64,000 nt of DNA from the NCBI GenBank assembly GCA_012842395.1, contig DUSX01000002.1:62001-126000 (forward strand). The letters are read 5' to 3'. Each line of letters starts with the position of its first letter. The stretch's first letter is position 1. Position numbers and translations under genes: made by a program. Below are positions 1 through 64,000 of this stretch, piece by piece. Source of the DNA: Bacillota bacterium. GTDB taxonomy: Bacteria > Bacillota > SHA-98 > UBA4971. The notes under the pieces were generated by a model that worked only from the letters and a program-made list of their open reading frames with translations, searched no databases and had not been told where the DNA came from.

Positions 1-438
1 TGCGTCGAGATCGACCCGCACGCCGCTCCAAGAGCCGTAGTCAGCGCGGCTAACCTCTGCGGCCGCGCCTCCGCGGGAGAGAATGACGTAGTCGTGGTCC
101 GGGAGACCCACGGTGACCCAAGGAATGTGGCCGCCCGTCACCTCCCACTCCTGGTGGTAATCGGCTATCCAGCTGCCATCCGGCTCAGGGGCGATGCTCA
201 CGACGTAACTGCGTATGCGGTACGTGCCGGTATCCTGGGCAGCGCATGCCACGCTCGCGCCAGGACCGGTGACCCGCCACCCGGCGGCGAGGAGACACGC
301 GAGGCACATCGCCAGAGCCCATACGAGTCTGCGCAAGTCTCGGGTGGGGCGCGACCCGGTTACTTGCCTTGACACTGCCGCGCCTGGTGTCTCCGATAAC
401 GCTGTCGGGGGGTGAAGCCTTCTGGGCACGTTCGTCAT
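1..438 (-). CDS. Secreted or membrane-anchored protein of unknown function (3' end outside window)
   Basis: At least 146 residues are visible before the left edge. A basic N-terminal stretch of about 36 residues is followed by a hydrophobic segment (LVWALAMCLACLLAAGW) and then an Ala/Cys-containing region that looks like a signal peptide or lipoprotein-like leader. The mature part (TGTYRIRSYVVSIAP, then HIPWVTVGLPDHDYVIL) looks like an extracellular beta domain; I do not recognise the family with certainty, although DUF2207-type surface proteins are a possibility. The ATG at 438 has a strong GGGAGG site 8 nt upstream and overlaps the stop of the radical SAM gene (ATGA), so the two are translationally coupled. 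An internal GTG at 375 is in frame but has a poorer ribosome site. Confidence 0.7.
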   Translation of the reverse strand, partial: MTNVPRRLHPPTALSETPGAAVSRQVTGSRPTRDLRRLVWALAMCLACLLAAGWRVTGPGASVACAAQDTGTYRIRSYVVSIAPEPDGSWIADYHQEWEVTGGHIPWVTVGLPDHDYVILSRGGAAAEVSRADYGSWSGVRVDLDA

Positions 439-1913
439 CGTGCTTTCCTCCCTGTCAGGCTCGTGCTGGGCTGCTCCTCCAGGCCGCCTTCGCTGCGGCT
501 ACGCGGGGCGCCGCAAGCGACGTCGCTCTCCGCACCGGCTTTCCCGCGCTCCCCGTGCCCGCCCCGCGCGTTCAACATCTCGAGGGGACACGCGCCCCCG
601 CACAAGACGAAGTGACGGCATCGAGCACACTCCGGCGGAGCGAAGCCGTGGGCCCTGACCTTGCGTGCGAGCGGATGGTTGAATATGCGTTCCCACGGGG
701 TCGTAAGGATGTTTCCGAGACCTTCGCCGTGCAGCCAGGACTGGCAGGGCACGACCACCCCGTCCGGCCGCACCGCCATGTTCGTGTGGCACGCCGAACA
801 CGATTTGGCCCCGAACCCCATTGCCACCGGGTCGAGGTCCTTGTAACACGTGGGCGAAAACCAGCTGAACTCCAGGTCCAGTTCGCGCGCCACGGCCGCG
901 GCCTCGGCAAGCACGCCCTTGAGGGCCTGGGGTTCTATGGCGTCGGGATGTCTCGCACCACGTCCTGTCTGGATGAGAGTGTTGCAGCCCACATACCTTA
1001 CCCCGATGCCCGCCAAGAAACGCAGGAGCTTGGGGAACCCGTCGGCGTTCGCCTTTGTGAGCGTGGTATTGGTGGAGACATACATGCCCGCGCCGAGAGC
1101 CGCCTTGAGGCCCGCGCACGTCTCCTCCCAAGCGCCCGCCGAGCCCACGATGGCATCGTGCACCGTCGGGTCGGCCGACTCGATGCTCACCTGAACGTAA
1201 TCGAGGCTCGCGGCCTTCAACTTGCCCACGAGGTCCGCAAGTGCTCTGCCATTGGTGATGAGCCCCGTCACGAACTTCTCGGCGTGGCGTACAAGCTCCA
1301 CCAAGTCGCGCCGCATGGTGGGCTCGCCACCCGTGAAATTCACCATAGGTATCCCAGCGCGCCACAAGCGGTCGAGCACCTGTTTCCATGACTCGGTGTC
1401 GAGCTCTCGCACGTTGGGCATATCCGAGGCATAGCACCAGGCGCACGCGTTCTGACAACCTGAGCGCCCCATGGAGGCGATCATGAGGTCCATGCGGGCG
1501 GGAGCTCGCCACTCGACCCGAGACATGACGCGCCCGGGAACGCCACGCTCGGCCGGGCACGCGCCGCGCGAAAGCTCCGCGATGAGCCCATACATGTAGT
1601 CGATGTCCGCTTCTATCTCGGCTGTCGGCACGCGCGGGTAAAGCTCATGCACGCGGCGGGCGGTCTCGCGCTTCACCTCTGACCAGGTCTCCTCCGAGAC
1701 CTCACTGCCCGGCCGCGTGAGCTCGTGAACCACTTCTATGAGCGCCTGCACCACGTCGGCGGCGCTTTCGTCCAGGAGCAGGAGCTGGCTGCCGTTTATC
1801 CATAGGAGGTTCCTGGGGCGCCTCGCGATAGCAGCGAGCACCGTTCCTCCAGACCGCCTGAGGTGGAGGCGGATCACGCCTGGTCCCTCAGGGTCTATGG
1901 TCGCGTGGAACAT
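435..1913 (-). CDS. Radical SAM / SPASM domain protein
   Basis: A 492-residue radical SAM enzyme. The SAM-binding cluster motif is C153-x3-C157-x2-C160 (CQNACAWC), followed by the glycine-rich NFTGGEPTMR motif. The C-terminal SPASM region has many cysteines (CSACHTNMAVRPDG, then CARCRHFVLCGGACP), suggesting two auxiliary 4Fe-4S clusters as in peptide-modifying maturases. The first 130 residues are not part of the barrel and may be a PqqD-like recognition domain; this is inference. The frame is open to a GTG at 2066, but the added 51 residues are low-complexity Arg/Gly. The ATG at 1913 has a GAGGG site 8 nt upstream, so I use it. It overlaps the downstream secreted protein by ATGA, and a maturase-substrate relation is possible. 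Substrate unknown. Confidence 0.85.
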   Translation of the reverse strand: MFHATIDPEGPGVIRLHLRRSGGTVLAAIARRPRNLLWINGSQLLLLDESAADVVQALIEVVHELTRPGSEVSEETWSEVKRETARRVHELYPRVPTAEIEADIDYMYGLIAELSRGACPAERGVPGRVMSRVEWRAPARMDLMIASMGRSGCQNACAWCYASDMPNVRELDTESWKQVLDRLWRAGIPMVNFTGGEPTMRRDLVELVRHAEKFVTGLITNGRALADLVGKLKAASLDYVQVSIESADPTVHDAIVGSAGAWEETCAGLKAALGAGMYVSTNTTLTKANADGFPKLLRFLAGIGVRYVGCNTLIQTGRGARHPDAIEPQALKGVLAEAAAVARELDLEFSWFSPTCYKDLDPVAMGFGAKSCSACHTNMAVRPDGVVVPCQSWLHGEGLGNILTTPWERIFNHPLARKVRAHGFAPPECARCRHFVLCGGACPLEMLNARGGHGERGKAGAESDVACGAPRSRSEGGLEEQPSTSLTGRKAR

Positions 1914-2125
1914 CCCTGGGTCCCTCGAGAACCGTCGACGTCGCGCTCTCAACTTGCCTCGCTCCTCCTTCTGCCCGTCTCCGCGGGCGGGGCGTGCCAC
2001 CACGTGTGTGCGCCTGCGCCGGCTCGCACCCGCTTCCTTGCCCGTCCGTCGGGGGCGGAAACGCACGAGGCCGGCGGCGCCGCGTCCATATAACCAGAAT
2101 GACGTAACGAGCGCCGTTCGTCAAG

Positions 2126-2156
2126 GCTTAATCGACAAGGCTAATCGACCGGGCGA
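2126..2156. repeat. Imperfect direct repeat in the divergent intergenic region
   Basis: The motif TAATCGAC occurs twice about 15 bp apart between the radical SAM gene and addB. It could be a pair of operator half-sites, but nothing else supports this. Confidence 0.3.
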
Positions 2157-2188
2157 CGGGGCTTGACGGTCGCCAGGGAGGTGCAGGA

Positions 2189-2216
2189 TTTCCAGGCGCG
2201 GCAAGGAAAACATAAT
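2189..2216 (+). promoter_or_regulatory. Possible sigma-A promoter of addBA
   Basis: TTTCCA and CATAAT are separated by 16 bp, in a locally A-rich stretch, about 45 bp before the addB GTG start. Consensus match is moderate. Confidence 0.4.
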
Positions 2217-2262
2217 AAGATACGGCACTCCCGGTCATCTCTTCCGGAAGCGGGGTGCGCTT

Positions 2263-5200
2263 GTGGGAGTCAGGTTTGTTCTCGGTCGCGCGGGAACGGG
2301 AAAGACCACGCTGTGCTTGAACGAGGTCCGCGAGGCCCTTCGCAAGGATCCGTGTGGCCCACCCATGATAATCCTCGTCCCCGAGCAGGCGACGTTTCAG
2401 GTGGAACGCGCGCTCGTCAACACCCCGGATCTGCCCGGCTTCATGAGGGCGCAGGTCCTGAGCTTCAAACGGCTTGCCGGCCGCGTGCTCCAGGAGCTTG
2501 GCGGCGGCGCCCGCCGGGACATAGGGGATCTGGGAAAGCTCATGGTGCTGCGGTCTCTCATCCGGCAAAAGGCGGGCGAGCTTTCGCTCTTCGTGAAAGG
2601 GTCGGAGAGGTACGGGTTCGCGCAGTGCCTTGCGGAAACTCTCCGGGAGCTCGCGATGTACCGGGTAACCCCCGAGGATCTCGAAGCCAGGGCCGCCGAG
2701 TTGGACAAGGCAGGCCTCGGCATGACGCCAGTCGCCCTCAAGCTGCATGACCTTGCGGTGGTGGTGCGGGCATATCGCGAGTACCTGGGCGACAAGTTCC
2801 AAGACCCCGACGACCATCTCTCGCTAGCCGCCTCGAGGATCGCCCACTCCACGCTGACGAGAGGCGCTTTGGTCTGGGTGGACGGCTTCCGAGGGTTCAC
2901 GCCTCAGGAGTACTCGGTGCTCGAAGCGCTTCTCTGCGCGGCTCGTCGGGTTAGCGTGGCGCTGTGTTTGGACCCCGATGCGATCGACCACCCTTTTCGT
3001 GACACGGATGTGTTCCGCCCCACGAGGGAGACATACGAGAGACTGGTCGCGCTTGCGCGAGAGCTCGGCGTGGGGGTCGAGCCCCCCGTGATCCTGCGGG
3101 CGCCTGCGGCGTCCGGCGCCGGGCCGGGAATGGGCGGGAGCACGTCGACGGGCGTGCGGTCCGCTCCCCTTCGCCACCTCGAGCGGGAGTTCGGGCCACG
3201 GCGTCCCGCACCTTTCAAGGGGGAGCCGCACGGAATACGGCTTGTGGCTGCGACGAACCCCCGCGCCGAGGTGGAAGCCGCCGCGCGTGAGATCCTGAGG
3301 TTGGCACGCGAGGACGGGATGAGATTCCGGGACATCGGCGTGATAGTGGGGGACCTCGAAGCCTACCACGACCTCATCGAGCCCATCTTCAAGGACCACG
3401 GCATTCCGTTTTTCATTGATCGTCGGCGTTCCGTGGGCCATCATCCCCTCGTGGAGCTCGTGAGGTCCGCCCTCGATGTGGTGTGTGAGGATTGGGCTTA
3501 CGACCCAGTCTTCCGCTATCTCAAGACAGACCTCGTTCCGCTATCCCGTCGCGAGGTGGACCTCCTCGAGAATTTCGTGCTGGCCCGCGGCATAAGGGGC
3601 ACGCGCTGGTTTGATGACAAGGTGTGGACGTGCACGCGCGCCTCGGACTCGGCCTCGGGCTTGGGCTCCGACTCAGCCTCGGAATCGGGCTCGGACCCAG
3701 GCTCGAGCCGCGTGCGCTCCGAAGACGAGGACATGACGCGCACGCTCGGTGAGGCGCGCGCCAAAGCCACGGCGGCGCTCGCCGAGTTCCATCACAAGGT
3801 GGCGGCGTGCGACGCAAAGCCTGTACACGACATGGCGAGGGCCCTCTTCGAGCTTCTTGCCGCGCTCGGCGTGCGCGAGCGCCTGCAGGAATGGGCGCGC
3901 GAGGCTGCGGATGCCGGTGACGTCGAAGGTGCCCGCGAGCATCAGCAGGTGTGGAAGGCTGTGCTCGACCTCCTGGACGAGGTGGTCCAGGCCCTGGGCG
4001 ACCAAGTCACGGACGTTTCGAGCTTCAGGGAGCTCGTCGAGGCGGGCCTCCAGGGAATGACCCTTGGCCTCATCCCCCCTGCTCTCGACCAGGTTATCGT
4101 GGGGTCCGTGGAAAGGTCGAGGCACCCGGCCCTTCGCGCTGCATTCGTGCTCGGAGCCACGTATGACGCCTTCCCCAGGCGGGTGTCGGAGGGAACCGTG
4201 CTCTCCGACCGGGAGCGAGAGATACTGCAGGAGAGAGGGTTGACGCTCGCGCCCACAAGCCGTGTGGAGCAGTTCTACGAGCAGTACCATGTGTACGTCG
4301 CACTCACGAGGGCTTGGGATCGCCTTTGGGTGAGCTATCCTATGGCGGACGGCGAAGGGCGCGCAATCCGCCCCTCGCCGGTCACGGCGCAGCTCAAGGC
4401 CATGTTTCCCACGCTCTCCGAGGAGTTCGCGTGCGAGGACGTGCCGTCGTCATCTGAGAAAGCCCTCGACGCAATCACATCTGAGGCGAAAGCCGCGGCC
4501 TTGGTCGTCCGCCACTTCCGGGGAAGCCTGGGGCCGGCCAAACCGGGCCCGCATGGCGCCGCCGGCGAGTGGGACCCCTTCTGGCTGGACCTCTACGAGT
4601 GGCTCGTGGAGGATCCCGAACGTCGGCAGCGTGCGCTGCGAGTGCTGAAGAGCCTCGCGTTCACGAACTACGTGGGGAAGCTGGGAGACGACACGGCCCG
4701 CGCTCTCTACCCAGACCCCGTGACGGCCAGCGTCTCGCGACTCGAGGCGTTCGCGCGTTGCCCGTTCGCTCACTTCGCCGGGTGGGCCCTCCGCCTCGCC
4801 GAGCGAGAGCTCTTCCGGCTCGAGCCACCTGGCATGGGGACGTTCATTCACGAGACCCTTCGCAAGCTCGTGGACGACCTTGGGGACGAACGCGCTCTTG
4901 CGGGCCTGTCTGACGCCGAGATAGACGCGAAGGTAGCCAGGATCGTCGAGGAGCTCGCCCCTCGGTTGCAGAACGAGATACTAAGGTCATCAGCAAGGTA
5001 TGAGTACATCGAGCGGGTCCTCACTCGAATTCTCAGGCGGTCTGCCAAAGTGCTGAAGGACCATGCCTGTCGCAGCGAGTTTAGGTCTGTTGGCCGAGAG
5101 GTGGCCTTCGGGCACGGTCGCCTCGAGGGCAGCAGCATTCCCGGCCTCAAACTCGAGATCGACGACGGGCGACGGCTAGTGCTCGTGGGGCGCATAGACA

Positions 5201-5874
5201 GGGTGGATGTGGCGGAGGCCGGGGGCGTTTCGTACTTGCGCGTGATAGATTACAAGAGCAGCCAGCGGTCGCTGGACCTCCGGGACGTCTACGACGGGAT
5301 CGCCCTTCAACTCCTCGTGTACCTTGCCGTCGCGGAGGACCATTCGGAGGCGCTCACGCGCGGGCGGGCCGAGCCCGCCGGGGCGTTGTACTTTCCCGCG
5401 GCGGACCCGCTGGTAAGCGCGTCAGGTCCGGTCGACGACGATGACCTTGAAAGCAGGAGGAAACGAATGCTCAAGATGACCGGGGTGATCGTGGGCGGTC
5501 CGGACGTGGTGCGGCTCATGGACAAGAAGATCCAGGGAGCGTCCGACATCGTGCCGGCTCGTCTCACGAAAGACGGGGAGGTCGCGAAGAGTAGCGGGAG
5601 CAACGTGATCGCCCGCGAGAGATACAGGGCGCTTCGGAGGTTCCTGTTGGCGAAGGTGAGGGAGCTGTCGTCGCGGATCGTCGCGGGCGAGGTCGCCGCG
5701 AGGCCGTACAGGCGCGGGAAGTTCAGGGCCTGTCAATGGTGCGAGTTCAAGCCCGTCTGTGGTTTCGATATCCTTTTGCCCGGCAACGAGTACCGCGACG
5801 CCGTGTGTCTGGAGAATGACGAGTTCTGGGCCGCGGTTGAGCGCAATGTTTCCTCTGAGGGGGACGTGTCATGA
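2263..5874 (+). CDS. addB: ATP-dependent nuclease subunit AddB
   Basis: AddB is the second subunit of the AddAB helicase-nuclease, which resects double-strand breaks to Chi-like sites for RecA loading. The 1203-residue protein begins with a Walker A motif (GRAGTGKT, residues 8-15). The C-terminal nuclease domain carries VIDYKSS (Asp/Lys of PD-(D/E)XK). Its Fe-S staple is intact: C833, then C1157-x2-C1160-x5-C1166, the same spacing as the four cluster cysteines known in Bacillus AddB. Residues about 457-490 are a Ser/Gly/Asp/Glu low-complexity insert encoded by imperfect TCGGRC repeats, probably a surface loop. The start is GTG with a weak ribosome site. The stop overlaps the addA start by ATGA. 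Confidence 0.97.
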   Translation: MGVRFVLGRAGTGKTTLCLNEVREALRKDPCGPPMIILVPEQATFQVERALVNTPDLPGFMRAQVLSFKRLAGRVLQELGGGARRDIGDLGKLMVLRSLIRQKAGELSLFVKGSERYGFAQCLAETLRELAMYRVTPEDLEARAAELDKAGLGMTPVALKLHDLAVVVRAYREYLGDKFQDPDDHLSLAASRIAHSTLTRGALVWVDGFRGFTPQEYSVLEALLCAARRVSVALCLDPDAIDHPFRDTDVFRPTRETYERLVALARELGVGVEPPVILRAPAASGAGPGMGGSTSTGVRSAPLRHLEREFGPRRPAPFKGEPHGIRLVAATNPRAEVEAAAREILRLAREDGMRFRDIGVIVGDLEAYHDLIEPIFKDHGIPFFIDRRRSVGHHPLVELVRSALDVVCEDWAYDPVFRYLKTDLVPLSRREVDLLENFVLARGIRGTRWFDDKVWTCTRASDSASGLGSDSASESGSDPGSSRVRSEDEDMTRTLGEARAKATAALAEFHHKVAACDAKPVHDMARALFELLAALGVRERLQEWAREAADAGDVEGAREHQQVWKAVLDLLDEVVQALGDQVTDVSSFRELVEAGLQGMTLGLIPPALDQVIVGSVERSRHPALRAAFVLGATYDAFPRRVSEGTVLSDREREILQERGLTLAPTSRVEQFYEQYHVYVALTRAWDRLWVSYPMADGEGRAIRPSPVTAQLKAMFPTLSEEFACEDVPSSSEKALDAITSEAKAAALVVRHFRGSLGPAKPGPHGAAGEWDPFWLDLYEWLVEDPERRQRALRVLKSLAFTNYVGKLGDDTARALYPDPVTASVSRLEAFARCPFAHFAGWALRLAERELFRLEPPGMGTFIHETLRKLVDDLGDERALAGLSDAEIDAKVARIVEELAPRLQNEILRSSARYEYIERVLTRILRRSAKVLKDHACRSEFRSVGREVAFGHGRLEGSSIPGLKLEIDDGRRLVLVGRIDRVDVAEAGGVSYLRVIDYKSSQRSLDLRDVYDGIALQLLVYLAVAEDHSEALTRGRAEPAGALYFPAADPLVSASGPVDDDDLESRRKRMLKMTGVIVGGPDVVRLMDKKIQGASDIVPARLTKDGEVAKSSGSNVIARERYRALRRFLLAKVRELSSRIVAGEVAARPYRRGKFRACQWCEFKPVCGFDILLPGNEYRDAVCLENDEFWAAVERNVSSEGDVS

Positions 5875-8800
5875 CCGCCACAGCTCGCGGGAACGTCAAT
5901 GCGAACAAGGCTCGCTGGACGCCCGAGCAGTGGGAAGCCATAAGCACGAGGGGACGGAATCTCCTCGTATCGGCTGCTGCAGGGGCCGGCAAGACCTCCG
6001 TGCTGGTGGAGCGGGTGATCGGCCTTGTCACCGATCCCGAACACCCTGTGGACATCGACAGGCTTCTGGTCGTGACGTTCACTGACGCTGCAGCGGCGGA
6101 GATGCGGGAGCGGATATGCGCGGCGCTGGACACGCTGTTGTCGAAGGGCGATGCGAGCAGGGGGCCCGACCCCGCCAGGCTCGCGAGGCAGCTCGTCCTC
6201 GTGAAGAAGGCTGACATATCCACGATCCACTCGTTCTGCCACAAGGTCGTGCGCCAGCATTTCTACCGGCTCGATATCGATCCCGCGTTCCGCGTCATGG
6301 ACGAGGTGGAGGCCGCTCTCCTGCGGCTAGAGACAGCGGACGACCTGTTCGAGGAATGCTACGGAGGGTCGCAGGGCGGCGCGTTCATCGACCTCGTGGA
6401 AGCGTACGGGGGCGAGCGGGGGGACGAGGCGCTACGGGAACTCGTGGTTCGCATCTACGAGCGTTCCCGTGGCCAGTCGAGGCCTGGCGCGTGGTTCGAC
6501 AAGATGGCGGACGCGTTCCACATCGAGCCCACGGCTTCGATAGACGCTCTGCCGTGGACTCGAACGGTGGTCCAGGCGGTGAGCCGCGATCTCGTCCGGG
6601 CCAGAGGTCTTCTCGAGCAGGCTCTCTACCTTGCAGGCTCGCCCGACGGACCACGCGAGTACGCTGCCGTGCTACAAAACGACATCGCGGCCTGCTCCCG
6701 GATGCTCGAGGCAGCGAAGGCCAGCGGGTTCGCGGGGCTCTATGAGAGCATGTCGGGGCTCTCCTTCGAGAGGCTTCCGAGGATCAAGGGCGGGGCCTGC
6801 AACGACACGCTCAAGAAGAGGGCAAAGGACATGCGTGACGCTGCGAGGCGACTCGTGCTGCGCGCGCAACAGACGTACTTCTCCCGTCCCCCTGAGGACT
6901 ACATCGCGGATGTCCGCAAGGTGGCCCCACTCATGGAGGAACTCGTCAGGGTGGTGAGAGAGTTCGCGCGTCGGTATGGCGAGGCCAAGCGGGCACGGGG
7001 GCTCGTTGATTTCTCTGACCTAGAGCACCTCTCGCTGCAAGCGCTCGGAACGTGGGACGAGGAAAGCTGCCGATTCCAGCCCACGGATATCGCACGCGAG
7101 CTGGCCGAGAGATACGAGGAGGTGCTCGTGGACGAGTACCAAGACATCAACCCGGTCCAGGACGCCATCCTCACCCTCGTGTCACGCGGCGCCAACACCT
7201 TCGTCGTGGGGGACGTGAAGCAGAGCATATATGGGTTCCGCCTGGCCGAGCCGCGGCTTTTCACAGAGAGATACCGCTCGTATTCCACGGCGGTCTCCGG
7301 CATGGAGCGCACGATCGACCTCTCCAAGAACTTCCGCAGCCGGCGGGCGGTGATAGATGCCGTGAACTTCGTGTTTCGCCAGGTGTTCTCTGACAGCGTC
7401 GCGGGGATCGTGTACGACCGCCCTGCCGAGCTCGTGTACGGGGCAGACTACCCCGACGAATCGGGCGCGGGGTCCATTCCCGATGCAGGTCCAGGCGCGG
7501 GCGTCGGCTCCGACGTGAGAACGGCGGGCGCTTTCCCTGTTGAAGTCCATATCATCGAAAGGAAGCCCGCCATCGTTCACGAAGGGGTGAACGAAGACGG
7601 CGACGACTCGGCTGAGGAAGCAGGCGAAGGCGCGGGCGGGATGGGCGGTGACGAAGGAGAGCGGCCGGAGACGGCCACGGAAGCCTCGGGAGGAGAGGAC
7701 GAGCCCACACCCGAGGAGGTAGAGGCCCTCGAGCTCGAAGGCCGGTTCATAGCGGACCGAATCTTGAGGATGGTGACGGGTACTCCCGAGAAGCCCGGAC
7801 CGGAGTTCCTGGTGTGGGACCGCAACGCCGGGGCGTATCGGCCTGTATCCTACCGTGACATCGTGGTGCTTCTCCGGTCCACACGGCAACGTGCGAACGT
7901 CTTCCTGGAGGTGTTCAGGCAAGCGGGCCTGCCCGCCTACGCCGAGCTCGGCACCGGCTATTTCGAGGCCACCGAGGTGGAGGTCATGCTCTCTCTCCTC
8001 CGCGTGATCGACAATCCCATGCAGGATATCCCGCTTGCCGCTGTGCTGCGATCGCCGATATTCGGCTTCAGCGCCGACGACCTCGCGCGCGTGCGCGTTT
8101 GCCACGAACACGGGGACTTCTATGCCGCTCTCCAGGCGGTCGCGGCCGGGGGGGAGGGCGCGACGGACGCCGCCCAGTCAGGGGGCGATGGTGGCACGGT
8201 GCCCGGCGCCGGACGCGTGAACCTTTGCTCGGAGGACCTCCGCACGAGGGTCCAGAGGTTCCTTTGCGACATCGAGCGATGGCGGACGCTCGCGAGGAAG
8301 GTGCCGCTCTCCACCCTCATCTGGAGCCTTTACCGCGAGACTGGTTTCCTCGACTACGTCGGCGGGATGCCCGGTGGTGTCCAGCGACAAGCCAATCTCC
8401 GGGCGCTCCACGAGCGGGCGCGCCAGTTCGACAGATTCGCCCGGCAGGGCCTGTTCAGGTTCCTAAGGTTTGTGGAGCAGCTCCAGGACGCCGAGGGCGA
8501 CCTTGGCACGGCGCGGGCTCTCGGCGAGGCAGAGGACGTCGTGAGGATCATGAGCGTCCACAAGAGCAAAGGCCTGGAATTCCCCGTGGTCTTCCTCGCC
8601 GACCTCGGAAAAGAGTTCAATCTGAGGGATCTTGCGGGTGACGTCCTCCTCCATCCCGATGCCGGCCTTGGGCCCATGCTGTGCGATGTCCATCGCAGGG
8701 TGAAGTACCCCACGCTCGCCCACCGCGCTGTCAAAGAAAGGGCCAGGGTGGACGCGCTTGCAGAGGAGATGCGCATCCTTTACGTGGGCATGACGCGTGC

Positions 8801-9962
8801 GAAGGAACGCTTGATCTTGGTGGGCTCCGCAACCGACCTCGGAAAACAGGCCGAGCGGTGGTGCGCGGTCGTGTCCCGCCAGGGCTGGGAGTTAGGTGAC
8901 GACATCCTCCTTTCCGCACGCGGCTTTCTCGACTGGGTCGGCAGCGCGCTGGCGCGCCACCGATGCGGTGCCTGCATCCGCGCTCTCGCAGGGATCAGCG
9001 GGGACCCGCTGGACGCAGCGGTGCGCGAGGACCCATCCTGTTTCGAGGTCAAGATATGGAACGCTTCGGACGTGCCTCGAGCCGGCCGGGCATGGGGCCA
9101 TCCGGAACCCGGGGCGGCGGACGGCGCCGTCTTGGAAGCGATGGCTCTTGGCAAGTCGCTCGGCCGCACCCTCGCGCCCGAGTTCAGGCAAGCGGTCGAA
9201 GCGCACATCCGGTGGCGCTACCCGTATGGCGCGCTGGCGGGGCGTGCGGCAAAAACGACTTGGTCCGAGATAAAGCGCAAGTTCGAGCCTGGGCGCGACG
9301 ATGCAGAGCCGAGAGGGGAGGAGGTGGGCGATGTCAGTCGGGGACTCGCGACCTTCCCGGAGCAGCCAAGGTTCATGCGAGAGTTCAAGATCACCCCGGC
9401 CGAGCGCGGACAGGCTATACATCTCGTGCTCCAGCACGTCGACCTCGCCGGCAGGCTGGACGTGCCAGGCATCCAGGCCCGCGTGGACGAGATGGTGGCG
9501 TGCGACCTCCTCACGAGAGACCTCGCAAGGACCGTTGACGTCGAGGCTGTTGCGCGGTTCTTCGCGAGCCCGCTCGGGAAACGCGTGGTGGAAGCGCGGG
9601 ACCGCGTGAGAAGAGAGGTCCCCTTCTACCTAGGTATGGATGTACACACGGTTTATCCGGACATCCCCGAGCAGGCCGCGTGCGACGCCGAACGGGTCGT
9701 GGTGCAAGGCATCATAGACTGTCTGGTCGATGAGGGAGACGGCTTCGTCCTCATCGATTTCAAGACTGGGCCGCTTGGCGAGCGAGACCCGCGCGCGGCG
9801 GCCGCGGCATACGAAGGACAGATAAGGGTGTACGCCGCAGCCGTGACGGCCGTTTACGGCCGCCCCGTCAAGGAAGCCTACGTTTACTTCCTCGACGCCG
9901 GGGCAGCCGTTCGGGTTCAGGCGGACTCTTCCCACGTGGCGGTGGACTCCACCGCGCCGTAA
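5871..9962 (+). CDS. addA: ATP-dependent helicase/nuclease subunit AddA
   Basis: A UvrD-like superfamily 1 helicase with a C-terminal RecB-family nuclease, partner of AddB. The 1363-residue protein has Walker A SAAAGAGKTS (Lys41), DEXX box VLVDEYQDIN, motif III VGDVKQSIYGFR and motif V/VI region VHKSKGLEFPVV ... YVGMTRAKERL. The nuclease shows ERGQAIHLVLQH and VLIDFKTGPLG, the Asp and Lys of the catalytic core. Residues about 574-616 form an acidic Glu/Gly/Asp insert before the EALELEGRFIADRI segment. A shorter Gly/Ala loop lies near residues 758-780. ATGA overlap with addB gives stoichiometric translation. Confidence 0.97.
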   Translation: MTATARGNVNANKARWTPEQWEAISTRGRNLLVSAAAGAGKTSVLVERVIGLVTDPEHPVDIDRLLVVTFTDAAAAEMRERICAALDTLLSKGDASRGPDPARLARQLVLVKKADISTIHSFCHKVVRQHFYRLDIDPAFRVMDEVEAALLRLETADDLFEECYGGSQGGAFIDLVEAYGGERGDEALRELVVRIYERSRGQSRPGAWFDKMADAFHIEPTASIDALPWTRTVVQAVSRDLVRARGLLEQALYLAGSPDGPREYAAVLQNDIAACSRMLEAAKASGFAGLYESMSGLSFERLPRIKGGACNDTLKKRAKDMRDAARRLVLRAQQTYFSRPPEDYIADVRKVAPLMEELVRVVREFARRYGEAKRARGLVDFSDLEHLSLQALGTWDEESCRFQPTDIARELAERYEEVLVDEYQDINPVQDAILTLVSRGANTFVVGDVKQSIYGFRLAEPRLFTERYRSYSTAVSGMERTIDLSKNFRSRRAVIDAVNFVFRQVFSDSVAGIVYDRPAELVYGADYPDESGAGSIPDAGPGAGVGSDVRTAGAFPVEVHIIERKPAIVHEGVNEDGDDSAEEAGEGAGGMGGDEGERPETATEASGGEDEPTPEEVEALELEGRFIADRILRMVTGTPEKPGPEFLVWDRNAGAYRPVSYRDIVVLLRSTRQRANVFLEVFRQAGLPAYAELGTGYFEATEVEVMLSLLRVIDNPMQDIPLAAVLRSPIFGFSADDLARVRVCHEHGDFYAALQAVAAGGEGATDAAQSGGDGGTVPGAGRVNLCSEDLRTRVQRFLCDIERWRTLARKVPLSTLIWSLYRETGFLDYVGGMPGGVQRQANLRALHERARQFDRFARQGLFRFLRFVEQLQDAEGDLGTARALGEAEDVVRIMSVHKSKGLEFPVVFLADLGKEFNLRDLAGDVLLHPDAGLGPMLCDVHRRVKYPTLAHRAVKERARVDALAEEMRILYVGMTRAKERLILVGSATDLGKQAERWCAVVSRQGWELGDDILLSARGFLDWVGSALARHRCGACIRALAGISGDPLDAAVREDPSCFEVKIWNASDVPRAGRAWGHPEPGAADGAVLEAMALGKSLGRTLAPEFRQAVEAHIRWRYPYGALAGRAAKTTWSEIKRKFEPGRDDAEPRGEEVGDVSRGLATFPEQPRFMREFKITPAERGQAIHLVLQHVDLAGRLDVPGIQARVDEMVACDLLTRDLARTVDVEAVARFFASPLGKRVVEARDRVRREVPFYLGMDVHTVYPDIPEQAACDAERVVVQGIIDCLVDEGDGFVLIDFKTGPLGERDPRAAAAAYEGQIRVYAAAVTAVYGRPVKEAYVYFLDAGAAVRVQADSSHVAVDSTAP

Positions 9963-10026
9963 GCATAGGCGTAGGCGCGGGCACGGCATTCGGTCGATGG
10001 GCCGCGAAATGGCCTCGGGCGACGCG

Positions 10027-10962
10027 TCACGGGACGACCACAGGCCGTCTCCTGATGACGTTGCCGAACCGGTCGATGACCGTCTCGACCTTCACGGTGA
10101 AATCGCCGAGGACTTTCAGCTTATCTATGGACGACAAGTTCATGAACTGGTGTAGGGTCATCTCGAGCTGACTGTAGAGGTCGTTGAGTTCCTCCTCGCG
10201 CTCGTTTATGCGCTGGATCTTCTTTTGCATCTCCTCTTTCATACGCTGGATCTCGCGTTCCTTCTGGGCGAGCTCCTCGAGGAGCTGTTGTTCACGATCG
10301 AGCTGTCTGTTGATGTCGATCAAACGGTCTATGAAGCCCTTGAGATCGAGCATTCCCGAAAGCCTTTTCTCGATCCGCTCCACCCTGCCCGGGAGAGTCA
10401 GGAGCTCCTCCATGGGGTCAAGCGCAGGGCGCGCCAGGCCTTCTCCGGCGTCCTGTGTCTGCTGAGATGGTCGGGCGGTCACGGCTTCCTCCGCACGCTC
10501 CACCACCTCGGTGACAGCCGTCGGGCCCGCCGGTCCTTCCGAGACCTTCCGTTTGATGACGGTGTAGAACCTGTGGCGCAAAGTAAGGTACGGCACCCCG
10601 AAGAGGCTGGCGAGGCGCTCTAGCTCTTGCTTGCGCTCGCCCGGCCTTCTTTCGAGCACCTTCATCAGGAGCTTGTCTTCATACTCGGTGAAGATGTGCC
10701 TCTTCCTTCTCTGTCTTCTACCCTGGCTTCCGCCCCGGGCACCCTCCGGAGCCCGTGGTCCCGTCGCCGCGTTCTCCTCCGCTTCGACCGCGGTCCCCGC
10801 TATAGGTTCCATCCCGGCGTTCAAGCCCGGGTCGGGCGATGCCGCGACGGGCGACGCAGCGAGAGCTTCCTGGGCCCGAGATTCTCTGCTACGGGCCTCG
10901 AGCCTGGTTTCCACCTCCGCCATGTCGCTCTGTACCGTTGTGACCTCTCTCACGCTTTCCAT
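10027..10962 (-). CDS. Myb/SANT-like DNA-binding protein with coiled coil (RsfA-like?)
   Basis: This 311-residue protein has an acidic disordered N-terminus, a basic patch (RRQRRKRH), then a helix-rich module TEYEDKLLMKVLERR ... LTLRHRFYTVIKRK that resembles the Myb-like domain of RsfA-type sporulation regulators. A second half of about 110 residues (LPGRVERIEKRLSGM through the EREEELNDLYSQLE region) is a long coiled coil, so it probably dimerises. The C-terminal 45 residues (FTVKVETVIDRFGNVIRRR) are a small beta segment. GGAGG lies 9 nt before the ATG. It is convergent with addA. In a spore former an RsfA-like prespore role is plausible but not shown; another DNA-binding structural role is equally possible. 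Confidence 0.6.
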   Translation of the reverse strand: MESVREVTTVQSDMAEVETRLEARSRESRAQEALAASPVAASPDPGLNAGMEPIAGTAVEAEENAATGPRAPEGARGGSQGRRQRRKRHIFTEYEDKLLMKVLERRPGERKQELERLASLFGVPYLTLRHRFYTVIKRKVSEGPAGPTAVTEVVERAEEAVTARPSQQTQDAGEGLARPALDPMEELLTLPGRVERIEKRLSGMLDLKGFIDRLIDINRQLDREQQLLEELAQKEREIQRMKEEMQKKIQRINEREEELNDLYSQLEMTLHQFMNLSSIDKLKVLGDFTVKVETVIDRFGNVIRRRPVVVP

Positions 10963-11013
10963 CCCGTCATACCTCCTATTTGTATTGCGAGTCTACGCTT
11001 TGTTCCGAATGCC

Positions 11014-11033
11014 TTAACCCGAGTTAACCCGAG
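11014..11033. repeat. Tandem 10-bp repeat TTAACCCGAG x2
   Basis: Two perfect head-to-tail copies of TTAACCCGAG lie about 50 bp upstream of the start of the Myb-like gene, on the side where its promoter should be. They could be regulator half-sites one helical turn apart. Confidence 0.5.
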
Positions 11034-11093
11034 TCTACATCGGTCGTCATCCGCCACAATGTTGCGTCATCCTCCAGCACGTGAGTTTCGTCC

Positions 11094-11214
11094 GGTATTG
11101 CCGCTCTTTGTCTCGGGGAATGCCGTGCTCTTGCGAGCCTCGTTCGAACTCGGCGCTTAAGACACTTAAGACAGCCGAATTCCCCACGCCGCGTCGTGCA
11201 AGCACGGCAACCCT
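11094..11214 (+). repeat. Structured TIR repeat, copy B
   Basis: Homologous over its whole length to the copies at 48023-48135, 30527-30640 and 17016-17135. The right end reads CACGGCAACCCT and the left end is a decayed complement. The internal stem is GAACTCGG (11146-11153) with CCGAATTC (11175-11182). Its loop is 21 nt instead of 12 because CTTAAGACA is duplicated at 11156-11173. Homology with copies A and C continues about 25 bp past the right end. Confidence 0.8.
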
Positions 11215-11715
11215 GACTCCGTCAAGAAAGGAGACGACAACTCACGGCGCCATACTTAGGTCTCTTTCTCTAAACCCTTCAGACAGCCCGGTACCCCACC
11301 TGACCCGGCTCGCGAGGGGCGCACGGCGCGGCGCCGCCCGGGCCACATCGGATCGGTCGATAACAGTATGCCTTTTCATACGGGTCATTATGCCCTCCAT
11401 TTACACAGTATGCATACGCGCCCGCGCCGCGATCGGCTGGTCCGGCCCGGGCTGCTGCTACACATGATCACGATCGACTCGGAGGTTGCACAGACTGCAT
11501 GCTCAGTCACGGAGATGGCAAGTGGAGCACGTGCGCTGCGCACGTGGCGGTCGCTTCAACTTCGGAGTGGCTTGTGCATAACTGAGGCCTGCAAGAGGTC
11601 ACGAGCCTGCGCAGGTGCTGTGTCCGGGAGCGCCCCCGCTGCGAGTCGGGTCTGGCTTCCGACGTCTACGGCCGGTGCCGCTTAACACCGGAGCGCAGCT
11701 CAAGGCGTTGCTCAA

Positions 11716-11763
11716 TGGGCGTCACCCAAGATCCCAAGAGAACTTGGGAATGGGTGACGCCCA
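11716..11763. repeat. Large compound inverted repeat
   Basis: Outer arms TGGGCGTCACCC (11716-11727) and GGGTGACGCCCA (11752-11763) match perfectly over 12 bp. Inside them TCCCAAG (11732-11738) and CTTGGGA (11743-11749) form a 7-bp stem with an AGAA loop. There is no T-run on either side, so it is not an ordinary terminator. Confidence 0.85.
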
Positions 11764-11914
11764 CAGCTAAGGAGCGGAAAGAAGGAGTGGAGCGTAGGTA
11801 TGGGGATGAGATCAAGAGCGCGATCAAGAGCGCCCCATGTCAGACGCTTTCCGCACTTAGTTCATCGTCAGCGCCCCTCGCACGATACGCACAACACACA
11901 TGGACAGACAACAC

Positions 11915-11933
11915 CGCAACGCTCGCCGTTGCG
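11915..11933 (-). terminator. Possible thiT terminator
   Basis: A perfect 7-bp stem CGCAACG/CGTTGCG with a 5-nt loop starts about 12 nt after the thiT stop. On the leftward transcript it is followed by the moderately T-rich GTGTTGTCTGT. Weak as an intrinsic terminator. Confidence 0.4.
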
Positions 11934-11945
11934 AAGCTTACACCC

Positions 11946-12575
11946 TTACACCCTGCGCGCATGAGCAGCGCGGCGGCCGCGCCCGCGGCCCAGCCCGACC
12001 CCGAGAAACACCATGATTATCATGGCGATTATGACCTCGGGGACCATGTAGGTCGCGTTGTAAGTGAGCGAGTACACCCACACATTTGAGCCTTCGGGCG
12101 CGTAGCTGGCGAAGTACACAACGCCTGAGATAACGTGCATGAGGAGCCTCAGCGCGCCGCCCACCAGCACGCCCACCAGCGGTATGCCGGGGAACAGCCC
12201 AGCTAAGCCCAGCACTCCGAACGCAAGCGGGTAGTCAATGAGGAATTGAAGCGGGTGCACCACGTACGGGTCCAGCACGAGTTTCACCATGCCGAGCACG
12301 AGCCCGGCCAACACGCCCGTGCCGGCCCCCCTCCGCAGGGCAACGTAGAAGATGGGCACCATCTCAAGGGAGATCGACCCACCCTGAGGCATCCTGAACA
12401 CCCTGATGAGGCTGAGCACCGCCGAGAGCGCGACGGCCACGCCCACCTCCGTCACCACCTGAGCGGGCCCGCGTCCCTGGCCCTCCTGCAGGGGCCTCGT
12501 GAGCCTGATAAGGCCGATGAGTAACGCCAGGGCCGCTACTACTTCCGCCACGATCCGCCAGTCGACGCTGTTCAT
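11946..12575 (-). CDS. thiT: Energy-coupled thiamine transporter substrate protein ThiT
   Basis: ThiT is the thiamine-binding S component of an ECF transporter; it works with a shared EcfAAT module not seen here. The 209-residue protein has about six membrane segments and the family motifs MPQGGSISLEMVPI and RLLMHVISGVVYFASYAPEG, then WVYSLTYNATYMVPE, whose Trp/Tyr/Asn residues line the thiamine site in known ThiT structures. The frame is open to an ATG at 12611, but the ATG at 12575 has GAGGAGG 8 nt upstream and is chosen. A TPP riboswitch and promoter lie upstream, which independently confirms the function. Confidence 0.95.
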   Translation of the reverse strand: MNSVDWRIVAEVVAALALLIGLIRLTRPLQEGQGRGPAQVVTEVGVAVALSAVLSLIRVFRMPQGGSISLEMVPIFYVALRRGAGTGVLAGLVLGMVKLVLDPYVVHPLQFLIDYPLAFGVLGLAGLFPGIPLVGVLVGGALRLLMHVISGVVYFASYAPEGSNVWVYSLTYNATYMVPEVIIAMIIMVFLGVGLGRGRGRRAAHARRV

Positions 12576-12777
12576 GTGAGAGCCCTCCTCGGTTTCATGT
12601 TGGTGTTGCATCGGTGTCCGTCAGGAAGCAAACGCGACGCAGGACAGCCGACGGCCACGGGAGACGGCCACGGGTGAGAGAGACGATACGGGGAGGCGCG
12701 AGACGGCGAGACGCGAGACGGCCGCGGAACCCGCCCGGTGTCGTCCGGAGTCCACGGCCGTCGAGATGTGGTCTTGC

Positions 12778-12889
12778 GAGCCGCTTCCCTACGCTGGTAT
12801 TACCCAGACGGAGTCTTCCGAATCAGGTTCGAAGGGTAGACGCCAAGACGCGCCTTCTCAGCCGCTTTCGCAGCACCCCTAGCGAGCTC
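12778..12889 (-). promoter_or_regulatory. TPP (THI-box) riboswitch
   Basis: Read on the minus strand, the conserved elements appear in order: GGGGTGC, then GGCTGAGA, then ACCCTTCGAACCTGA, then CTGGGTAATACCAGCGTAGG. The ends GAGCTCGCT and AGCGGCTC close helix P1. It lies about 200 nt upstream of the thiT start. The space between contains GACGGCCG ... CGGCCGTC, an 8-bp inverted repeat, and CCTCC that could pair with the thiT ribosome site. No hairpin with a T-run was seen, so control may be translational. Elevated thiamine pyrophosphate should switch thiT off. Confidence 0.96.
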
Positions 12890-12911
12890 CCGTGTGAACT
12901 TTTCCAGGTAC

Positions 12912-12941
12912 ATTATGCCACGGGGCCACGAATGAGCGCAA
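12912..12941 (-). promoter_or_regulatory. Promoter of the TPP riboswitch-thiT transcript
   Basis: On the minus strand TTGCGC and CATAAT are separated by 18 bp, with a TGG extended -10. The predicted start falls about 15 nt before riboswitch helix P1. Confidence 0.65.
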
Positions 12942-12963
12942 GTGGGTGTGGGAAAATAAGCGC

Positions 12964-13962
12964 ATGAAGGTCGCCTTCTTTGAGGTGGAGAAATGGGAGA
13001 GAGAGCGGTTCCGCGCGCGGCTCCGCGATGTCCAGCCGCTATTCTTCGCAGACACCGTGCAGGAAGTCGAGCGGGGAGAGTTCAAAGACGCGGAGGGGCT
13101 TTGCGTCTTCATATACTCGCGCTTGACGAGAGATGTCATTATGTCCCTCCCGAGGCTCCGCCTGATTGCAACAAGGTCGACCGGTTTCGACCACATCGAC
13201 CTCGATGCGTGCAGGGAGCGCCATATCACGGTCACCAACGTCCCTTACTACGGGGAGAACACTGTGGCGGAGCACACATTCGGGCTCATCCTGTCGCTTG
13301 CCCGCAACATCCACAAGGCGTACCTGCGAACGATCCGGCAGGACTTCTCCCTGGAGGATCTGCAGGGATTCGACCTAAAGGGCAAGACCATCGGGGTGAT
13401 CGGCGCGGGAAGGATAGGGCTCCACGTCATTCGCATCGCGAGAGGGTTCGGAATGGAGGCGCTGGCGTACGACATCAGGCGAGACCGGTTTATCGCAGAG
13501 ATACTGGGTTTCAAGTACGTCCCCCTGGACGAGCTGCTTGCATCGTCCGACGTGATCTCTCTGCACACCCCGTATAGCGAATCAACTCATCACATCATCA
13601 ACCGGGATACCCTTGCGAAAGTCAAGCGTGGCGCGCTGCTCATAAACACGGCGCGCGGGGCGCTCGTGGACACGGAAGCTCTCCTGTGGGCGTTAGACCA
13701 GGGGATACTTCGCGGGGCCGGTCTGGACGTGCTGGAAGGCGAGGAACTCATGATGGAGGAAGGGTATGTTCTACGCAAGGAGTACTCAGCTGACGTGCTG
13801 CGGACCTTCGTCCGCAACCAGATGCTCCTGCGCCGGGAGGACGTGGTGGTGACGCCGCACAACGCCTTCAATAGCAGGGAGGCCGCTATAAGGATCCTCG
13901 AGACGACCATCGAGAACATTGAGAGGTTCATGGAGGGGCAGCCGCAGAACGTGATTGTGTAG
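12964..13962 (+). CDS. D-isomer 2-hydroxyacid dehydrogenase (D-lactate dehydrogenase-like)
   Basis: A 332-residue NAD-dependent dehydrogenase that reduces a 2-oxoacid to the D-2-hydroxyacid, or the reverse. The Rossmann motif is GVIGAGRIGLHV. The catalytic Arg is in LINTARGALVDTEAL, the Glu in GLDVLEGEE, and the His in VTPHNAFNS. The domain order (split catalytic domain around the Rossmann fold) and length fit the D-LDH branch, but substrate specificity among lactate, hydroxyisocaproate and similar acids cannot be read. The frame is open to a GTG at 12946; I chose the ATG because the protein then starts with the usual MKVAFFE strand. Neither start has a strong ribosome site. Confidence 0.88.
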   Translation: MKVAFFEVEKWERERFRARLRDVQPLFFADTVQEVERGEFKDAEGLCVFIYSRLTRDVIMSLPRLRLIATRSTGFDHIDLDACRERHITVTNVPYYGENTVAEHTFGLILSLARNIHKAYLRTIRQDFSLEDLQGFDLKGKTIGVIGAGRIGLHVIRIARGFGMEALAYDIRRDRFIAEILGFKYVPLDELLASSDVISLHTPYSESTHHIINRDTLAKVKRGALLINTARGALVDTEALLWALDQGILRGAGLDVLEGEELMMEEGYVLRKEYSADVLRTFVRNQMLLRREDVVVTPHNAFNSREAAIRILETTIENIERFMEGQPQNVIV

Positions 13963-13970
13963 CATTCATA

Positions 13971-14540
13971 TCACATCGTTTCGTCTCGCGTGGCGCGGTG
14001 ACGGGCTATGATCCCGGCGATCTCGGCGACCGCCTGGTCAACCGACCGGTTCACCACGATGTGGTCGTAAGTCGGCGCGAACGCCAGCTCCTCGTCGATG
14101 CGGGAGATGCGCGCTCTGAGCTCGTCCGCTGGGCAATCGCCGCGCGATGCAAGCCTCTCGAGGAGGTCATGTACTTCGGCGGGCATTATGAATATCGACA
14201 CGCACGACGGCCATCTTCTCACGAATTCCTCCTTTCCATACACATCGAGAACGATCACAAAGTCGAGCGTACGGGACTGAAGCGCTTCTTCCACCGCGTG
14301 CTTAGGCACACCATAGTAGTTGCCGTAGGTCTCTTTCCACTCCGCCAGGTCGCCGTGCTCGATCATCCGGAGGAACTCCTCCCTCGAAACGAAACGATAG
14401 TCCCTGCCATCCACTTCGCCCTCCCGTGGGGCCCTGGTCGTGGCTGTTGTCAGGCGGGCGAGGTTCGGGACGCGCCCCACGAGCTCCTTCACTATAGTGG
14501 TCTTCCCCGCTGCAGACGGTGCCGAGATGATGAAGAGCAT
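13971..14540 (-). CDS. gmk: Guanylate kinase
   Basis: Phosphorylates GMP to GDP with ATP. The 189-residue protein has a P-loop SAPSAAGKTT at the N-terminus (Ala-rich where most family members have GPSGVGK), the TTATTRAPREGEVDG GMP-binding segment, and DYRFVSREEF ... YGNYYGVPK. Length fits the family. The P-loop variant and location away from rpoZ leave open a second guanylate kinase paralogue. The ATG is preceded by GGAAGGAGGA, and this site lies in the arm of a hairpin (14548-14572). Transcribed away from adenine deaminase, also a purine enzyme. Confidence 0.88.
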   Translation of the reverse strand: MLFIISAPSAAGKTTIVKELVGRVPNLARLTTATTRAPREGEVDGRDYRFVSREEFLRMIEHGDLAEWKETYGNYYGVPKHAVEEALQSRTLDFVIVLDVYGKEEFVRRWPSCVSIFIMPAEVHDLLERLASRGDCPADELRARISRIDEELAFAPTYDHIVVNRSVDQAVAEIAGIIARHRATRDETM

Positions 14541-14547
14541 TCGCGTC

Positions 14548-14572
14548 CTCCTTCCGTCTTTACAGGAAGGAG
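14548..14572 (-). promoter_or_regulatory. Hairpin covering the gmk ribosome-binding site
   Basis: On the leftward transcript CTCCTTCC and GGAAGGAG form a perfect 8-bp stem with a 9-nt loop. The second arm is the gmk Shine-Dalgarno sequence, 7-10 nt before the ATG. Folding would hide the ribosome site. Confidence 0.6.
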
Positions 14573-14634
14573 TTTCCCCTAACCCGCCGAATTTCCTTCA
14601 AGACTCGCGGCGGCTTGGAAAGGAGCGAGGACGG

Positions 14635-16467
14635 ATGTTGCATTCCGGCGCGCGCAGGCCTTTGTACGATGTAGGTCGGGAGTTAGTTGCGACTGCTATG
14701 GGGCGTGAACCCGCGGACGTCGTTATCCGTGGGGGGAAGCTGGTCAACGTGCACACCGCGGAGATCCAGGATGGTGTGGACGTGGCAGTGCGCTCCGGCC
14801 GAGTGGCCCTGGTCGGAGACGCCTCGCGGTGTATCGGGCCAGGCACGCGGGTCATGGACGCGGGCGGGTATTACCTGGTTCCGGGCTTCTTGGACGGGCA
14901 CGTCCATGTGGAAAGCAGCATGATGACTGTGCGGGAGTTCGCCAAGGCCGTCCTCCCGTGCGGCACCACCGCCATATTCATGGACCCTCACGAGATCGCG
15001 AACGTCCTCGGCGTCGAGGGCGTGCGCCTCATGCTTGAGGAGGCGCGCGGCCTGCCGCTGAAGGTCTTCGCCACGATGCCGTCATGCGTGCCGGCGGCGC
15101 CGGGCTTCGAGGACGGAGGCGCGGTCATCGGCCCTGACGCCATTCGCGAGGCCATGGCCTGGGACGAGGTGGCAGGCCTGGGAGAGATGATGAACTACCC
15201 TGGGGTTCTTGCGGGCGACGAGAAGGTCCATGAGGAGATCCGGCAGACTTTGAAAGCGGGCAAAGTGGTCACCGGGCACTACTCGATTCCGGACACAGGG
15301 CCTGACCTCGCGGCATACGTGGCCGCGGGGATCATCTCGGACCACGAATCCACACGGGCTGAGGACGCCCTCGCCAAGCTGCGCCTTGGGATGTACGCGA
15401 AACTGCGAGAAGGGTCCGCGTGGCGCGACATCAAGGCCACGATCAAGAGCTACACCGAAACGGGGATAGACCCTCGACATATCGTCCTCGTGACCGACGA
15501 CGCACATCCTGATACGCTCGTCACCCTCGGACACGTGAACCACGTGGTGAGGCGCGCCATCGAGGAGGGAGTCCCTCCGGTAAGGGCGATCCAGATGGCC
15601 ACCATCAACACCGCCGAGTGCTTCAGAATGAGCCAAGACCTCGGAAGCATCGCGCCGGGCAAGGTGGCGGATATCCTCTTCATCGGCGACCTCGCGGATC
15701 CTCGTCCTGACAGAGTCATGGCTGACGGAGAGATCGTGGCCGAGGGCGGGCGCACGGCGGTGGACATGCCCTCGTTCGCTTACCCGGATTTCGCGACGCG
15801 GTCGGTCCGCCTCGCGAAGCGCCTGGAGCCCGGGGACTTCCGGATCACCATCGATCCCGGGTTTTGGGCTGGGGTGCGGCCAGGGCAGGCTCCGAGCCGG
15901 AGCGTACGGGCGCGCGTGATCGAGGTTATCGAGGCGAGCGCTCTCACGAGGCACGTGGAGATCGACATCCCCGTGGACGAGAACCGCGAGGTGCGGGCAT
16001 GTCCCGAAAAGGATGTGGCGAAGGTCGCGGTTGTGGAGCGTCACAGGGCATCTGGAACCATGGCGGTGGGACTGGTCCGTGGTTTTGGCCTCTCGGACGG
16101 CGCTGCTGCGTCCACCGTCGCACACGACAGCCACAACTTGCTCGTGGTGGGCATGAACGACCAGGACATGGCCGTGGCGGGCAACATCCTCGCAGAGGCG
16201 GGCGGCGGGATGGTCGTGGTGAAAGGCGGGGAGCCCCTTGCGTTCCTGCCGCTCCCTATCGCGGGCCTGATGTCAGCGGAGCCTGTGGAGAGGGTCCGCG
16301 CTGGCGTGGAGGAGCTCGCGCGGGCGTGGAGGGCGCTGGGCTGCACCATGACGTCGCCGTTCATGACCATGGCTCTCTTGGCCCTGCCCGTGATCCCGGA
16401 GCTCCGGATCACGAACAGGGGCCTCGTGGACACGCGGGAGTTCAAGTTTGTAGGCTTGCTTGTGTAG
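14635..16467 (+). CDS. ade: Adenine deaminase
   Basis: Converts adenine to hypoxanthine for purine salvage; a binuclear-metal amidohydrolase. The 610-residue protein has the metal site HVHVESS (family HxHxES), GTTAIFMDPHEIANVLG, GLGEMMNYPGV, GHYSI, HESTRAEDA and LVTDDAHPDTL, followed by the C-terminal beta domain typical of AdeC (ASTVAHDSHNLLVVGMNDQDM). The frame is open to 14440, but upstream codons overlap the divergent gmk gene; the ATG at 14635 has AGGAG/GAGG upstream. It probably works with a phosphoribosyltransferase not present here; the hpt gene usual between tilS and ftsH is also missing. Confidence 0.96.
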   Translation: MLHSGARRPLYDVGRELVATAMGREPADVVIRGGKLVNVHTAEIQDGVDVAVRSGRVALVGDASRCIGPGTRVMDAGGYYLVPGFLDGHVHVESSMMTVREFAKAVLPCGTTAIFMDPHEIANVLGVEGVRLMLEEARGLPLKVFATMPSCVPAAPGFEDGGAVIGPDAIREAMAWDEVAGLGEMMNYPGVLAGDEKVHEEIRQTLKAGKVVTGHYSIPDTGPDLAAYVAAGIISDHESTRAEDALAKLRLGMYAKLREGSAWRDIKATIKSYTETGIDPRHIVLVTDDAHPDTLVTLGHVNHVVRRAIEEGVPPVRAIQMATINTAECFRMSQDLGSIAPGKVADILFIGDLADPRPDRVMADGEIVAEGGRTAVDMPSFAYPDFATRSVRLAKRLEPGDFRITIDPGFWAGVRPGQAPSRSVRARVIEVIEASALTRHVEIDIPVDENREVRACPEKDVAKVAVVERHRASGTMAVGLVRGFGLSDGAAASTVAHDSHNLLVVGMNDQDMAVAGNILAEAGGGMVVVKGGEPLAFLPLPIAGLMSAEPVERVRAGVEELARAWRALGCTMTSPFMTMALLALPVIPELRITNRGLVDTREFKFVGLLV

Positions 16468-16568
16468 CCTTGTGTGACACGGCTTGGCACGCGGCGCGGT
16501 TCGCACGGAACAAGTCCTGCAGCCGAGAGGCGAGGAGGCTCCGGCGAGGAGGAGGGAGGTCTGGCATC

Positions 16569-16972
16569 GTGGCTCAGATCGTGGCCTTTCAGGGCGAGAG
16601 AGGCGCGTACAGCGAGGAAGCGGTGGTGAAGTTCTTCGGCGAAATCGTCCCAGGAAAGCTGGACGTGTTGCCTTGCCGAAGCCTGCCCGATGTGTTCAAG
16701 GCGATCAACGAGGGGGTGGCCACGGACGGGCTCATACCTATTGAGAACTCCGTGGCTGGTGCCTCGGCGTGATAGCGTACAGGCAAATCAACATGACCAG
16801 GCTCGAATCCCGGCCTACCCGTGGCAAGCCATGGCAATATACATTCTACCTTGATCTGGAGACTCACATCTCGGAGCCCGCGTGTCAGGACGCCATCTAT
16901 GAGCTCAGACGGAAAACCGTCTTCACGAGAGTCCTCGGCTCCTTTCCAACCGATGCGGCAGCTACGGGCTAG
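16569..16972 (+). pseudogene. pheA: Prephenate dehydratase (pheA) with large internal deletion
   Basis: The first 67 residues from the GTG at 16569 match the start of prephenate dehydratase (IVAFQGERGAYSEEAVVKF ... GLIPIENSVAG) and stop at TGA 16770. Overlapping in another frame from 16769, INMTRLESRPTRGK ... FYLDLETH ... VLGSFPTD is the C-terminal ACT regulatory domain. About 135-150 residues, including the catalytic Thr region and the second half of the domain, are absent and the frames do not join. A good ribosome site (GGGAGGT) remains. The first part could still make a short peptide. A functional pheA must exist elsewhere if the cell is a phenylalanine prototroph. Confidence 0.88.
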
Positions 16973-17015
16973 CAACGGCCAAGTGGAGACCCGAGAGTGC
17001 TTCTGATCATTCGGA

Positions 17016-17135
17016 TGGGGTGCCGGTTATTGCACGAGGACGCATGGAGAATCTGGCTATCTCACGCGCCAAATCCGGATTGGTGTACGCAACAGAGAGG
17101 GCCCATCACCCGAGGAGGGCGGGGCCCGCAACCCT
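17016..17135 (-). repeat. Structured TIR repeat, copy D
   Basis: A diverged copy in reverse orientation, about 40 bp after the pheA remnant. Ends are GGGGTGCCGGTT and GCCCGCAACCCT. In element orientation the internal stem is GGATTTGG with CCAGATTC. The loop is 12 nt and all eight pairs hold if two are G-U wobbles. Confidence 0.72.
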
Positions 17136-17209
17136 GGACAGGATATATCTGCCGGAGAGCAGCGTGAGATGTGGCGATCTAACCCACTGGGTGACCTACC
17201 GCCACACCT

Positions 17210-17896
17210 CTATTGTGGCACCTGGAGCATCTCGGTGAACTGACGCCCGAGGTGCGCGCTCGCCACGGACAGGCCGACCACGATGAGCCAGAGCACGATG
17301 GTCGCAGCCGCGGACTTCGAGGTGCTGACCTTCCAGAGCTTGGCGAGGGCTACTGTGCTCAACGCGATGTAGATGAGCCCGAACACGTTGACCGCGTTCA
17401 ACACAACGCCGAGAGGCGTCGCGGCCTGCTCTGCGGAAAGCATCATGCCGAGACCCAACGTGACCGAGCGCCCCGTGGTCGCGAACGCGATGGCGGAGAC
17501 GAGCGCGGAAAGCACCTGCGTCACGTTGAGATAACCGGACACCGCCAAGCTCTGTGAGAACGTGGACTTTGCCCCGAGAAGCGAGCCGACGCCCATGAAG
17601 ATCAAGGCACGTATGGGCCACCACACGAGAAGGCCGAGGATGAGCCCGAGTATGCCGCTTACCGCGGTCAAAGCAGGCGGCGGCATGGGGACGCCGGTTG
17701 GCGTCGTCTCGGGAAGGGTGTTCAGGGTTGAGATTATCGATACAACCGAGAGCGCTCCGGTGATGATGATGAAGAGCACCGGCCCAGCTGCGTCGGGCCT
17801 CGCCACTATGTCATCGAACGTCGCGCCTGGGTCGATCAGCACGCCCGGCATGCGGGCGAGGAGTCCTTTTCGGGGCTTTACGGTCGTGTCTGTCAT
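17210..17896 (-). CDS. Yip1-family integral membrane protein
   Basis: A 228-residue protein with a short basic cytoplasmic N-terminus (MTDTTVKPRKGLL), the PGATFDDIV motif seen at the start of bacterial Yip1-domain proteins, and five hydrophobic segments beginning VLFIIITGALSVVSII and ending TIVLWLIVVGLSV. Bacterial Yip1 proteins have no settled function; some neighbour transporters. It is divergent from a MacA/MacB-type operon. AAAGGGGA precedes the ATG. I give no specific function. Confidence 0.75.
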   Translation of the reverse strand: MTDTTVKPRKGLLARMPGVLIDPGATFDDIVARPDAAGPVLFIIITGALSVVSIISTLNTLPETTPTGVPMPPPALTAVSGILGLILGLLVWWPIRALIFMGVGSLLGAKSTFSQSLAVSGYLNVTQVLSALVSAIAFATTGRSVTLGLGMMLSAEQAATPLGVVLNAVNVFGLIYIALSTVALAKLWKVSTSKSAAATIVLWLIVVGLSVASAHLGRQFTEMLQVPQ

Positions 17897-18131
17897 TGCA
17901 GCCGTCCCCTTTCTGGCTTTCTTCGGGCCTGTTCGTCGTCTGCCACGGCATGTTAATTCGCGTGCGGCGCCCTGTTTCCTTCATCATGATGAGACCACAC
18001 GTTGAAATTAAGATCCGCGTCCCACCGGAGGTGACGTCGTTCCTCAGGCGAATAAGTGTGATGGGGGCGACGTCAAAACAAGTTGAACATATGCGGCTTC
18101 ACGCGGCTATACGCGAAGGGAGTGTGCTCGA

Positions 18132-19619
18132 TTGTCGCGCAGGCGGAGAACGATCCTCGTCGTTGCAGGTCTCGTGGGCATCGTGGTCCTCACCATACTG
18201 GGCAGCAAGCTGTCGGGCGAGAGGAGACCCACGTACACAGTGGATACCCTCGTGGTCGAGCCCAAGGAGTTCGCGGTGACCGTCTCGGCGCAAGGCACGG
18301 TGGAGCCCATATCCACGGTTGAGGTAAGGGCGCAAGTGGCCGGACGTGTCGCGGAGGTCCTCGTCGAAGAGGGTGATGTGGTTGGAGCCGGCCAGGAGAT
18401 CGTCCGGCTCGACCAGTCCGATCTGTTGGCCCAGTTGGAGCAGGCAAAAGCGGCCATCGCCTCCGCGGAGGCGGACCTCGCCCACTTCGGACCGCCGTCT
18501 ACCGTCGAGACGGGGAAATCTCTCGAGGTACAGCAGGCGGAGGCGCAGCTCGCTGCGGCGCGCGCCAGGCTTGCTGAGACAGAACGAGGCCCCTCGGAGG
18601 CGCAGATCGCCCAGGCCCGCGCACAGCTGACCCAGGCGGAAACGGCTCTCAAAGACGCAGAGAGGAATCTCCAGGCCATGGAGACGCTGTATGAAGAGGG
18701 CGCGGTCGCCAAATCCGCGCTTGACGAGGCGAAAACCCGGGCGGTAAATGCCCGGGCTGCATACGATTCGGCAAAGAGGCAGTACGACGCCCTTATCGCG
18801 TCACCGACCTCTGAGGAATTGGAGATAGCTCGCGCGCAATTGAAGGAAGCCGAGATAGCTCTGGCCATGGCGAGAGAGCGTGAGTTATCCAACGAGAAGA
18901 GCAGGCAGGCCGCCATGGCCCGTCTGGAGCAGGCCAAGGCGAACCTAGCGTTGACTCAGGTCCAGCTCGCGAGGGCACGCATCGTGGCGCCCACCGACGG
19001 CACGGTCATCAGCGTACCGGTCAAGAAATGGGCTGTGGTCACCGACGGGATGCCCGTGGCGACGTTGGCACGGCCGGGCGGCGTAAGAGTCAGGGCACGC
19101 GTGGACGAGACGGATATCGCCGCTGTTGCTCCGGGGCAGCGAGCCACCTTTACGACGGACGCGTTGGCCGGGGTTGAGTTCAGCGGCAGGGTGTGCGAGA
19201 TCGCGCCCGCGGCCGTCGCGGATGGCACCGTGCCCCGATTCCCCGTGCTCATTCAACTGGATGACGGGCCGTCGGGGCTGCTGCCGGGGATGAGCGCGGA
19301 CGTGGAGATCGTCACCTATTCGAGGCCAGATGCCCTTGTTGTGCCGCTTCAAGCCGTTCTCGAGAAGAACGGGGACAGAACGCTGTTCCTGGTGGACCCG
19401 GAGACCTCCACGGTGAAAGAAGTCAAGGTGACCGTGGGCCGGGAGAGCCTTATGGACGCGGAGATCCTCGGCGGAATAGACCGCGGCGACGAAGTCGTGG
19501 TCGGAGACGCGACGGTCTTGAAGAAGCTTAAGGACGGCGACCGCGTGAAACGCAGGGCTGAGAAGAAGGACGATGCACAGACCTCAGGCCTCGAGGTGCG
19601 CGTGCAGACCGGGCCGTAA
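18132..19619 (+). CDS. HlyD/MacA-type efflux adaptor protein
   Basis: A membrane-fusion protein of 495 residues. One N-terminal anchor (TILVVAGLVGIVVLTIL) is followed by a lipoyl-like half (VEVRAQVAGRVAEVLVEEGDVV), a long Ala/Gln/Glu-rich coiled-coil hairpin (about residues 97-275), the second half (VAPTDGTVISV), then beta-barrel and membrane-proximal domains. TTG start with GAAGGGAG 9 nt upstream. First gene of a three-gene operon with an ABC ATPase and FtsX-like permease, the MacA-MacB split arrangement of Gram-positives. Likely role: export of a peptide, antibiotic or lipid. Substrate unknown. Confidence 0.9.
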   Translation: MSRRRRTILVVAGLVGIVVLTILGSKLSGERRPTYTVDTLVVEPKEFAVTVSAQGTVEPISTVEVRAQVAGRVAEVLVEEGDVVGAGQEIVRLDQSDLLAQLEQAKAAIASAEADLAHFGPPSTVETGKSLEVQQAEAQLAAARARLAETERGPSEAQIAQARAQLTQAETALKDAERNLQAMETLYEEGAVAKSALDEAKTRAVNARAAYDSAKRQYDALIASPTSEELEIARAQLKEAEIALAMARERELSNEKSRQAAMARLEQAKANLALTQVQLARARIVAPTDGTVISVPVKKWAVVTDGMPVATLARPGGVRVRARVDETDIAAVAPGQRATFTTDALAGVEFSGRVCEIAPAAVADGTVPRFPVLIQLDDGPSGLLPGMSADVEIVTYSRPDALVVPLQAVLEKNGDRTLFLVDPETSTVKEVKVTVGRESLMDAEILGGIDRGDEVVVGDATVLKKLKDGDRVKRRAEKKDDAQTSGLEVRVQTGP

Positions 19620-19658
19620 GGCCACGAGCACCGGCAGCGGGAGGAAAGGTGAAAGCAA

Positions 19659-20357
19659 GTGATCGTCGTACGAGACCTCGAGAAGGTATACACAACCGGG
19701 GCGATCCAGGTGGCCGCGCTGCGCGGAGTGTCTCTCGAGATCCGGGCGGGAGAGTTTGTGTCCATCATGGGCCCGTCCGGCTCGGGCAAGTCGACCCTTA
19801 TGAACATCCTTGGCTGTCTCGACAAGCCCACCCGAGGCATCTACCGCCTCGATGGGAGGCTCGTGAGCGACCTTTCCGATGACGAGCTCGCGGAGGTAAG
19901 AAACAAAAAGATCGGCTTCGTCTTTCAAACGTTCAACCTGCTGCCAAGGGCTACCGCGCTGGAAAACGTGGAACTGCCGCTCACGTACGGCGGGGTTCCC
20001 GCTGCCGAGCGCAGGCGCAGGGCGGTGGAGGCGCTCGAGGCCGTCGGTCTCGGACAGCGCATCAAACACAAGCCCAACGAGCTTTCGGGTGGCCAGGCGC
20101 AGAGGGTGGCCATCGCGCGAGCACTCGTCACCGCTCCGTCCATTATCCTTGCGGACGAGCCCACGGGAAACCTGGACAGTAAAGCGGGAGAGGAGATCAT
20201 CCGCATACTCGAGACCTTGAACGAACAGGGGATGACAATCGTGATGGTTACGCACGATCCCGACGTCGCGTCCCATACAGACCGCGTCATTCGACTGAAA
20301 GACGGCATGGTTGTTGGTGACGAGGCTGCTGGAGAGGGCGGGGTGGACGAGGGATGA
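19659..20357 (+). CDS. ABC transporter ATPase, MacB/LolD type
   Basis: A 232-residue ATPase with Walker [11 protein letters not shown]-loop [16 protein letters not shown], signature [15 protein letters not shown], Walker [14 protein letters not shown] and H-loop [10 protein letters not shown]. The [16 protein letters not shown] segment is characteristic of the MacB/LolD/FtsE group that powers mechanotransmission permeases. GTG start. The stop overlaps the next gene by ATGA, so the ATPase and permease are coupled. Confidence 0.94.
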
Positions 20358-21550
20358 GCCTCTATGAGTGCGTCAAGCTTGCTCTCCGCAGCCTCCATGC
20401 GAACAAGATGCGGTCAGTCCTTACGCTGCTAGGCATCATCATAGGTATAGCCTCTGTCATCACCATGATCTCCATGGGCGAGGGCGCCAAGAGGTTGGTG
20501 ACCGGGGAATTCGTGGGCATGGGCGCCAACCTCATCTTCGTTCAGCAAGACTACACCCGCCAAGAGGTGATCTGGGGACACGTCAAGCCGCTTACCGTGG
20601 ATGATGCGGACCTCATACGAAAGGCGTGCTCCGCTGTGTCCGACGTGAGCGTCACCAAGGTCGCGCCGGCGGTTGTGAAGTATGGCGCGAAACGTCAGAA
20701 CGTCAACGCGACTTTCACGGACGATGGCCTTTCTTCGACACAGGGTGGGATGCTTGCCGAGGGAAGGCTCCTCACGGAGCTTGATGTCACAGCCCGCCGT
20801 CCTGTTGTCGTCTTGGGAGGAGGCCTGGCTCGAAAGTTGTTCGACGCCAAGAATCCTCTCGGGGAAAAGGTCAAGGTGAACGGGCTTTCGTTCGTCGTGG
20901 TCGGGTGCCAGAAAGAGCAAGGCAGGAGCATCTTTGGAGACAGCACGGCGGACATGTCCGTCTACCTGCCCATAAGCTATGCCCGCCGCATGACGGGCAC
21001 GGATGACGTGGCGGCGATCACGGTCGAGGCCGTGGACGTCGCTCACGTTAAACAAGCCACAGATCAAATCAACGCGGTCCTCGCCCGCAAGTATGGTGAA
21101 AATCCCCCGTTCATGGTGATCAGCAGCTCCACGATACTCAAGTCGGCTGAGACTGTGATGAGCATATTCACGGTTATCCTCGCGGGCATAGGGAGCATAT
21201 CATTGCTGGTCGGCGGCATTGGCGTCATGAACATCATGCTCGTTTCGGTGACCGAGAGGACGCGCGAGATCGGCATAAGGAAGGCGCTCGGGGCCAAGAG
21301 GCGCGACATACTGAGGCAGTTCATAGTGGAAGCCGTCGCGCTCTGTCTCGCCGGCGGTGTGGTGGGAACCTTGCTCGGTAGCGGCGGTGCGGCCCTCCTG
21401 TCTAAGCTGGCGAAATGGCCGACCTACGTATCTCCGCTCGCGATCTTCGTGGCGTTTTTCTCGGCGACCGCGGTTGGGCTCGTTTTCGGGGTATACCCTG
21501 CATACAAGGCAGCGAACCTCGACCCTATCGAGGCTCTTCGTTACGAATAG
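20354..21550 (+). CDS. MacB-type FtsX-domain ABC permease
   Basis: A 398-residue permease with one N-terminal membrane helix ([20 protein letters not shown]), a large extracellular domain (about residues 50-265), and three C-terminal helices forming the FtsX domain ([20 protein letters not shown], then [21 protein letters not shown], then two more). Such permeases dimerise and drive the adaptor protein rather than move substrate through the membrane. Completes the operon begun by the HlyD-like gene. Confidence 0.93.
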
Positions 21551-21650
21551 AGAGCGGGGCAGATTCCCGCCCTTCCCCGCAAGTCCTGGCGATTCGTCGC
21601 CGTGTGTGTCGGTCGATTCCTCCGGGGCGGGTACAATTTCCGTCAGGTTC

Positions 21651-21671
21651 CCCCCGTGGCCCTATGGTATC
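21651..21671 (+). promoter_or_regulatory. Possible extended -10 promoter of spoIIE
   Basis: TGGTATCAT (extended -10) lies about 60 bp before the spoIIE ATG. No good -35 hexamer is seen. No perfect Spo0A box (TGTCGAA) was found nearby. Confidence 0.4.
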
Positions 21672-21728
21672 ATCCTCGCGGATGCGGAATTGCCGCAAGG
21701 TATCAGACTCGAGAAGGGGGAACCATGC

Positions 21729-24437
21729 ATGGCAGGACGCACTGTACACCGGTTTTCCAACGCTTCCACGCGACCGGAGGTGCCAGGATGCAAGGCAGCT
21801 GAGGCTCTGGGTTCGGGCGAGACCGGGGCTGGCGGCGGCGCGGTTCGGAAGGTGTACATTCCCAAGGGAAAAACTCGCGTGTGGGGGGTGCCGGCCGAGC
21901 TCCCGAGCGACCTCGACCCGGATGGAACAGGGGGCGGCGGGCGAGGCGGGCCTCGACCCGGAAGTGGCGGCCGGGCCCTTGCGTTCTTGTCGGGGACGTT
22001 CTCTCCTGAGTCGGTGACGTCCAGCATTGTCGGCTTCCTCCTCGGGAGGGCGATGCTCCTGGGCACAGCGTCTCCTTTCGGGCTCGCCTATCTTGCCCAC
22101 GTGGCCGCAACACGCGACGATGCGCTTGTGCTGACCGCCATGGGAGTCTTTCTCGGCATGGCGGGGCCGGTTCTGAACGCGCGTACCATCTGGCCCGCCC
22201 TTCCGGTGGCTCTTGTGGCTCTCGCAGGGCGTCTTGCGTCGCGAAGGGTGAAACAGAACGTGTTTGTCCTGCCTGCCGTGGTCCTTTCCCTCGGATTCGC
22301 GCTTCCCTGGACCGTGAAGACTCTCATAGGTTTCCCTGCGTCCTCGTTTCCTGTAGCTGCACTCGAGGCGATCATCGGCGCAGTGGCGGCGGGCGTGTTC
22401 TCGTGGGGCAGAAACGGCTGGCTTGCCGGCTCGGACGCAGACCGGCGAGACGCGGCAGACCTCGAGGATATCGCTTCACTGAGCCTCCTGTGCGCTGGGA
22501 TCACCATGGGCCTCGCGGGTCTTGAGTGGCGCGGCGTCGGTGCCGGTGCGGTCGTGGCCGGTTTGGCGACCATCGTGATAGCCTACGCAGGAGGTGGAGC
22601 GCTCGGGGCAGTTTCAGGTGCCCTCATGGGCCTTGCGTGTGCTATGTCCGGGCAAGGGGGAGCACCCGTGGTGGGAGCCTATGCGGTGGGCGGGTTCGTG
22701 GCCGGAGTATTCCGCCATCACGGCAAGATCGCTTCGGCGGGTGGATTCTTCGCCGGCGCGTCGCTTCTCGTGTTCCAGGTGGCTTCCGGCGCCGCCGTCC
22801 CCGCGTTCATGGCGCAGCTTGCTGCGTCGGGAATCGGGTTCATGTGCGTGCCACACAGGTACCTCTACAAGGCTAGGGCCCTCGTTCCCTCGGTCACCCG
22901 CACGTCGGCAAGCGGAGACGCGCACGCCCGCCGAGTTCAGGAGGTTCTGTCCAGGAAACTCCAAGACTTTTCCAAGGTCTTCGATGACCTCTCATCCATG
23001 CTGAAGCAGACGCCGTACGATCCTGATCTCGCGGAGCGCGCGGACGTCGCATGTGTCCTCCACAGAGTAGCCCAGCTGGCTTGCAGCCGCTGCAGGTCAT
23101 ACCTCTTTTGCTGGCAGGACGTCTTTCACAGGACCTTCCGCGACGTGCTCGACCTGGTTGCCCTCGCTGAGCTCAAGGGCAGGGTGGACCCGTCGGAAGT
23201 GAAGGGCCAGCTGAGGCGACGATGCATCGACATCCCTGGCCTTGTGGCCGCCGTGAACAGCACGACCGGGACTTTCCGGCAGAATCTCACATCCGCGAGA
23301 CGCCTTGCAGAAGGCCGCCAGATGCTGTCAGGGCAGCTGCAGGGGGTGGCCACGATCCTGCGCGGCCTTGGAGAGGATGTGTGGCAGCGTGTGGAGTTCG
23401 AAACCTGGTCGGAGGAGCGGATCGCGAAGGAGCTCGCGCGGTTTGGCTTTGGGATATCTGAGGTGAGCGTGGTAGCGCGGAACAGGGGACGGCTGGACGT
23501 GACAATCAAGAAAAACGCTTGCTGCGGCGAGGAGGAATGCAAGAAAGCCATAGCGCCTCTCGTTTCGCGCCTGATGGGGCGGCATATGGAGGCATCGAAG
23601 ATCCGGTGCGGAGCGAGGGGCGGCCTTCCCACGTGTGAGGTGCTTTTGTCACAGGCACGTGTGTTCGGGCTGGCCACGGCCGCGAGCGTGCTTGCCAGAG
23701 GCGGAAGCGCTGTGTCAGGAGACACCCACTCCGTGTTGGAACTCGCCGACGGCAGGATGGTGTTCGTGCTGAGCGATGGCATGGGCGCGGGCGAGGCCGC
23801 GGCGGTCGAAAGCTCCACCGCGGTCAGCATGTTGGAGCGGCTGCTCGAGGCTGGGTTCGATGATGAGTTCGCCGTGAAGACCGTGAACCTCATCCTGCTC
23901 CTGCGGTCCTCGGGGGAGACCTTCGCCACGCTGGACGTAGTCACCGTCGACCTCGGCACGGGCGATGCACAGTTCATAAAGGTTGGATCGCCTCCAAGCT
24001 TTATCAAGGGCGCGCGCGGGGTGACCGTGATCGAATCCGCGACGCTGCCCGCAGGCGTCTTCGACGCGATAGATGTGGAGAAGACCCACGCGAAGCTGTC
24101 CGATGGTGACCTCCTCGTTATGGTGAGCGATGGTGTGCTGAACGCCGCGGAGCGCTCGCAGGAAAGAGGCGAGTGGGTCACGGCTGCCCTTTCGCGGCTC
24201 TCGTCCGATGAGCCTGAGGAGGTGGCCCGTTTCATCCTTGACAAGGCTCGCCAGTACTACAAAGGGAGGACGCCGGACGACATGACGGTCGTGGTGGGCC
24301 GTGTGTACCGCCGCCTATCTGACAAGAAGCTTGCGTACGGTCCCGGGATGCCTGACCTCGCTCCCGCGCGAGCCCGAGGACCGGTGGCGCAGCGTGGCCT
24401 GGCTGCAATGCCCATGACCGCTGTCGGCGACCGGTAA
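21729..24437 (+). CDS. spoIIE: Stage II sporulation protein E
   Basis: SpoIIE is the PP2C-type phosphatase that dephosphorylates SpoIIAA at the asymmetric septum and so activates sigma-F in the forespore. The 902-residue protein has a soluble Gly-rich N-terminus, about ten membrane helices (residues about 85-370), a central dimerisation region with conserved cysteines (CSRCRSYLFCW, CCGEEECKKA), and the C-terminal phosphatase: FVLSDGMGAGEAA (metal-binding Asp), TFATLDVVTVDL, IKVGSPPSFI, LVMVSDGVLN and DDMTVVVGRV. The frame is open to 21357 inside the permease gene; I chose ATG 21729 with AAGGGGG upstream. Good evidence that the organism sporulates. Confidence 0.95.
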   Translation: MAGRTVHRFSNASTRPEVPGCKAAEALGSGETGAGGGAVRKVYIPKGKTRVWGVPAELPSDLDPDGTGGGGRGGPRPGSGGRALAFLSGTFSPESVTSSIVGFLLGRAMLLGTASPFGLAYLAHVAATRDDALVLTAMGVFLGMAGPVLNARTIWPALPVALVALAGRLASRRVKQNVFVLPAVVLSLGFALPWTVKTLIGFPASSFPVAALEAIIGAVAAGVFSWGRNGWLAGSDADRRDAADLEDIASLSLLCAGITMGLAGLEWRGVGAGAVVAGLATIVIAYAGGGALGAVSGALMGLACAMSGQGGAPVVGAYAVGGFVAGVFRHHGKIASAGGFFAGASLLVFQVASGAAVPAFMAQLAASGIGFMCVPHRYLYKARALVPSVTRTSASGDAHARRVQEVLSRKLQDFSKVFDDLSSMLKQTPYDPDLAERADVACVLHRVAQLACSRCRSYLFCWQDVFHRTFRDVLDLVALAELKGRVDPSEVKGQLRRRCIDIPGLVAAVNSTTGTFRQNLTSARRLAEGRQMLSGQLQGVATILRGLGEDVWQRVEFETWSEERIAKELARFGFGISEVSVVARNRGRLDVTIKKNACCGEEECKKAIAPLVSRLMGRHMEASKIRCGARGGLPTCEVLLSQARVFGLATAASVLARGGSAVSGDTHSVLELADGRMVFVLSDGMGAGEAAAVESSTAVSMLERLLEAGFDDEFAVKTVNLILLLRSSGETFATLDVVTVDLGTGDAQFIKVGSPPSFIKGARGVTVIESATLPAGVFDAIDVEKTHAKLSDGDLLVMVSDGVLNAAERSQERGEWVTAALSRLSSDEPEEVARFILDKARQYYKGRTPDDMTVVVGRVYRRLSDKKLAYGPGMPDLAPARARGPVAQRGLAAMPMTAVGDR

Positions 24438-24476
24438 CACGCGCGCATGGCGCATAGCGCGGCTCCCGTCCGAAAA

Positions 24477-24485
24477 TGGTATAAT
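24477..24485 (+). promoter_or_regulatory. Extended -10 promoter of tilS
   Basis: TGGTATAAT is a perfect extended -10 element about 58 bp before the tilS ATG. The -35 region is GC-rich and not consensus. Confidence 0.6.
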
Positions 24486-24542
24486 CATCGCGGAAAGGAT
24501 TCTTCCGGTAAGGAGCCGGTTGGCACATTGCGAGGAGGCTCG

Positions 24543-26270
24543 ATGGAACATCCGCGCGGCGTGAGATCTGGCGTAGCGCGCACAGGCGTGACAGGTCTCA
24601 TCGACAAGGTGAGGGCGACTATTCAAAAGTATGAGATGACGAGGCCGGGTGACCGGGTGTTGGTCGGAGTATCGGGCGGCCCCGATTCGGTGGCGCTCTT
24701 GCACGTCCTCTGGATGCTCTCGGAGGAGCTCGGCATCGTCCTGCATGTCGCGCACTTGAATCACATGCTTCGCGGCGAGGCGGCCGACGAGGATGCTGGT
24801 TACGTGAGTGACCTCGCGGGCCGCCTCGGCCTGCCTGTGACTGTGGAATCCCGGGATGTGGCGGCGATCGCGCGCGAGGAGCGGGTCTCGCTGGAGCTTG
24901 CCGCGCGGGAAGCCCGCTACGAATTCTATCGCGAAGTGGCACGATCGACCGGCGCAACCAGGGTGGCGCTGGGCCATCACGCAGGTGACCAGGCTGAGAC
25001 GGTTCTTCTGAGGCTTCTACGAGGCACGGGCACCACGGGGCTCGGCGGGATCCCTCCGGTGCGCCCCCTCGGGACAGGCGAGGGCGGCGCTGGCAACAGC
25101 AAGGACAAGGAGGGCCCGGTCATCATCCGTCCCCTCATCGGCGTGCCGCGTCGGGAGATCGAGGCGTATTGTGTGGACAACCATCTCTCTCCCAGGGTTG
25201 ACGCGTCAAACCTCGCCCCGGTGTACGCGCGGAACAGGGTGAGGCACGAGCTCATTCCTCTCCTCGAGCGTCGCTTCAACCCGCGCATCGTGGAGAGCAT
25301 CGCGAGGACGGCCGAACTCGTCAGGGAGGACGATGCGTTCATATCCGGTGAGGTCCGGCGGAGGATGGGACATATCATCCTCGGGAAGTCCCCGGGGGGA
25401 CCACTGCTCAGCGTCACCCGGCTTCTCGCCGAACCCGTCGCCGTCCAGCGGCGGGTCGTGCGCGAGGCCATAGCGCTCTTGGGGCTAGGGGTGGAGGATG
25501 TGGGATTCGAGCATGTAGAAACCGTGCTCGAGCTCGCCCGGGAAGGTTCCCCAGGAGCGGCCGTGAGCCTGCCCAGGGGGATCTGGGCGAGGAAGGCCTA
25601 CCGTCCAGCGAACCCTCTTGATGGCTGCGATAGGCAAGGGGCGAGCCTCGCCATCGGGTCTCCGGTTGAGCTTATCCTCGAGTTCGGCAGCGGGCCCGCG
25701 CCGGAGCCCCAGCCTGAACGCTGGCCGTGCGGGGAGACGGAGGCGTGGGCGGCGTCCGAGTCGGCCGCGCGGTCACACCCTGGAGGCCCGCTTGCCACCC
25801 GGGGGTTCGAGCACACCTTGAACGTGCCGGGAACGACGTTCGTCCCCGAGCTTGGGCTGATCATAGATGCCGAGGTCTTCGAGACGAAGAGATGCGGGTG
25901 CGGCGAGGACACCCGCGTAGGCCGTGTAGGCCATGTCGGCCGTGTAGGAGCCGATCCGTGTCCAGAACCCGACCCGTATGAGGCGTTCTTCGACCTCGAC
26001 GCGCTCGGGCCTAGTCTTGCTGTGAGGACGAGGCGCGAAGGGGATCGGATTCGCCCGTTCGGGATGGAAGGCCACAAGAAACTCAAGGATCTGTTCATCG
26101 ATGAGAAGATCCCACGGAACATTCGGGACCGGGTGCCCGTTATAGTAGCTGGGAAGGATATCCTCTGGGTCGTCGGCGTCAAGAGGAGCGACCTCGCCAG
26201 GGTGAGCCCGTCGACTCGCAGGGTCTTGCGTCTGGCAGTGCGGGCTGCGGAGCATGGCGGGCCCGGGTGA
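24543..26270 (+). CDS. tilS: tRNA(Ile)-lysidine synthetase
   Basis: Ligates lysine to C34 of tRNA-Ile(CAU) so that it reads AUA. The 575-residue protein has the PP-loop VGVSGGPDSVALL (SGGPDS at residues 44-49), the HLNHMLRGEAADEDA and LGHHAGDQAETVLLRLLRG motifs, and the C-terminal TilS domain VRTRREGDRIRPFGMEGHKK ... LFIDEKIPRNIRDRVPV. Longer than usual (about 450-480): a Gly/Pro/Glu-rich stretch and a repeat-encoded segment GRVGHVGRVG (about residues 460-470) lie between the domains. GAGGAGG is close to the ATG. In many Bacillota tilS is followed by hpt then ftsH; here hpt is absent. Confidence 0.96.
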   Translation: MEHPRGVRSGVARTGVTGLIDKVRATIQKYEMTRPGDRVLVGVSGGPDSVALLHVLWMLSEELGIVLHVAHLNHMLRGEAADEDAGYVSDLAGRLGLPVTVESRDVAAIAREERVSLELAAREARYEFYREVARSTGATRVALGHHAGDQAETVLLRLLRGTGTTGLGGIPPVRPLGTGEGGAGNSKDKEGPVIIRPLIGVPRREIEAYCVDNHLSPRVDASNLAPVYARNRVRHELIPLLERRFNPRIVESIARTAELVREDDAFISGEVRRRMGHIILGKSPGGPLLSVTRLLAEPVAVQRRVVREAIALLGLGVEDVGFEHVETVLELAREGSPGAAVSLPRGIWARKAYRPANPLDGCDRQGASLAIGSPVELILEFGSGPAPEPQPERWPCGETEAWAASESAARSHPGGPLATRGFEHTLNVPGTTFVPELGLIIDAEVFETKRCGCGEDTRVGRVGHVGRVGADPCPEPDPYEAFFDLDALGPSLAVRTRREGDRIRPFGMEGHKKLKDLFIDEKIPRNIRDRVPVIVAGKDILWVVGVKRSDLARVSPSTRRVLRLAVRAAEHGGPG

Positions 26271-26391
26271 GCAAGACGGCCGTTCTTCTCCCCGCCGAAA
26301 AGCAACGCGAACTTCTGGCGACACATTTAGAGGTGCCTAGTCCCGCGCGCGGATTCGCACGGAGGCGACGAGGGCGCAGGGGTACGTTCGG

Positions 26392-26420
26392 TTGTGATTG
26401 ATAGGACCGTGTGCTATAAT
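26392..26420 (+). promoter_or_regulatory. Sigma-A promoter of ftsH
   Basis: TTGTGA and TATAAT are separated by exactly 17 bp, and the -10 is preceded by TGC (extended). The leader to the ftsH start is about 115 nt. Confidence 0.75.
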
Positions 26421-26543
26421 GTGCTTGCATATCATGGGATTTCTGAATCCTAGGTCTTCATGGCGGAGATGAACTGGTCCGGTCGGTGGCCTCTCATCAA
26501 GGCCCAGCCGGGCGCGTGGTGATGACCAGTGGGAGGAGATCAA

Positions 26544-28511
26544 TTGAACAAAGCGCTACGCACGCTTGGCTTGTGGCTGCTCCTGGGGCTCATGACGGTG
26601 TCCATTGCCAGCAGCTTTTACAGCCAGAGGGAGCAACCCAAGAAAGTCAGCTTGAGTACGTTCATGGAGAAGCTCGACGCAGGCAGTGTGTCGGAGCTTC
26701 ACATTATTGGTTACGACAAAGTGGAAGGGAAATTCACCGACGGCACCGAGTTTGAGACGTACGTGCCCGACATAAGCCTCGTCACTGACAGGCTGAAAGA
26801 TGCGCAGGGGCCGCTCGCCGGGGTCGAGGTCACGGCGGATCCGAAGCCCTCGGCTCCGTGGTGGTACACGATCCTGCCCCAGATAATCTCGATCCTGTTC
26901 TTCGTGGGGTTGTGGCTGTTCATACTCAACCAAATGCAGGGAGGCGGCAACAAGGCGCTCTCGTTTGGAAAGAGCAGGGCCAGGCTCCACGTTGAGGATC
27001 GGGGCAAGACCACGTTCGCCGACGTTGCAGGTGTGGACGAGGCTAAGGAGGAGCTCGCCGAGATAGTGGAGTTCCTCAAGCACCCGAAGAAGTTCGTGGA
27101 GCTCGGGGCCAAGATACCAAAAGGCGTGCTGCTCGTGGGGCCTCCGGGAACCGGCAAGACGCTGCTCGGGCGGGCCATCGCAGGCGAGGCGGGTGTGCCG
27201 TTCTTCATCATAAGCGGCTCCGACTTTGTTGAGATGTTCGTTGGTGTCGGCGCAGCGAGGGTGAGAGACCTCTTCGATCAGGCCAAGAAGAACGCGCCGT
27301 GCATCGTGTTCATCGATGAGATAGACGCGGTGGGCAGGCAACGAGGCGCGGGCTTGGGCGGCGGACACGACGAGAGGGAGCAGACGCTCAACCAACTTCT
27401 CGTGGAAATGGACGGATTCGAGCCGAACACCGGCATAATCCTTCTTGCCGCAACCAACAGGCCTGACGTGCTTGACCCGGCCCTTCTGCGGCCGGGGAGG
27501 TTTGACAGGCAGGTGGTCGTGGATATGCCCGACCTTCCGGGCAGGGAGGCCATCCTGAAGGTGCATGCGAGGAACAAGCCCCTCGCGCCTGATGTCGACC
27601 TCAGGGTTCTCGCTCAGAGGACTCCTGGCTTCACCGGTGCGGACCTGGAGAACCTGCTGAACGAGGCCGCCATACTGGCAGCGCGACGTGGTAAGCGGAA
27701 GATCACCATGGCAGAGTGCGACGAGGCCATCGATCGCGTGGTGGCCGGCCCGCAGAAGAAAGGGCGGGTCATGAGCGAGCGCGAAAAGAACCTCGTGGCT
27801 TTCCACGAGGCTGGTCACGCGCTCGCAGCGAAGCTGCTGCCGCACGCGAATCCCGTTCAGAAGGTCTCGATAATACCTCGAGGGAGGATGGGCGGTTACA
27901 CTCTCATGCTTCCCGAGGAAGATCGGCACTTCCTGACGAAGTCGGAGATCCTTGATGAGGTCGTCGTAGGGCTCGCGGGCCGTGTGGCCGAGGAGATCAT
28001 CCTGGGTGAGATCTCAACCGGTGCCGAGAACGACCTCAACGGGGTCACGAAAGCGGTGCGCAGGATGGTGACGGAGTACGGGATGAGCGAGAAGCTCGGT
28101 CCGCTCACGTTCGGTAGAAAGCGGGAGGACACCGTATTCCTCGGCAGAGACCTCGCCCACGACCGCGATTACAGCGAGGAGGTTGCCGCGGCGATCGACC
28201 GCGAGGTTCGGCGGATAGTCGACGAGTGCTACACGAAGGCGAAGGAGCTCATCGGCGGCAACAAAGACAAGCTGGAAAGGCTGGCCAACGCACTCAAGGA
28301 AAGAGAGACCATCGAAGGGGCGGAGCTTGACGCGCTTCTGTCTGAGGCGGCGCCGTCCAGGGAGGCGGACGCCGGCCAGACGATACCTGCCGCCGCGGCG
28401 GCAGCGACCCTTGGCGAGGCTCAGTGCGGTGCCTCGGATGAGGAAGGCGGTGCCAAGGGGCGGGTTCCGTCCAGGCCTCCGAAGCTTGCGGAGAGCCCGG
28501 GCAGAGCGTGA
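26544..28511 (+). CDS. ftsH: ATP-dependent zinc metalloprotease FtsH
   Basis: Membrane-anchored AAA+ protease that removes damaged membrane proteins and short-lived regulators. The 655-residue protein has two N-terminal membrane helices flanking a small extracellular domain ([17 protein letters not shown] and [12 protein letters not shown]), Walker A GPPGTGKT (residues 199-206), Walker [13 protein letters not shown], second region of homology [20 protein letters not shown], and the zinc site HEAGH (421-425). The extra C-terminal 50 residues are Ala-rich and probably disordered. The frame is open upstream, but the TTG at 26544 has GGGAGGAG 5 nt before it and gives the normal [11 protein letters not shown] start. 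Confidence 0.98.
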
Positions 28512-28520
28512 TGGAATGAG

Positions 28521-28574
28521 CGGGCCGGGTGCTCGTGCGCGATAATGAGAAAGCGCGGGCACCGGGCCCGTTTT
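28521..28574 (+). terminator. Rho-independent terminator of ftsH
   Basis: A long GC-rich hairpin: CGGGCCGGGTGC ... GCGC pairs with GCGC ... GCACCGGGCCCG around a 12-nt A-rich loop, followed by TTTT. It starts about 10 bp after the ftsH stop and ends 20 bp before the hutU start, so hutU must be expressed by readthrough or a promoter inside the hairpin region. Confidence 0.85.
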
Positions 28575-28594
28575 CGTTAGAGGAGGGAGAACCG

Positions 28595-30256
28595 GTGGCA
28601 GAGGTGGTTCGTGCACCGAGGGGACGGGAGCTTTCGTGTAAGGGCTGGCAGCAAGAGGCTGCCATGCGTATGCTCATGAACAACCTTGACCCAGAGGTGG
28701 CGGAGAAGCCTGAGGAACTCGTGGTTTACGGCGGTCGAGGCAAGGCGGCGCGCAGCTGGGAAGCATTCCATGCCATTGTGGATTCCCTCAAGATCCTGGA
28801 AAACGATGAGACCTTGCTGGTCCAATCAGGGAAACCAGTGGGTGTCTTCAAGACGCACCGACTTGCGCCGAGGGTCCTCATCTCCAATTCCATGCTCGTT
28901 CCGGCGTGGGCGACGTGGGAGAAGTTCTGGGAGCTCGAGGCGAAGGGCCTCACCATGTACGGCCAGATGACCGCGGGAAGCTGGATCTACATAGGCACCC
29001 AGGGTATCTTGCAGGGGACGTACGAAACCTTTGCGGAGGCCGCGCGCCAGCATTTCAACGGCACTCTCGCGGGCAAGTTGGCCCTCACGGCCGGGCTCGG
29101 GGGTATGGGCGGCGCTCAGCCGCTTGCAGTGACCATGAACGGCGGTGTCGTCATAGCCGTGGAGGTTGACGAGGAGCGCATCAAGCGCCGCCTCGCGACC
29201 AGGTACTGTGATGTCATGGCCCGCAGCATCGACGAAGCGGTGTCGCTCGCGCGCAGGGCTTTGGAGAAGCGCGAGGCTCTCTCCATCGCCCTCCTGGGGA
29301 ACGCCGCCGAGACCCACCCTGAGTTGGTGCGCCGTGGGGTTATCCCCGACATCGTGACCGACCAGACATCTGCGCACGACCCATTAGGAGGGTACATCCC
29401 GGCGGGCCTTTCTGTGGACGAGGCCGCTGAGCTGCGCAGGCGCGATCCCAAGCTATACATTGAGCGCGCTATGAAGTCCATGGCCACGCAAGTGGAAGCG
29501 ATGCTCGAGATGAAGCGCCGCGGCGCGGTGGTGTTTGATTACGGGAACAACCTGAGACAGCAGGCGTTCAACGCCGGGGTGAAAGAGGCTTTCAGTTACC
29601 CAGGCTTCGTGCCCGCTTACATACGCCCTCTCTTTTGCGAAGGCAAGGGGCCCTTCCGATGGGTGGCGCTCTCAGGTGATCCCGAGGACATTTACAAGAC
29701 CGACGAGGTCGTGTTGCGTGAGTTTCCAGAGAACGAGCGTCTTACCCGCTGGATTAAGATGGCCCGCGAAAAGGTGCAGTTCCAAGGGCTGCCTGCCAGG
29801 ATATGCTGGCTGGGATACGGCGAGAGGGCGAGGTTCGGGAAGGCCATAAACGAGCTCGTTCGCCGGGGCGAGATCTCGGCGCCCATTGTGATCGGTCGCG
29901 ACCATCTGGACACAGGATCAGTGGCGTCGCCCAACCGCGAGACCGAGGGGATGCGCGACGGCAGCGACGCCATCGCAGACTGGCCCATATTGAACGCCCT
30001 CCTTAATGCCGTTTCTGGAGCGTCGTGGGTTTCAGTTCATCATGGGGGCGGCGTGGGGATCGGCTACTCCATCCATGCCGGAATGGTAGTGGTGGCTGAC
30101 GGCACGGACGATGCCGATTGGCGCCTCGAGCACGTGCTTACCACGGACCCGGGTTCGGGCGTGATCCGTCATGCGGACGCCGGCTACGAAAAGGCCATCG
30201 AGACCGCACGTAAGCACGGAATCAACATACCGATGCTACGGGAACGGTGCTCGTGA
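28595..30256 (+). CDS. hutU: Urocanate hydratase
   Basis: Second step of histidine degradation: urocanate plus water to imidazolonepropionate, with tightly bound NAD+ acting as electrophile. The 553-residue protein has the expected length and motifs: [54 protein letters not shown], the NAD-binding [30 protein letters not shown], and [22 protein letters not shown] start with GAGGAGGGAG upstream. No hutH, hutI or hutG is nearby, so the rest of the pathway must be elsewhere. Confidence 0.98.
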
Positions 30257-30309
30257 CGGCAGCAAGCCGGGGGAAGGCGCGCTAGCCGAAGGGCGGGGGA
30301 AGATCGCGG

Positions 30310-30519
30310 GTGGCAAAGACCAAGGGCCAGATCGAAGCCGAGATAAGCAACGCCGTTCTCAGGTTTGAGAAGGAGCACATGGGCAGAGGTCCGGACGACG
30401 AGGTAGCCCAGGATGTCAAGATCCTGGCCACTGTGCATAACCCCCGGCGACCTCGCGCGCTGACGGCCGGAGCAACGGCGACCTTCAGCTCCGACCAGGT
30501 ATTCCGCCTCTTTTCTTGA
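30310..30519 (+). pseudogene. N-terminal remnant of a DUF2294 protein
   Basis: The first 31 residues (AKTKGQIEAEISNAVLRF, then EKEHMGRGPDDE) match the start of DUF2294 (Na-translocating-like) proteins, which normally continue for another 80-90 residues with the EV(R/K)TY(I/V)xDxMxLVRLKGVLTPAE region. Here the match ends abruptly and the remaining 38 codons read unrelated Arg/Pro/Ala sequence. The frame runs into the outer tail of TIR repeat copy C. It is best read as a truncated gene. Confidence 0.7.
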
Positions 30520-30526
30520 AGGTGTT

Positions 30527-30640
30527 AGGGTTGCCGGTGCTTGCACGACGGGGCGTTGAGAATTTGGCTAGCCCGCGCGCCAAATTCGAACGAGGCGCGC
30601 GGCAAGCGCGCCGTCCCCGGAGAGCAACACCGGCAACCCT
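30527..30640 (-). repeat. Structured TIR repeat, copy C (best preserved)
   Basis: 114 bp bounded by perfect 13-bp terminal inverted repeats AGGGTTGCCGGTG (30527-30539) and CACCGGCAACCCT (30628-30640). Two internal stems: GGCGCGC/GCGCGCC (30594-30612) and GAATTTGG/CCAAATTC (30560-30587) with a 12-nt loop. Homology with copy A continues outside the left terminus to about 30505. Confidence 0.9.
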
Positions 30641-30665
30641 GGATGCAACACCAGCAACCTTGGAC
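30624..30665. repeat. Two tandem 21-bp units at the end of TIR copy C
   Basis: GCAACACCGGCAACCCTGGAT is followed by a near-identical unit with A for G and T for C. The terminal inverted repeat is thus partly duplicated outside the element. Confidence 0.75.
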
Positions 30666-30878
30666 GGGACTTCCGTGGTAAAAAGTAGCGCGAACCTGCG
30701 GTAATCTGCTTAGGGGACCTGCACGCACTACCTCTCTAGGCGCCGGAGCCCCCGTCCGCGCACGGCCGTCCCCGGTTTGTCGGGCCCGGCCGTTCGGACC
30801 GTCAGGTCAGGGCCGCTCGCCGGGCGGCGCCCCACGGCGCGGGAGACATGCCGTTTGAGGCGCCTTGACGCTCACACC

Positions 30879-32810
30879 TCACACCGCGAATGAGCTTACG
30901 AGCTTGCTCAGGTCGGCAGCGAGCTCCGCCAAGCGACGTGCCGAGCTTGTTACCTCTGCAATGGTTGCAGCCATCTCCTCGGTCGAGGCGGAAGCCTGCT
31001 CCACTGAGGCGGCTGTCTGGGTCGAGACCGACGCTACCGCCTCGACGGCTTTTCGCACCTCCTCGCTGGCGGCCGCCATTTCCTCAGTGGCCGCCGTATT
31101 TTCCTCGGTTATGCTCGCAGCGCTCTCGATGGCTTTGATTGCCCGCGTGCTATGGGCCGCCATCTTTCGAACGAGGTCGGCGATGGCGTCCACTTCCGCG
31201 GCCATGTGTTCCACCGCACCCATTATGTCCGAAAGCGCCTTGCCGGCTTCGCCTGCGAGCGCGTTGCTGCCTTGTGCTTCCGTTGCCGTCACGTTCATAA
31301 ACTTGTCGGCTGTCCCGACGCTATTCTGCATCTTCTCGACGATAGCAGAGATCTCTTTAGTGGCTTCGCTTGACCTCGTGGCGAGCTTTCCGACCTCGTC
31401 AGCCACCACGGCGAATCCCCTGCCGTGCTCGCCCGCCCTGGCAGCCTCTATGGCAGCGTTCAGGGCGAGGAGGTTGGTCTGCTCGGCTATCTCGTCGATG
31501 ACCTCGATTATGTCGCCGATCCTTATGGAATCCTCCCCGAGCTGCTTGGTGGCTCCGGCTGTCTCAGCGATGAGGTCCGCGATCCTCCTCATGCTGTTTA
31601 TCGCCTTGCCGACAGCCTCCTTGCCCGAGAGGGCCGTGGCCCGCATTCCGTCAAATGCGTGAACAAGGGAGTCCGCGCTCTTGGCCACCATGTCAATGGC
31701 GCTCACCATCTGCGAGACGGTATCGCTTGCCTCCGTCACCGACGCGACCTGGTTTTCGGCGCCCCTCGCTATCTGGTCTATGGCCTCGCCCAGTTGATTC
31801 ATGGTTTTGTGAGTCTCATGGGCTCGGCGGGTTTGCTCTGACGCCCCCGCGGCCACGGTCTTCATGACCTCAGCGATCTGGGTGGTTGCTTGGTTTGCCC
31901 CTGCGGCGCTCTCGGAAAGACTCTCCCCGGTGGAGGCGAGTTCGCGCGAAGACTCGCCGATGTGTGAAACAAGCGTCCTGAGGCTTGACAACATATCTGC
32001 GAAGGCTCGGGAGAGCGTGGCTATCTCGTCGCTGCGTTTCAAGGTCGGGATATCCTGCGAGAGGTTGCCGCTGGCGACCTCGCGTGCCGCTCGCGTGAGC
32101 CGTGAGACCGGCTTGGTGATGTTCCACGTGAGGGTAATTCCTATCAAGAGACCCACGAGGGCGGCCGCGGCCATTCCCCCCACTAGGATCAATCTTACCC
32201 GTCTGCTTTGAGCTGTCGCAGCCGCCACCTGATTCGCATGCTCCTTGTTGGTCGAAGCGATCCACTCATCAGCGACCGAGCTGAGCTCGGTGATGATGGG
32301 CAGCCCGTCCGTGCGGATGAATTCGAGGGCCTTTTGCGAATCGCCCGACTGGACCAGCATCTTTGCGACGTTCGCGCGCGACGCGAACCTGCTGTTGGCG
32401 TCGCCGAGCTGCTGAAGGTACTGCGCACTTGCGCTGTCGTCAGGCATCACGGTCAGTATGTTGCTGAGCTCTGTCTTCGAGGCTTCATCGGTAGCTTCGA
32501 ATTCCTTCAGGACTCCTTCGTCTTGCGTCAAAGCATACGACAGGATTGTCGCGGCCTTCTTCCACGTAGCGATCCGCAAGCTGTCGATATGCCTCTGCAG
32601 CGGCACGCCAGCGTTGAGGATCCTTGAGTACACGCCTTCCTGCACCTGCATGCCGTACATGCCTAGGTATGCCACGCCACCCATCAGCAGTAACAGCAAC
32701 ACGACCATGCCCATGATCTTCGATCCTATGCCCGGCTTTGGCCTGATCTTCGCGAGCCTCGCTCGCCAGGATCTGGTGGGACGCTCGCCGGAAGAAAGCC
32801 TGCTTCTCAT
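30879..32810 (-). CDS. Methyl-accepting chemotaxis protein
   Basis: A 643-residue receptor. A basic N-terminus precedes TM1 ([22 protein letters not shown]), then a four-helix-bundle ligand domain of about 150 residues, TM2 ([21 protein letters not shown]), a HAMP domain ([21 protein letters not shown]), and the long cytoplasmic signalling hairpin. The hairpin tip reads [29 protein letters not shown], a fully typical CheA/CheW contact. Ligand unknown; no che genes are adjacent. GGAGG 7 nt before the ATG. Divergent from a diguanylate cyclase. Confidence 0.96.
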
Positions 32811-33259
32811 GGGACCGCCTCCATGCGCGAGGCTCTTGCGACAGACCTCGCAGCTTGTTCAGATAGGTGGGATCTGTTGCATGTCATACCATTTTCCGAC
32901 ATTCGCCTTGGGGATTCGCCGTGGTTTGCCCATTTCCTCCTAACCAGGACTTTGTCATAGATGTGTCAGCTATCCATCATTACTTCTGCTCAGGTAACAT
33001 GAAGTTCACTTGCCATTGCTTTCCTTCAGGTGCTATGGTAAAATCAAGGACACGGGGGAGTTAGGGAAGCCCTGGCGTCGTCTGTCACGGGCACATAGTA
33101 ACGTTGTAAGAGGCCTGTGCCTGTGTTCGACTCGTTCCCTTATAGAAATATCGGCTTGACCGGGCGTAGACATTAGTGCTGCCGCAAGATTCGACTGGCC
33201 CACATGTTTTGCGATCGCCAGCAAGCTCCCCGCAGTTGCGGTAAGGCGAGGCCGGAGAA
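32811..33259. other. Divergent regulatory region between chemoreceptor and diguanylate cyclase
   Basis: 449 bp with no gene. It holds a promoter for the cyclase (33016-33044) and a roughly 215-nt leader whose structure I do not recognise. On the leftward side an AGGAGG lies only 2 nt before an ATG of a 24-codon frame, which is too close to be a good start. Confidence 0.6.
33016..33044 (+). promoter_or_regulatory. Promoter of the diguanylate cyclase gene
   Basis: TTGCTT and TAAAAT are 17 bp apart, and the -10 is preceded by TGG (extended -10). The leader to the GTG start is about 210 nt. Confidence 0.6.
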
Positions 33260-34372
33260 GTGACCCGCGAAAGACCTGATCGAGAAGGCATTCTTACAGG
33301 CCGCGATGCGCTGGTCATCGACAGGCTCTGGATGTCGGCTGCCGTTGTATCCGTGATGGTGGGCGTGGCGTTCCTCGATGAGATCCGGTGGCAGCCAGGG
33401 CTCTTTCCGTTTTCGCTTGCGGTTATAGGTCCTGCGTACGTGTTGGTCAGGCGGCGCCTCGCCTCGACCGAGCTCGGGAACAGCCTTTGGCTAAAGCTCC
33501 TGCTTACCAGCGCAGATATAGCCATCGTGGAGGCCGTCATATATGTCTCCGGCGGGCCTTCGAGCCCTTTCTGGCCGTTAGCCGCGCTGCCAATACTCGC
33601 CGCCACCCTCAGATTCGGTCTTAAAGCCGGGCTCGCGACCGCCATCGCCGCTTGCGCCCTTTCCGTTGCAGTCCTGGCCGCAGGAGAAGCCCCGGAAGGG
33701 TTATCCGGGCTCAACCTATGCAGGCTTGTGTTTACGGGCGCAATGTTGCTTCTCATCAGCTTTTTCTTAGGCATGCTGCTTGAAGAAGAAAGGAGACTGA
33801 GACAGGAGGTTCTTGCGCTCTCACGAACCGACCCTCTCACCGGTATCTACAACCACCGTTATCTCCTTGACGTCCTCGGCATAGAGCTCAAGCGGGCGGC
33901 CCGGTATGGGGAGCCGCTGGCGGTGAGCATGATAGATCTTGACCTCTTCAAGAGCGTTAACGATGCCTTTGGGCATCTCGCAGGCGATAAGATCCTCACT
34001 CAACTAGCGGACACTCTGAAGAAAACGTTCCGCACCACGGACTATCTGGCTCGATACGGCGGTGATGAGATCGCCGTCGTCATGCCGAATACCGGGTGTC
34101 AAGACGCTTTCGCGGCTCTGGAAAGGGCCAGGGACGCGGTTTCCGAGACGGGCTTCGTGGGGCCCAACGGACGCATCCTGAAGATCACCATAAGTGCCGG
34201 GATCGCCGTCTTCCCCGATGATGGCGAGGATGCCCTCGTGCTCCTTGATAAGGCGGACCGGGCGATGTACGCGGCGAAGGGATCAGGGGGGAACCGCGTA
34301 CAACTGTACCGTCCATCCCTCGACGAGATGGCCTTTGAAACGGCGTCAGCCCTCGATTCACGCCTTCCGTGA
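33260..34372 (+). CDS. Membrane diguanylate cyclase (GGDEF domain)
   Basis: Makes c-di-GMP from two GTP. The 370-residue protein has five or six hydrophobic N-terminal segments (about residues 20-180), a short linker helix (LEEERRLRQEVLALSR) and a GGDEF domain starting DPLTGIYNHRYL. The active loop is RYGGDEI (about 264-270), an accepted variant of GGDEF, and an RxxD inhibitory site (RTTD) lies eight residues before it, so product inhibition is expected. GTG start with GAGG 8 nt upstream. No riboswitch was recognised in the leader. Confidence 0.93.
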   Translation: MTRERPDREGILTGRDALVIDRLWMSAAVVSVMVGVAFLDEIRWQPGLFPFSLAVIGPAYVLVRRRLASTELGNSLWLKLLLTSADIAIVEAVIYVSGGPSSPFWPLAALPILAATLRFGLKAGLATAIAACALSVAVLAAGEAPEGLSGLNLCRLVFTGAMLLLISFFLGMLLEEERRLRQEVLALSRTDPLTGIYNHRYLLDVLGIELKRAARYGEPLAVSMIDLDLFKSVNDAFGHLAGDKILTQLADTLKKTFRTTDYLARYGGDEIAVVMPNTGCQDAFAALERARDAVSETGFVGPNGRILKITISAGIAVFPDDGEDALVLLDKADRAMYAAKGSGGNRVQLYRPSLDEMAFETASALDSRLP

Positions 34373-34448
34373 GTTTCGATGCGGTAGAAGGAATCCAACG
34401 CGACTTCACGAATTGTATATTAAAATGCGAAGAAAGGGGGACGGTGCC

Positions 34449-34931
34449 TTGGAGAAGGTCCTGCTAGTGGAGCATGAGAAGTGCACGGCGTGCCGTATCT
34501 GTGAGCTGGTGTGTTCCGCGAAACAGGCGGGGTCGTTCAGCCCTGCGAAGGCGAGGATCACCGTCGCGACGTTTCTCGAAGACAACTTCTTCTTTCCCGT
34601 TACGTGCCAGCACTGCGATGAACCCCTTTGCCAAGATGTGTGCCCCACCGGCGCCATAGGTCGGCACCCGGAAACGGGGGCGGTGGTCATCGATGACGCG
34701 AAGTGCATAGGTTGCAGGATGTGCCAGGCTGCGTGTCCGTTCGGGGCCATCGCCTACTCGCCCGCCGAGGGTAAGGTCGTGAAATGCGATCTCTGCGGCG
34801 GTGAGCCCGAATGTGTCTTGTTCTGCCCGTGGGACGCTATCAAGTACGTCCAGGCGGACGAAGCCGCGCTGCGTAAGCGCAAAGCCGTGGGCGAGAGGCT
34901 GAAGAGCGCCCTTCAGGAGGTGAAGGCGTGA
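34449..34931 (+). CDS. Polyferredoxin-like electron-transfer subunit of the AOR operon
   Basis: 160 residues with sixteen cluster cysteines in four groups: [37 protein letters not shown] and [15 protein letters not shown]. This predicts four 4Fe-4S clusters, as in the small Fe-S subunit (AorA type) of multisubunit aldehyde oxidoreductases and in HycB/DmsB-like proteins. The TTG at 34449 has AAGGGGG 8 nt upstream; an ATG at 34425 is in frame but has no ribosome site. The stop overlaps the aldehyde oxidoreductase start. Probable job: carry electrons from the tungsten subunit to the FAD subunit. Confidence 0.92.
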
Positions 34932-36742
34932 TGTTCGGGTGGACGGGAAAGATCCTTCGGGTTTGTCTTAGCACGCGGTCCATAAGCGTGGAAGACCTGT
35001 GCCCCAACCTCGCCGAGAAGTACATCGGAGCGAGAGGTCTCGGCAGCAAGATCCTTTACGACGAGCTCGGGCCCGGTGTAGATCCTCTCGGTCCTGACAA
35101 CAAGATCATCTTCGCCACGGGCCCTCTCACTGGCACCGCGGCCACCTCAGCGGGCCGCTACAATGTTGTCACGAAGTCGCCGCTCACGGGGTTCATTGCG
35201 GGATCGAACTCTGGTGGGCACTTCCCTGCCGAAATGAAATACGCGGGCTTCGACGCCGTTATCGTGGAGGGGGTCGCGGACGAGCCCGTTTACATCTGGG
35301 TACACAACGGCAAAGCCGAGATCCGCTCGGCGAGGCACGTCTGGGGGAAGACCACGGCCGAGACGACAGATATCCTTGTCCAAGAGACGGATCCGGATGC
35401 AAAGGTGGCATGCATAGGCCCTGCGGGCGAGAAGCTCGTGCTCTTTGCGTGCGTGGTGAATGACAAGGGCCGCGCCGCCGGGCGCTCGGGCGTCGGCGCG
35501 GTCATGGGCTCCAAGAATCTGAAGGCGATCGTGGTGCGCGGAACGGGCGACGTGAAAGTAGCCGATCCGTCGCGGTTCAGGGAAGCTGTGCTGGCGGCCT
35601 TCAAGAAAATCAAGGCGTCTCCCGTGACGTCTCAGGGTCTTCCAACATACGGGACGCCCGTTCTCGTGAATGTCATCAACCAACACGGGGCTTTTCCGAC
35701 GCGCAACTACCAAACCGGCGTGTTCGAGGGTGCTGAGAAGATATCCGGCGAGACGCTGGCTGCGACGCTTCTCGTAAGGAAGCGCGCATGCTTTGGCTGC
35801 CCCATCGCATGTGGGCGGCCTACCGTGATAAAGAGCGGCAAGTACAAAGGGCAGGGTGAGGGGCCCGAATACGAGGCCATCTGGGCGCTTGGAGCGGCAT
35901 GTGGCGTCGACAACCTCGAGGCGGTGACCAAGGCCAACCACATCTGCAACGAGCTCGGCCTTGACCCGATAACCATGGGGTCGACCATCGCGTGCGCCAT
36001 GGAGCTGTACGAAAAGGGTTATCTGCCGGAGGGCGCGACAGATATGGCTCTGAGGTTTGGCGATGCCGACGCCGTGGTTGAGGCAACCCGCAAGACCGGG
36101 TACCGCGAAGGCTTCGGTGACATGCTCGCGAGAGGCTCGTACCGTCTTGCGGCGGAGTTCGGGCATCCGGAGCTTTCCATGACTGCGAAGAAGCAGGAGT
36201 ACCCGGCATACGACCCGCGTGCCGTGAAGGGCATCGGATTGAACTACGCCACGTCCAACAGGGGCGGGTGCCACGTGAGAGGGTACACCATATCCTCCGA
36301 GGTGCTCGGCGTCCCGGAGAAGGTCGACCCGCTGGTGAAAGAGGGGAAGGCTGCCTTGGTCAAGGCGTTCCAGGACGTGACCGCGCTCGTGGATTCCGCC
36401 GGGATGTGCCTATTCACCACGTTCGCGCTGGGGGCGGAGGACGTAGCGACCATGCTCCGGTTCGCGACAGGGCTCCCCTTCACCACTGAGAACGCAGTGT
36501 TGGCCGGGGAGCGCATCTGGAATCTAGAGCGCCTCTTCAACATGAGGGAAGGACTCACGAAGGCTGACGATTCGCTGGTACCGAGGCTTCTCACCGAGCC
36601 GATGCCCGAGGGCCCGGCTGCTGGGAATGTGTGCGAGCTTGAAGAGATGCTCGCCGAGTATTACTCGGCCAGAGGTTGGAGCGAGGACGGCAAGCCTTCC
36701 GACGAGACGCTGGAGCGACTCGGGCTCACCATGTGTGCGTGA
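34928..36742 (+). CDS. aor: Tungsten aldehyde:ferredoxin oxidoreductase
   Basis: Oxidises aldehydes to carboxylates with a tungsten bis-pterin cofactor and one 4Fe-4S cluster, giving low-potential electrons. The 604-residue protein has the family length. Cluster ligands are C288-x2-C291-x3-C295 and C494, the same residue numbers reported for Pyrococcus furiosus AOR, which also supports the GTG start at 34928. The N-terminal domain ([54 protein letters not shown]) and pterin-site region fit. GGAGG lies 7 nt upstream, within the end of the preceding Fe-S gene. Aldehyde range is not readable. Confidence 0.96.
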
Positions 36743-36758
36743 ATGAGGGGTGCACGCG

Positions 36759-37037
36759 TTGCGCGTCCGATTCTTCTTCTTCCTGAAAGAGGCGGCGGGT
36801 ACCGACGAGGTCTTGATACCAGCGGGATCTGCCCCATGCCTCCGGGCGCTGGTGCAGGTCCTCCAAGACCGCTTCGGAGAGCGCCTCGCGCGCCAGATCG
36901 TGACAGAGGATGGGGAGATCCGCCGAGACATCAATATCCTCGTAAACGGCCGGAACGTTCAGTTCTTGGAAGGGGCTGACACGAAGCTGGACGATGACGA
37001 CACGATAAGCTTCCTTTCGCCAGTCGCAGGAGGGTGA
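36759..37037 (+). CDS. MoaD/ThiS-family sulfur carrier
   Basis: A 92-residue beta-grasp protein ending in the required Gly-Gly (SPVAGG), which is adenylated and thiocarboxylated to deliver sulfur. It starts with RVRFFFFLKEAAGTDEV and contains INILVNGRNVQFLEGADTKL, as in MoaD. The TTG at 36759 has GAGGGG 8 nt upstream; a GTG at 36750 is an alternative. Its place directly after aor suggests a dedicated role in building the tungstopterin dithiolene for that enzyme. Confidence 0.9.
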   Translation: MRVRFFFFLKEAAGTDEVLIPAGSAPCLRALVQVLQDRFGERLARQIVTEDGEIRRDINILVNGRNVQFLEGADTKLDDDDTISFLSPVAGG

Positions 37038-37073
37038 CGGGCGAGGGGACAGGCGGGATAGCTAGGCGTGGCA

Positions 37074-37111
37074 CAGGCGCCCGCAACCCGCCTTTTTAGT
37101 GCGGGCGCCTG
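37074..37111. repeat. Perfect 12-bp inverted repeat
   Basis: CAGGCGCCCGCA and TGCGGGCGCCTG flank a 14-nt loop that contains TTTTT. No T-run follows the stem on either strand, so termination is unlikely. It lies 36 bp after the MoaD-like gene and about 190 bp before the FAD oxidoreductase, where it may act in RNA processing. Confidence 0.8.
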
Positions 37112-37302
37112 CCACCGCGCGGCTGGCCGGCTGGAGGCCGGCGCGGGGCGACACGCTTGAGGGGACATGCTTGAGGGACCGAAAAGAGACAAAGAGAAGA
37201 GAGGAACGAGCGTTCCAACGAGAAGGGGCGTCAACAGGGAGAACGAAGTGGGAGAAACGCGCGAGGCCCGCAAGCCGTGCGCATGGGATGGAGGATGGCC
37301 TC

Positions 37303-38574
37303 ATGAAGTACGTGATCCTCGGGAATGGTCCTGCCGGGATAAGCGCTTTGAAGGCGATCAGGGAGGTGGACCGCACAGGTGATATCACGGTGGTATCGCC
37401 CGAGAGGTGGCGGTTCTACTCGAAGATCCTCTTGACCTACTGGATCGCGGGGAAGGTGAGGTTTCCGAGCCTGTTTCTCGTCGGCGAGGACTTCTACGAG
37501 CAAAACGGCGCCAAGACGCTCTTCGGGGTGGCCGCAACCCATATCGACCCGGAAGGAAGGGTCGTCGAGCTCTCCAACAGGCAAAAGCTCATGTACGACA
37601 AGCTGCTCCTCGCTATGGGGAGTTCGCCGCAAGTACCCGATGTATGCGGCGTGAGGCTTCCTGGGGTCTACTACCTGAGGACGTTCGATGACGCCGAGAG
37701 AATAGCCCAGGCCGTGTCCTTCGCCCGGCGCGTTGTCGTGATAGGGGGAGGGCTCGTCAGCCTCAAGGCTGCGGAAGGCCTGCTGGCCCGCGGGCTCGAG
37801 GTATGGATGGCTGTGTCTTCGAGGCGGCTGCTGTCGCAGGTTACGGCCCCTGAGGATGCCGCGCCGGTGCTCAAGGTTTTCCAGGGGACCCCTGGGCTTC
37901 ACATACTCTTAGGGTGCGATGTGACGAGGATTGAGGGCAACGGGAGAGTCGAAAGTGTCATCCTCAGCACTGGTCAGAATATCGACTGCGAGATGGTGGT
38001 CGTCGGAAAAGGCGTCATTCCCAACCTTCTCTGCACGCGGGGCACGGGCATCGCCACGGGTCGTGGGGTCATCGTGAACGAGCTGATGGAGACCAACATG
38101 CCCGGGGTATATGCCGCGGGCGACCTGGCTGAAGGCTTCGATATCGCCCGGGGCGCGGTTGCTCTGAACGCCCTATGGTGCAGCGCGGTTTGGCAGGGCA
38201 GGGTGGCGGGCTACAACATGGCGGGCCTACGCGTGACGTACCCCGGCGACGTCGGGATGAACACTGTCACGTTTGGAGGCGCGTGCGTCGCGGCCATCGG
38301 CAGGACGAGGCCCGAGGAAGGCGACGAAGTGCACACGCTCGCTGGCGCGAAGGGCGGCGACGAAGGCGATTACGCACGGCTCGTCTTCCGTGGCAGCCGC
38401 TTGACCGGGGCGGTGCTGGTGGGGAGATACGTCCGGACCGCCGGGGTTCTGCGCAGCCTCATCGCACGCCGGGTTGACGTCTCGCGCATAAAGGATGATC
38501 TCGCGCGGGGCAAGATGTCGTACCCGGCTACGCTGAGACGGGTCGCAAGCCTGGGTGCGTCCTGGGTTTTCTAG
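37303..38574 (+). CDS. FAD-dependent NAD(P)H oxidoreductase of the AOR operon
   Basis: A 423-residue flavoprotein of the pyridine nucleotide-disulfide family without a redox-active disulfide. FAD binding: YVILGNGPAGISALKAI at the start and GVYAAGDLAEGFD near residue 267; NAD binding: VVVIGGGLVSLKAAEGL (about 145-161). It resembles the AorC-type subunit that passes AOR electrons to NAD+. GGAGG lies 8 nt before the ATG. A 265-bp gap containing a hairpin separates it from the MoaD-like gene, but the order Fe-S, AOR, MoaD, FAD is that of described NAD-reducing AOR operons. Confidence 0.88.
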   Translation: MKYVILGNGPAGISALKAIREVDRTGDITVVSPERWRFYSKILLTYWIAGKVRFPSLFLVGEDFYEQNGAKTLFGVAATHIDPEGRVVELSNRQKLMYDKLLLAMGSSPQVPDVCGVRLPGVYYLRTFDDAERIAQAVSFARRVVVIGGGLVSLKAAEGLLARGLEVWMAVSSRRLLSQVTAPEDAAPVLKVFQGTPGLHILLGCDVTRIEGNGRVESVILSTGQNIDCEMVVVGKGVIPNLLCTRGTGIATGRGVIVNELMETNMPGVYAAGDLAEGFDIARGAVALNALWCSAVWQGRVAGYNMAGLRVTYPGDVGMNTVTFGGACVAAIGRTRPEEGDEVHTLAGAKGGDEGDYARLVFRGSRLTGAVLVGRYVRTAGVLRSLIARRVDVSRIKDDLARGKMSYPATLRRVASLGASWVF

Positions 38575-38646
38575 GGCTTCGGCGGCTTCCCAGCTCGCAT
38601 GTCCCGCCCCCTGGGATAGCCGCGTTTCGGCTCTTCGATCGTCCCG

Positions 38647-38783
38647 GGGGTTGCCGGCGTCCGCCAGGCGAACGAACGGCGGGGCTCAACTTACGCGTAC
38701 CACCCCACTGACCTTCGGCGTGAGCAAGTGCGAGTGGTCGGCTTGCTGGCACGGCCTGTCGCCTTGCGGCCGCCGGCAACCCT
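38647..38783. repeat. TIR repeat with different interior, copy E
   Basis: Ends GGGGTTGCCGGCG (38647-38659) and CGCCGGCAACCCT (38771-38783) are inverted with 12 of 13 matches and resemble the ends of copies A-D. The 110-bp interior is only weakly similar. It fills most of the gap between the convergent FAD oxidoreductase and NifU-like genes. Confidence 0.6.
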
Positions 38784-38806
38784 GACGAAAGCAGTCGGCG
38801 CGGCGA

Positions 38807-39025
38807 TCAGACGGCCTCCACCCGTTTGACCTCGGGCACCTCTTCCTTGAGGGCTCGCTCCACGCCGTTCTTGAGGGTCATCACGGACATGGGACAGCCT
38901 ACGCAGGCCCCCGTGAGCCTGACCTTCACGACGCCGTCATTCACGCTGACGAGCTCGACGTCGCCCCCGTGTGCCTGCAAAGCGGAGCGGATCTTCGCCA
39001 AGGCTTTCTCGATCTTGTCCTGCAC
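38807..39025 (-). CDS. NifU C-terminal-like Fe-S scaffold protein
   Basis: A 72-residue NifU/Nfu domain with the cluster-binding CVGC (CVGCPMSVMTLKNGVERAL). Such stand-alone domains hold and pass on Fe-S clusters. The GTG start has GGGAGG 8 nt upstream and a recognisable promoter. It is the only Fe-S assembly gene in the window; many Fe-S enzymes here (AOR operon, AddB, radical SAM) could use it. Confidence 0.93.
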   Translation of the reverse strand: MQDKIEKALAKIRSALQAHGGDVELVSVNDGVVKVRLTGACVGCPMSVMTLKNGVERALKEEVPEVKRVEAV

Positions 39026-39073
39026 AACTCACGCCTCCCTGGTCAGAATCGCCGGAGCATGTCTTCCCACAGA

Positions 39074-39103
39074 TTATACACCTTAAGTATGGCGGGAGTC
39101 GAG
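39074..39103 (-). promoter_or_regulatory. Promoter of the NifU-like gene
   Basis: On the minus strand TCGACT and a perfect TATAAT are 18 bp apart, about 50 bp before the GTG start. Confidence 0.6.
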
Positions 39104-39136
39104 CGCGGCGATTCGAGCTGTCACCTTAGCCAATCA

Positions 39137-40018
39137 TCACCTTATCGTGATCTGGAGGCTCAACCTCACCCCGGTCCCCGTATTGACCGCTGTGATGGTG
39201 TACACACCCGGCCCGACCGGCACTCCCTCGTTCGTGGTCTGGTTCCACGTCTGCTGGAAGACGAGGTTCTGGCCGGGCGGCAGCGTCACGCGCTCTATCG
39301 CGAAAGTGAAGAACTTTCCCGCGGACCAGCGCCAGATCTCTCTTGTGTCTCGCGCGACGATGAAGTCGAAGCGCTGGCTTGACCGGTAAGTTATCGCAAC
39401 GGGGCCGGTGGTGAGGTTGGTCTTACTCAGGCTCATGCGCACTGGTTCGCCCTGCGCGTATGTGAGCTTGTTTACTATGAAGGTATGCCGCAGGCCGTCC
39501 TGCACCACCGAGACTTGGTTCAAGCCGGTCACGGGCGGCGCTGGCGGTGGCCCTGGAGGAACAGGCGGTCCTGGCGGCACGGCGGGCGGAGTCGGCGGCG
39601 TGGGTGGTGCCAGGACAGGCGGCGGCGGCGTCGGGACCGCGACCACCGGTCTCGTGGGCACCAACAATACCTGGCCTACCACGATGAGGTCGGGGTTGGG
39701 AATGCGGTTCACCGACGCGAGCGTTTCCACTGTGGTCCCAAACCTTGCTGCGATCTCCGCAAGAGTGTCCCCAGGCTGCACGATGTATGGCCGGAAGCCC
39801 GCCGGCACCGAAATGACCGGGGGCTGGGCGGGGGTAGGAGCAGGAGCCGGAGCCGGCGGTGGCGGCGCCGCAGTCACAGGGATCTGCAGCACTTGTCCGA
39901 CGAAGATCACGTCGGGGTTGGTGATGTCGTTGGCCCTGACGATCGCGGCTACGGCGGTCCCGAACCTTTGCGCAATGAGCGAAAGGGTGTCGCCAGGCTG
40001 GACTATATACGTGATCAC
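39137..40018 (-). CDS. LysM-LysM-BsuPI domain protein
   Basis: A 293-residue protein with two LysM peptidoglycan-binding modules ([18 protein letters not shown] and [18 protein letters not shown]), a Pro-rich linker of about 45 residues (repeated PPTPP/PPGPP), and a C-terminal BsuPI-like beta domain ([17 protein letters not shown] ... VFQQTWNQ ... [11 protein letters not shown]). The GTG at 40018 has GGGAGG 8 nt upstream and puts the first LysM at residue 1 with no signal peptide; the longer frame to 40108 adds no convincing leader. Leaderless LysM proteins in spore formers are often spore-coat or cortex-associated, so a mother-cell role is plausible. Confidence 0.88.
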
Positions 40019-40321
40019 AAAAGTTCCCTCCCGGCGTCGTATGCCCTCCACCGGGGTTGGCCGGTCGTGTGCAGGGCCTGCCCGGTTCGGGGGTCGACAC
40101 TTTCTCACAACATGTTATTCCGCGTGCGAAGCGGTGTTGCCTTCGCTCCTGGCCGCCCGTTGCATGGCCCAGCCGCGGGAGCGCTATTGGGTGGAAACGC
40201 GGCCTGGGACTTCATAGAGGAAGACACAAGGAAGAGTCGAAGTCCACAGAGTCGAAAACCAAGGAGAGGCACCGGAGAGGCACTAGAGAAGCACTAAACG
40301 CTGAAGGGGCGGGAAGAGATC
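40019..40321. other. Divergent intergenic region, no gene
   Basis: About 300 bp between the LysM and AMMECR1 genes. Near the right side GAGAGGCAC-like units repeat three times (about 40264-40297). No promoter matches well. Confidence 0.5.
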
Positions 40322-41164
40322 TTGTTTGAGAGACTCCGCAAACCCAAACCTCCTGGGCTCGTCCGGGGCGTGGTCCTGTTCGCGTTGGCCGGCGTGGCTG
40401 TCGGGTTTGCCATCGCGGCGGCCGCCGGGGGCGGGGGATGGCACGGCGTAATGAGAGCTAGGCAGCCGGGCTTGCGGATGTCGAGCGCGGATCTATCCCA
40501 AGGCCCGGTCCTCTCTGAGGTAGTGCACCCCAACCCGCCCGGGGACGGGGCGCAGGGGCGCGGCGACTTCCTCAGCCGCCTGAAGGCGGCTCACACCCCT
40601 GCGCTTGAGAACGCGGTCCTCGATATCGCTCGTGGTGCGGTCGCCGACGCGACAGGCGCGCGAGCGCAGATGCGCTTCCCGACGGCCGAGGAGGCTCCCG
40701 AAGAGCGCCTTCTCGGGGTCCCGGCGGGCGTCTTCGTCGCGCTGATCCTCGATGGGAAGGTGAGGGGATGTATGGGGACGGTTTACCCCATGGAGGCCTC
40801 GCTTGCCGAGGAGATCGCATGCGCCGCGCGGATGGCGGCGACATCGGATCCGCGGCACCCGCCCGTGGACGCCGATGAGGTGGCACGACTTGATTATTGC
40901 GTGTCCGTGGTCGGGAGGCTCAGACGCTGCGCGCCCGGGGCTCCTATCGACCCCCGCACCGAGGGCGTCGTCGTGATGGCGAACGGCCGGTCGGGCGTGA
41001 TCCTGCCGGGCGAGGCCAGGACGGGCGCATACGAGGTCGCCTGGGCGAAACGCGAAGCTGGTATCGGGCCGGCTGACGCGTTCGAGCTACTCGTGTTCGA
41101 AACCGAACGGTTCGGGAAGGCCCTGCCGCCAAGAACGCAAAGCGGAGGAGGTAAGGCGCGATGA
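40322..41164 (+). CDS. Membrane-anchored AMMECR1-domain protein
   Basis: A 280-residue protein with a hydrophobic N-terminal helix (VRGVVLFALAGVAVGFAIAAAAG), a Gly/Pro spacer and an AMMECR1 domain (residues about 125-265): GVFVALILDGKVRGCMGTVYP with the conserved RGCxGT motif, then AARMAATSDPRHPPV and LDYCVSVVG. AMMECR1 domains normally sit with Memo and radical SAM proteins (AmmeMemoRadiSam); neither is next door and the usual protein is not anchored. TTG start after GGGAAGAG. The stop overlaps the A2M-VanW start by ATGA, so the two are translationally coupled and probably act together at the cell surface or membrane. Confidence 0.88.
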   Translation: MFERLRKPKPPGLVRGVVLFALAGVAVGFAIAAAAGGGGWHGVMRARQPGLRMSSADLSQGPVLSEVVHPNPPGDGAQGRGDFLSRLKAAHTPALENAVLDIARGAVADATGARAQMRFPTAEEAPEERLLGVPAGVFVALILDGKVRGCMGTVYPMEASLAEEIACAARMAATSDPRHPPVDADEVARLDYCVSVVGRLRRCAPGAPIDPRTEGVVVMANGRSGVILPGEARTGAYEVAWAKREAGIGPADAFELLVFETERFGKALPPRTQSGGGKAR

Positions 41165-44100
41165 GACGACAGGAGGCACGTTTCCCTCGGCGGGCAGGTT
41201 ACGTGGCCGTGCTCGCGCTCGCTGTCTCGGCTGTGCTCGTGTTCCTGGCAAAGCCGCTCTCGGCGGACGGCACAGACAAGGGATACCTGTACATGTACGC
41301 GGAGGAACGGGTGTGGGCGCCTTCTGAACGTCCGTCCGTGATCGTCCGGGGACGGGCCGCGACGAGGGTTGATATTGCGGTCTGGAGATTTGACCCTGCA
41401 AGCCATTACCAGACGCACGGGTCTCTTAGCTCGGCAGCGGAACTCCTGCCGCGGAGCGGCGTGGCGCCGATGAAGAAGCTCGCTAGGTATCCGAAGCCAG
41501 ACAAACGAGGGGGCGACTTCACGTTGAGCGTGCCCGTGCCCGTCAGCGGGACCGGGGGTTACGTCGTGAAAGCCCGAGATAACCACGGCCGTGAGGCCGC
41601 AACCTGGATCCTCGTAACCGACCTCGGCCTCGTAACCAAACAGGCCCAGGGGGAGCTCCTCGTATATGCACATTCGTTTGCGAAAGATGCGCCCATGGGT
41701 GGTGTAAACGTCTCGGTATTCAGCGAGGGCAAGAGGATCGGGGGTGGGAACACGGGGCAAGACGGCTTGTGGGTCTTGAACGCTCCCGGCCTTCCAAGGG
41801 GCGTGGCTGTGGTGGGCACATCCGGGGAGAGCTTCGCGCAGGTGACCTCGTCGTACTACTGGGAGGACTCCCGCTACAAGGCGTACATTTACACGGATAG
41901 ACCCATATATAGACCCGGCCAGCGCGTGTACCTCAAGGGCATTCTCCGCGAGGATACAGGCGATGGGTATGAGGTATTATCGGGCGAGCCCGTCCGGGTG
42001 GAAGTGCGCGACGCGCGCGACGCATGCGTCTACAAGACCGAGGTTGCGACCAACGGCTTCGGTTCGTTCGCTGGCGAGTTCGTGTTGGGGGACGAGCCGG
42101 CGCTTGGGATGTACCGAGTGCTTGCCACGGTGAGGGGCAGCACCCACTCTGGCGCGTTCAAGGTGGCCGAGTACCGCAAGCCGGAGTACCAGGTACAAGT
42201 GGAAACGGCAAAGGCCCTGTATGTGGCAGGGGACGAGATCCCTGTGACGGTGAAGGCCGCATACTATTTCGGCGCGCCGGTTCCAGGCGCAAAGGTCACA
42301 TATGCCGCATACTCCCAGCCGCGTTACTTTCCGTACTACGCGTATGAAGACCTCGGTTACTACCCAGTCGATGACGAGGGGTTCGGGTACTACGGTGAGC
42401 TCGTCGCCTCGGGCGAGGCCGTGACGGATGCGAGCGGGCACGCGTCATTTACCATAAAGACTCAGGACTCCGACCAGACCCGGACCGTGTTCATCGAGGT
42501 GGTCGTGACTGACGAGAGCCGCCGCGAGGTCGCCGGGAGAGCCACGGTAACCGTGGCGCGGGGCCTGTTCGAGGTGAGCGTTCAGCCGCAGGCCTATGTC
42601 GTGGAGCCGGGCAGGCCAGTGGTGGTGAGGGTTAAGGCTGAAACCGTGGACGGCAAGCCGTTTCCGACGCACCTGGAATGGCAGGCCATGCGGGAGACGT
42701 GGGAGGGCTCGAAGGCCAAGCGCTGGAATGAAGCGCGCGGTGAACTCGTCACGGGATCCGGCGGTGAGGGAAGCTTCGAATTCGCGCCACGTGAGGAAGG
42801 GGCCTACGTCGTGGAGGTGGCCGGAGCCGACCAGCGAGGGAACCGCATCGCCTCCGAGGCATACCTATGGGTCACGAGCGGGGCGAGCCGCTGGCCGAGT
42901 TACGGCGGCACGGAGATAGAGGTCGTGACCGACAAGGATGTTTATGAGGTCGGGGACACGGCGAAGGTGTTGGTCAACACCGCGTTCGACGACGCATGGG
43001 CCGTCGTCGCGGTCGAGGGCCGCGGCATCTTTTGGCACAAGGTCGCGCACATCACCGGGCACACCATGCTTTTCGAAGTTCCGGTCACGCGCGAGCACGT
43101 GCCGAACGCGTTCTTCACGGTGACCCTGGTCCATGGCAAAAGGCTCTTCACGAGGGAAAAGGCCATTTACGTGTCGACAAAGGACAAATACCTCAATGTG
43201 AGCATCATTCCCAACAAAGAAAGCTACGCTCCCGGCGAGAGGGCCACATACGTGGTGAAGACGACGGATGCGGCGGGTCGGCCGGTGCAGTCGGAGGTTT
43301 CGCTCGGGGTCGTGGACGCGTCCATTTACGCGCTCCAACCCGAGATCGCGCCGGACATAAAGAAAGCGTTCTACGGGTCCGTCTGGAACAGGGTTGTCAC
43401 GAATTACTCGTTCCCTGAGTGGTACTACGGCGGCGCCGACAAGGAGGCCGGCTCGGAAGACGTGCGGAAGGAGTTCCAGGACACCGCGTTCTGGAACCCG
43501 ATGATAGTCACGGACAGGAACGGAACTGGGAGGATCGAGTTCACCATGCCGGATAACCTCACCACGTGGCGTGCTACGGCGCGAGCCCAGACATTGAAGA
43601 CACAGGTTGGGTCGGCGACCCGGGACGTCGTGACCACCAAGGACCTCATCGTCAGGCTCGCGACGCCGCGCTTTTTCAGACTCGGGGACCGGACCGTCGT
43701 CACGACCGTCGTGCACAACTACACGGGGCGCGAGGTCGTGGCGAGGGTCTCTCTCGAAGCCCAGGGCGTCACGTTGAAAGGCGCTGACCAGCGCATCGTG
43801 GAACTCGCCCCGATGGGACAGGCCGCCATCGATTGGGAGGTCGAGTGCGGCAAGGTGGGTCCCGCGCGCTTCGTTGCATCCGCGCGGGTCGACGCCGGAC
43901 GGGCGCGAGATGCGCTCGAGGTGAGCGTGCCGGTGCTTCCCTTCGGGGTCCGCCATGAGCTGCACGAGGCCGGGGAGGTCTCTGCCGGTGCCGCGGACCG
44001 CGGCAAGGCGAAAGCGTCGGTGCAGCTCGACCTGCCGGGGGACGTGCTTGAAGGGACTACGAGCGTAAAGGTGCGTCTCGCGCCGTCCGTGGCTGCAACA

Positions 44101-46326
44101 GCACTCGGAGCGCTCGAATACCTGGTGTCATTCCCGTACGGCTGTGTGGAGCAGACCATGAACTCGTTCCTCCCTTGTGTCGTAGTAGCCCGGGTCATGC
44201 GAGACCTGGGTGTCAAGGCACCCGGCATCGAAGAGAGCCTCCCCAGGATGGTTTCAGCGGGTCTCGCCAGGCTGTACCGCTACCAGCACTACGACGGCGG
44301 ATGGGGATGGTGGGAGTATGACAAGACCGACCCGAGGATGACTGCCTACGTGGTGTACGGGTTGCACTCTGCCCGGGCAGCCGGGTTCGACGTAGACGAG
44401 CAGGTGTTTTCGCGCGGCAAGGCCGCCCTTGCCGACCTCGTCAACCGGCCGCGGGACGTTGACGACCTCGTGTATAAGCTGTACGTCATGTCCGAGGTGG
44501 GTATGAAGAACCTTCCCAGGCTCGATGAGATGCTGGCGCGGCGCGATGAGCTCTCCGAATACTCGCTTGCGCTTCTCGTTCTGACCCTTCGCAACGTGGG
44601 CAGGACCGAGGACGCCCGGACGGTTTTCAAGGACCTTCTAGCGACGGCGCGAGGGGACGCGACGCAGACCTACTGGAACGCGCCGAAGGGAGAGCGGTAT
44701 TGGGCGGACAATCGCGTGGAGACCACGGCCTACGCCCTCATGGCGCTGCTCGCGGTAGACCCAAAGAACGACAAGATCCCCGGGGCGGTGAGATGGCTTT
44801 CGGGCGTCCGACAAGGCGGGGCGTGGTTCTCCACAAAGGACACGGCTGCTGCCGTGTTCGCACTGGCAGAGTATCTCAAGCTCCGCGATGAGCTTCTGCC
44901 CAACTACACCGCCACTGTTAGTATCAATGGGAAGGAGATCGGCAGGTTCCGTTTCACAGGCAAGAGCGTCTTCGAGCGAGAGCTGGAGCTGGCGGTGGAC
45001 CCGCGCGACCTCTCCCGAGGGCATAACGAGCTCGTCATCTCGAGGGATGGCGGGAGCGGCAACCTCTATTACGCCGTCTCTTGCGAATACTACACATTGG
45101 CAGGGTCCGTGGCGCCGGGTGGGGAAGGCATTGCGGTGACTCGTGGGTACTACCGGCGGGTTGCAAGCGGCGCGGCCCAGGCTCAGAACGAGGGCAGAAG
45201 CAGCGACGCGGGCGCCGGCGGCGCAGGCGCAGGCGCAGGCCGCGGCTCCGGAGGAGCGGGCGCAGCTTACGTGTACGAGCCTGTAACCGGTCCTGTCAAG
45301 CCTGGCGAGGAGATATACGTTCGCATAAACATCAAGGCCGACAATGCGTACACCTACGTGATAATCGAGGACCCACTGCCATCGGGCTTCGAGGCCCCGG
45401 ACGATCCCATAGATGCTTACAGCTGGGATTTTTGGTACGGCAGGAGAGAAGTCCGCGACGAGAAGACCGTCTTCTTCAGCGCGTATCTGAAGGAAGGCGA
45501 AAGCGAGATCGTCTACCCCATTCGGGCCGAGCGGCCCGGGGATTATCGGGTCATGCCTGTCAGGGTCTGGGGAATGTATTCGCCCGACGTGTTCGGTCAG
45601 TCGAAGAGCTCGAGCATCTCTTGCGCGGAGCCGGTCCTCGCGACCTTCTCCACAACGCTCAAGGACCCGGAGAGGAATCGCAATCACAACGTCACGCTGG
45701 CGGCGGCGGCAATTGACGGGGTGGTGCTCCAGCCGGGCGAGGAGTTCTCGTTTGACCGGGTTGTGGGGCCCAGGCTCGCTGAGGCCGGATACAGAGAAGC
45801 CCGGGTGATTTCCGGGGGCAAGAGCGCCCCTGGGATCGGGGGCGGGGTGTGCCAAGTATCGACGACCCTGTACAATGTGGCGCTTCTGGCCGGACTCGAC
45901 ATCCTCGAACGACACCCGCACTCGAGGCCCGTAGACTATGTCCCACCGGGGCTCGATGCGACGGTGGCGGAAGGCCAATACGATCTGAAGTTTCGGAACC
46001 CGTTCGAAGTGCCCGTCACCTTGAGCGCGCGAGTCGATGGCAATAGACTGGTGATGGAGGCCAGCGCGCCTCTCGTAGACCCGCCTGACGTCCGGGTGAT
46101 CACGGAACCACTTGAGACCGAAAGGCCGAGGCTCGTTGGCAGCCCGGATGAACGAGAGCGCGGTGCCGCGGGCGGCCTTGGGGAGCAAGGCGTTGCTTAC
46201 GGAGGAGAGAAAGGCATCCGCGTTGCCGTGTGGCGGAGCGTTGCCTCGGGCGGAGAGATCATACGAGAGCTCGTGTCCGAGGACTACTACGAGCCGGTCC
46301 ACGCGATGGCCGCGTCCTCCCGGTGA
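41161..46326 (+). CDS. Alpha-2-macroglobulin-like protein fused to a VanW domain
   Basis: A 1721-residue exported protein. Signal peptide or anchor at residues 14-34 (VAVLALAVSAVLVFLAKPLSA). Macroglobulin domains follow, with the MG2-type YIYTDRPIYRPGQRVYLKG at about 240; the A2M domain core FTMPDNLTTWRATARA near 797-812; and the thioester FPYGCVEQT with C995 and Gln998, so covalent trapping of attacking proteases is possible. A Gly/Ala linker (about 1338-1362) and a CARDB/DUF11-like beta domain (PVTGPVKPGEEIYVRI) precede a VanW domain (about 1495-1620) with NRNHNVTLAAAAIDG, EEFSFDRVVGPR, GGGVCQVSTTLYNVAL. VanW domains occur in cell-wall and vancomycin-associated proteins. The fusion suggests cell-wall placement of a protease trap. 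Confidence 0.93.
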   Translation: MRRQEARFPRRAGYVAVLALAVSAVLVFLAKPLSADGTDKGYLYMYAEERVWAPSERPSVIVRGRAATRVDIAVWRFDPASHYQTHGSLSSAAELLPRSGVAPMKKLARYPKPDKRGGDFTLSVPVPVSGTGGYVVKARDNHGREAATWILVTDLGLVTKQAQGELLVYAHSFAKDAPMGGVNVSVFSEGKRIGGGNTGQDGLWVLNAPGLPRGVAVVGTSGESFAQVTSSYYWEDSRYKAYIYTDRPIYRPGQRVYLKGILREDTGDGYEVLSGEPVRVEVRDARDACVYKTEVATNGFGSFAGEFVLGDEPALGMYRVLATVRGSTHSGAFKVAEYRKPEYQVQVETAKALYVAGDEIPVTVKAAYYFGAPVPGAKVTYAAYSQPRYFPYYAYEDLGYYPVDDEGFGYYGELVASGEAVTDASGHASFTIKTQDSDQTRTVFIEVVVTDESRREVAGRATVTVARGLFEVSVQPQAYVVEPGRPVVVRVKAETVDGKPFPTHLEWQAMRETWEGSKAKRWNEARGELVTGSGGEGSFEFAPREEGAYVVEVAGADQRGNRIASEAYLWVTSGASRWPSYGGTEIEVVTDKDVYEVGDTAKVLVNTAFDDAWAVVAVEGRGIFWHKVAHITGHTMLFEVPVTREHVPNAFFTVTLVHGKRLFTREKAIYVSTKDKYLNVSIIPNKESYAPGERATYVVKTTDAAGRPVQSEVSLGVVDASIYALQPEIAPDIKKAFYGSVWNRVVTNYSFPEWYYGGADKEAGSEDVRKEFQDTAFWNPMIVTDRNGTGRIEFTMPDNLTTWRATARAQTLKTQVGSATRDVVTTKDLIVRLATPRFFRLGDRTVVTTVVHNYTGREVVARVSLEAQGVTLKGADQRIVELAPMGQAAIDWEVECGKVGPARFVASARVDAGRARDALEVSVPVLPFGVRHELHEAGEVSAGAADRGKAKASVQLDLPGDVLEGTTSVKVRLAPSVAATALGALEYLVSFPYGCVEQTMNSFLPCVVVARVMRDLGVKAPGIEESLPRMVSAGLARLYRYQHYDGGWGWWEYDKTDPRMTAYVVYGLHSARAAGFDVDEQVFSRGKAALADLVNRPRDVDDLVYKLYVMSEVGMKNLPRLDEMLARRDELSEYSLALLVLTLRNVGRTEDARTVFKDLLATARGDATQTYWNAPKGERYWADNRVETTAYALMALLAVDPKNDKIPGAVRWLSGVRQGGAWFSTKDTAAAVFALAEYLKLRDELLPNYTATVSINGKEIGRFRFTGKSVFERELELAVDPRDLSRGHNELVISRDGGSGNLYYAVSCEYYTLAGSVAPGGEGIAVTRGYYRRVASGAAQAQNEGRSSDAGAGGAGAGAGRGSGGAGAAYVYEPVTGPVKPGEEIYVRINIKADNAYTYVIIEDPLPSGFEAPDDPIDAYSWDFWYGRREVRDEKTVFFSAYLKEGESEIVYPIRAERPGDYRVMPVRVWGMYSPDVFGQSKSSSISCAEPVLATFSTTLKDPERNRNHNVTLAAAAIDGVVLQPGEEFSFDRVVGPRLAEAGYREARVISGGKSAPGIGGGVCQVSTTLYNVALLAGLDILERHPHSRPVDYVPPGLDATVAEGQYDLKFRNPFEVPVTLSARVDGNRLVMEASAPLVDPPDVRVITEPLETERPRLVGSPDERERGAAGGLGEQGVAYGGEKGIRVAVWRSVASGGEIIRELVSEDYYEPVHAMAASSR

Positions 46327-46526
46327 CAAAGGACGGACCCGAGCGCTTCGGCTGCCTCTTTCCCGACGGACCACGAGAGCTCGGCTTCGCACGGAAGCCT
46401 GGCTCGAGTCCAAGTCGGCAGTGTCGCGCTTGGGCGCGGCGGCCCAAAGCGCGGCGTAGTCAGCCGAAATGCGGCGCGTGAGGCCCATAGCCGGATTGTG
46501 ACGCCCGTTGTCGCATCACGGGCAAC

Positions 46527-46552
46527 CTCTCCCGAGAGTGGGGAGCGTTTTT
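46527..46552 (+). terminator. Weak terminator-like hairpin after the A2M-VanW gene
   Basis: CTCCC and GGGAG form a short stem followed by CGTTTTT, 200 bp after the stop and about 35 bp before the MATE start. A second GCCCGT/ACGGGC hairpin lies just upstream. Low stability. Confidence 0.35.
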
Positions 46553-46585
46553 GTGCCCTCACTTGGGGAGAACGGAGGCAAAGAG

Positions 46586-47956
46586 ATGACGGAACTCGCC
46601 CACGCTTTGCACCGGCCAGTTGAAGCGGTCGAGCTGGACCGCGAAATCCGCAAACTCGCATGGCCGGCCATCGCGGAGATGGTGCTGCACACCTGCGTAT
46701 GGACTGTGGATACTGCGATGGTGGGCCGTCTCGGCGCGGAAGCCCTAAGTGCTGTGGGCCTCGGGGGCAACGTGTACTCGACATGCGCGTGGATTTTCGC
46801 GGCCATCGGCGTGGGTGTCCAAGCCATGGTGGCACGGGCGGTCGGAGCCGAAGACGCGGAAAAGGCCGGATTCTCCGCAGGCCAGGGCCTTCTCGCGGGG
46901 TTCGTGCTCGGGGTCTTGCTTGCCGCATGCACCGTTGTCGCCGCCCCCTGGGTCTACCGTCTTGCCGGTTTCGCGCGGGACGTGAGCGGGCCGGGCAGTG
47001 ACTACATGCGAATCGTGGGCGCGGGCGCGCTTTTCTTCATACCGCTGCAGGTCGGTTCCGCCATCCTGCGTGGGTCGGGCGATACGCGCACCCCGCTCTA
47101 CATAACGATGGTGATGAACTCCTTGAACCTCGTCGGCGATTACGTGCTCATCTTCGGCGTGCTCGGCTTTCCCGCTCTCGGTGTGCAGGGCGCGGCGATC
47201 GCGACCCTTGCTGCCCACGTCATCGGCGGCATCCTTGCCTTCAGGGCCGTTTTTCGCAAGAACGGCGCCGTGCACCTTCGCGCGAGACATGTCTTGCGAA
47301 TCGACGGGCCCACGCTGCGCAGCCTGATCAGGCTTGGCGTGCCCGCGGCGGCAGAGGAGGGGCTCATGAATGGCTCCCGTGTTGTGTCGTCTTTCATCAT
47401 CGCCGGGCTGGGGACTGCCGCGTTCGCCGCAAACCAAGTTACGGTCGCGGCCGAGTCGCTCTCCTTTATGCCGGGGTACGGGTTTGCGGTTGCGGCGGGC
47501 ATTCTCGTGGGCCACAACTTGGGTGCTGGCAAGGCCGGTCGAGCGGTGCAAGTCGGCTATCGGGCGTTGCGCCACTCGCTGGCGGTCATGGGGAGCGTCG
47601 CGGTGGCGTTCTTCCTGGCGCCGCGTCTCATCATCGGAGTGTTCACGAGCGATCCGGCGGTTGTGCAGGTGGCATCGGTGTGTCTTCGGATAGCCGCCTT
47701 CGAACAGGTATTCATAGGGATGACCGATACCCTCTGTGGCTCTCTCCGGGGCGCCGGAGACACGCGCACGGCGCTTGTCATAACGGCCGCCGGCACGTGG
47801 CTGGTCCGGATGCCCCTCGTGATATTGGCCATCTATGTCTTCCGGCTCGGTCTCCCGGCCGTCTGGGTCGTAACTTGCATTGACTGGGCTGTGCGGTCTG
47901 CCCTTGCAGCCAGGCACTTCCGGGCCGGCAGATGGCAGACGGCGAGGGTACACTGA
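46586..47956 (+). CDS. MATE-family multidrug/Na+ efflux protein
   Basis: A 456-residue exporter with twelve predicted helices in two MatE halves (first half starts LAWPAIAEMVLHTCVWTVDTAMVGRLG; second starts LIRLGVPAAAEEGLMNGSRV). Conserved MATE features include ILRGSGDTRTPLYITM and its repeat SLRGAGDTRTALVITA. Exports cationic drugs or metabolites in exchange for Na+ or H+. The ATG at 46586 has GGAGG 7 nt upstream; the frame is open to 46508 without a better start. Substrate unknown. Confidence 0.95.
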   Translation: MTELAHALHRPVEAVELDREIRKLAWPAIAEMVLHTCVWTVDTAMVGRLGAEALSAVGLGGNVYSTCAWIFAAIGVGVQAMVARAVGAEDAEKAGFSAGQGLLAGFVLGVLLAACTVVAAPWVYRLAGFARDVSGPGSDYMRIVGAGALFFIPLQVGSAILRGSGDTRTPLYITMVMNSLNLVGDYVLIFGVLGFPALGVQGAAIATLAAHVIGGILAFRAVFRKNGAVHLRARHVLRIDGPTLRSLIRLGVPAAAEEGLMNGSRVVSSFIIAGLGTAAFAANQVTVAAESLSFMPGYGFAVAAGILVGHNLGAGKAGRAVQVGYRALRHSLAVMGSVAVAFFLAPRLIIGVFTSDPAVVQVASVCLRIAAFEQVFIGMTDTLCGSLRGAGDTRTALVITAAGTWLVRMPLVILAIYVFRLGLPAVWVVTCIDWAVRSALAARHFRAGRWQTARVH

Positions 47957-48022
47957 ACCGTCACTGAGTACGTGTGTGTCGCCAAAACCTCGTGCTACTT
48001 TTCGGTGGGGCGGTCCTGCCCT

Positions 48023-48135
48023 AGACTATCGGCCTTGCCCTCTGGGGACGGCGCGCTTGCGGCGCGCCTCGTTCGAATTCGGCGCGGGAGACATCCGAAT
48101 TCTCCACGCCGCGTCGTACAAGCACCGGCAACCCT
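48023..48135 (+). repeat. Structured TIR repeat, copy A
   Basis: About 113 bp. The right end is CACCGGCAACCCT (48123-48135), identical to copy C; the left end is decayed. Stems: GGCGCGC/GCGCGCC (48050-48068) and GAATTCGG/CCGAATTC (48075-48102) with a 12-nt loop. The 27 bp after the right end match the tails of copies B and C (GTCAAGAAAGGAGACG in A and B). Confidence 0.88.
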
Positions 48136-48198
48136 AACGCCGTCAAGAAAGGAGACGAAAACTTATGGCACCGTGCTCAGCTACGGCACACTTGTAAG

Positions 48199-48207
48199 TT
48201 ATCCACA
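48199..48207 (+). promoter_or_regulatory. Consensus DnaA box upstream of nrdJ
   Basis: TTATCCACA, the perfect 9-mer DnaA box, lies just before the NrdR-like boxes. One copy could arise by chance in 64 kb, but DnaA control of ribonucleotide reductase genes is known in other bacteria. Confidence 0.45.
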
Positions 48208-48211
48208 AGGA

Positions 48212-48259
48212 AACCTACATGTTGTGTGGAATGCTATATCTAACCACTATATATCGATT
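48212..48259 (+). promoter_or_regulatory. Pair of NrdR-like boxes upstream of nrdJ
   Basis: Boxes at 48212-48227 (AACCTACATGTTGTGT) and 48244-48259 (CCACTATATATCGATT) each match 12 of 16 positions of the NrdR consensus ACACWATATATWGTGT. They start 32 bp apart, the spacing usual for tandem NrdR boxes. A TGCTATATC extended -10-like element lies between them, so NrdR binding would cover the promoter. Confidence 0.65.
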
Positions 48260-48415
48260 TGCTGTCACGGATCGACCGGATGGGAGATCGCCCGACACGC
48301 GCGCGCGACACGCAAAGAGCAGCGCGCCTTGTCGCGCGAGAAGAGCGTGCCGGGGGCTGGGGTCACCGGGTCAGGCGAGTGACTCGGGATCCCGGGTTTT
48401 GCAGGAGGGGTTGGC

Positions 48416-51037
48416 GTGAGTTTGTGTTTGTCCTTGCCAGAGCCGCGGCTCTCCGAAAACGCAATTGCCGTCCTTGAGAGCAGGTATCTAAGAAAGGACG
48501 AGACCGGGAGGGTCGTCGAGACCCCGAGGGAGATGTTCTGGCGCGTGGCGAGGAACATCGCGCTGGTGGACGCTCTCTACGATCCCCGGGTGTACAGGCG
48601 GCCTGGGGACGAACCCGCCGAGCTGCCTACAGACTTGACCGTGGATGCCGCAGAGGTGGATGCCGCAGAGTTCGAGACTGGCGACTTCATCTCCGACCTC
48701 ACGCCGTGGGACTGGGCCGCGCTCAGACACGCGTTCGAGGACATGGCGGCGCGCGGCCTGGTCGTGGCGTCGTGGGCTGAAATCGAGCGACTAGTGGCTG
48801 AGTCCTCGCGGTCGCTCGCCGCGACCGCGGTAGCGTTCTACAGCCTCATGGTTGAGGGTAGGTTCATGCCCAACTCGCCCGCTCTCAGCAACGCTGGTCG
48901 GGAGCTTCAGCAGCTTTCGGCGTGCTTCGTGCTTCCTATCGAGGACTCCATGGTGAGCATCTTCGATACTCTGAAGCATGCGGCGCTTATCCACCAGTCG
49001 GGCGGCGGCACGGGCTTTTCATTCAGCAGGCTGCGACCGAAAAACGACGTGGTCAGGACCACGGGCGGAGTGGCGTCCGGGCCGGTGTCGTTCATGAAGG
49101 TCTTCAACGCGGCCACAGAAGCCGTGAAGCAGGGGGGCGTAAGGCGGGGGGCGAACATGGGGATCCTCCGTGTTGACCACCCTGACATCCTGGAGTTCAT
49201 CACGGTCAAGAACGAGCCTGGCCAAGTCACGAACTTTAACATCTCGGTCGCGATCACCAACAAGTTCATGGAGGCCCTGGAACGCGACGGCGAGTATGAG
49301 CTCGTCAATCCGCGCAGCGGCCAGGTCACAGGGCGGCTCCGCGCAAGAGACGTCTTCGACCTCATCGTGGAGTGCGCGTGGCGCACGGGCGAGCCGGGCG
49401 TCATTTTCATCGATCGCCTGAACGAGTTCAATCCCACCCCGAACGTGGGGATGTACGAAGCGACTAACCCTTGCGGGGAGCAGATGCTGCTCCCGTACGA
49501 GGCGTGCAACCTGGGTTCCATCAACGTCGGAAGGTTCGTTGGGAAGGGCGGCGTGACGCTCGGGCCTGGCGACGTAGGCTCGTCCATCGACTGGGATGGG
49601 TTGCGCGATACTGTTCGCACGGCCATGCACTTCCTTGACAACATGATCGACGCCAGCCGCTATCCCCTGCCGGAGATCCAGGCCATGCACAAGAGCAACC
49701 GGAAGGTCGGTCTTGGGGTGATGGGGTGGGCGGACCTGCTGGCTAAGATGGGGGTGCCTTACGATTCTGACGAGGCGGTGGCCCTCGCCGAAAGGCTCAT
49801 GCGTTTCATACTGGAAGAGAGCCGCAAGGCCTCGGAAGACCTCGCGCGCCAACGCGGCGTGTTTCCGAATTGGAAGGGAAGCCGGCGCGAGGAGCAAGGC
49901 CTTCGCGTGCGGAATGCCACCACCACCACAATCGCGCCGACCGGGACCATAAGCATAATCGCGGGCGCATCGTCAGGAATAGAGCCGTTCTTCAGCCTCG
50001 CGTTCACGAGGCATGTTCTGGATCGCAAGGAGCTTCCCGAGGTGAATCCCGTGCTCGAGGCGCGCGCCAAGGAGCTCGGGATCTACACGCCGGATCTCAT
50101 GGAGGAGATAGCTTGCCGTGGCACGCTCGCAGGCATCGCAGGCATCCCGGAGGACTTTCGACGGGCGTTTGTGACGGCCCACGAGATCGAACCCGAATGG
50201 CACGTCATGATGCAGGCAGCGTTCCAGAAGTTCACGGACAACGCGGTCTCCAAGACCGTGAATTTCCCACGCGAGGCTGCTCCCGAGGACGTGCAGAAGG
50301 TCTTCCGCCTCGCGTATGAGCTGGGTTGCAAGGGCGTCACGGTATATCGCGACGGAAGCCGTGAGGAACAAGTGCTAACGGTCGGGGCTAAGAAAGGCGC
50401 GATCGAAGGGCGCCGCGGGGCTCACGAAGACGGCAGAGGCGGAGCCGAAGCAGCGCGGCCAGCCGGCCCAGAGAAGGATCGAGGGGTGGGCGGCCACCGG
50501 GTTAACGGCGTGTGGGGGAAGATTCGTCCGATAGAAAGGCCGGACCGGCTGGAGGGGTTCACGGACGTCAAGGCGACGCCCCTGGGGAAGCTCTTTCTCA
50601 CGCTCAACACCGTGAACCGTCACCCCATCGAGCTGTTCGCGCAGATAGGGAAGGCAGGCAGCGACGTCGCCGCATTTACAGAGGCGATAGCAAGGCTCGT
50701 TTCCATCGCCCTGCGATCCGGGATCGACCCCCAGGAGGTCGCTGACCAGCTGGTAGGGATCGGAGGGTCTAGGAGCATAGGCTTTGGGCCCAACAGGGTC
50801 AGGTCCGTCCCGGACGCCATCGGGCGGTTTCTCGACGGGTACCTGCGCGAGCTGCGGGGCGAGGCGGTTGACCGGTGCGATGGCGAGGGGGCGTCGGGCG
50901 AAACCGCCCCGGCCGCAGGCGACGACGATGCAGCGTCAGCAAAGCTCTTCAGCCTGTGCCCTTCGTGCGGCACGTGGAACCTTGTCCACGTGGAGGGCTG
51001 CCTCAAGTGCATGGCATGTGGGTATAGCGAGTGCTGA
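48416..51037 (+). CDS. nrdJ: Class II (adenosylcobalamin-dependent) ribonucleoside-diphosphate reductase
   Basis: Reduces ribonucleotides to deoxyribonucleotides with a cobalamin-generated thiyl radical, with or without oxygen. The 873-residue protein lacks an N-terminal ATP cone. It has the first redox Cys in LQQLSACFVLPIEDSM, the active loop NPCGEQMLLPYEACNLGSIN, and TTTIAPTGTISIIAGASSGIEP. A charged low-complexity linker (about residues 655-690) leads to a TSCPD domain (TPLGKLFLTLNTVNRHPIE) and a C-terminal zinc-ribbon-like CPSCGTWNLVHVEGCLKCMACG that may supply the external thiols. GTG start with AGGAGGGG. Requires vitamin B12. Confidence 0.96.
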   Translation: MSLCLSLPEPRLSENAIAVLESRYLRKDETGRVVETPREMFWRVARNIALVDALYDPRVYRRPGDEPAELPTDLTVDAAEVDAAEFETGDFISDLTPWDWAALRHAFEDMAARGLVVASWAEIERLVAESSRSLAATAVAFYSLMVEGRFMPNSPALSNAGRELQQLSACFVLPIEDSMVSIFDTLKHAALIHQSGGGTGFSFSRLRPKNDVVRTTGGVASGPVSFMKVFNAATEAVKQGGVRRGANMGILRVDHPDILEFITVKNEPGQVTNFNISVAITNKFMEALERDGEYELVNPRSGQVTGRLRARDVFDLIVECAWRTGEPGVIFIDRLNEFNPTPNVGMYEATNPCGEQMLLPYEACNLGSINVGRFVGKGGVTLGPGDVGSSIDWDGLRDTVRTAMHFLDNMIDASRYPLPEIQAMHKSNRKVGLGVMGWADLLAKMGVPYDSDEAVALAERLMRFILEESRKASEDLARQRGVFPNWKGSRREEQGLRVRNATTTTIAPTGTISIIAGASSGIEPFFSLAFTRHVLDRKELPEVNPVLEARAKELGIYTPDLMEEIACRGTLAGIAGIPEDFRRAFVTAHEIEPEWHVMMQAAFQKFTDNAVSKTVNFPREAAPEDVQKVFRLAYELGCKGVTVYRDGSREEQVLTVGAKKGAIEGRRGAHEDGRGGAEAARPAGPEKDRGVGGHRVNGVWGKIRPIERPDRLEGFTDVKATPLGKLFLTLNTVNRHPIELFAQIGKAGSDVAAFTEAIARLVSIALRSGIDPQEVADQLVGIGGSRSIGFGPNRVRSVPDAIGRFLDGYLRELRGEAVDRCDGEGASGETAPAAGDDDAASAKLFSLCPSCGTWNLVHVEGCLKCMACGYSEC

Positions 51038-51071
51038 GGTGGGCGGCAAGTCCCGGTTCCCGGTGGCTCGC

Positions 51072-52736
51072 CTAGTCGTCGAGCCCAAACCGATCAAAGA
51101 CCGGACGACCCTCGAGGACCGTCGCAAGTACCTTCGTGCTGGCGATCTCATCGGGCGGGACGGCGAAAATGTCCTGCGAAAGCACGACAAAGTCCGCAAA
51201 CTTTCCCGGGGATATCGATCCCCTGACCGCCTCTTCGCCTGACGCGTACGCGGCGCCCAGCGTATAACCACGGACCGCCTCCTCCACCGTGAGGCATTCC
51301 TCCGTATGCCAGCCCGGAAGCAAGACCTCATCGGTGCGCTTTCGCGTCACGGCGGCGAAGATCCCTTCGATGGGGTTGGGCTCCTCAACGGGCGCGTCCG
51401 AGCCGAACGCAAGGCGCACCCCGGCGCTCGAGAGAGACCTGTAAGCGTAGGCGAGGGAGGCCCGCTTGCCCCAATGCAGGTCCGCCATGTACCGGTCCGA
51501 GGTAGCGTGAATCGGCTGGACCGAAGCGATGATGCCGAGGGCCGCGAGCCTGCGGACATCATCCGGGTGTATGAGCTGCGCGTGTTCTATTCGATGCCTC
51601 AGTCGTCCACCGCGCGCGATGCCGCCCGAGGCAGCCGGGCCTGCGGCGCTTGCGACCCCCGCGGACGCCGCGACCGCGTGTCGGGTGGCGGCCTCAAACG
51701 CGTCCAGGACCATCCTGTTCGCTCTGTCGCCGATGGCGTGGACTGCCACGGCGATTCCCGCTCCGGACGCACACGAGATGATCTCCGCAAGCTCCTCTCG
51801 GGATGTGGTAAGGATCCCCGTGTTATCGGGGTTGGTCAGATACGGCTCGAGCAGGGCCGCCGTCTGGGATCCCAGAGCGCCGTCGGCGAAGACCTTCAGA
51901 GGCCCGACGCGCAGGTTCGCGTCGCCGAATCCCGTCTGCAGGCCGAGCTGGATGGCGTGATCGAGGTTGGAGCGGGGGATCATCATATACACCCGCAGCC
52001 CCAGCGCGCGCCTGGACGCCATGGTCTGAAAAGTCCTGAAAGCAAGGCCATCCTCGCAATCGTGGATGCCCACCACGCCGAGCTCGTGCACGCGCGGTAT
52101 GGCGGCCGCGACAGCTTCTTCGCACATGGCCAGGCTGGGGGCGGGGATGACCCTCTCCACCAAGGCTTGGGCGTTTTCGCTGAGGAGGCCCGTGGGCTCG
52201 CCTGTGCGTGAGTCGCGCTCGATCCTGCCTCCCTCAGGGTCTGGGGTGTTCTCGTTCACGCCCGCCGCGACGAGTGCGGCTGAGTTCACCCACGTGCTGT
52301 GACCGTCTTTGCTCGTGAGCGCGACAGGGTTCGCAGGAGAGGCCGCATCGAGCTGGGCGCGTGTCGGTGGGACCGCGTCCCTCCAAATGTTCTTGTTCCA
52401 GCCGTGACCGAGGATCCATTCGCCGGGGCCCGCGTGGGCCGCCCTCTCAGCGACCATCCGGACGATGTCTCCGATGGATGTGACACCATCAAGGTTCAGT
52501 CGACGCGCGCCAAGGGCGTACCATACGAAGTGAATGTGGCAGTCTGTGAATCCGGGCACGACGGTAAGACCCCGTAGGTCAACGCTTCGGTAGTGCCCGC
52601 TCAGGGCGGACTCGGCCTCCTCCCGCGTTCCGACGGCCGTGATCCTGCCGCCGCATACGCCTATGGCTGACGCCCTGGGACGTCGCGGATCCATCGTATA
52701 GATGGTCGCGTTATGATAAAGAACCTTGTCGTACAT
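51072..52736 (-). CDS. YtcJ-like metal-dependent amidohydrolase
   Basis: A 554-residue amidohydrolase of the DUF/amidohydrolase_3 type. Metal ligands: PGFTDCHIHF (HxH), a Lys region in LKVFADGALGSQTAALLEPY, VHAIGDRANRMVLDAF, RIEHAQLIHPDD, and LAFGSDAPVEEPNPIEGI (Asp). SISPGKFADFVVLSQD closes the beta domain. Family members hydrolyse N-acyl or cyclic amide substrates; the substrate here is not known. An Ala/Gly insert (about residues 382-402) precedes the RIEH motif. The ATG at 52736 has GGGAGG about 11 nt upstream; the longer frame to 52871 looks non-coding. Convergent with nrdJ. Confidence 0.9.
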   Translation of the reverse strand: MYDKVLYHNATIYTMDPRRPRASAIGVCGGRITAVGTREEAESALSGHYRSVDLRGLTVVPGFTDCHIHFVWYALGARRLNLDGVTSIGDIVRMVAERAAHAGPGEWILGHGWNKNIWRDAVPPTRAQLDAASPANPVALTSKDGHSTWVNSAALVAAGVNENTPDPEGGRIERDSRTGEPTGLLSENAQALVERVIPAPSLAMCEEAVAAAIPRVHELGVVGIHDCEDGLAFRTFQTMASRRALGLRVYMMIPRSNLDHAIQLGLQTGFGDANLRVGPLKVFADGALGSQTAALLEPYLTNPDNTGILTTSREELAEIISCASGAGIAVAVHAIGDRANRMVLDAFEAATRHAVAASAGVASAAGPAASGGIARGGRLRHRIEHAQLIHPDDVRRLAALGIIASVQPIHATSDRYMADLHWGKRASLAYAYRSLSSAGVRLAFGSDAPVEEPNPIEGIFAAVTRKRTDEVLLPGWHTEECLTVEEAVRGYTLGAAYASGEEAVRGSISPGKFADFVVLSQDIFAVPPDEIASTKVLATVLEGRPVFDRFGLDD

Positions 52737-53185
52737 CTGGCTTTCAGCCCTCCCACGCCAGCTTCCCCGGCCTTCCACGCTCGGCGGCAGCGCGTTATCT
52801 GCACGGCATCCGCACGCTGGCAAGGATGAGGAGGGTTGCGGGCGGTGCGGCGCGCTGCGCCCTTCCTTCATGTCGAAGCGCTACGGAAACGCGTTTTCGT
52901 CGCACAACTCCTGTGCAGCTGTCACTTTGCCTCCGCGCCTCGCAGACGAGATGCGCCCACCACGACCGGAGTCCGTTCGCCAGCAAGACGCCGAGAGCCT
53001 GCGGGCAGGTTGGCCCCTCCCAAGAGGAGTATACGTGGAAGAACACTGCCGTGCAATGGGCAGCCGGAGTGGAACGGCCGGGCACGACGCGTGATGACGC
53101 GTGGTGTCCGCGGCTTTGCAGGAGGACGATTGCGGTCGTGGTTGTCCGGCCTCGCCATTCCCCACGATCGGCGTTGCAGAGATAA
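52737..53185. other. Divergent intergenic region, no gene
   Basis: About 450 bp between the amidohydrolase and the MarR promoter. Several open frames exist on both strands but all are Arg/Cys-rich shadows without ribosome sites. No amidohydrolase promoter could be picked out. Confidence 0.55.
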
Positions 53186-53214
53186 TTGACTAAGTCAACC
53201 ATTGTTGATATCAT
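53186..53214 (+). promoter_or_regulatory. MarR-arsM promoter with palindromic operator on the -35
   Basis: TTGACT and TATCAT are exactly 17 bp apart. The -35 hexamer is the left arm of a perfect 13-bp palindrome TTGACTAAGTCAA (53186-53198), a second TTGA follows at 53205, and the -10 is 27 bp before the ATG. This is the layout of a self-repressing MarR promoter. Confidence 0.8.
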
Positions 53215-53240
53215 GGATTTGGTGTCTGGGAGGTGTGGTC

Positions 53241-53729
53241 ATGGAAGACATGGAGGACGTGGAATACGCTGCGCAGATGCGGGAGCTTCTGAGGAGGCTG
53301 GTTCGAGGGATCGGGCTGCTGGACCGAGAGGATGCTGAGTGCTGCGGGATCACTCTGTCTCAGTGCCACGCGCTGGGTGAGATCGCGGGCGCGGAAGGTC
53401 TGACCCCCGGAGAGCTTGCTCAACGCCTGCGGGTGGATCCGAGTGCTGTGACGAGGATAACCGATGCCCTTGTCCGGGGCGGGTTGCTCAGGAGATCGGG
53501 AGACCCCGAGGATCGCAGGCAAGTGCGGCTCTACCTGACCTCCGACGGGAAAGCCCTGTGGGACGAGGTGGACAGGACGATGACGGAAAGGGCAGGTGTT
53601 CTCGCATCGCGGATACCTCAAGCTGAACGAGGGGCGATACTCGCGGCGCTCGGGCGGCTGGTGGAAGTGCTGCAAGATGAAGGGTACCTGCCTGCACCGA
53701 GGACGAAAGGGGGATGCTGCTGTGAATGA
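53241..53729 (+). CDS. MarR-family transcriptional regulator
   Basis: A 162-residue winged-helix regulator: ITLSQCHALGEIAGAEGLTPGELAQRL, recognition helix DPSAVTRITDALVRGGLL, and the wing RSGDPEDRRQVRLYLTSDGK. A CC pair (DAECCGITLSQC) near residue 33 and a C-terminal GGCCCE could bind arsenite or another thiophilic ligand; this is inference. The ATG has GGGAGG 7 nt upstream. It overlaps the ArsM-ArsN2 gene by 8 bp and its promoter carries a palindrome over the -35, so it probably represses both genes. Confidence 0.93.
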   Translation: MEDMEDVEYAAQMRELLRRLVRGIGLLDREDAECCGITLSQCHALGEIAGAEGLTPGELAQRLRVDPSAVTRITDALVRGGLLRRSGDPEDRRQVRLYLTSDGKALWDEVDRTMTERAGVLASRIPQAERGAILAALGRLVEVLQDEGYLPAPRTKGGCCCE

Positions 53730-55152
53730 TGGCGAACTCAGGCAGGCGATCCTTTCCCGTTACGACGCCGTGGCGAAGAGGTTTGAAGAAGGCGCCAAAC
53801 CGAGTTGCGGGTGCGGCGTGTCGGCCTACGGGTCTGGGGGATGCTGCACGCCGGAATCCCAAGGCAATGCCTGCTGCAGCGAAGGTGGGGCCAACCAGCA
53901 CGGGGGATCGAGCGAGAAGCGGAGGAACGTGGTAGATGACGAGACCCGGCTGGGCGTAGGGGAAAGTGGCCTTGGCTGCGCGCGTCTCGAGTCGGTCGTT
54001 GCGCTCTACCCTGGGGAGGTGCTCCTTGACATCGGGAGCGGCCCGGGTCTTGAGACTATCTCGCTCGCGCGGCGCGTGGACCCGGCATGGGCCTTCGGCT
54101 TGGACCCCGTCCCTCGCATGCTGAAGGTGGCGTCTGACAACGCGCGGAAGGCGGGTGTACGAAACGCCTCATTTCTCAAGGGGTCGGTAGAGGACATCCC
54201 CCTAGCCGACGAGAGCGTCGACGTGGTTGTGTCGAATTGTGTCATCAACTTGTCCACAGACAAGGAACAAGCGATGAGGGAGATCTTGCGCGTGCTTCGT
54301 CCGGGCGGCCGCGTCGCGGTCGCCGACATCGTCTGGCTGGGCACTCCGTCTGCCAGTGTCCGAGCGAGCGCCCAGGCATGGGCATCGTGCATCGGCGGAG
54401 CGCTCGAGGCCGACGGATACACGAGACTCCTTGAGGAGGTCGGCTTTGTCAGCGCAAGGCTAGAGATCTTGCATGCCGTCGACATGGCTCCTGCCCCAGC
54501 TCACGGTGAGCCGGGCATGTCGCGGCGCGTTGCCGGAAAGCCCCGGCCAACGGCATGCGGTTGCGCGGAGGCAGGGGAAGACAGCCTGCGAAAGACGGGG
54601 AGCGGGCACGGGAACGCGGCCGTGCCGTCCGACCTGGAGGAACGCCGGATCCCGTCGCCGGAGGAGCCCGTTCTCGCGAGCGCCCTTGTGACCGCGGCAA
54701 AGAGCGGCTTTCCCGATGGCGCCGTGGAGATACGCAAAGCGGGCGGGGCTGACCTGGACATTGTCATCCGCATCCTCCAAACCGCCGGGTTGCCTGTGGC
54801 TGGGGTCGAGGAGCATTTCGATGAATTCCTCGTCGCTCTTGCACCGGACAGCACGATCGTCGGGGTGGCTGGACTCGAGCGATACTCGTCCTCCGCTCTG
54901 CTGCGGTCCGTGGCCGTGCTGCCCCGCTGGCGCCGCATGAATGTGGGACGTCGCCTGGTGTCAGCGCAGCTCTCGAAGCTCGAGCGCGGGACTCATGTGT
55001 ACCTGCTCACGACCACCGCGCAATGGTACTTCCATTCGCTTGGGTTCCAAAAGGTTTCAGAAAGCGAAGTCCTCCCGGAGGTTAGGCAGTCTCCTGAGTT
55101 CCAAGGAGCCTGCCCGAAATCTGCCGTACTAATGAGGCTCATTCTGCCCTAG
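53722..55152 (+). CDS. arsM: Arsenite methyltransferase ArsM fused to ArsN2-type acetyltransferase
   Basis: A 476-residue two-domain enzyme. The N-terminal half (about 1-250) is a SAM methyltransferase: LLDIGSGPGLETISLARRV, GSVEDIPLADESVDVVVSNCVINL. C173 and C223 are 50 residues apart, as are the arsenic-binding C174/C224 of the characterised algal ArsM; C86 (GLGC) may be the third. A Cys-rich N-terminal segment (CGCG, CC, CC at residues 29-52) is unusual. After a linker, residues about 334-476 are a GNAT domain very like ArsN2 (ILQTAGLPVAGVEEHFDEFLV, LLRSVAVLPRWRRMNVGRRL, VYLLTTTAQWYFHSLGF). GTG start overlaps marR. Detoxifies As(III) by methylation; the acetyltransferase substrate is unknown. 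Confidence 0.9.
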   Translation: MNDGELRQAILSRYDAVAKRFEEGAKPSCGCGVSAYGSGGCCTPESQGNACCSEGGANQHGGSSEKRRNVVDDETRLGVGESGLGCARLESVVALYPGEVLLDIGSGPGLETISLARRVDPAWAFGLDPVPRMLKVASDNARKAGVRNASFLKGSVEDIPLADESVDVVVSNCVINLSTDKEQAMREILRVLRPGGRVAVADIVWLGTPSASVRASAQAWASCIGGALEADGYTRLLEEVGFVSARLEILHAVDMAPAPAHGEPGMSRRVAGKPRPTACGCAEAGEDSLRKTGSGHGNAAVPSDLEERRIPSPEEPVLASALVTAAKSGFPDGAVEIRKAGGADLDIVIRILQTAGLPVAGVEEHFDEFLVALAPDSTIVGVAGLERYSSSALLRSVAVLPRWRRMNVGRRLVSAQLSKLERGTHVYLLTTTAQWYFHSLGFQKVSESEVLPEVRQSPEFQGACPKSAVLMRLILP

Positions 55153-55340
55153 GAACGGCTTGTCTCGGGAGCAGTCGTGATCGGAAGCTTGAGCAAAGTA
55201 CCGAAAGTACCGAATGGTCGCGTACGGCGCGGAGAGGAGTGGTCCCGTGGAGCAGTTTGATCGGATGCATGGCCGAGCCCGCAGGGGTTCGACCTGGCTC
55301 GGGCGACGCGCTCACAACAGGCCCGAGTGGGATCAACGCT

Positions 55341-56468
55341 CTAGGCCTCGCCGGCGATGACGTGCGTCCTCTCGGCTGCAAACGAGATGAGGGCTTCACC
55401 CGACGACACGACTGCAGTGCCTGGGTCGCTGACGTCCACGGTCCAGAGGGTGCCGTGAGACAGACGCACGGTGTACCTGGCCTTGCTCCCGAGGAAGGTT
55501 GCTTTCGTGACTTGACACGGCAGCACGTTTACCCCCGCCGCTTCACCTTCTCCTCGGAGCCCTGTCCCGGGATGGCGTGGGGCTGTCATGATCCGTACCG
55601 ATTCCGGGCGCACCGTGAGGAGCACGCTCTGACCCGGGACGAAGCGTCGCTCCTGAGTCGTGGCGACGAGGGTGGTTCCGGCGGTCGCCAGCGTCACGCG
55701 GTTGCGTTGCACGCCGAGCACGACGGCGCTCAGGAGGTTCGTCGTGCCCACGAATTCTGCCACGAAACGGTTCGCAGGCCGGTAGTAGATGTCCTCGGGC
55801 GTGCCAACCTGCTGGACCTTGCCGGCGTTCATGACCACCACCGTATCCGAGAGACTGAACGCCTCCTCTTGATCGTGGGTCACGTAAATGGACGTGATGC
55901 CGATCCTTTGCTGGATGTCGCGGAGCTCGCTCCTCACAGCCTCCCTGAGCTTGGCGTCGAGGTTTGAGAGAGGCTCGTCCAAGAGGAGAGCGTCCGGCTG
56001 GATGACGAGGGCCCTCGCGAGCGCGACGCGCTGCTGTTGTCCCCCGGAGAGCTGGGCGGGAAAGCGGTTACCCATCCCGGCCAATTGGACGAGCTCGAGC
56101 GCCTCGTTAACCCGCCTCTTGATCTCCTCGGGCCTTACGCCCCGGATTCGCAGGCCATAGGCCACGTTGGAGAACACGCTCATGTGCGGAAACAGCGCGT
56201 AGTCCTGGAAGACCATGGCGGTATTGCGAAGGTAGGCGGGGAGCACGTCCACGCGCCTGTCCCCGATGAGTATCTCGCCAGAATCGGGCTCGTAGAACCC
56301 TGCGATCATGCGCAAGGTCGTCGTCTTGCCGCACCCGGACGGGCCAAGGAGGGTCGTGAGCTTCCCAGGCTCCACGTGAAGGTTCACGTTGTCGACCACC
56401 CGGGTCCGTCCGAAAGACTTCGTGACATCCTTAAGCTCCACGGAGAGTGCAGTGTGCGCGTTCGTCAT
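55341..56468 (-). CDS. ABC transporter ATPase, iron/phosphonate/spermidine type
   Basis: A 375-residue ATPase of the FbpC/PotA group: Walker A GPSGCGKTT (42-50), MVFQDYALFPHMSVFSNVAYGL, signature LSGGQQQRVALARAL, Walker B LLLDEPLSNLDAK, H-loop VTHDQEEAFSLSD, then a C-terminal TOBE region (LLTVRPESVRIM, VTKATFLGSKARYTVRL) that can sense ligand. The ATG at 56468 has AGGAGG 6 nt upstream and lies 10 bp after the permease stop. Last gene of the transporter operon. Confidence 0.94.
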   Translation of the reverse strand: MTNAHTALSVELKDVTKSFGRTRVVDNVNLHVEPGKLTTLLGPSGCGKTTTLRMIAGFYEPDSGEILIGDRRVDVLPAYLRNTAMVFQDYALFPHMSVFSNVAYGLRIRGVRPEEIKRRVNEALELVQLAGMGNRFPAQLSGGQQQRVALARALVIQPDALLLDEPLSNLDAKLREAVRSELRDIQQRIGITSIYVTHDQEEAFSLSDTVVVMNAGKVQQVGTPEDIYYRPANRFVAEFVGTTNLLSAVVLGVQRNRVTLATAGTTLVATTQERRFVPGQSVLLTVRPESVRIMTAPRHPGTGLRGEGEAAGVNVLPCQVTKATFLGSKARYTVRLSHGTLWTVDVSDPGTAVVSSGEALISFAAERTHVIAGEA

Positions 56469-56478
56469 TGGGGTCCTC

Positions 56479-58152
56479 CTACATCTCGAAGAGTCTGACC
56501 TTCTCGCCCAGGATGAACCTTGCCAAACCCAGGACAACGAATATCGATCCGACCACCGCAACCCCGAGGGAGCTCGCCTGGCCCCAGTAGCCGTGGTCTG
56601 CAAGGTTTATGATAGATACCGACGCTAGTTTCCAAGACGGGGATATGAGGAAAACGGGGCCGCTCACGGAGTTCATCGACCTTATGAAGGTGTACAGCAG
56701 CCCTGTGGTGAACGCCGGCTTCATCAGGGGCAGCATCACCGACCAGAACGACCTCAGGCTGTGGGCACCGAGGTTCGTGGAAGCCTCCTCGATCCCTCTG
56801 TCTATCTGTTTGAGCATTCCGGACGCGGTCCTGTAACCGACCGCCATGTAGTGGAATACCATGAACGTCACGATTATCAGAGCCGTCCCTGTCATGGCGA
56901 GAGGCCCGGAGTTGAACGCGAGGATGTATCCGATGCCGAGCACGGTGCCTGGGACCGCCGACGGCAGCACCGCGGCGAAGTCCAGCGCGGCCTTGCCGGG
57001 CACTTGCTTGAACTGGACCACGTAAGCCAGGACGACCGTGAAGAGAGCTGAGAATGCAGCGGCCATAGCGGAGAGCATGACGCTGTTGAGAAGCTCCTTC
57101 CCGTGGACCACCGCCATGACGAAATGGTACGCGGTGAGCGTGAAGTCTGCACCCCAGGTCTTCACGAACGCGCACACGAGGATGACCCCGTATATCGCTA
57201 CCACGAAGAGGGCGACAACCAGGCAGAACGCCGCAAGCCCCCATTTTAGCCAGGGCGCCGGTCCCACGCGTCCTCCCTGGATAGGCTTGCCGGTCACGGT
57301 CACGAAGGAACGCCGCTCCACGATTGAACGTTGGACGAGGAACACCGCGAGCGCGGGCACGAGCAACACCGTTGAGAGCACCGCCGCTCGGGCAGGGCTC
57401 CAGTTGGTGATGAGCTCGAGGTAGGATTCGGTGGCGAGCACCGTAAAGTCGCCTGCGATGAGCATCGGGTTTCCAAAGTCGGCAAGGACTTCAGATGCGA
57501 CCAGGAGAGCAGCGCCTGCGATGCCAGGGGTGGCGAGCGGCAGCACGATGTCCCTGAAAACACGCCACCGACGCGCCCCGAGGTTCACGGCGGCGAATTC
57601 CAGGCTTGAACCTGCGGCCTTGAGCACGGACGATATAGAGAGGTACGCCGTGGGGAAGAAAGCGAACGTCTGCACCGCCCAGAGGCCTTTCCACCCGTAT
57701 ATATCCGGTCTCAGGCCGAGGAGGGTCCACGTGATGAGGCCGCGCCGCCCGAAGAGGAGTATGAAAGCAAGCCCGGTGACGAACGGCGGTGACATGAGCG
57801 GCAAGAGCCCGATGATCCGGAAGAAGCGGCTTCCTGGGACCTCGACGTAAGTCACGGCATAGGCGAACACAAATCCGAGCACGGTGGCGGACGCCGTCGA
57901 TATGACCGCCATGAATAGGCTGTTCAGCGTGGCCTTGACGAAACGAGGCGTCTCGAAGTAGGCGAGCCAGTCGGCAAGGCCAGGCATAGCGAGCACCTTG
58001 CCGAGGGGCAAGAAGAGAAACAGCGCGAGAAGCACCACGGAGCCACCGACAGCGAACAACAAGGCGGGCTCGCGCGCGATCTGACGGGCGCGGGTCAGCG
58101 TTCGGTTGTACTGTCCCATGTGTTGTTGAGCTTTAGTGATAGAGGTTTCCAC
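56479..58152 (-). CDS. ABC transporter permease, fused two-domain (FbpB type)
   Basis: A 557-residue permease with twelve helices and two BPD_transp_1 domains in one chain. The first EAA-like loop (GAARRWRVFRDIVLPLATPGI) is around residue 195 and the second (GAHSLRSFWSVMLPLMKPA) around 470. This FbpB layout is usual for ferric iron, 2-aminoethylphosphonate and related importers. GTG start with GGAGG 6 nt upstream. A 290-bp gap with a large inverted repeat separates it from the binding-protein gene. Confidence 0.94.
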   Translation of the reverse strand: METSITKAQQHMGQYNRTLTRARQIAREPALLFAVGGSVVLLALFLFLPLGKVLAMPGLADWLAYFETPRFVKATLNSLFMAVISTASATVLGFVFAYAVTYVEVPGSRFFRIIGLLPLMSPPFVTGLAFILLFGRRGLITWTLLGLRPDIYGWKGLWAVQTFAFFPTAYLSISSVLKAAGSSLEFAAVNLGARRWRVFRDIVLPLATPGIAGAALLVASEVLADFGNPMLIAGDFTVLATESYLELITNWSPARAAVLSTVLLVPALAVFLVQRSIVERRSFVTVTGKPIQGGRVGPAPWLKWGLAAFCLVVALFVVAIYGVILVCAFVKTWGADFTLTAYHFVMAVVHGKELLNSVMLSAMAAAFSALFTVVLAYVVQFKQVPGKAALDFAAVLPSAVPGTVLGIGYILAFNSGPLAMTGTALIIVTFMVFHYMAVGYRTASGMLKQIDRGIEEASTNLGAHSLRSFWSVMLPLMKPAFTTGLLYTFIRSMNSVSGPVFLISPSWKLASVSIINLADHGYWGQASSLGVAVVGSIFVVLGLARFILGEKVRLFEM

Positions 58153-58315
58153 AGCTATCCTCCGTTCCGGACGCGCAGCGCTTGACGACCGAGGCGAGTC
58201 CGCGTCTGAAGCGGGCGACGGTACCGCCCATCATGGCGCAACACGTATGAGTGCAGCGCGGAACGCGCATCCATGCGCCGCCCGGGTCATGTCGTCTGTC
58301 AGGACCAGGGAGACC

Positions 58316-58401
58316 GGCAGGGGGACGAGAGCGGTGGCGCCCCGGGAGCCCGCCGCCGGCGCAGCGCCCAACTGCGAGCCCCACGGGGCGGTCCCCCTGC
58401 C
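58316..58401 (-). repeat. Large inverted repeat between binding protein and permease genes
   Basis: GGCAGGGGGAC (58316-58326) and GTCCCCCTGCC (58391-58401) are perfect 11-bp complements around a 64-nt GC-rich loop with its own palindromes (GGCGCCCCGGG, CGCCGGCG). In the RNA this would form a very stable structure about 40 nt after the binding-protein stop. It may protect that message or reduce readthrough to the permease. Confidence 0.75.
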
Positions 58402-58442
58402 TGTGCTTCAGGAATTGCGACGCAGCTAAGGCAACCTGACTG

Positions 58443-59474
58443 TCAACGGGCGAACTTCTTGCTCCACACGCTCAGGAGAGCGTCCTTGTCCGCAGCGGCC
58501 TTGATCACGTCGAAACCCTCAAAGATATCCATCTCAGACAGGGGCTTCACACCGGGCGGCAGCTCGACGTCCGGGCGTGTGGGGATCCTCATGGTGAGGT
58601 CGGTATGCAATTGCTGTGCCTTCTGGCCTATCACGAAGTCGATGAACTTCTTGGCGTTCTCCGGGTTGGGGCCGCCCTTGATGATGGAGACAGACCCGAT
58701 CTCCCACCCAGCGCCCTTCGGCACGATGATCTCCACGTTGAACCCGGCCTTCTGCATGAGGAGCTGATCATGGAGGAAATTGATGCCCACGAGGAACTCG
58801 CCGGTCGCGACGAGCTGGGCCGGAGCGAGCCCCTTCTTCGTGTAGTGGTTCACGTTCTTGTCCAGCTGTTCGAAGAACGCCCATCCCTCGGCCTCGCCGT
58901 ACTTCTGGAGGTAGGAGGCGAGGAAGGTGTACCCCGTGCTCGAGAGCTGTGGATCAGGCATCACGACCTCATCTTTGAATTCCGGTCGGAGCAGGTCCTT
59001 CCATGTCTGCGGCATTGGAACGTTCTTCGGCTTGCATTCCGCGTCAAACCGGTCCTTGTTTACGATGATCGCCACGGGCCCTAGATAAATCCCGGTCCAG
59101 TACCCATCCTTGTCTTTGAACGCCGCAGGGATCTTCGCCGCCTCCGGCGAGACGTACTTCGCGAGAAGACCCTTCATCTTCATCGCTTCGTGGTTCTCCG
59201 CGCCCGCCCCGAGGAAGATGTCTGCCTGAGGCGAGGCCGCCTCAGCCTCCACTCTCGCTACGGCCTGGCCCGTCGCGAGCGCCAGGTACTTCACTTTGAT
59301 GCCGGTCTCCTTCTCGAAGAGGGAGAAAAGACGCTTCGCCTCATTCTCGTGGAAAGTGACGTACACGACGAGTTCCCGCGACCCCTGCGCCGCGGCAAGC
59401 GCGGTGCAAAGGCCGAGCAGCATAACGGCTACGATGGCTGCAGCTATACAGCGACCCAGAGCACGGTTTCTCAT
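58443..59474 (-). CDS. ABC transporter extracellular solute-binding protein (family 1, Fbp/PhnS-like)
   Basis: A 343-residue binding protein with a signal peptide (AAAIVAVMLLGLCTALAAAQG, about 1-29) and the start ELVVYVTFHENEAKRLFSLFEKETGIKV. ASPQADIFLGAGAENH and GYWTGIYLGPVAIIVNKDRF place it in the ferric/phosphonate/phosphoglycerate binding-protein group. The paired tyrosines used to bind iron in FbpA are not evident; the equivalent region reads GINFLHDQLLM. Iron is therefore doubtful, and an organic anion is an alternative. GGAGG 8 nt before the ATG. Preceded by a sigma-54 promoter. Confidence 0.9.
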   Translation of the reverse strand: MRNRALGRCIAAAIVAVMLLGLCTALAAAQGSRELVVYVTFHENEAKRLFSLFEKETGIKVKYLALATGQAVARVEAEAASPQADIFLGAGAENHEAMKMKGLLAKYVSPEAAKIPAAFKDKDGYWTGIYLGPVAIIVNKDRFDAECKPKNVPMPQTWKDLLRPEFKDEVVMPDPQLSSTGYTFLASYLQKYGEAEGWAFFEQLDKNVNHYTKKGLAPAQLVATGEFLVGINFLHDQLLMQKAGFNVEIIVPKGAGWEIGSVSIIKGGPNPENAKKFIDFVIGQKAQQLHTDLTMRIPTRPDVELPPGVKPLSEMDIFEGFDVIKAAADKDALLSVWSKKFAR

Positions 59475-59519
59475 GATACGCACCTCCTGTAAGATTTGTG
59501 ACTCTCGCGAGAAAGAGGA

Positions 59520-59535
59520 TGCATGTCCTGTGCCA
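59520..59535 (-). promoter_or_regulatory. Sigma-54 (-24/-12) promoter of the transporter operon
   Basis: On the minus strand TGGCACAGGACATGCAT gives a perfect -24 element TGGCAC and ATGCA for TTGCA at -12, with exactly 10 nt between the invariant GG and GC. Predicted start about 59509, giving a 35-nt leader with the GGAGG site. Confidence 0.8.
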
Positions 59536-59607
59536 TCGGAGGTCGCCCGTCGAAACAAGTGCTGCGGAGTCGCGTGGCCGCGAGATTCGTTCGCGTTGCG
59601 GGCGTCC

Positions 59608-59637
59608 TTGGAGCGTACGCGCAAGCGGTGCTATAAT
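59608..59637 (+). promoter_or_regulatory. Rightward extended -10 promoter without an obvious gene
   Basis: TTGGAG and TATAAT are 18 bp apart, with TGC before the -10. Transcription would run into the repeat and antisense to the NtrC-type regulator gene. The -10 overlaps the first 17-bp palindrome by one base. Confidence 0.5.
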
Positions 59638-59674
59638 GCACCATTTTGGTGCACCGTGGCACCGTTATGGTGCC
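59637..59674. promoter_or_regulatory. Two 17-bp palindromes: probable enhancer sites for the NtrC-type regulator
   Basis: TGCACCATTTTGGTGCA (59637-59653) and GGCACCGTTATGGTGCC (59658-59674) share the pattern xGCACCrTTwTGGTGCx. Centres are 21 bp apart (two helical turns) and about 136 and 157 bp upstream of the predicted sigma-54 start, a normal place for enhancer-binding protein sites. Confidence 0.75.
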
Positions 59675-59689
59675 GCGAACTGCAGGCGC

Positions 59690-59800
59690 GGTTGGTGAGT
59701 CCCCGAGGTGGCGCGCTTGCGGTGTGCACCGTTGGGATCTGAGGTGGCGCGCGAGATGGCCAAACCTTGGGCGCTGCGTCGTGCAAGCGCCGCCAGCGCC
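59690..59800 (+). repeat. Degenerate TIR-type repeat, copy F
   Basis: Shares with copy A the segments GGCGCGCTTGCGG near its left and GCGTCGTGCAAGC near its right, in the same order and orientation. Termini and internal stem are too decayed to define. Confidence 0.5.
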
Positions 59801-59860
59801 AGCTCTGGCGCCTTGTGGGAAGAGACACAGAAAGAAGACTTGTTGCGCCATTCTTGATGC

Positions 59861-61207
<1,347 letters not shown>

Positions 61208-63281
61208 GCACGATTCCTCCTTCTTCCGGGGTGTCCGAGGAAGGCCTCGGGCTTACGCCGCATCCCGCCTCGGACGTCGTGAGGCAGTCATATGGGGCGG
61301 GGAGCAAGATCTCAAAGAGCGCACCGTGCCCGCACGCGGCCGGGTACGGACTCACCACGGATACGCTCCCGCCGTGTTCCTCCACGATCTGCTTGACGAT
61401 GGCGAGGCCGAGCCCGGTTCCACGCTTTCGGGTGGTGTAGAAAGGCTCAAAGATGTGGGGAAGGACGTCAGGATCAATGCCCGGTCCGGTGTCGGCAAAC
61501 GCGACCCGTATGGATCGCGAGGGGGTGTCATAGCAACAGGCGATATCCAGGCTACGCTGGTCCCGAGGGCTTTCCTCCAGCGGACACTCGCCCGTCTCCT
61601 TGCGCCACGTCCGATCCGTCGCCTCCGCCGAGCCCTGGGAGGCTTGGGGCGCAGGGGAGGCCTCCATCCCTTCCATGGCCTCAAGAGCGTTGATGCAGAC
61701 GTTCAGAAAGGCTTGCCTGATTCTGTCCTCGTCCACGAAGCACCCAGGAATATCTGCCAGCCTGAGCGACACACGGATCCCGCCTGCTTCGGCACGTGGA
61801 CCCACCAGGCTTGCGATGTCCGAAAGGATCCTTCCGATGTCGGTGAACTTCGGCATGGTGGAGTGCGGCTGCGCGAAATCAAGGAGCTGTTGAACGAGCA
61901 GGTTGAGGCGGTCCGACTCCTTTATAACGATGTCGAGGAGCTCGGAGACCTCACGATCCTCAGCTTTCGATCGTATGTACCGGGCGCAAGACCTGATGGA
62001 CCCGATGGGGTTGCGGACCTCGTGGGCGATGGCCGCCGCCATGCGGCCCAATTCTGCAAGGCGGTCCTGCCGCGTAGCCTTCGCCTGAAGGTCTTTCTGC
62101 CAGGTGATGTCCTGCAGCGTGACAGCTATTCCGGCGAAACCGCCCCCCTGGTCTGTCATGACAGCGGTGTTGACTAGGAACGTGGCACGATGAGGCGACG
62201 CCACCGAGATCTCGCGGCTGGGACAGGATCTCCTCGCGGCCATGGAGTCGGAAACGAGGTCCACGAGGGGCGGGAGGTTTCGAAGGGCTTGCTGGACAGG
62301 ACAGGACACTGGTGGCACGCCGTCGTTGATGTCCAGCATCCTGCACGCCGCGGGGTTCACAGTGGTGACGATGCCGGACGCGTCCACGGTTATCACGCCT
62401 GTGGGGATGGCGGCAAGGATGTTGTCAGTGTACTCTTTGAGTTCGCAAATGGTGGCGGTGTGCCGCTCGAGTTCGCGATAGGCTGTCTTCAGATTCGCCA
62501 TGGACGTGCCGAGATTCTCCGCCATCACGTTAAACGCTGCAGCGAGATCTTCGATCTCGTCGCCCGTGTGAGCATCGATCCTAGTTGAAAGGTCGCCGGA
62601 CGCTGCCCGCCTTGCAGCCGCCGTGAGGACGCTTAGCGGCCGCGTGATCTTGAGCGCCAGCCACAGGACGCCCAGCGATCCTACGATTATCGCAGCCACG
62701 GTCAGAGCCACCGATTGCAGTGTCGCCTGACGGATGGCCGTTCGCATGGTGCCGAGGTCCATGCCAACTTCGACGGCACCGACCATGCTGCCGAAGAAGT
62801 AGAGCGGAACCATCACCCGGAAGATCGTTTCGCCCGAGGCGAGATGCTGCAGTTCATCGGCAGGAGCGCGGGTCTCCACGACCTTTGCGAGAAGCGGGTC
62901 CTCCGGCCTCACGTCGAACTGCGAGAAAACATCCATGGGCGGAGCCTGTTCCTCGGAGAGCAGGTCGGCCCTGGTGAGGAACCGGCCCTTTTGGCCGTAG
63001 ATCCGCAGGTACCTTACGCCCGCGGACGTCCTCGCCTCGTCCACGATGCGGGAGATGCCGGAGTCGGTCACCATGGCGTTTTCGATCGAGAGCGCGTACG
63101 ACTCTGCGAGCGTGACGCCATCTTTACGCATTTGATCAAGGATGCGCACGCTCTCGCTCCGGATTGCGATAGCGGTGGTCACCGCCATCACCGCAACCAG
63201 GAGCAACGTCACATACATGATCAGGCGACTCGCCAGGTGCCGCTTTTGGAGGATGAGGCTGCCTTTCGAGAGCCCCAGCAT

Positions 63282-63633
63282 TGCCGCTGTAAACGCTCCT
63301 CTGCGTGGCGCTGTCGGAACAGGAGGGTACCGTTCCGCGCGATACCAATTCGATGTCGGAGGTGTGGTCCCTTCTCGGAAGTTATTTCTTACATTACCTG
63401 CTGTGTCGTACGCACTCCGCCTCGTCCCGCATCGAGAGGCGAGCACAAGCTCCGGAGGATGCCGCTTTTGCATTCGATGTGCGGTGGGGCGGGCTGCCGG
63501 GCTGCCAGGCTTGCGTCCTTGAGCGCTGTACCGTAGGATTGTGATGTGACGAGGACCGCCGCCGTATGCCCGGCACGGACCGGCGCGTGAACCGCGGCGT
63601 GCCGAGAGGGAGCGGGGGAGGAGCGGAAGGCCG
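63282..63633. other. Divergent intergenic region, no gene
   Basis: About 350 bp between the kinase and the ABC-F gene. An A/T-rich patch around 63390 (GTTATTTCTTACATTACC) is the best place for the leftward kinase promoter. No further structure seen. Confidence 0.5.
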
Positions 63634-63636
63634 TTG

Positions 63637-64000
63637 GTGGTTATCCAGGCAAAGGGAGTATCCAAATCGTACGGCGTAAACACGGTTATCGCGGAGGTGT
63701 CGTTCCGCATCAACGCCGGGGAGAAGATCGGGCTCGTTGGGCGGAACGGAGCGGGCAAGACCACCCTTCTTCGGTTGCTCGCAGGCCTCGAGCCGCCCGA
63801 TTCCGGCGAGATCATCATTTCGGAAGGCGTCCGGATGGGCGTGGTTGAGCAGGATCCGGTGTTCGATTCAAACGCGCCGCTCATCGAATGGGTATATACG
63901 GGCCTTCAGGAACTGCTCGACTTGGAGAGGGCAATAGCCGTGCTGTCGCGAGAGATGAGCGTGCCCGAGGTAGCCGATTCCCCCGCCAGGCTAAAGAAGG
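63637..64000 (+). CDS. ABC-F family ATPase, N-terminal part (runs off window)
   Basis: 121 codons are visible and open to the window end. The sequence VIQAKGVSKSYGVNTVIAEV, INAGEKIGLVGRNGAGKTTL (Walker A), and GEIIISEGVRMGVVEQDPVF is typical of soluble ABC-F proteins that act on ribosomes (Uup/EttA/antibiotic-resistance group). No membrane segments. The GTG at 63637 has GGAAGG 6 nt upstream; a TTG at 63634 is possible. Subfamily cannot be told from this part. Confidence 0.9.
   Translation, partial: MVIQAKGVSKSYGVNTVIAEVSFRINAGEKIGLVGRNGAGKTTLLRLLAGLEPPDSGEIIISEGVRMGVVEQDPVFDSNAPLIEWVYTGLQELLDLERAIAVLSREMSVPEVADSPARLKK

Follow-up and report, generated by a model that had tools for sequence, protein, structure and literature searches.

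Several families of small repeats with terminal inverted repeats (TIRs) have been described in bacteria. The RUP element of Streptococcus pneumoniae, an IS630-Spn1 MITE, is 107 bp long, occurs in more than 100 copies, carries IS630-like TIRs and inserts at TA, while the Correia/NEMIS elements of Neisseria, of ~107 and ~155 bp, are small TIR elements with TA at their termini and stable stem-loop transcripts, and the ERIC/IRU elements of enterobacteria are imperfect palindromes with TIRs, a TSD and TA at the termini (all three as described in PMC2229807). The insertion sequences IS630 and ISY100 target TA (in CTAG for IS630), duplicate it and move by cut and paste with a single DDE transposase, and the transposases of the IS630/Tc1-mariner group, as seen for ISY100, work on double-stranded ends (PMC2170065). 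The preference of IS630 for TA within CTAG is published by Tenzen and Ohtsubo 1991, cited in PMC2170065.

The repeat described here is very probably a non-autonomous MITE of the IS630 family (Tc1/mariner group), whose palindrome is upheld at the DNA level, and it represents a new family of IS630-derived MITE, known in kind and unusual in anatomy. The original prediction, made within a 64-kb window (the whole stretch of DNA analysed), described four copies, A to D, of a ~115-bp dispersed element, all of which are present at the positions and in the orientations given there. A search with a covariance model, proposed at the same time, recovers these four and adds a fifth, copy E; the training alignment of the model left out copies A-E and included other copies from the same genome. 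The copies are the following:

48022 to 48135, forward strand: core of copy A, the element of the original prediction (covariance model R1, 85 bits, E 6.3e-17)
about 47964 to 48180, forward strand: full element of copy A with its outer arms and degenerate ends CTGAGT...GCTCAG
11094 to 11214, forward strand: core of copy B (covariance model E 9e-6)
30527 to 30640, reverse strand: core of copy C with a perfect 13-bp core TIR (covariance model 133 bits, E 1e-27)
17016 to 17135, reverse strand: diverged core of copy D (covariance model E 8e-6)
59685 to 59800, forward strand: diverged core of copy E (covariance model E 3e-4)

The full element of copy A starts 7 bp beyond a MATE-family gene's stop codon. 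The right arm of copy B reaches its end ...CCATACTTAG at 11259 and its left arm is degraded, copy C has diverged outer arms (roughly 30495-30713), the outer ends of copy D are unrecognisable, and copy E has a degenerate right arm that extends to about 59857. The internal details of the predicted copies also agree with the sequence: the 13-bp core TIR of copy C is perfect (AGGGTTGCCGGTG/CACCGGCAACCCT), the internal stems read GAATTCGG/CCGAATTC in A, GAATTTGG/CCAAATTC in C and GGATTTGG/CCAGATTC in D, the stem of copy B has a single mismatch, and the loop is 12 nt long in A, C and D. Elsewhere in the window, at 38648-38782, an inverted pair GGGTTGCCGGCGTCCGCCAGGCGA / TCGCCTTGCGGCCGCCGGCAACCC resembles the core ends, has no recognisable core between its members and may represent either a decayed copy or some other repeat.

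The predicted length of ~115 bp proved too short. When 30 copies from the same genome are aligned in one orientation, they are homologous over typically ~211 bp, reading CTAAGTATGTCGCCAAAAGTTCGCGC...core...GACGAAAACTTATGGCGCCATACTTAG and ending in CTAAGTATGTCGCCA...TGGCGCCATACTTAG, and their flanks are unrelated outside CTAAG and CTTAG, so that the 115-bp stretch is the core of a longer element. The 13-bp repeats are therefore not the transposon ends, which lie ~50 bp further out as CTAAGT/ACTTAG, and can be written C-TA-AGT...ACT-TA-G; the end motif, with up to 2 mismatches, has 131 matches in the genome and 5 for a reversed control pattern. A dispersed, mobile-type element with inverted-repeat ends is thus supported, with its borders moved outwards. 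The whole element is a single long palindrome with a forked tip and a highly stable predicted fold (-115 kcal/mol); it carries no transposase and is mostly intergenic. Versions of 313-326 bp, in which an additional segment (GAGACCGTTGATTTCTCCC or the like) adjoins one CTAAGT-type end, were seen at L251 301-613, L252 301-625, L125 570-884 and L204 4052-4377.

In the genome that contains the window, that of an uncultured Bacillota bacterium (3.14 Mb, 61 contigs), the covariance model identifies 137 or more core copies at E<=1e-4; the true count may be higher, as 150 candidates were scored, and this number argues that the copies did not arise by chance; a BLAST search with copy A gave 40 strong matches in the same genome. 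Full-length copies occur in four further genomes of the genus (G001-G004) and a few in another (G005), and the same core is also present in a second genus within the family and in another family belonging to the class (G013, G015), while no core copies were found in a third family (G014, G016). Among 299 sampled Bacillota genomes, nine match at 1e-6, all from three genera of the same class, and the remaining 290 gave no match at that threshold; the matching named records are Bacillota MAGs and include Yes71-24, MAG-64, AS04akNAM_80, UBA6811 and AS23ysBPME_252, among others. The core was not found in plasmids or phages, nor in viral contigs by an exact pattern that would miss diverged copies. 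Many DUMQ01 contigs (for example L091, L093, L107 and L129) start or end in or near the element, which probably breaks short-read assemblies and leads to underestimated copy numbers.

If the ends are read as C-TA-AGT...ACT-TA-G, the element is expected to have inserted into CTAG and duplicated the TA. In genome G013 many copies lie inside another repeat, in the filled form GGACGCGG|CTAAGTG...CTTAG|TCGAGCAGGCCG, and a relaxed pattern search found the predicted empty site GGACGCGGCTAGTCGAGCAGGCCGCTCC at G013:C78:44435, where the sequence reads GGACGCGG-CTAG-TCGAGCAGG (GGACGCGG-CTAG-TCGAGCAGGCCGCTCC); the flanks of the empty and filled forms match over ~60 bp on the left and ~17 bp on the right. 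This is the only exact CTAG empty site, and nine other empty copies of the host repeat have CCAG or CCAT at this point, next to a small change. In sister species, one-sided junctions read CTAG at L247 and L231 and TAG at L232 and L242-L244, and neither CTAG nor TAG at L021 and L010; the sister genomes are only ~80% identical and their intergenic flanks are mostly unalignable, so such junctions are usually usable on one side. The filled and empty sites support a TA duplicated at a CTAG target. No direct repeat was seen outside the element ends in 90 full copies, so there is no duplication beyond TA in these, and long target duplications were ruled out on the same set. As a separate observation, copies of the element frequently lie within a further repeat (GCATAGGGTGTCTCGCATCTCTCCGCCCGGCGGACGCGG ... 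TCGAGCAGGCCGCTCC) at L108, L161, L141, L122 and L147 (G013 / AS04akNAM_80 records), giving repeats within repeats.

A transposase with matching ends had been suggested as something to look for, and IS630-family genes were found by a search with NF033545, which picked up internally deleted copies, PF13358 alone having given too few. Genome G015 holds a near-complete IS630 of 1143 bp, between CTAAGTTAGTGTCC and CTAAGTTAATGCAC, with CTAAGT termini and one in-frame TGA, the likeness of its ends to those of the MITE being weak beyond CTAAGT. Two internally deleted IS630 copies are present in sister species, one of 514 bp in G005 that keeps the N-terminal part of the transposase and one of 391 bp in G004 that keeps the C-terminal part. 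The MITE and the G004 copy match in their 3' arms (CTAAGTATGGCGCCATAAGTTTTCGTCT vs CTAAGTAAGAGCGCATAAGTTTTCGACT, score 34, shuffle maximum 22), and the 5' end of the MITE of the second genus matches the 5' end of the G005 copy (p 0.002); the terminal repeats common to the MITE and the IS630 copies of the same lineage are thus strong at the 3' arm and weaker at the 5' arm. Nothing corresponding to the core is known from these IS630 copies. In the genome of the window, PF13358 and NF033545 searches found no intact IS630 gene and only a small fragment, so current activity there is doubtful and the family may now be inactive in this genome; no insertion sequence was found between inward-facing element ends in those examined of ten regions fetched from it, which were drawn from about 100 of the 131 end matches. 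Two 46-bp sequences, CTAAGTTAGTGCGCAAAAATCTC...GCATAG, at L099 2646-2691 and L148 7257-7302, resemble a single IS630-type end and could be excision relics or tiny MITEs. The ends (AGT...ACT, flanked by a duplicated TA in a CTAG target) very probably descend from an IS630 insertion sequence, and a putative IS630 transposase acting in trans would have moved the copies by cut and paste.

The position of the element relative to genes bears both on how it spreads and on whether it acts as RNA. For 330 distinct element ends, and counting ORFs that span at least 150 codons and clearly dominate the other frames, an ORF terminates precisely at the TAA within the element end (C-TAA-GT) in 47 cases, compared with 11 and 8 in the other frames (p 4e-10). 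The coincidence is equal for both ends, at 17/96 for the left and 15/94 for the right. Insertion turns C-TAG into C-TAA-GT, so one stop codon is replaced by another, and purifying selection together with the CTAG target would account for the enrichment with no active preference required. The CTAG target and the AGT end thereby let a transposon hit stop codons in either orientation with the stop retained, and landing in stop codons could plausibly let it reach many copies at little cost in a GC-rich genome. For stop-codon-associated bacterial MITEs, no equivalent was found in the passages of open-access literature consulted, and novelty is thus not proven.

The compensating changes noted in the predicted stem are real across the genome and the class, as scored on 46 diverse cores against a named structure in which an outer core helix forks into two tip hairpins. 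In this alignment 90.6% of cells pair, about 37-44% with a partner slid by one to three columns, and changes on both sides occur in 20/39 pairs (12.0 when shuffled) and in 89 cells (26.8 when shuffled), values that none of 500 shuffles reached and that are inflated by the relatedness of the copies. The second genus keeps the same helix with many separate variants, such as GGGTAGCCGGTG/CACCGGCTACCC, GGTGACCGGTG/CCCCGGTCACC and AGGTGTCAGGTG/CACCTGACACC. Such covariation, though present, is not specific to RNA. That the repeat is a functional structured RNA, a regulatory or 3'-UTR element with a fold preserved by selection on transcripts, would fit the very stable fold, the strong covariation with conserved internal-loop residues and the frequent location at gene 3' ends. 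If RNA from one strand were selected, however, G-U should exceed A-C, and over 124 copies the mismatch cells number 177 G-T and 181 A-C; 52 divergent representatives give 114 and 111, and the copies of the window's own genome alone give more A-C (70) than G-T (41), all from non-independent copies in an alignment fitted to the structure. As a yardstick, 19 tRNAs in the same loci show 21 G-T and no A-C, a comparison biased by the pairing that ARAGORN requires. The equal proximity of both ends to stop codons means that the element has no set direction relative to transcription, in G013 the core is placed either way round with respect to the arms, and Rfam gave no match, the best hit being far below its gathering score (E 0.71), in line with the original statement that the repeat was not recognised as a known family. 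A structured RNA is consequently quite improbable, and the suggestion of selection on a folded RNA is disfavoured by the parity of G-T and A-C and by the lack of a preferred end at genes. The same parity and lack of orientation relative to genes argue for upkeep of a palindrome in DNA, and the paired changes are best read as such maintenance, not as selection on a transcript. The palindrome would be kept through template switching or arm-to-arm conversion, through a requirement for the palindrome in DNA, or both.

The alternative suggestion of a hairpin recognised by a transposase is not needed, since IS630/Tc1-mariner transposases use double-stranded ends (PMC2170065). A related possibility is that the repeats are palindromes of the REP/REPIN type, mobilised by a Y1 (RAYT/IS200-IS605) transposase through recognition of a single-stranded hairpin, as the palindromic, high-copy and mostly intergenic nature of the element might suggest. 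REPIN hairpins are tagged GTAG or CGTC and are associated with a Y1 tyrosine transposase, whereas the ends here are CTAAGT, TA is duplicated in CTAG, and the relatives with matching ends are DDE-type IS630. Strand-specific recognition of a hairpin also predicts an excess of G-T over A-C, for which no bias is seen, and the element is ~211 bp long as opposed to the 20-40 bp given for REPs in PMC3733652, so this reading is highly improbable.

The core itself behaves differently from the arms. Between two families with unalignable outer arms it aligns at ~82%, it is carried by at least three arm types, some copies of the second genus show no CTAAGT ends, and a 92-bp copy at L123 1525-1616 consists of arms only; its orientation within the arms is fixed in the genus of the window (64 to 2) and goes both ways in the genus of G013 (25 to 18). 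A second core subtype, with first tip hairpin GGCGCCCCAAGCGGGGCGC and second arm AAAATCCGGCCCGT, is found alongside the main type within these genomes (L105 3454-3570, L171 6394-6511, L174 2318-2434, L184 5586-5705). These patterns would suit a core (GGGTTGCCGGTG...CACCGGCAACCC) that is an independent mobile module, inserted into several IS630 MITEs and spreading as a composite, a view that still allows the outer element to be a MITE. Yet neither a target duplication nor a transposase was seen for the core, the arms-only copy could be a deletion, and most copies in the three genera have outer ends, which makes joint spread with the arms the rule; an independently mobile core is accordingly conceivable, with the balance tilted against it. 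Class-wide conservation of the core exceeds what is expected for the inert interior of a MITE. A bolder and rather doubtful proposal is that the core forms a DNA-structure module of its own, conserved in the class and exchanged or flipped between IS630 MITE arms because the forked palindrome promotes spread; the forked DNA itself would then aid spread, for instance at replication forks, and bacterial MITEs would be equipped with an amplification cassette that can be reused and is selected for its structure.

The element provides a well-sampled case in which a DNA palindrome yields RNA-like covariation and in which the comparison of G-T with A-C is a simple separator, which matters when covariation in repeat families is used to call new structured RNAs; the class-wide presence of an unexplained core is also a concrete lead on the success of some bacterial MITEs. 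With the described systems the comparison is as follows. The element shares the TA target and TA duplication with IS630 and ISY100, and CTAG with IS630, the difference being that those are autonomous and the present element is without transposase. Compared by description, ERIC/IRU is of a similar size class and is likewise an imperfect palindrome with TIRs, a TSD and TA at the termini; no partner transposase is known to have been established for ERIC. Correia/NEMIS, also compared by description, resembles it as a small TIR element with TA at its termini and differs in host and in reported size (~107 and ~155 bp). RUP is related by kind, again by description, being small, present in more than 100 copies and inserted at TA with IS630-like TIRs, but it is 107 bp long and belongs to another host lineage, whereas the present family is palindromic over its whole ~211 bp, has a covarying core that recurs across the class, and is enriched at stop codons.
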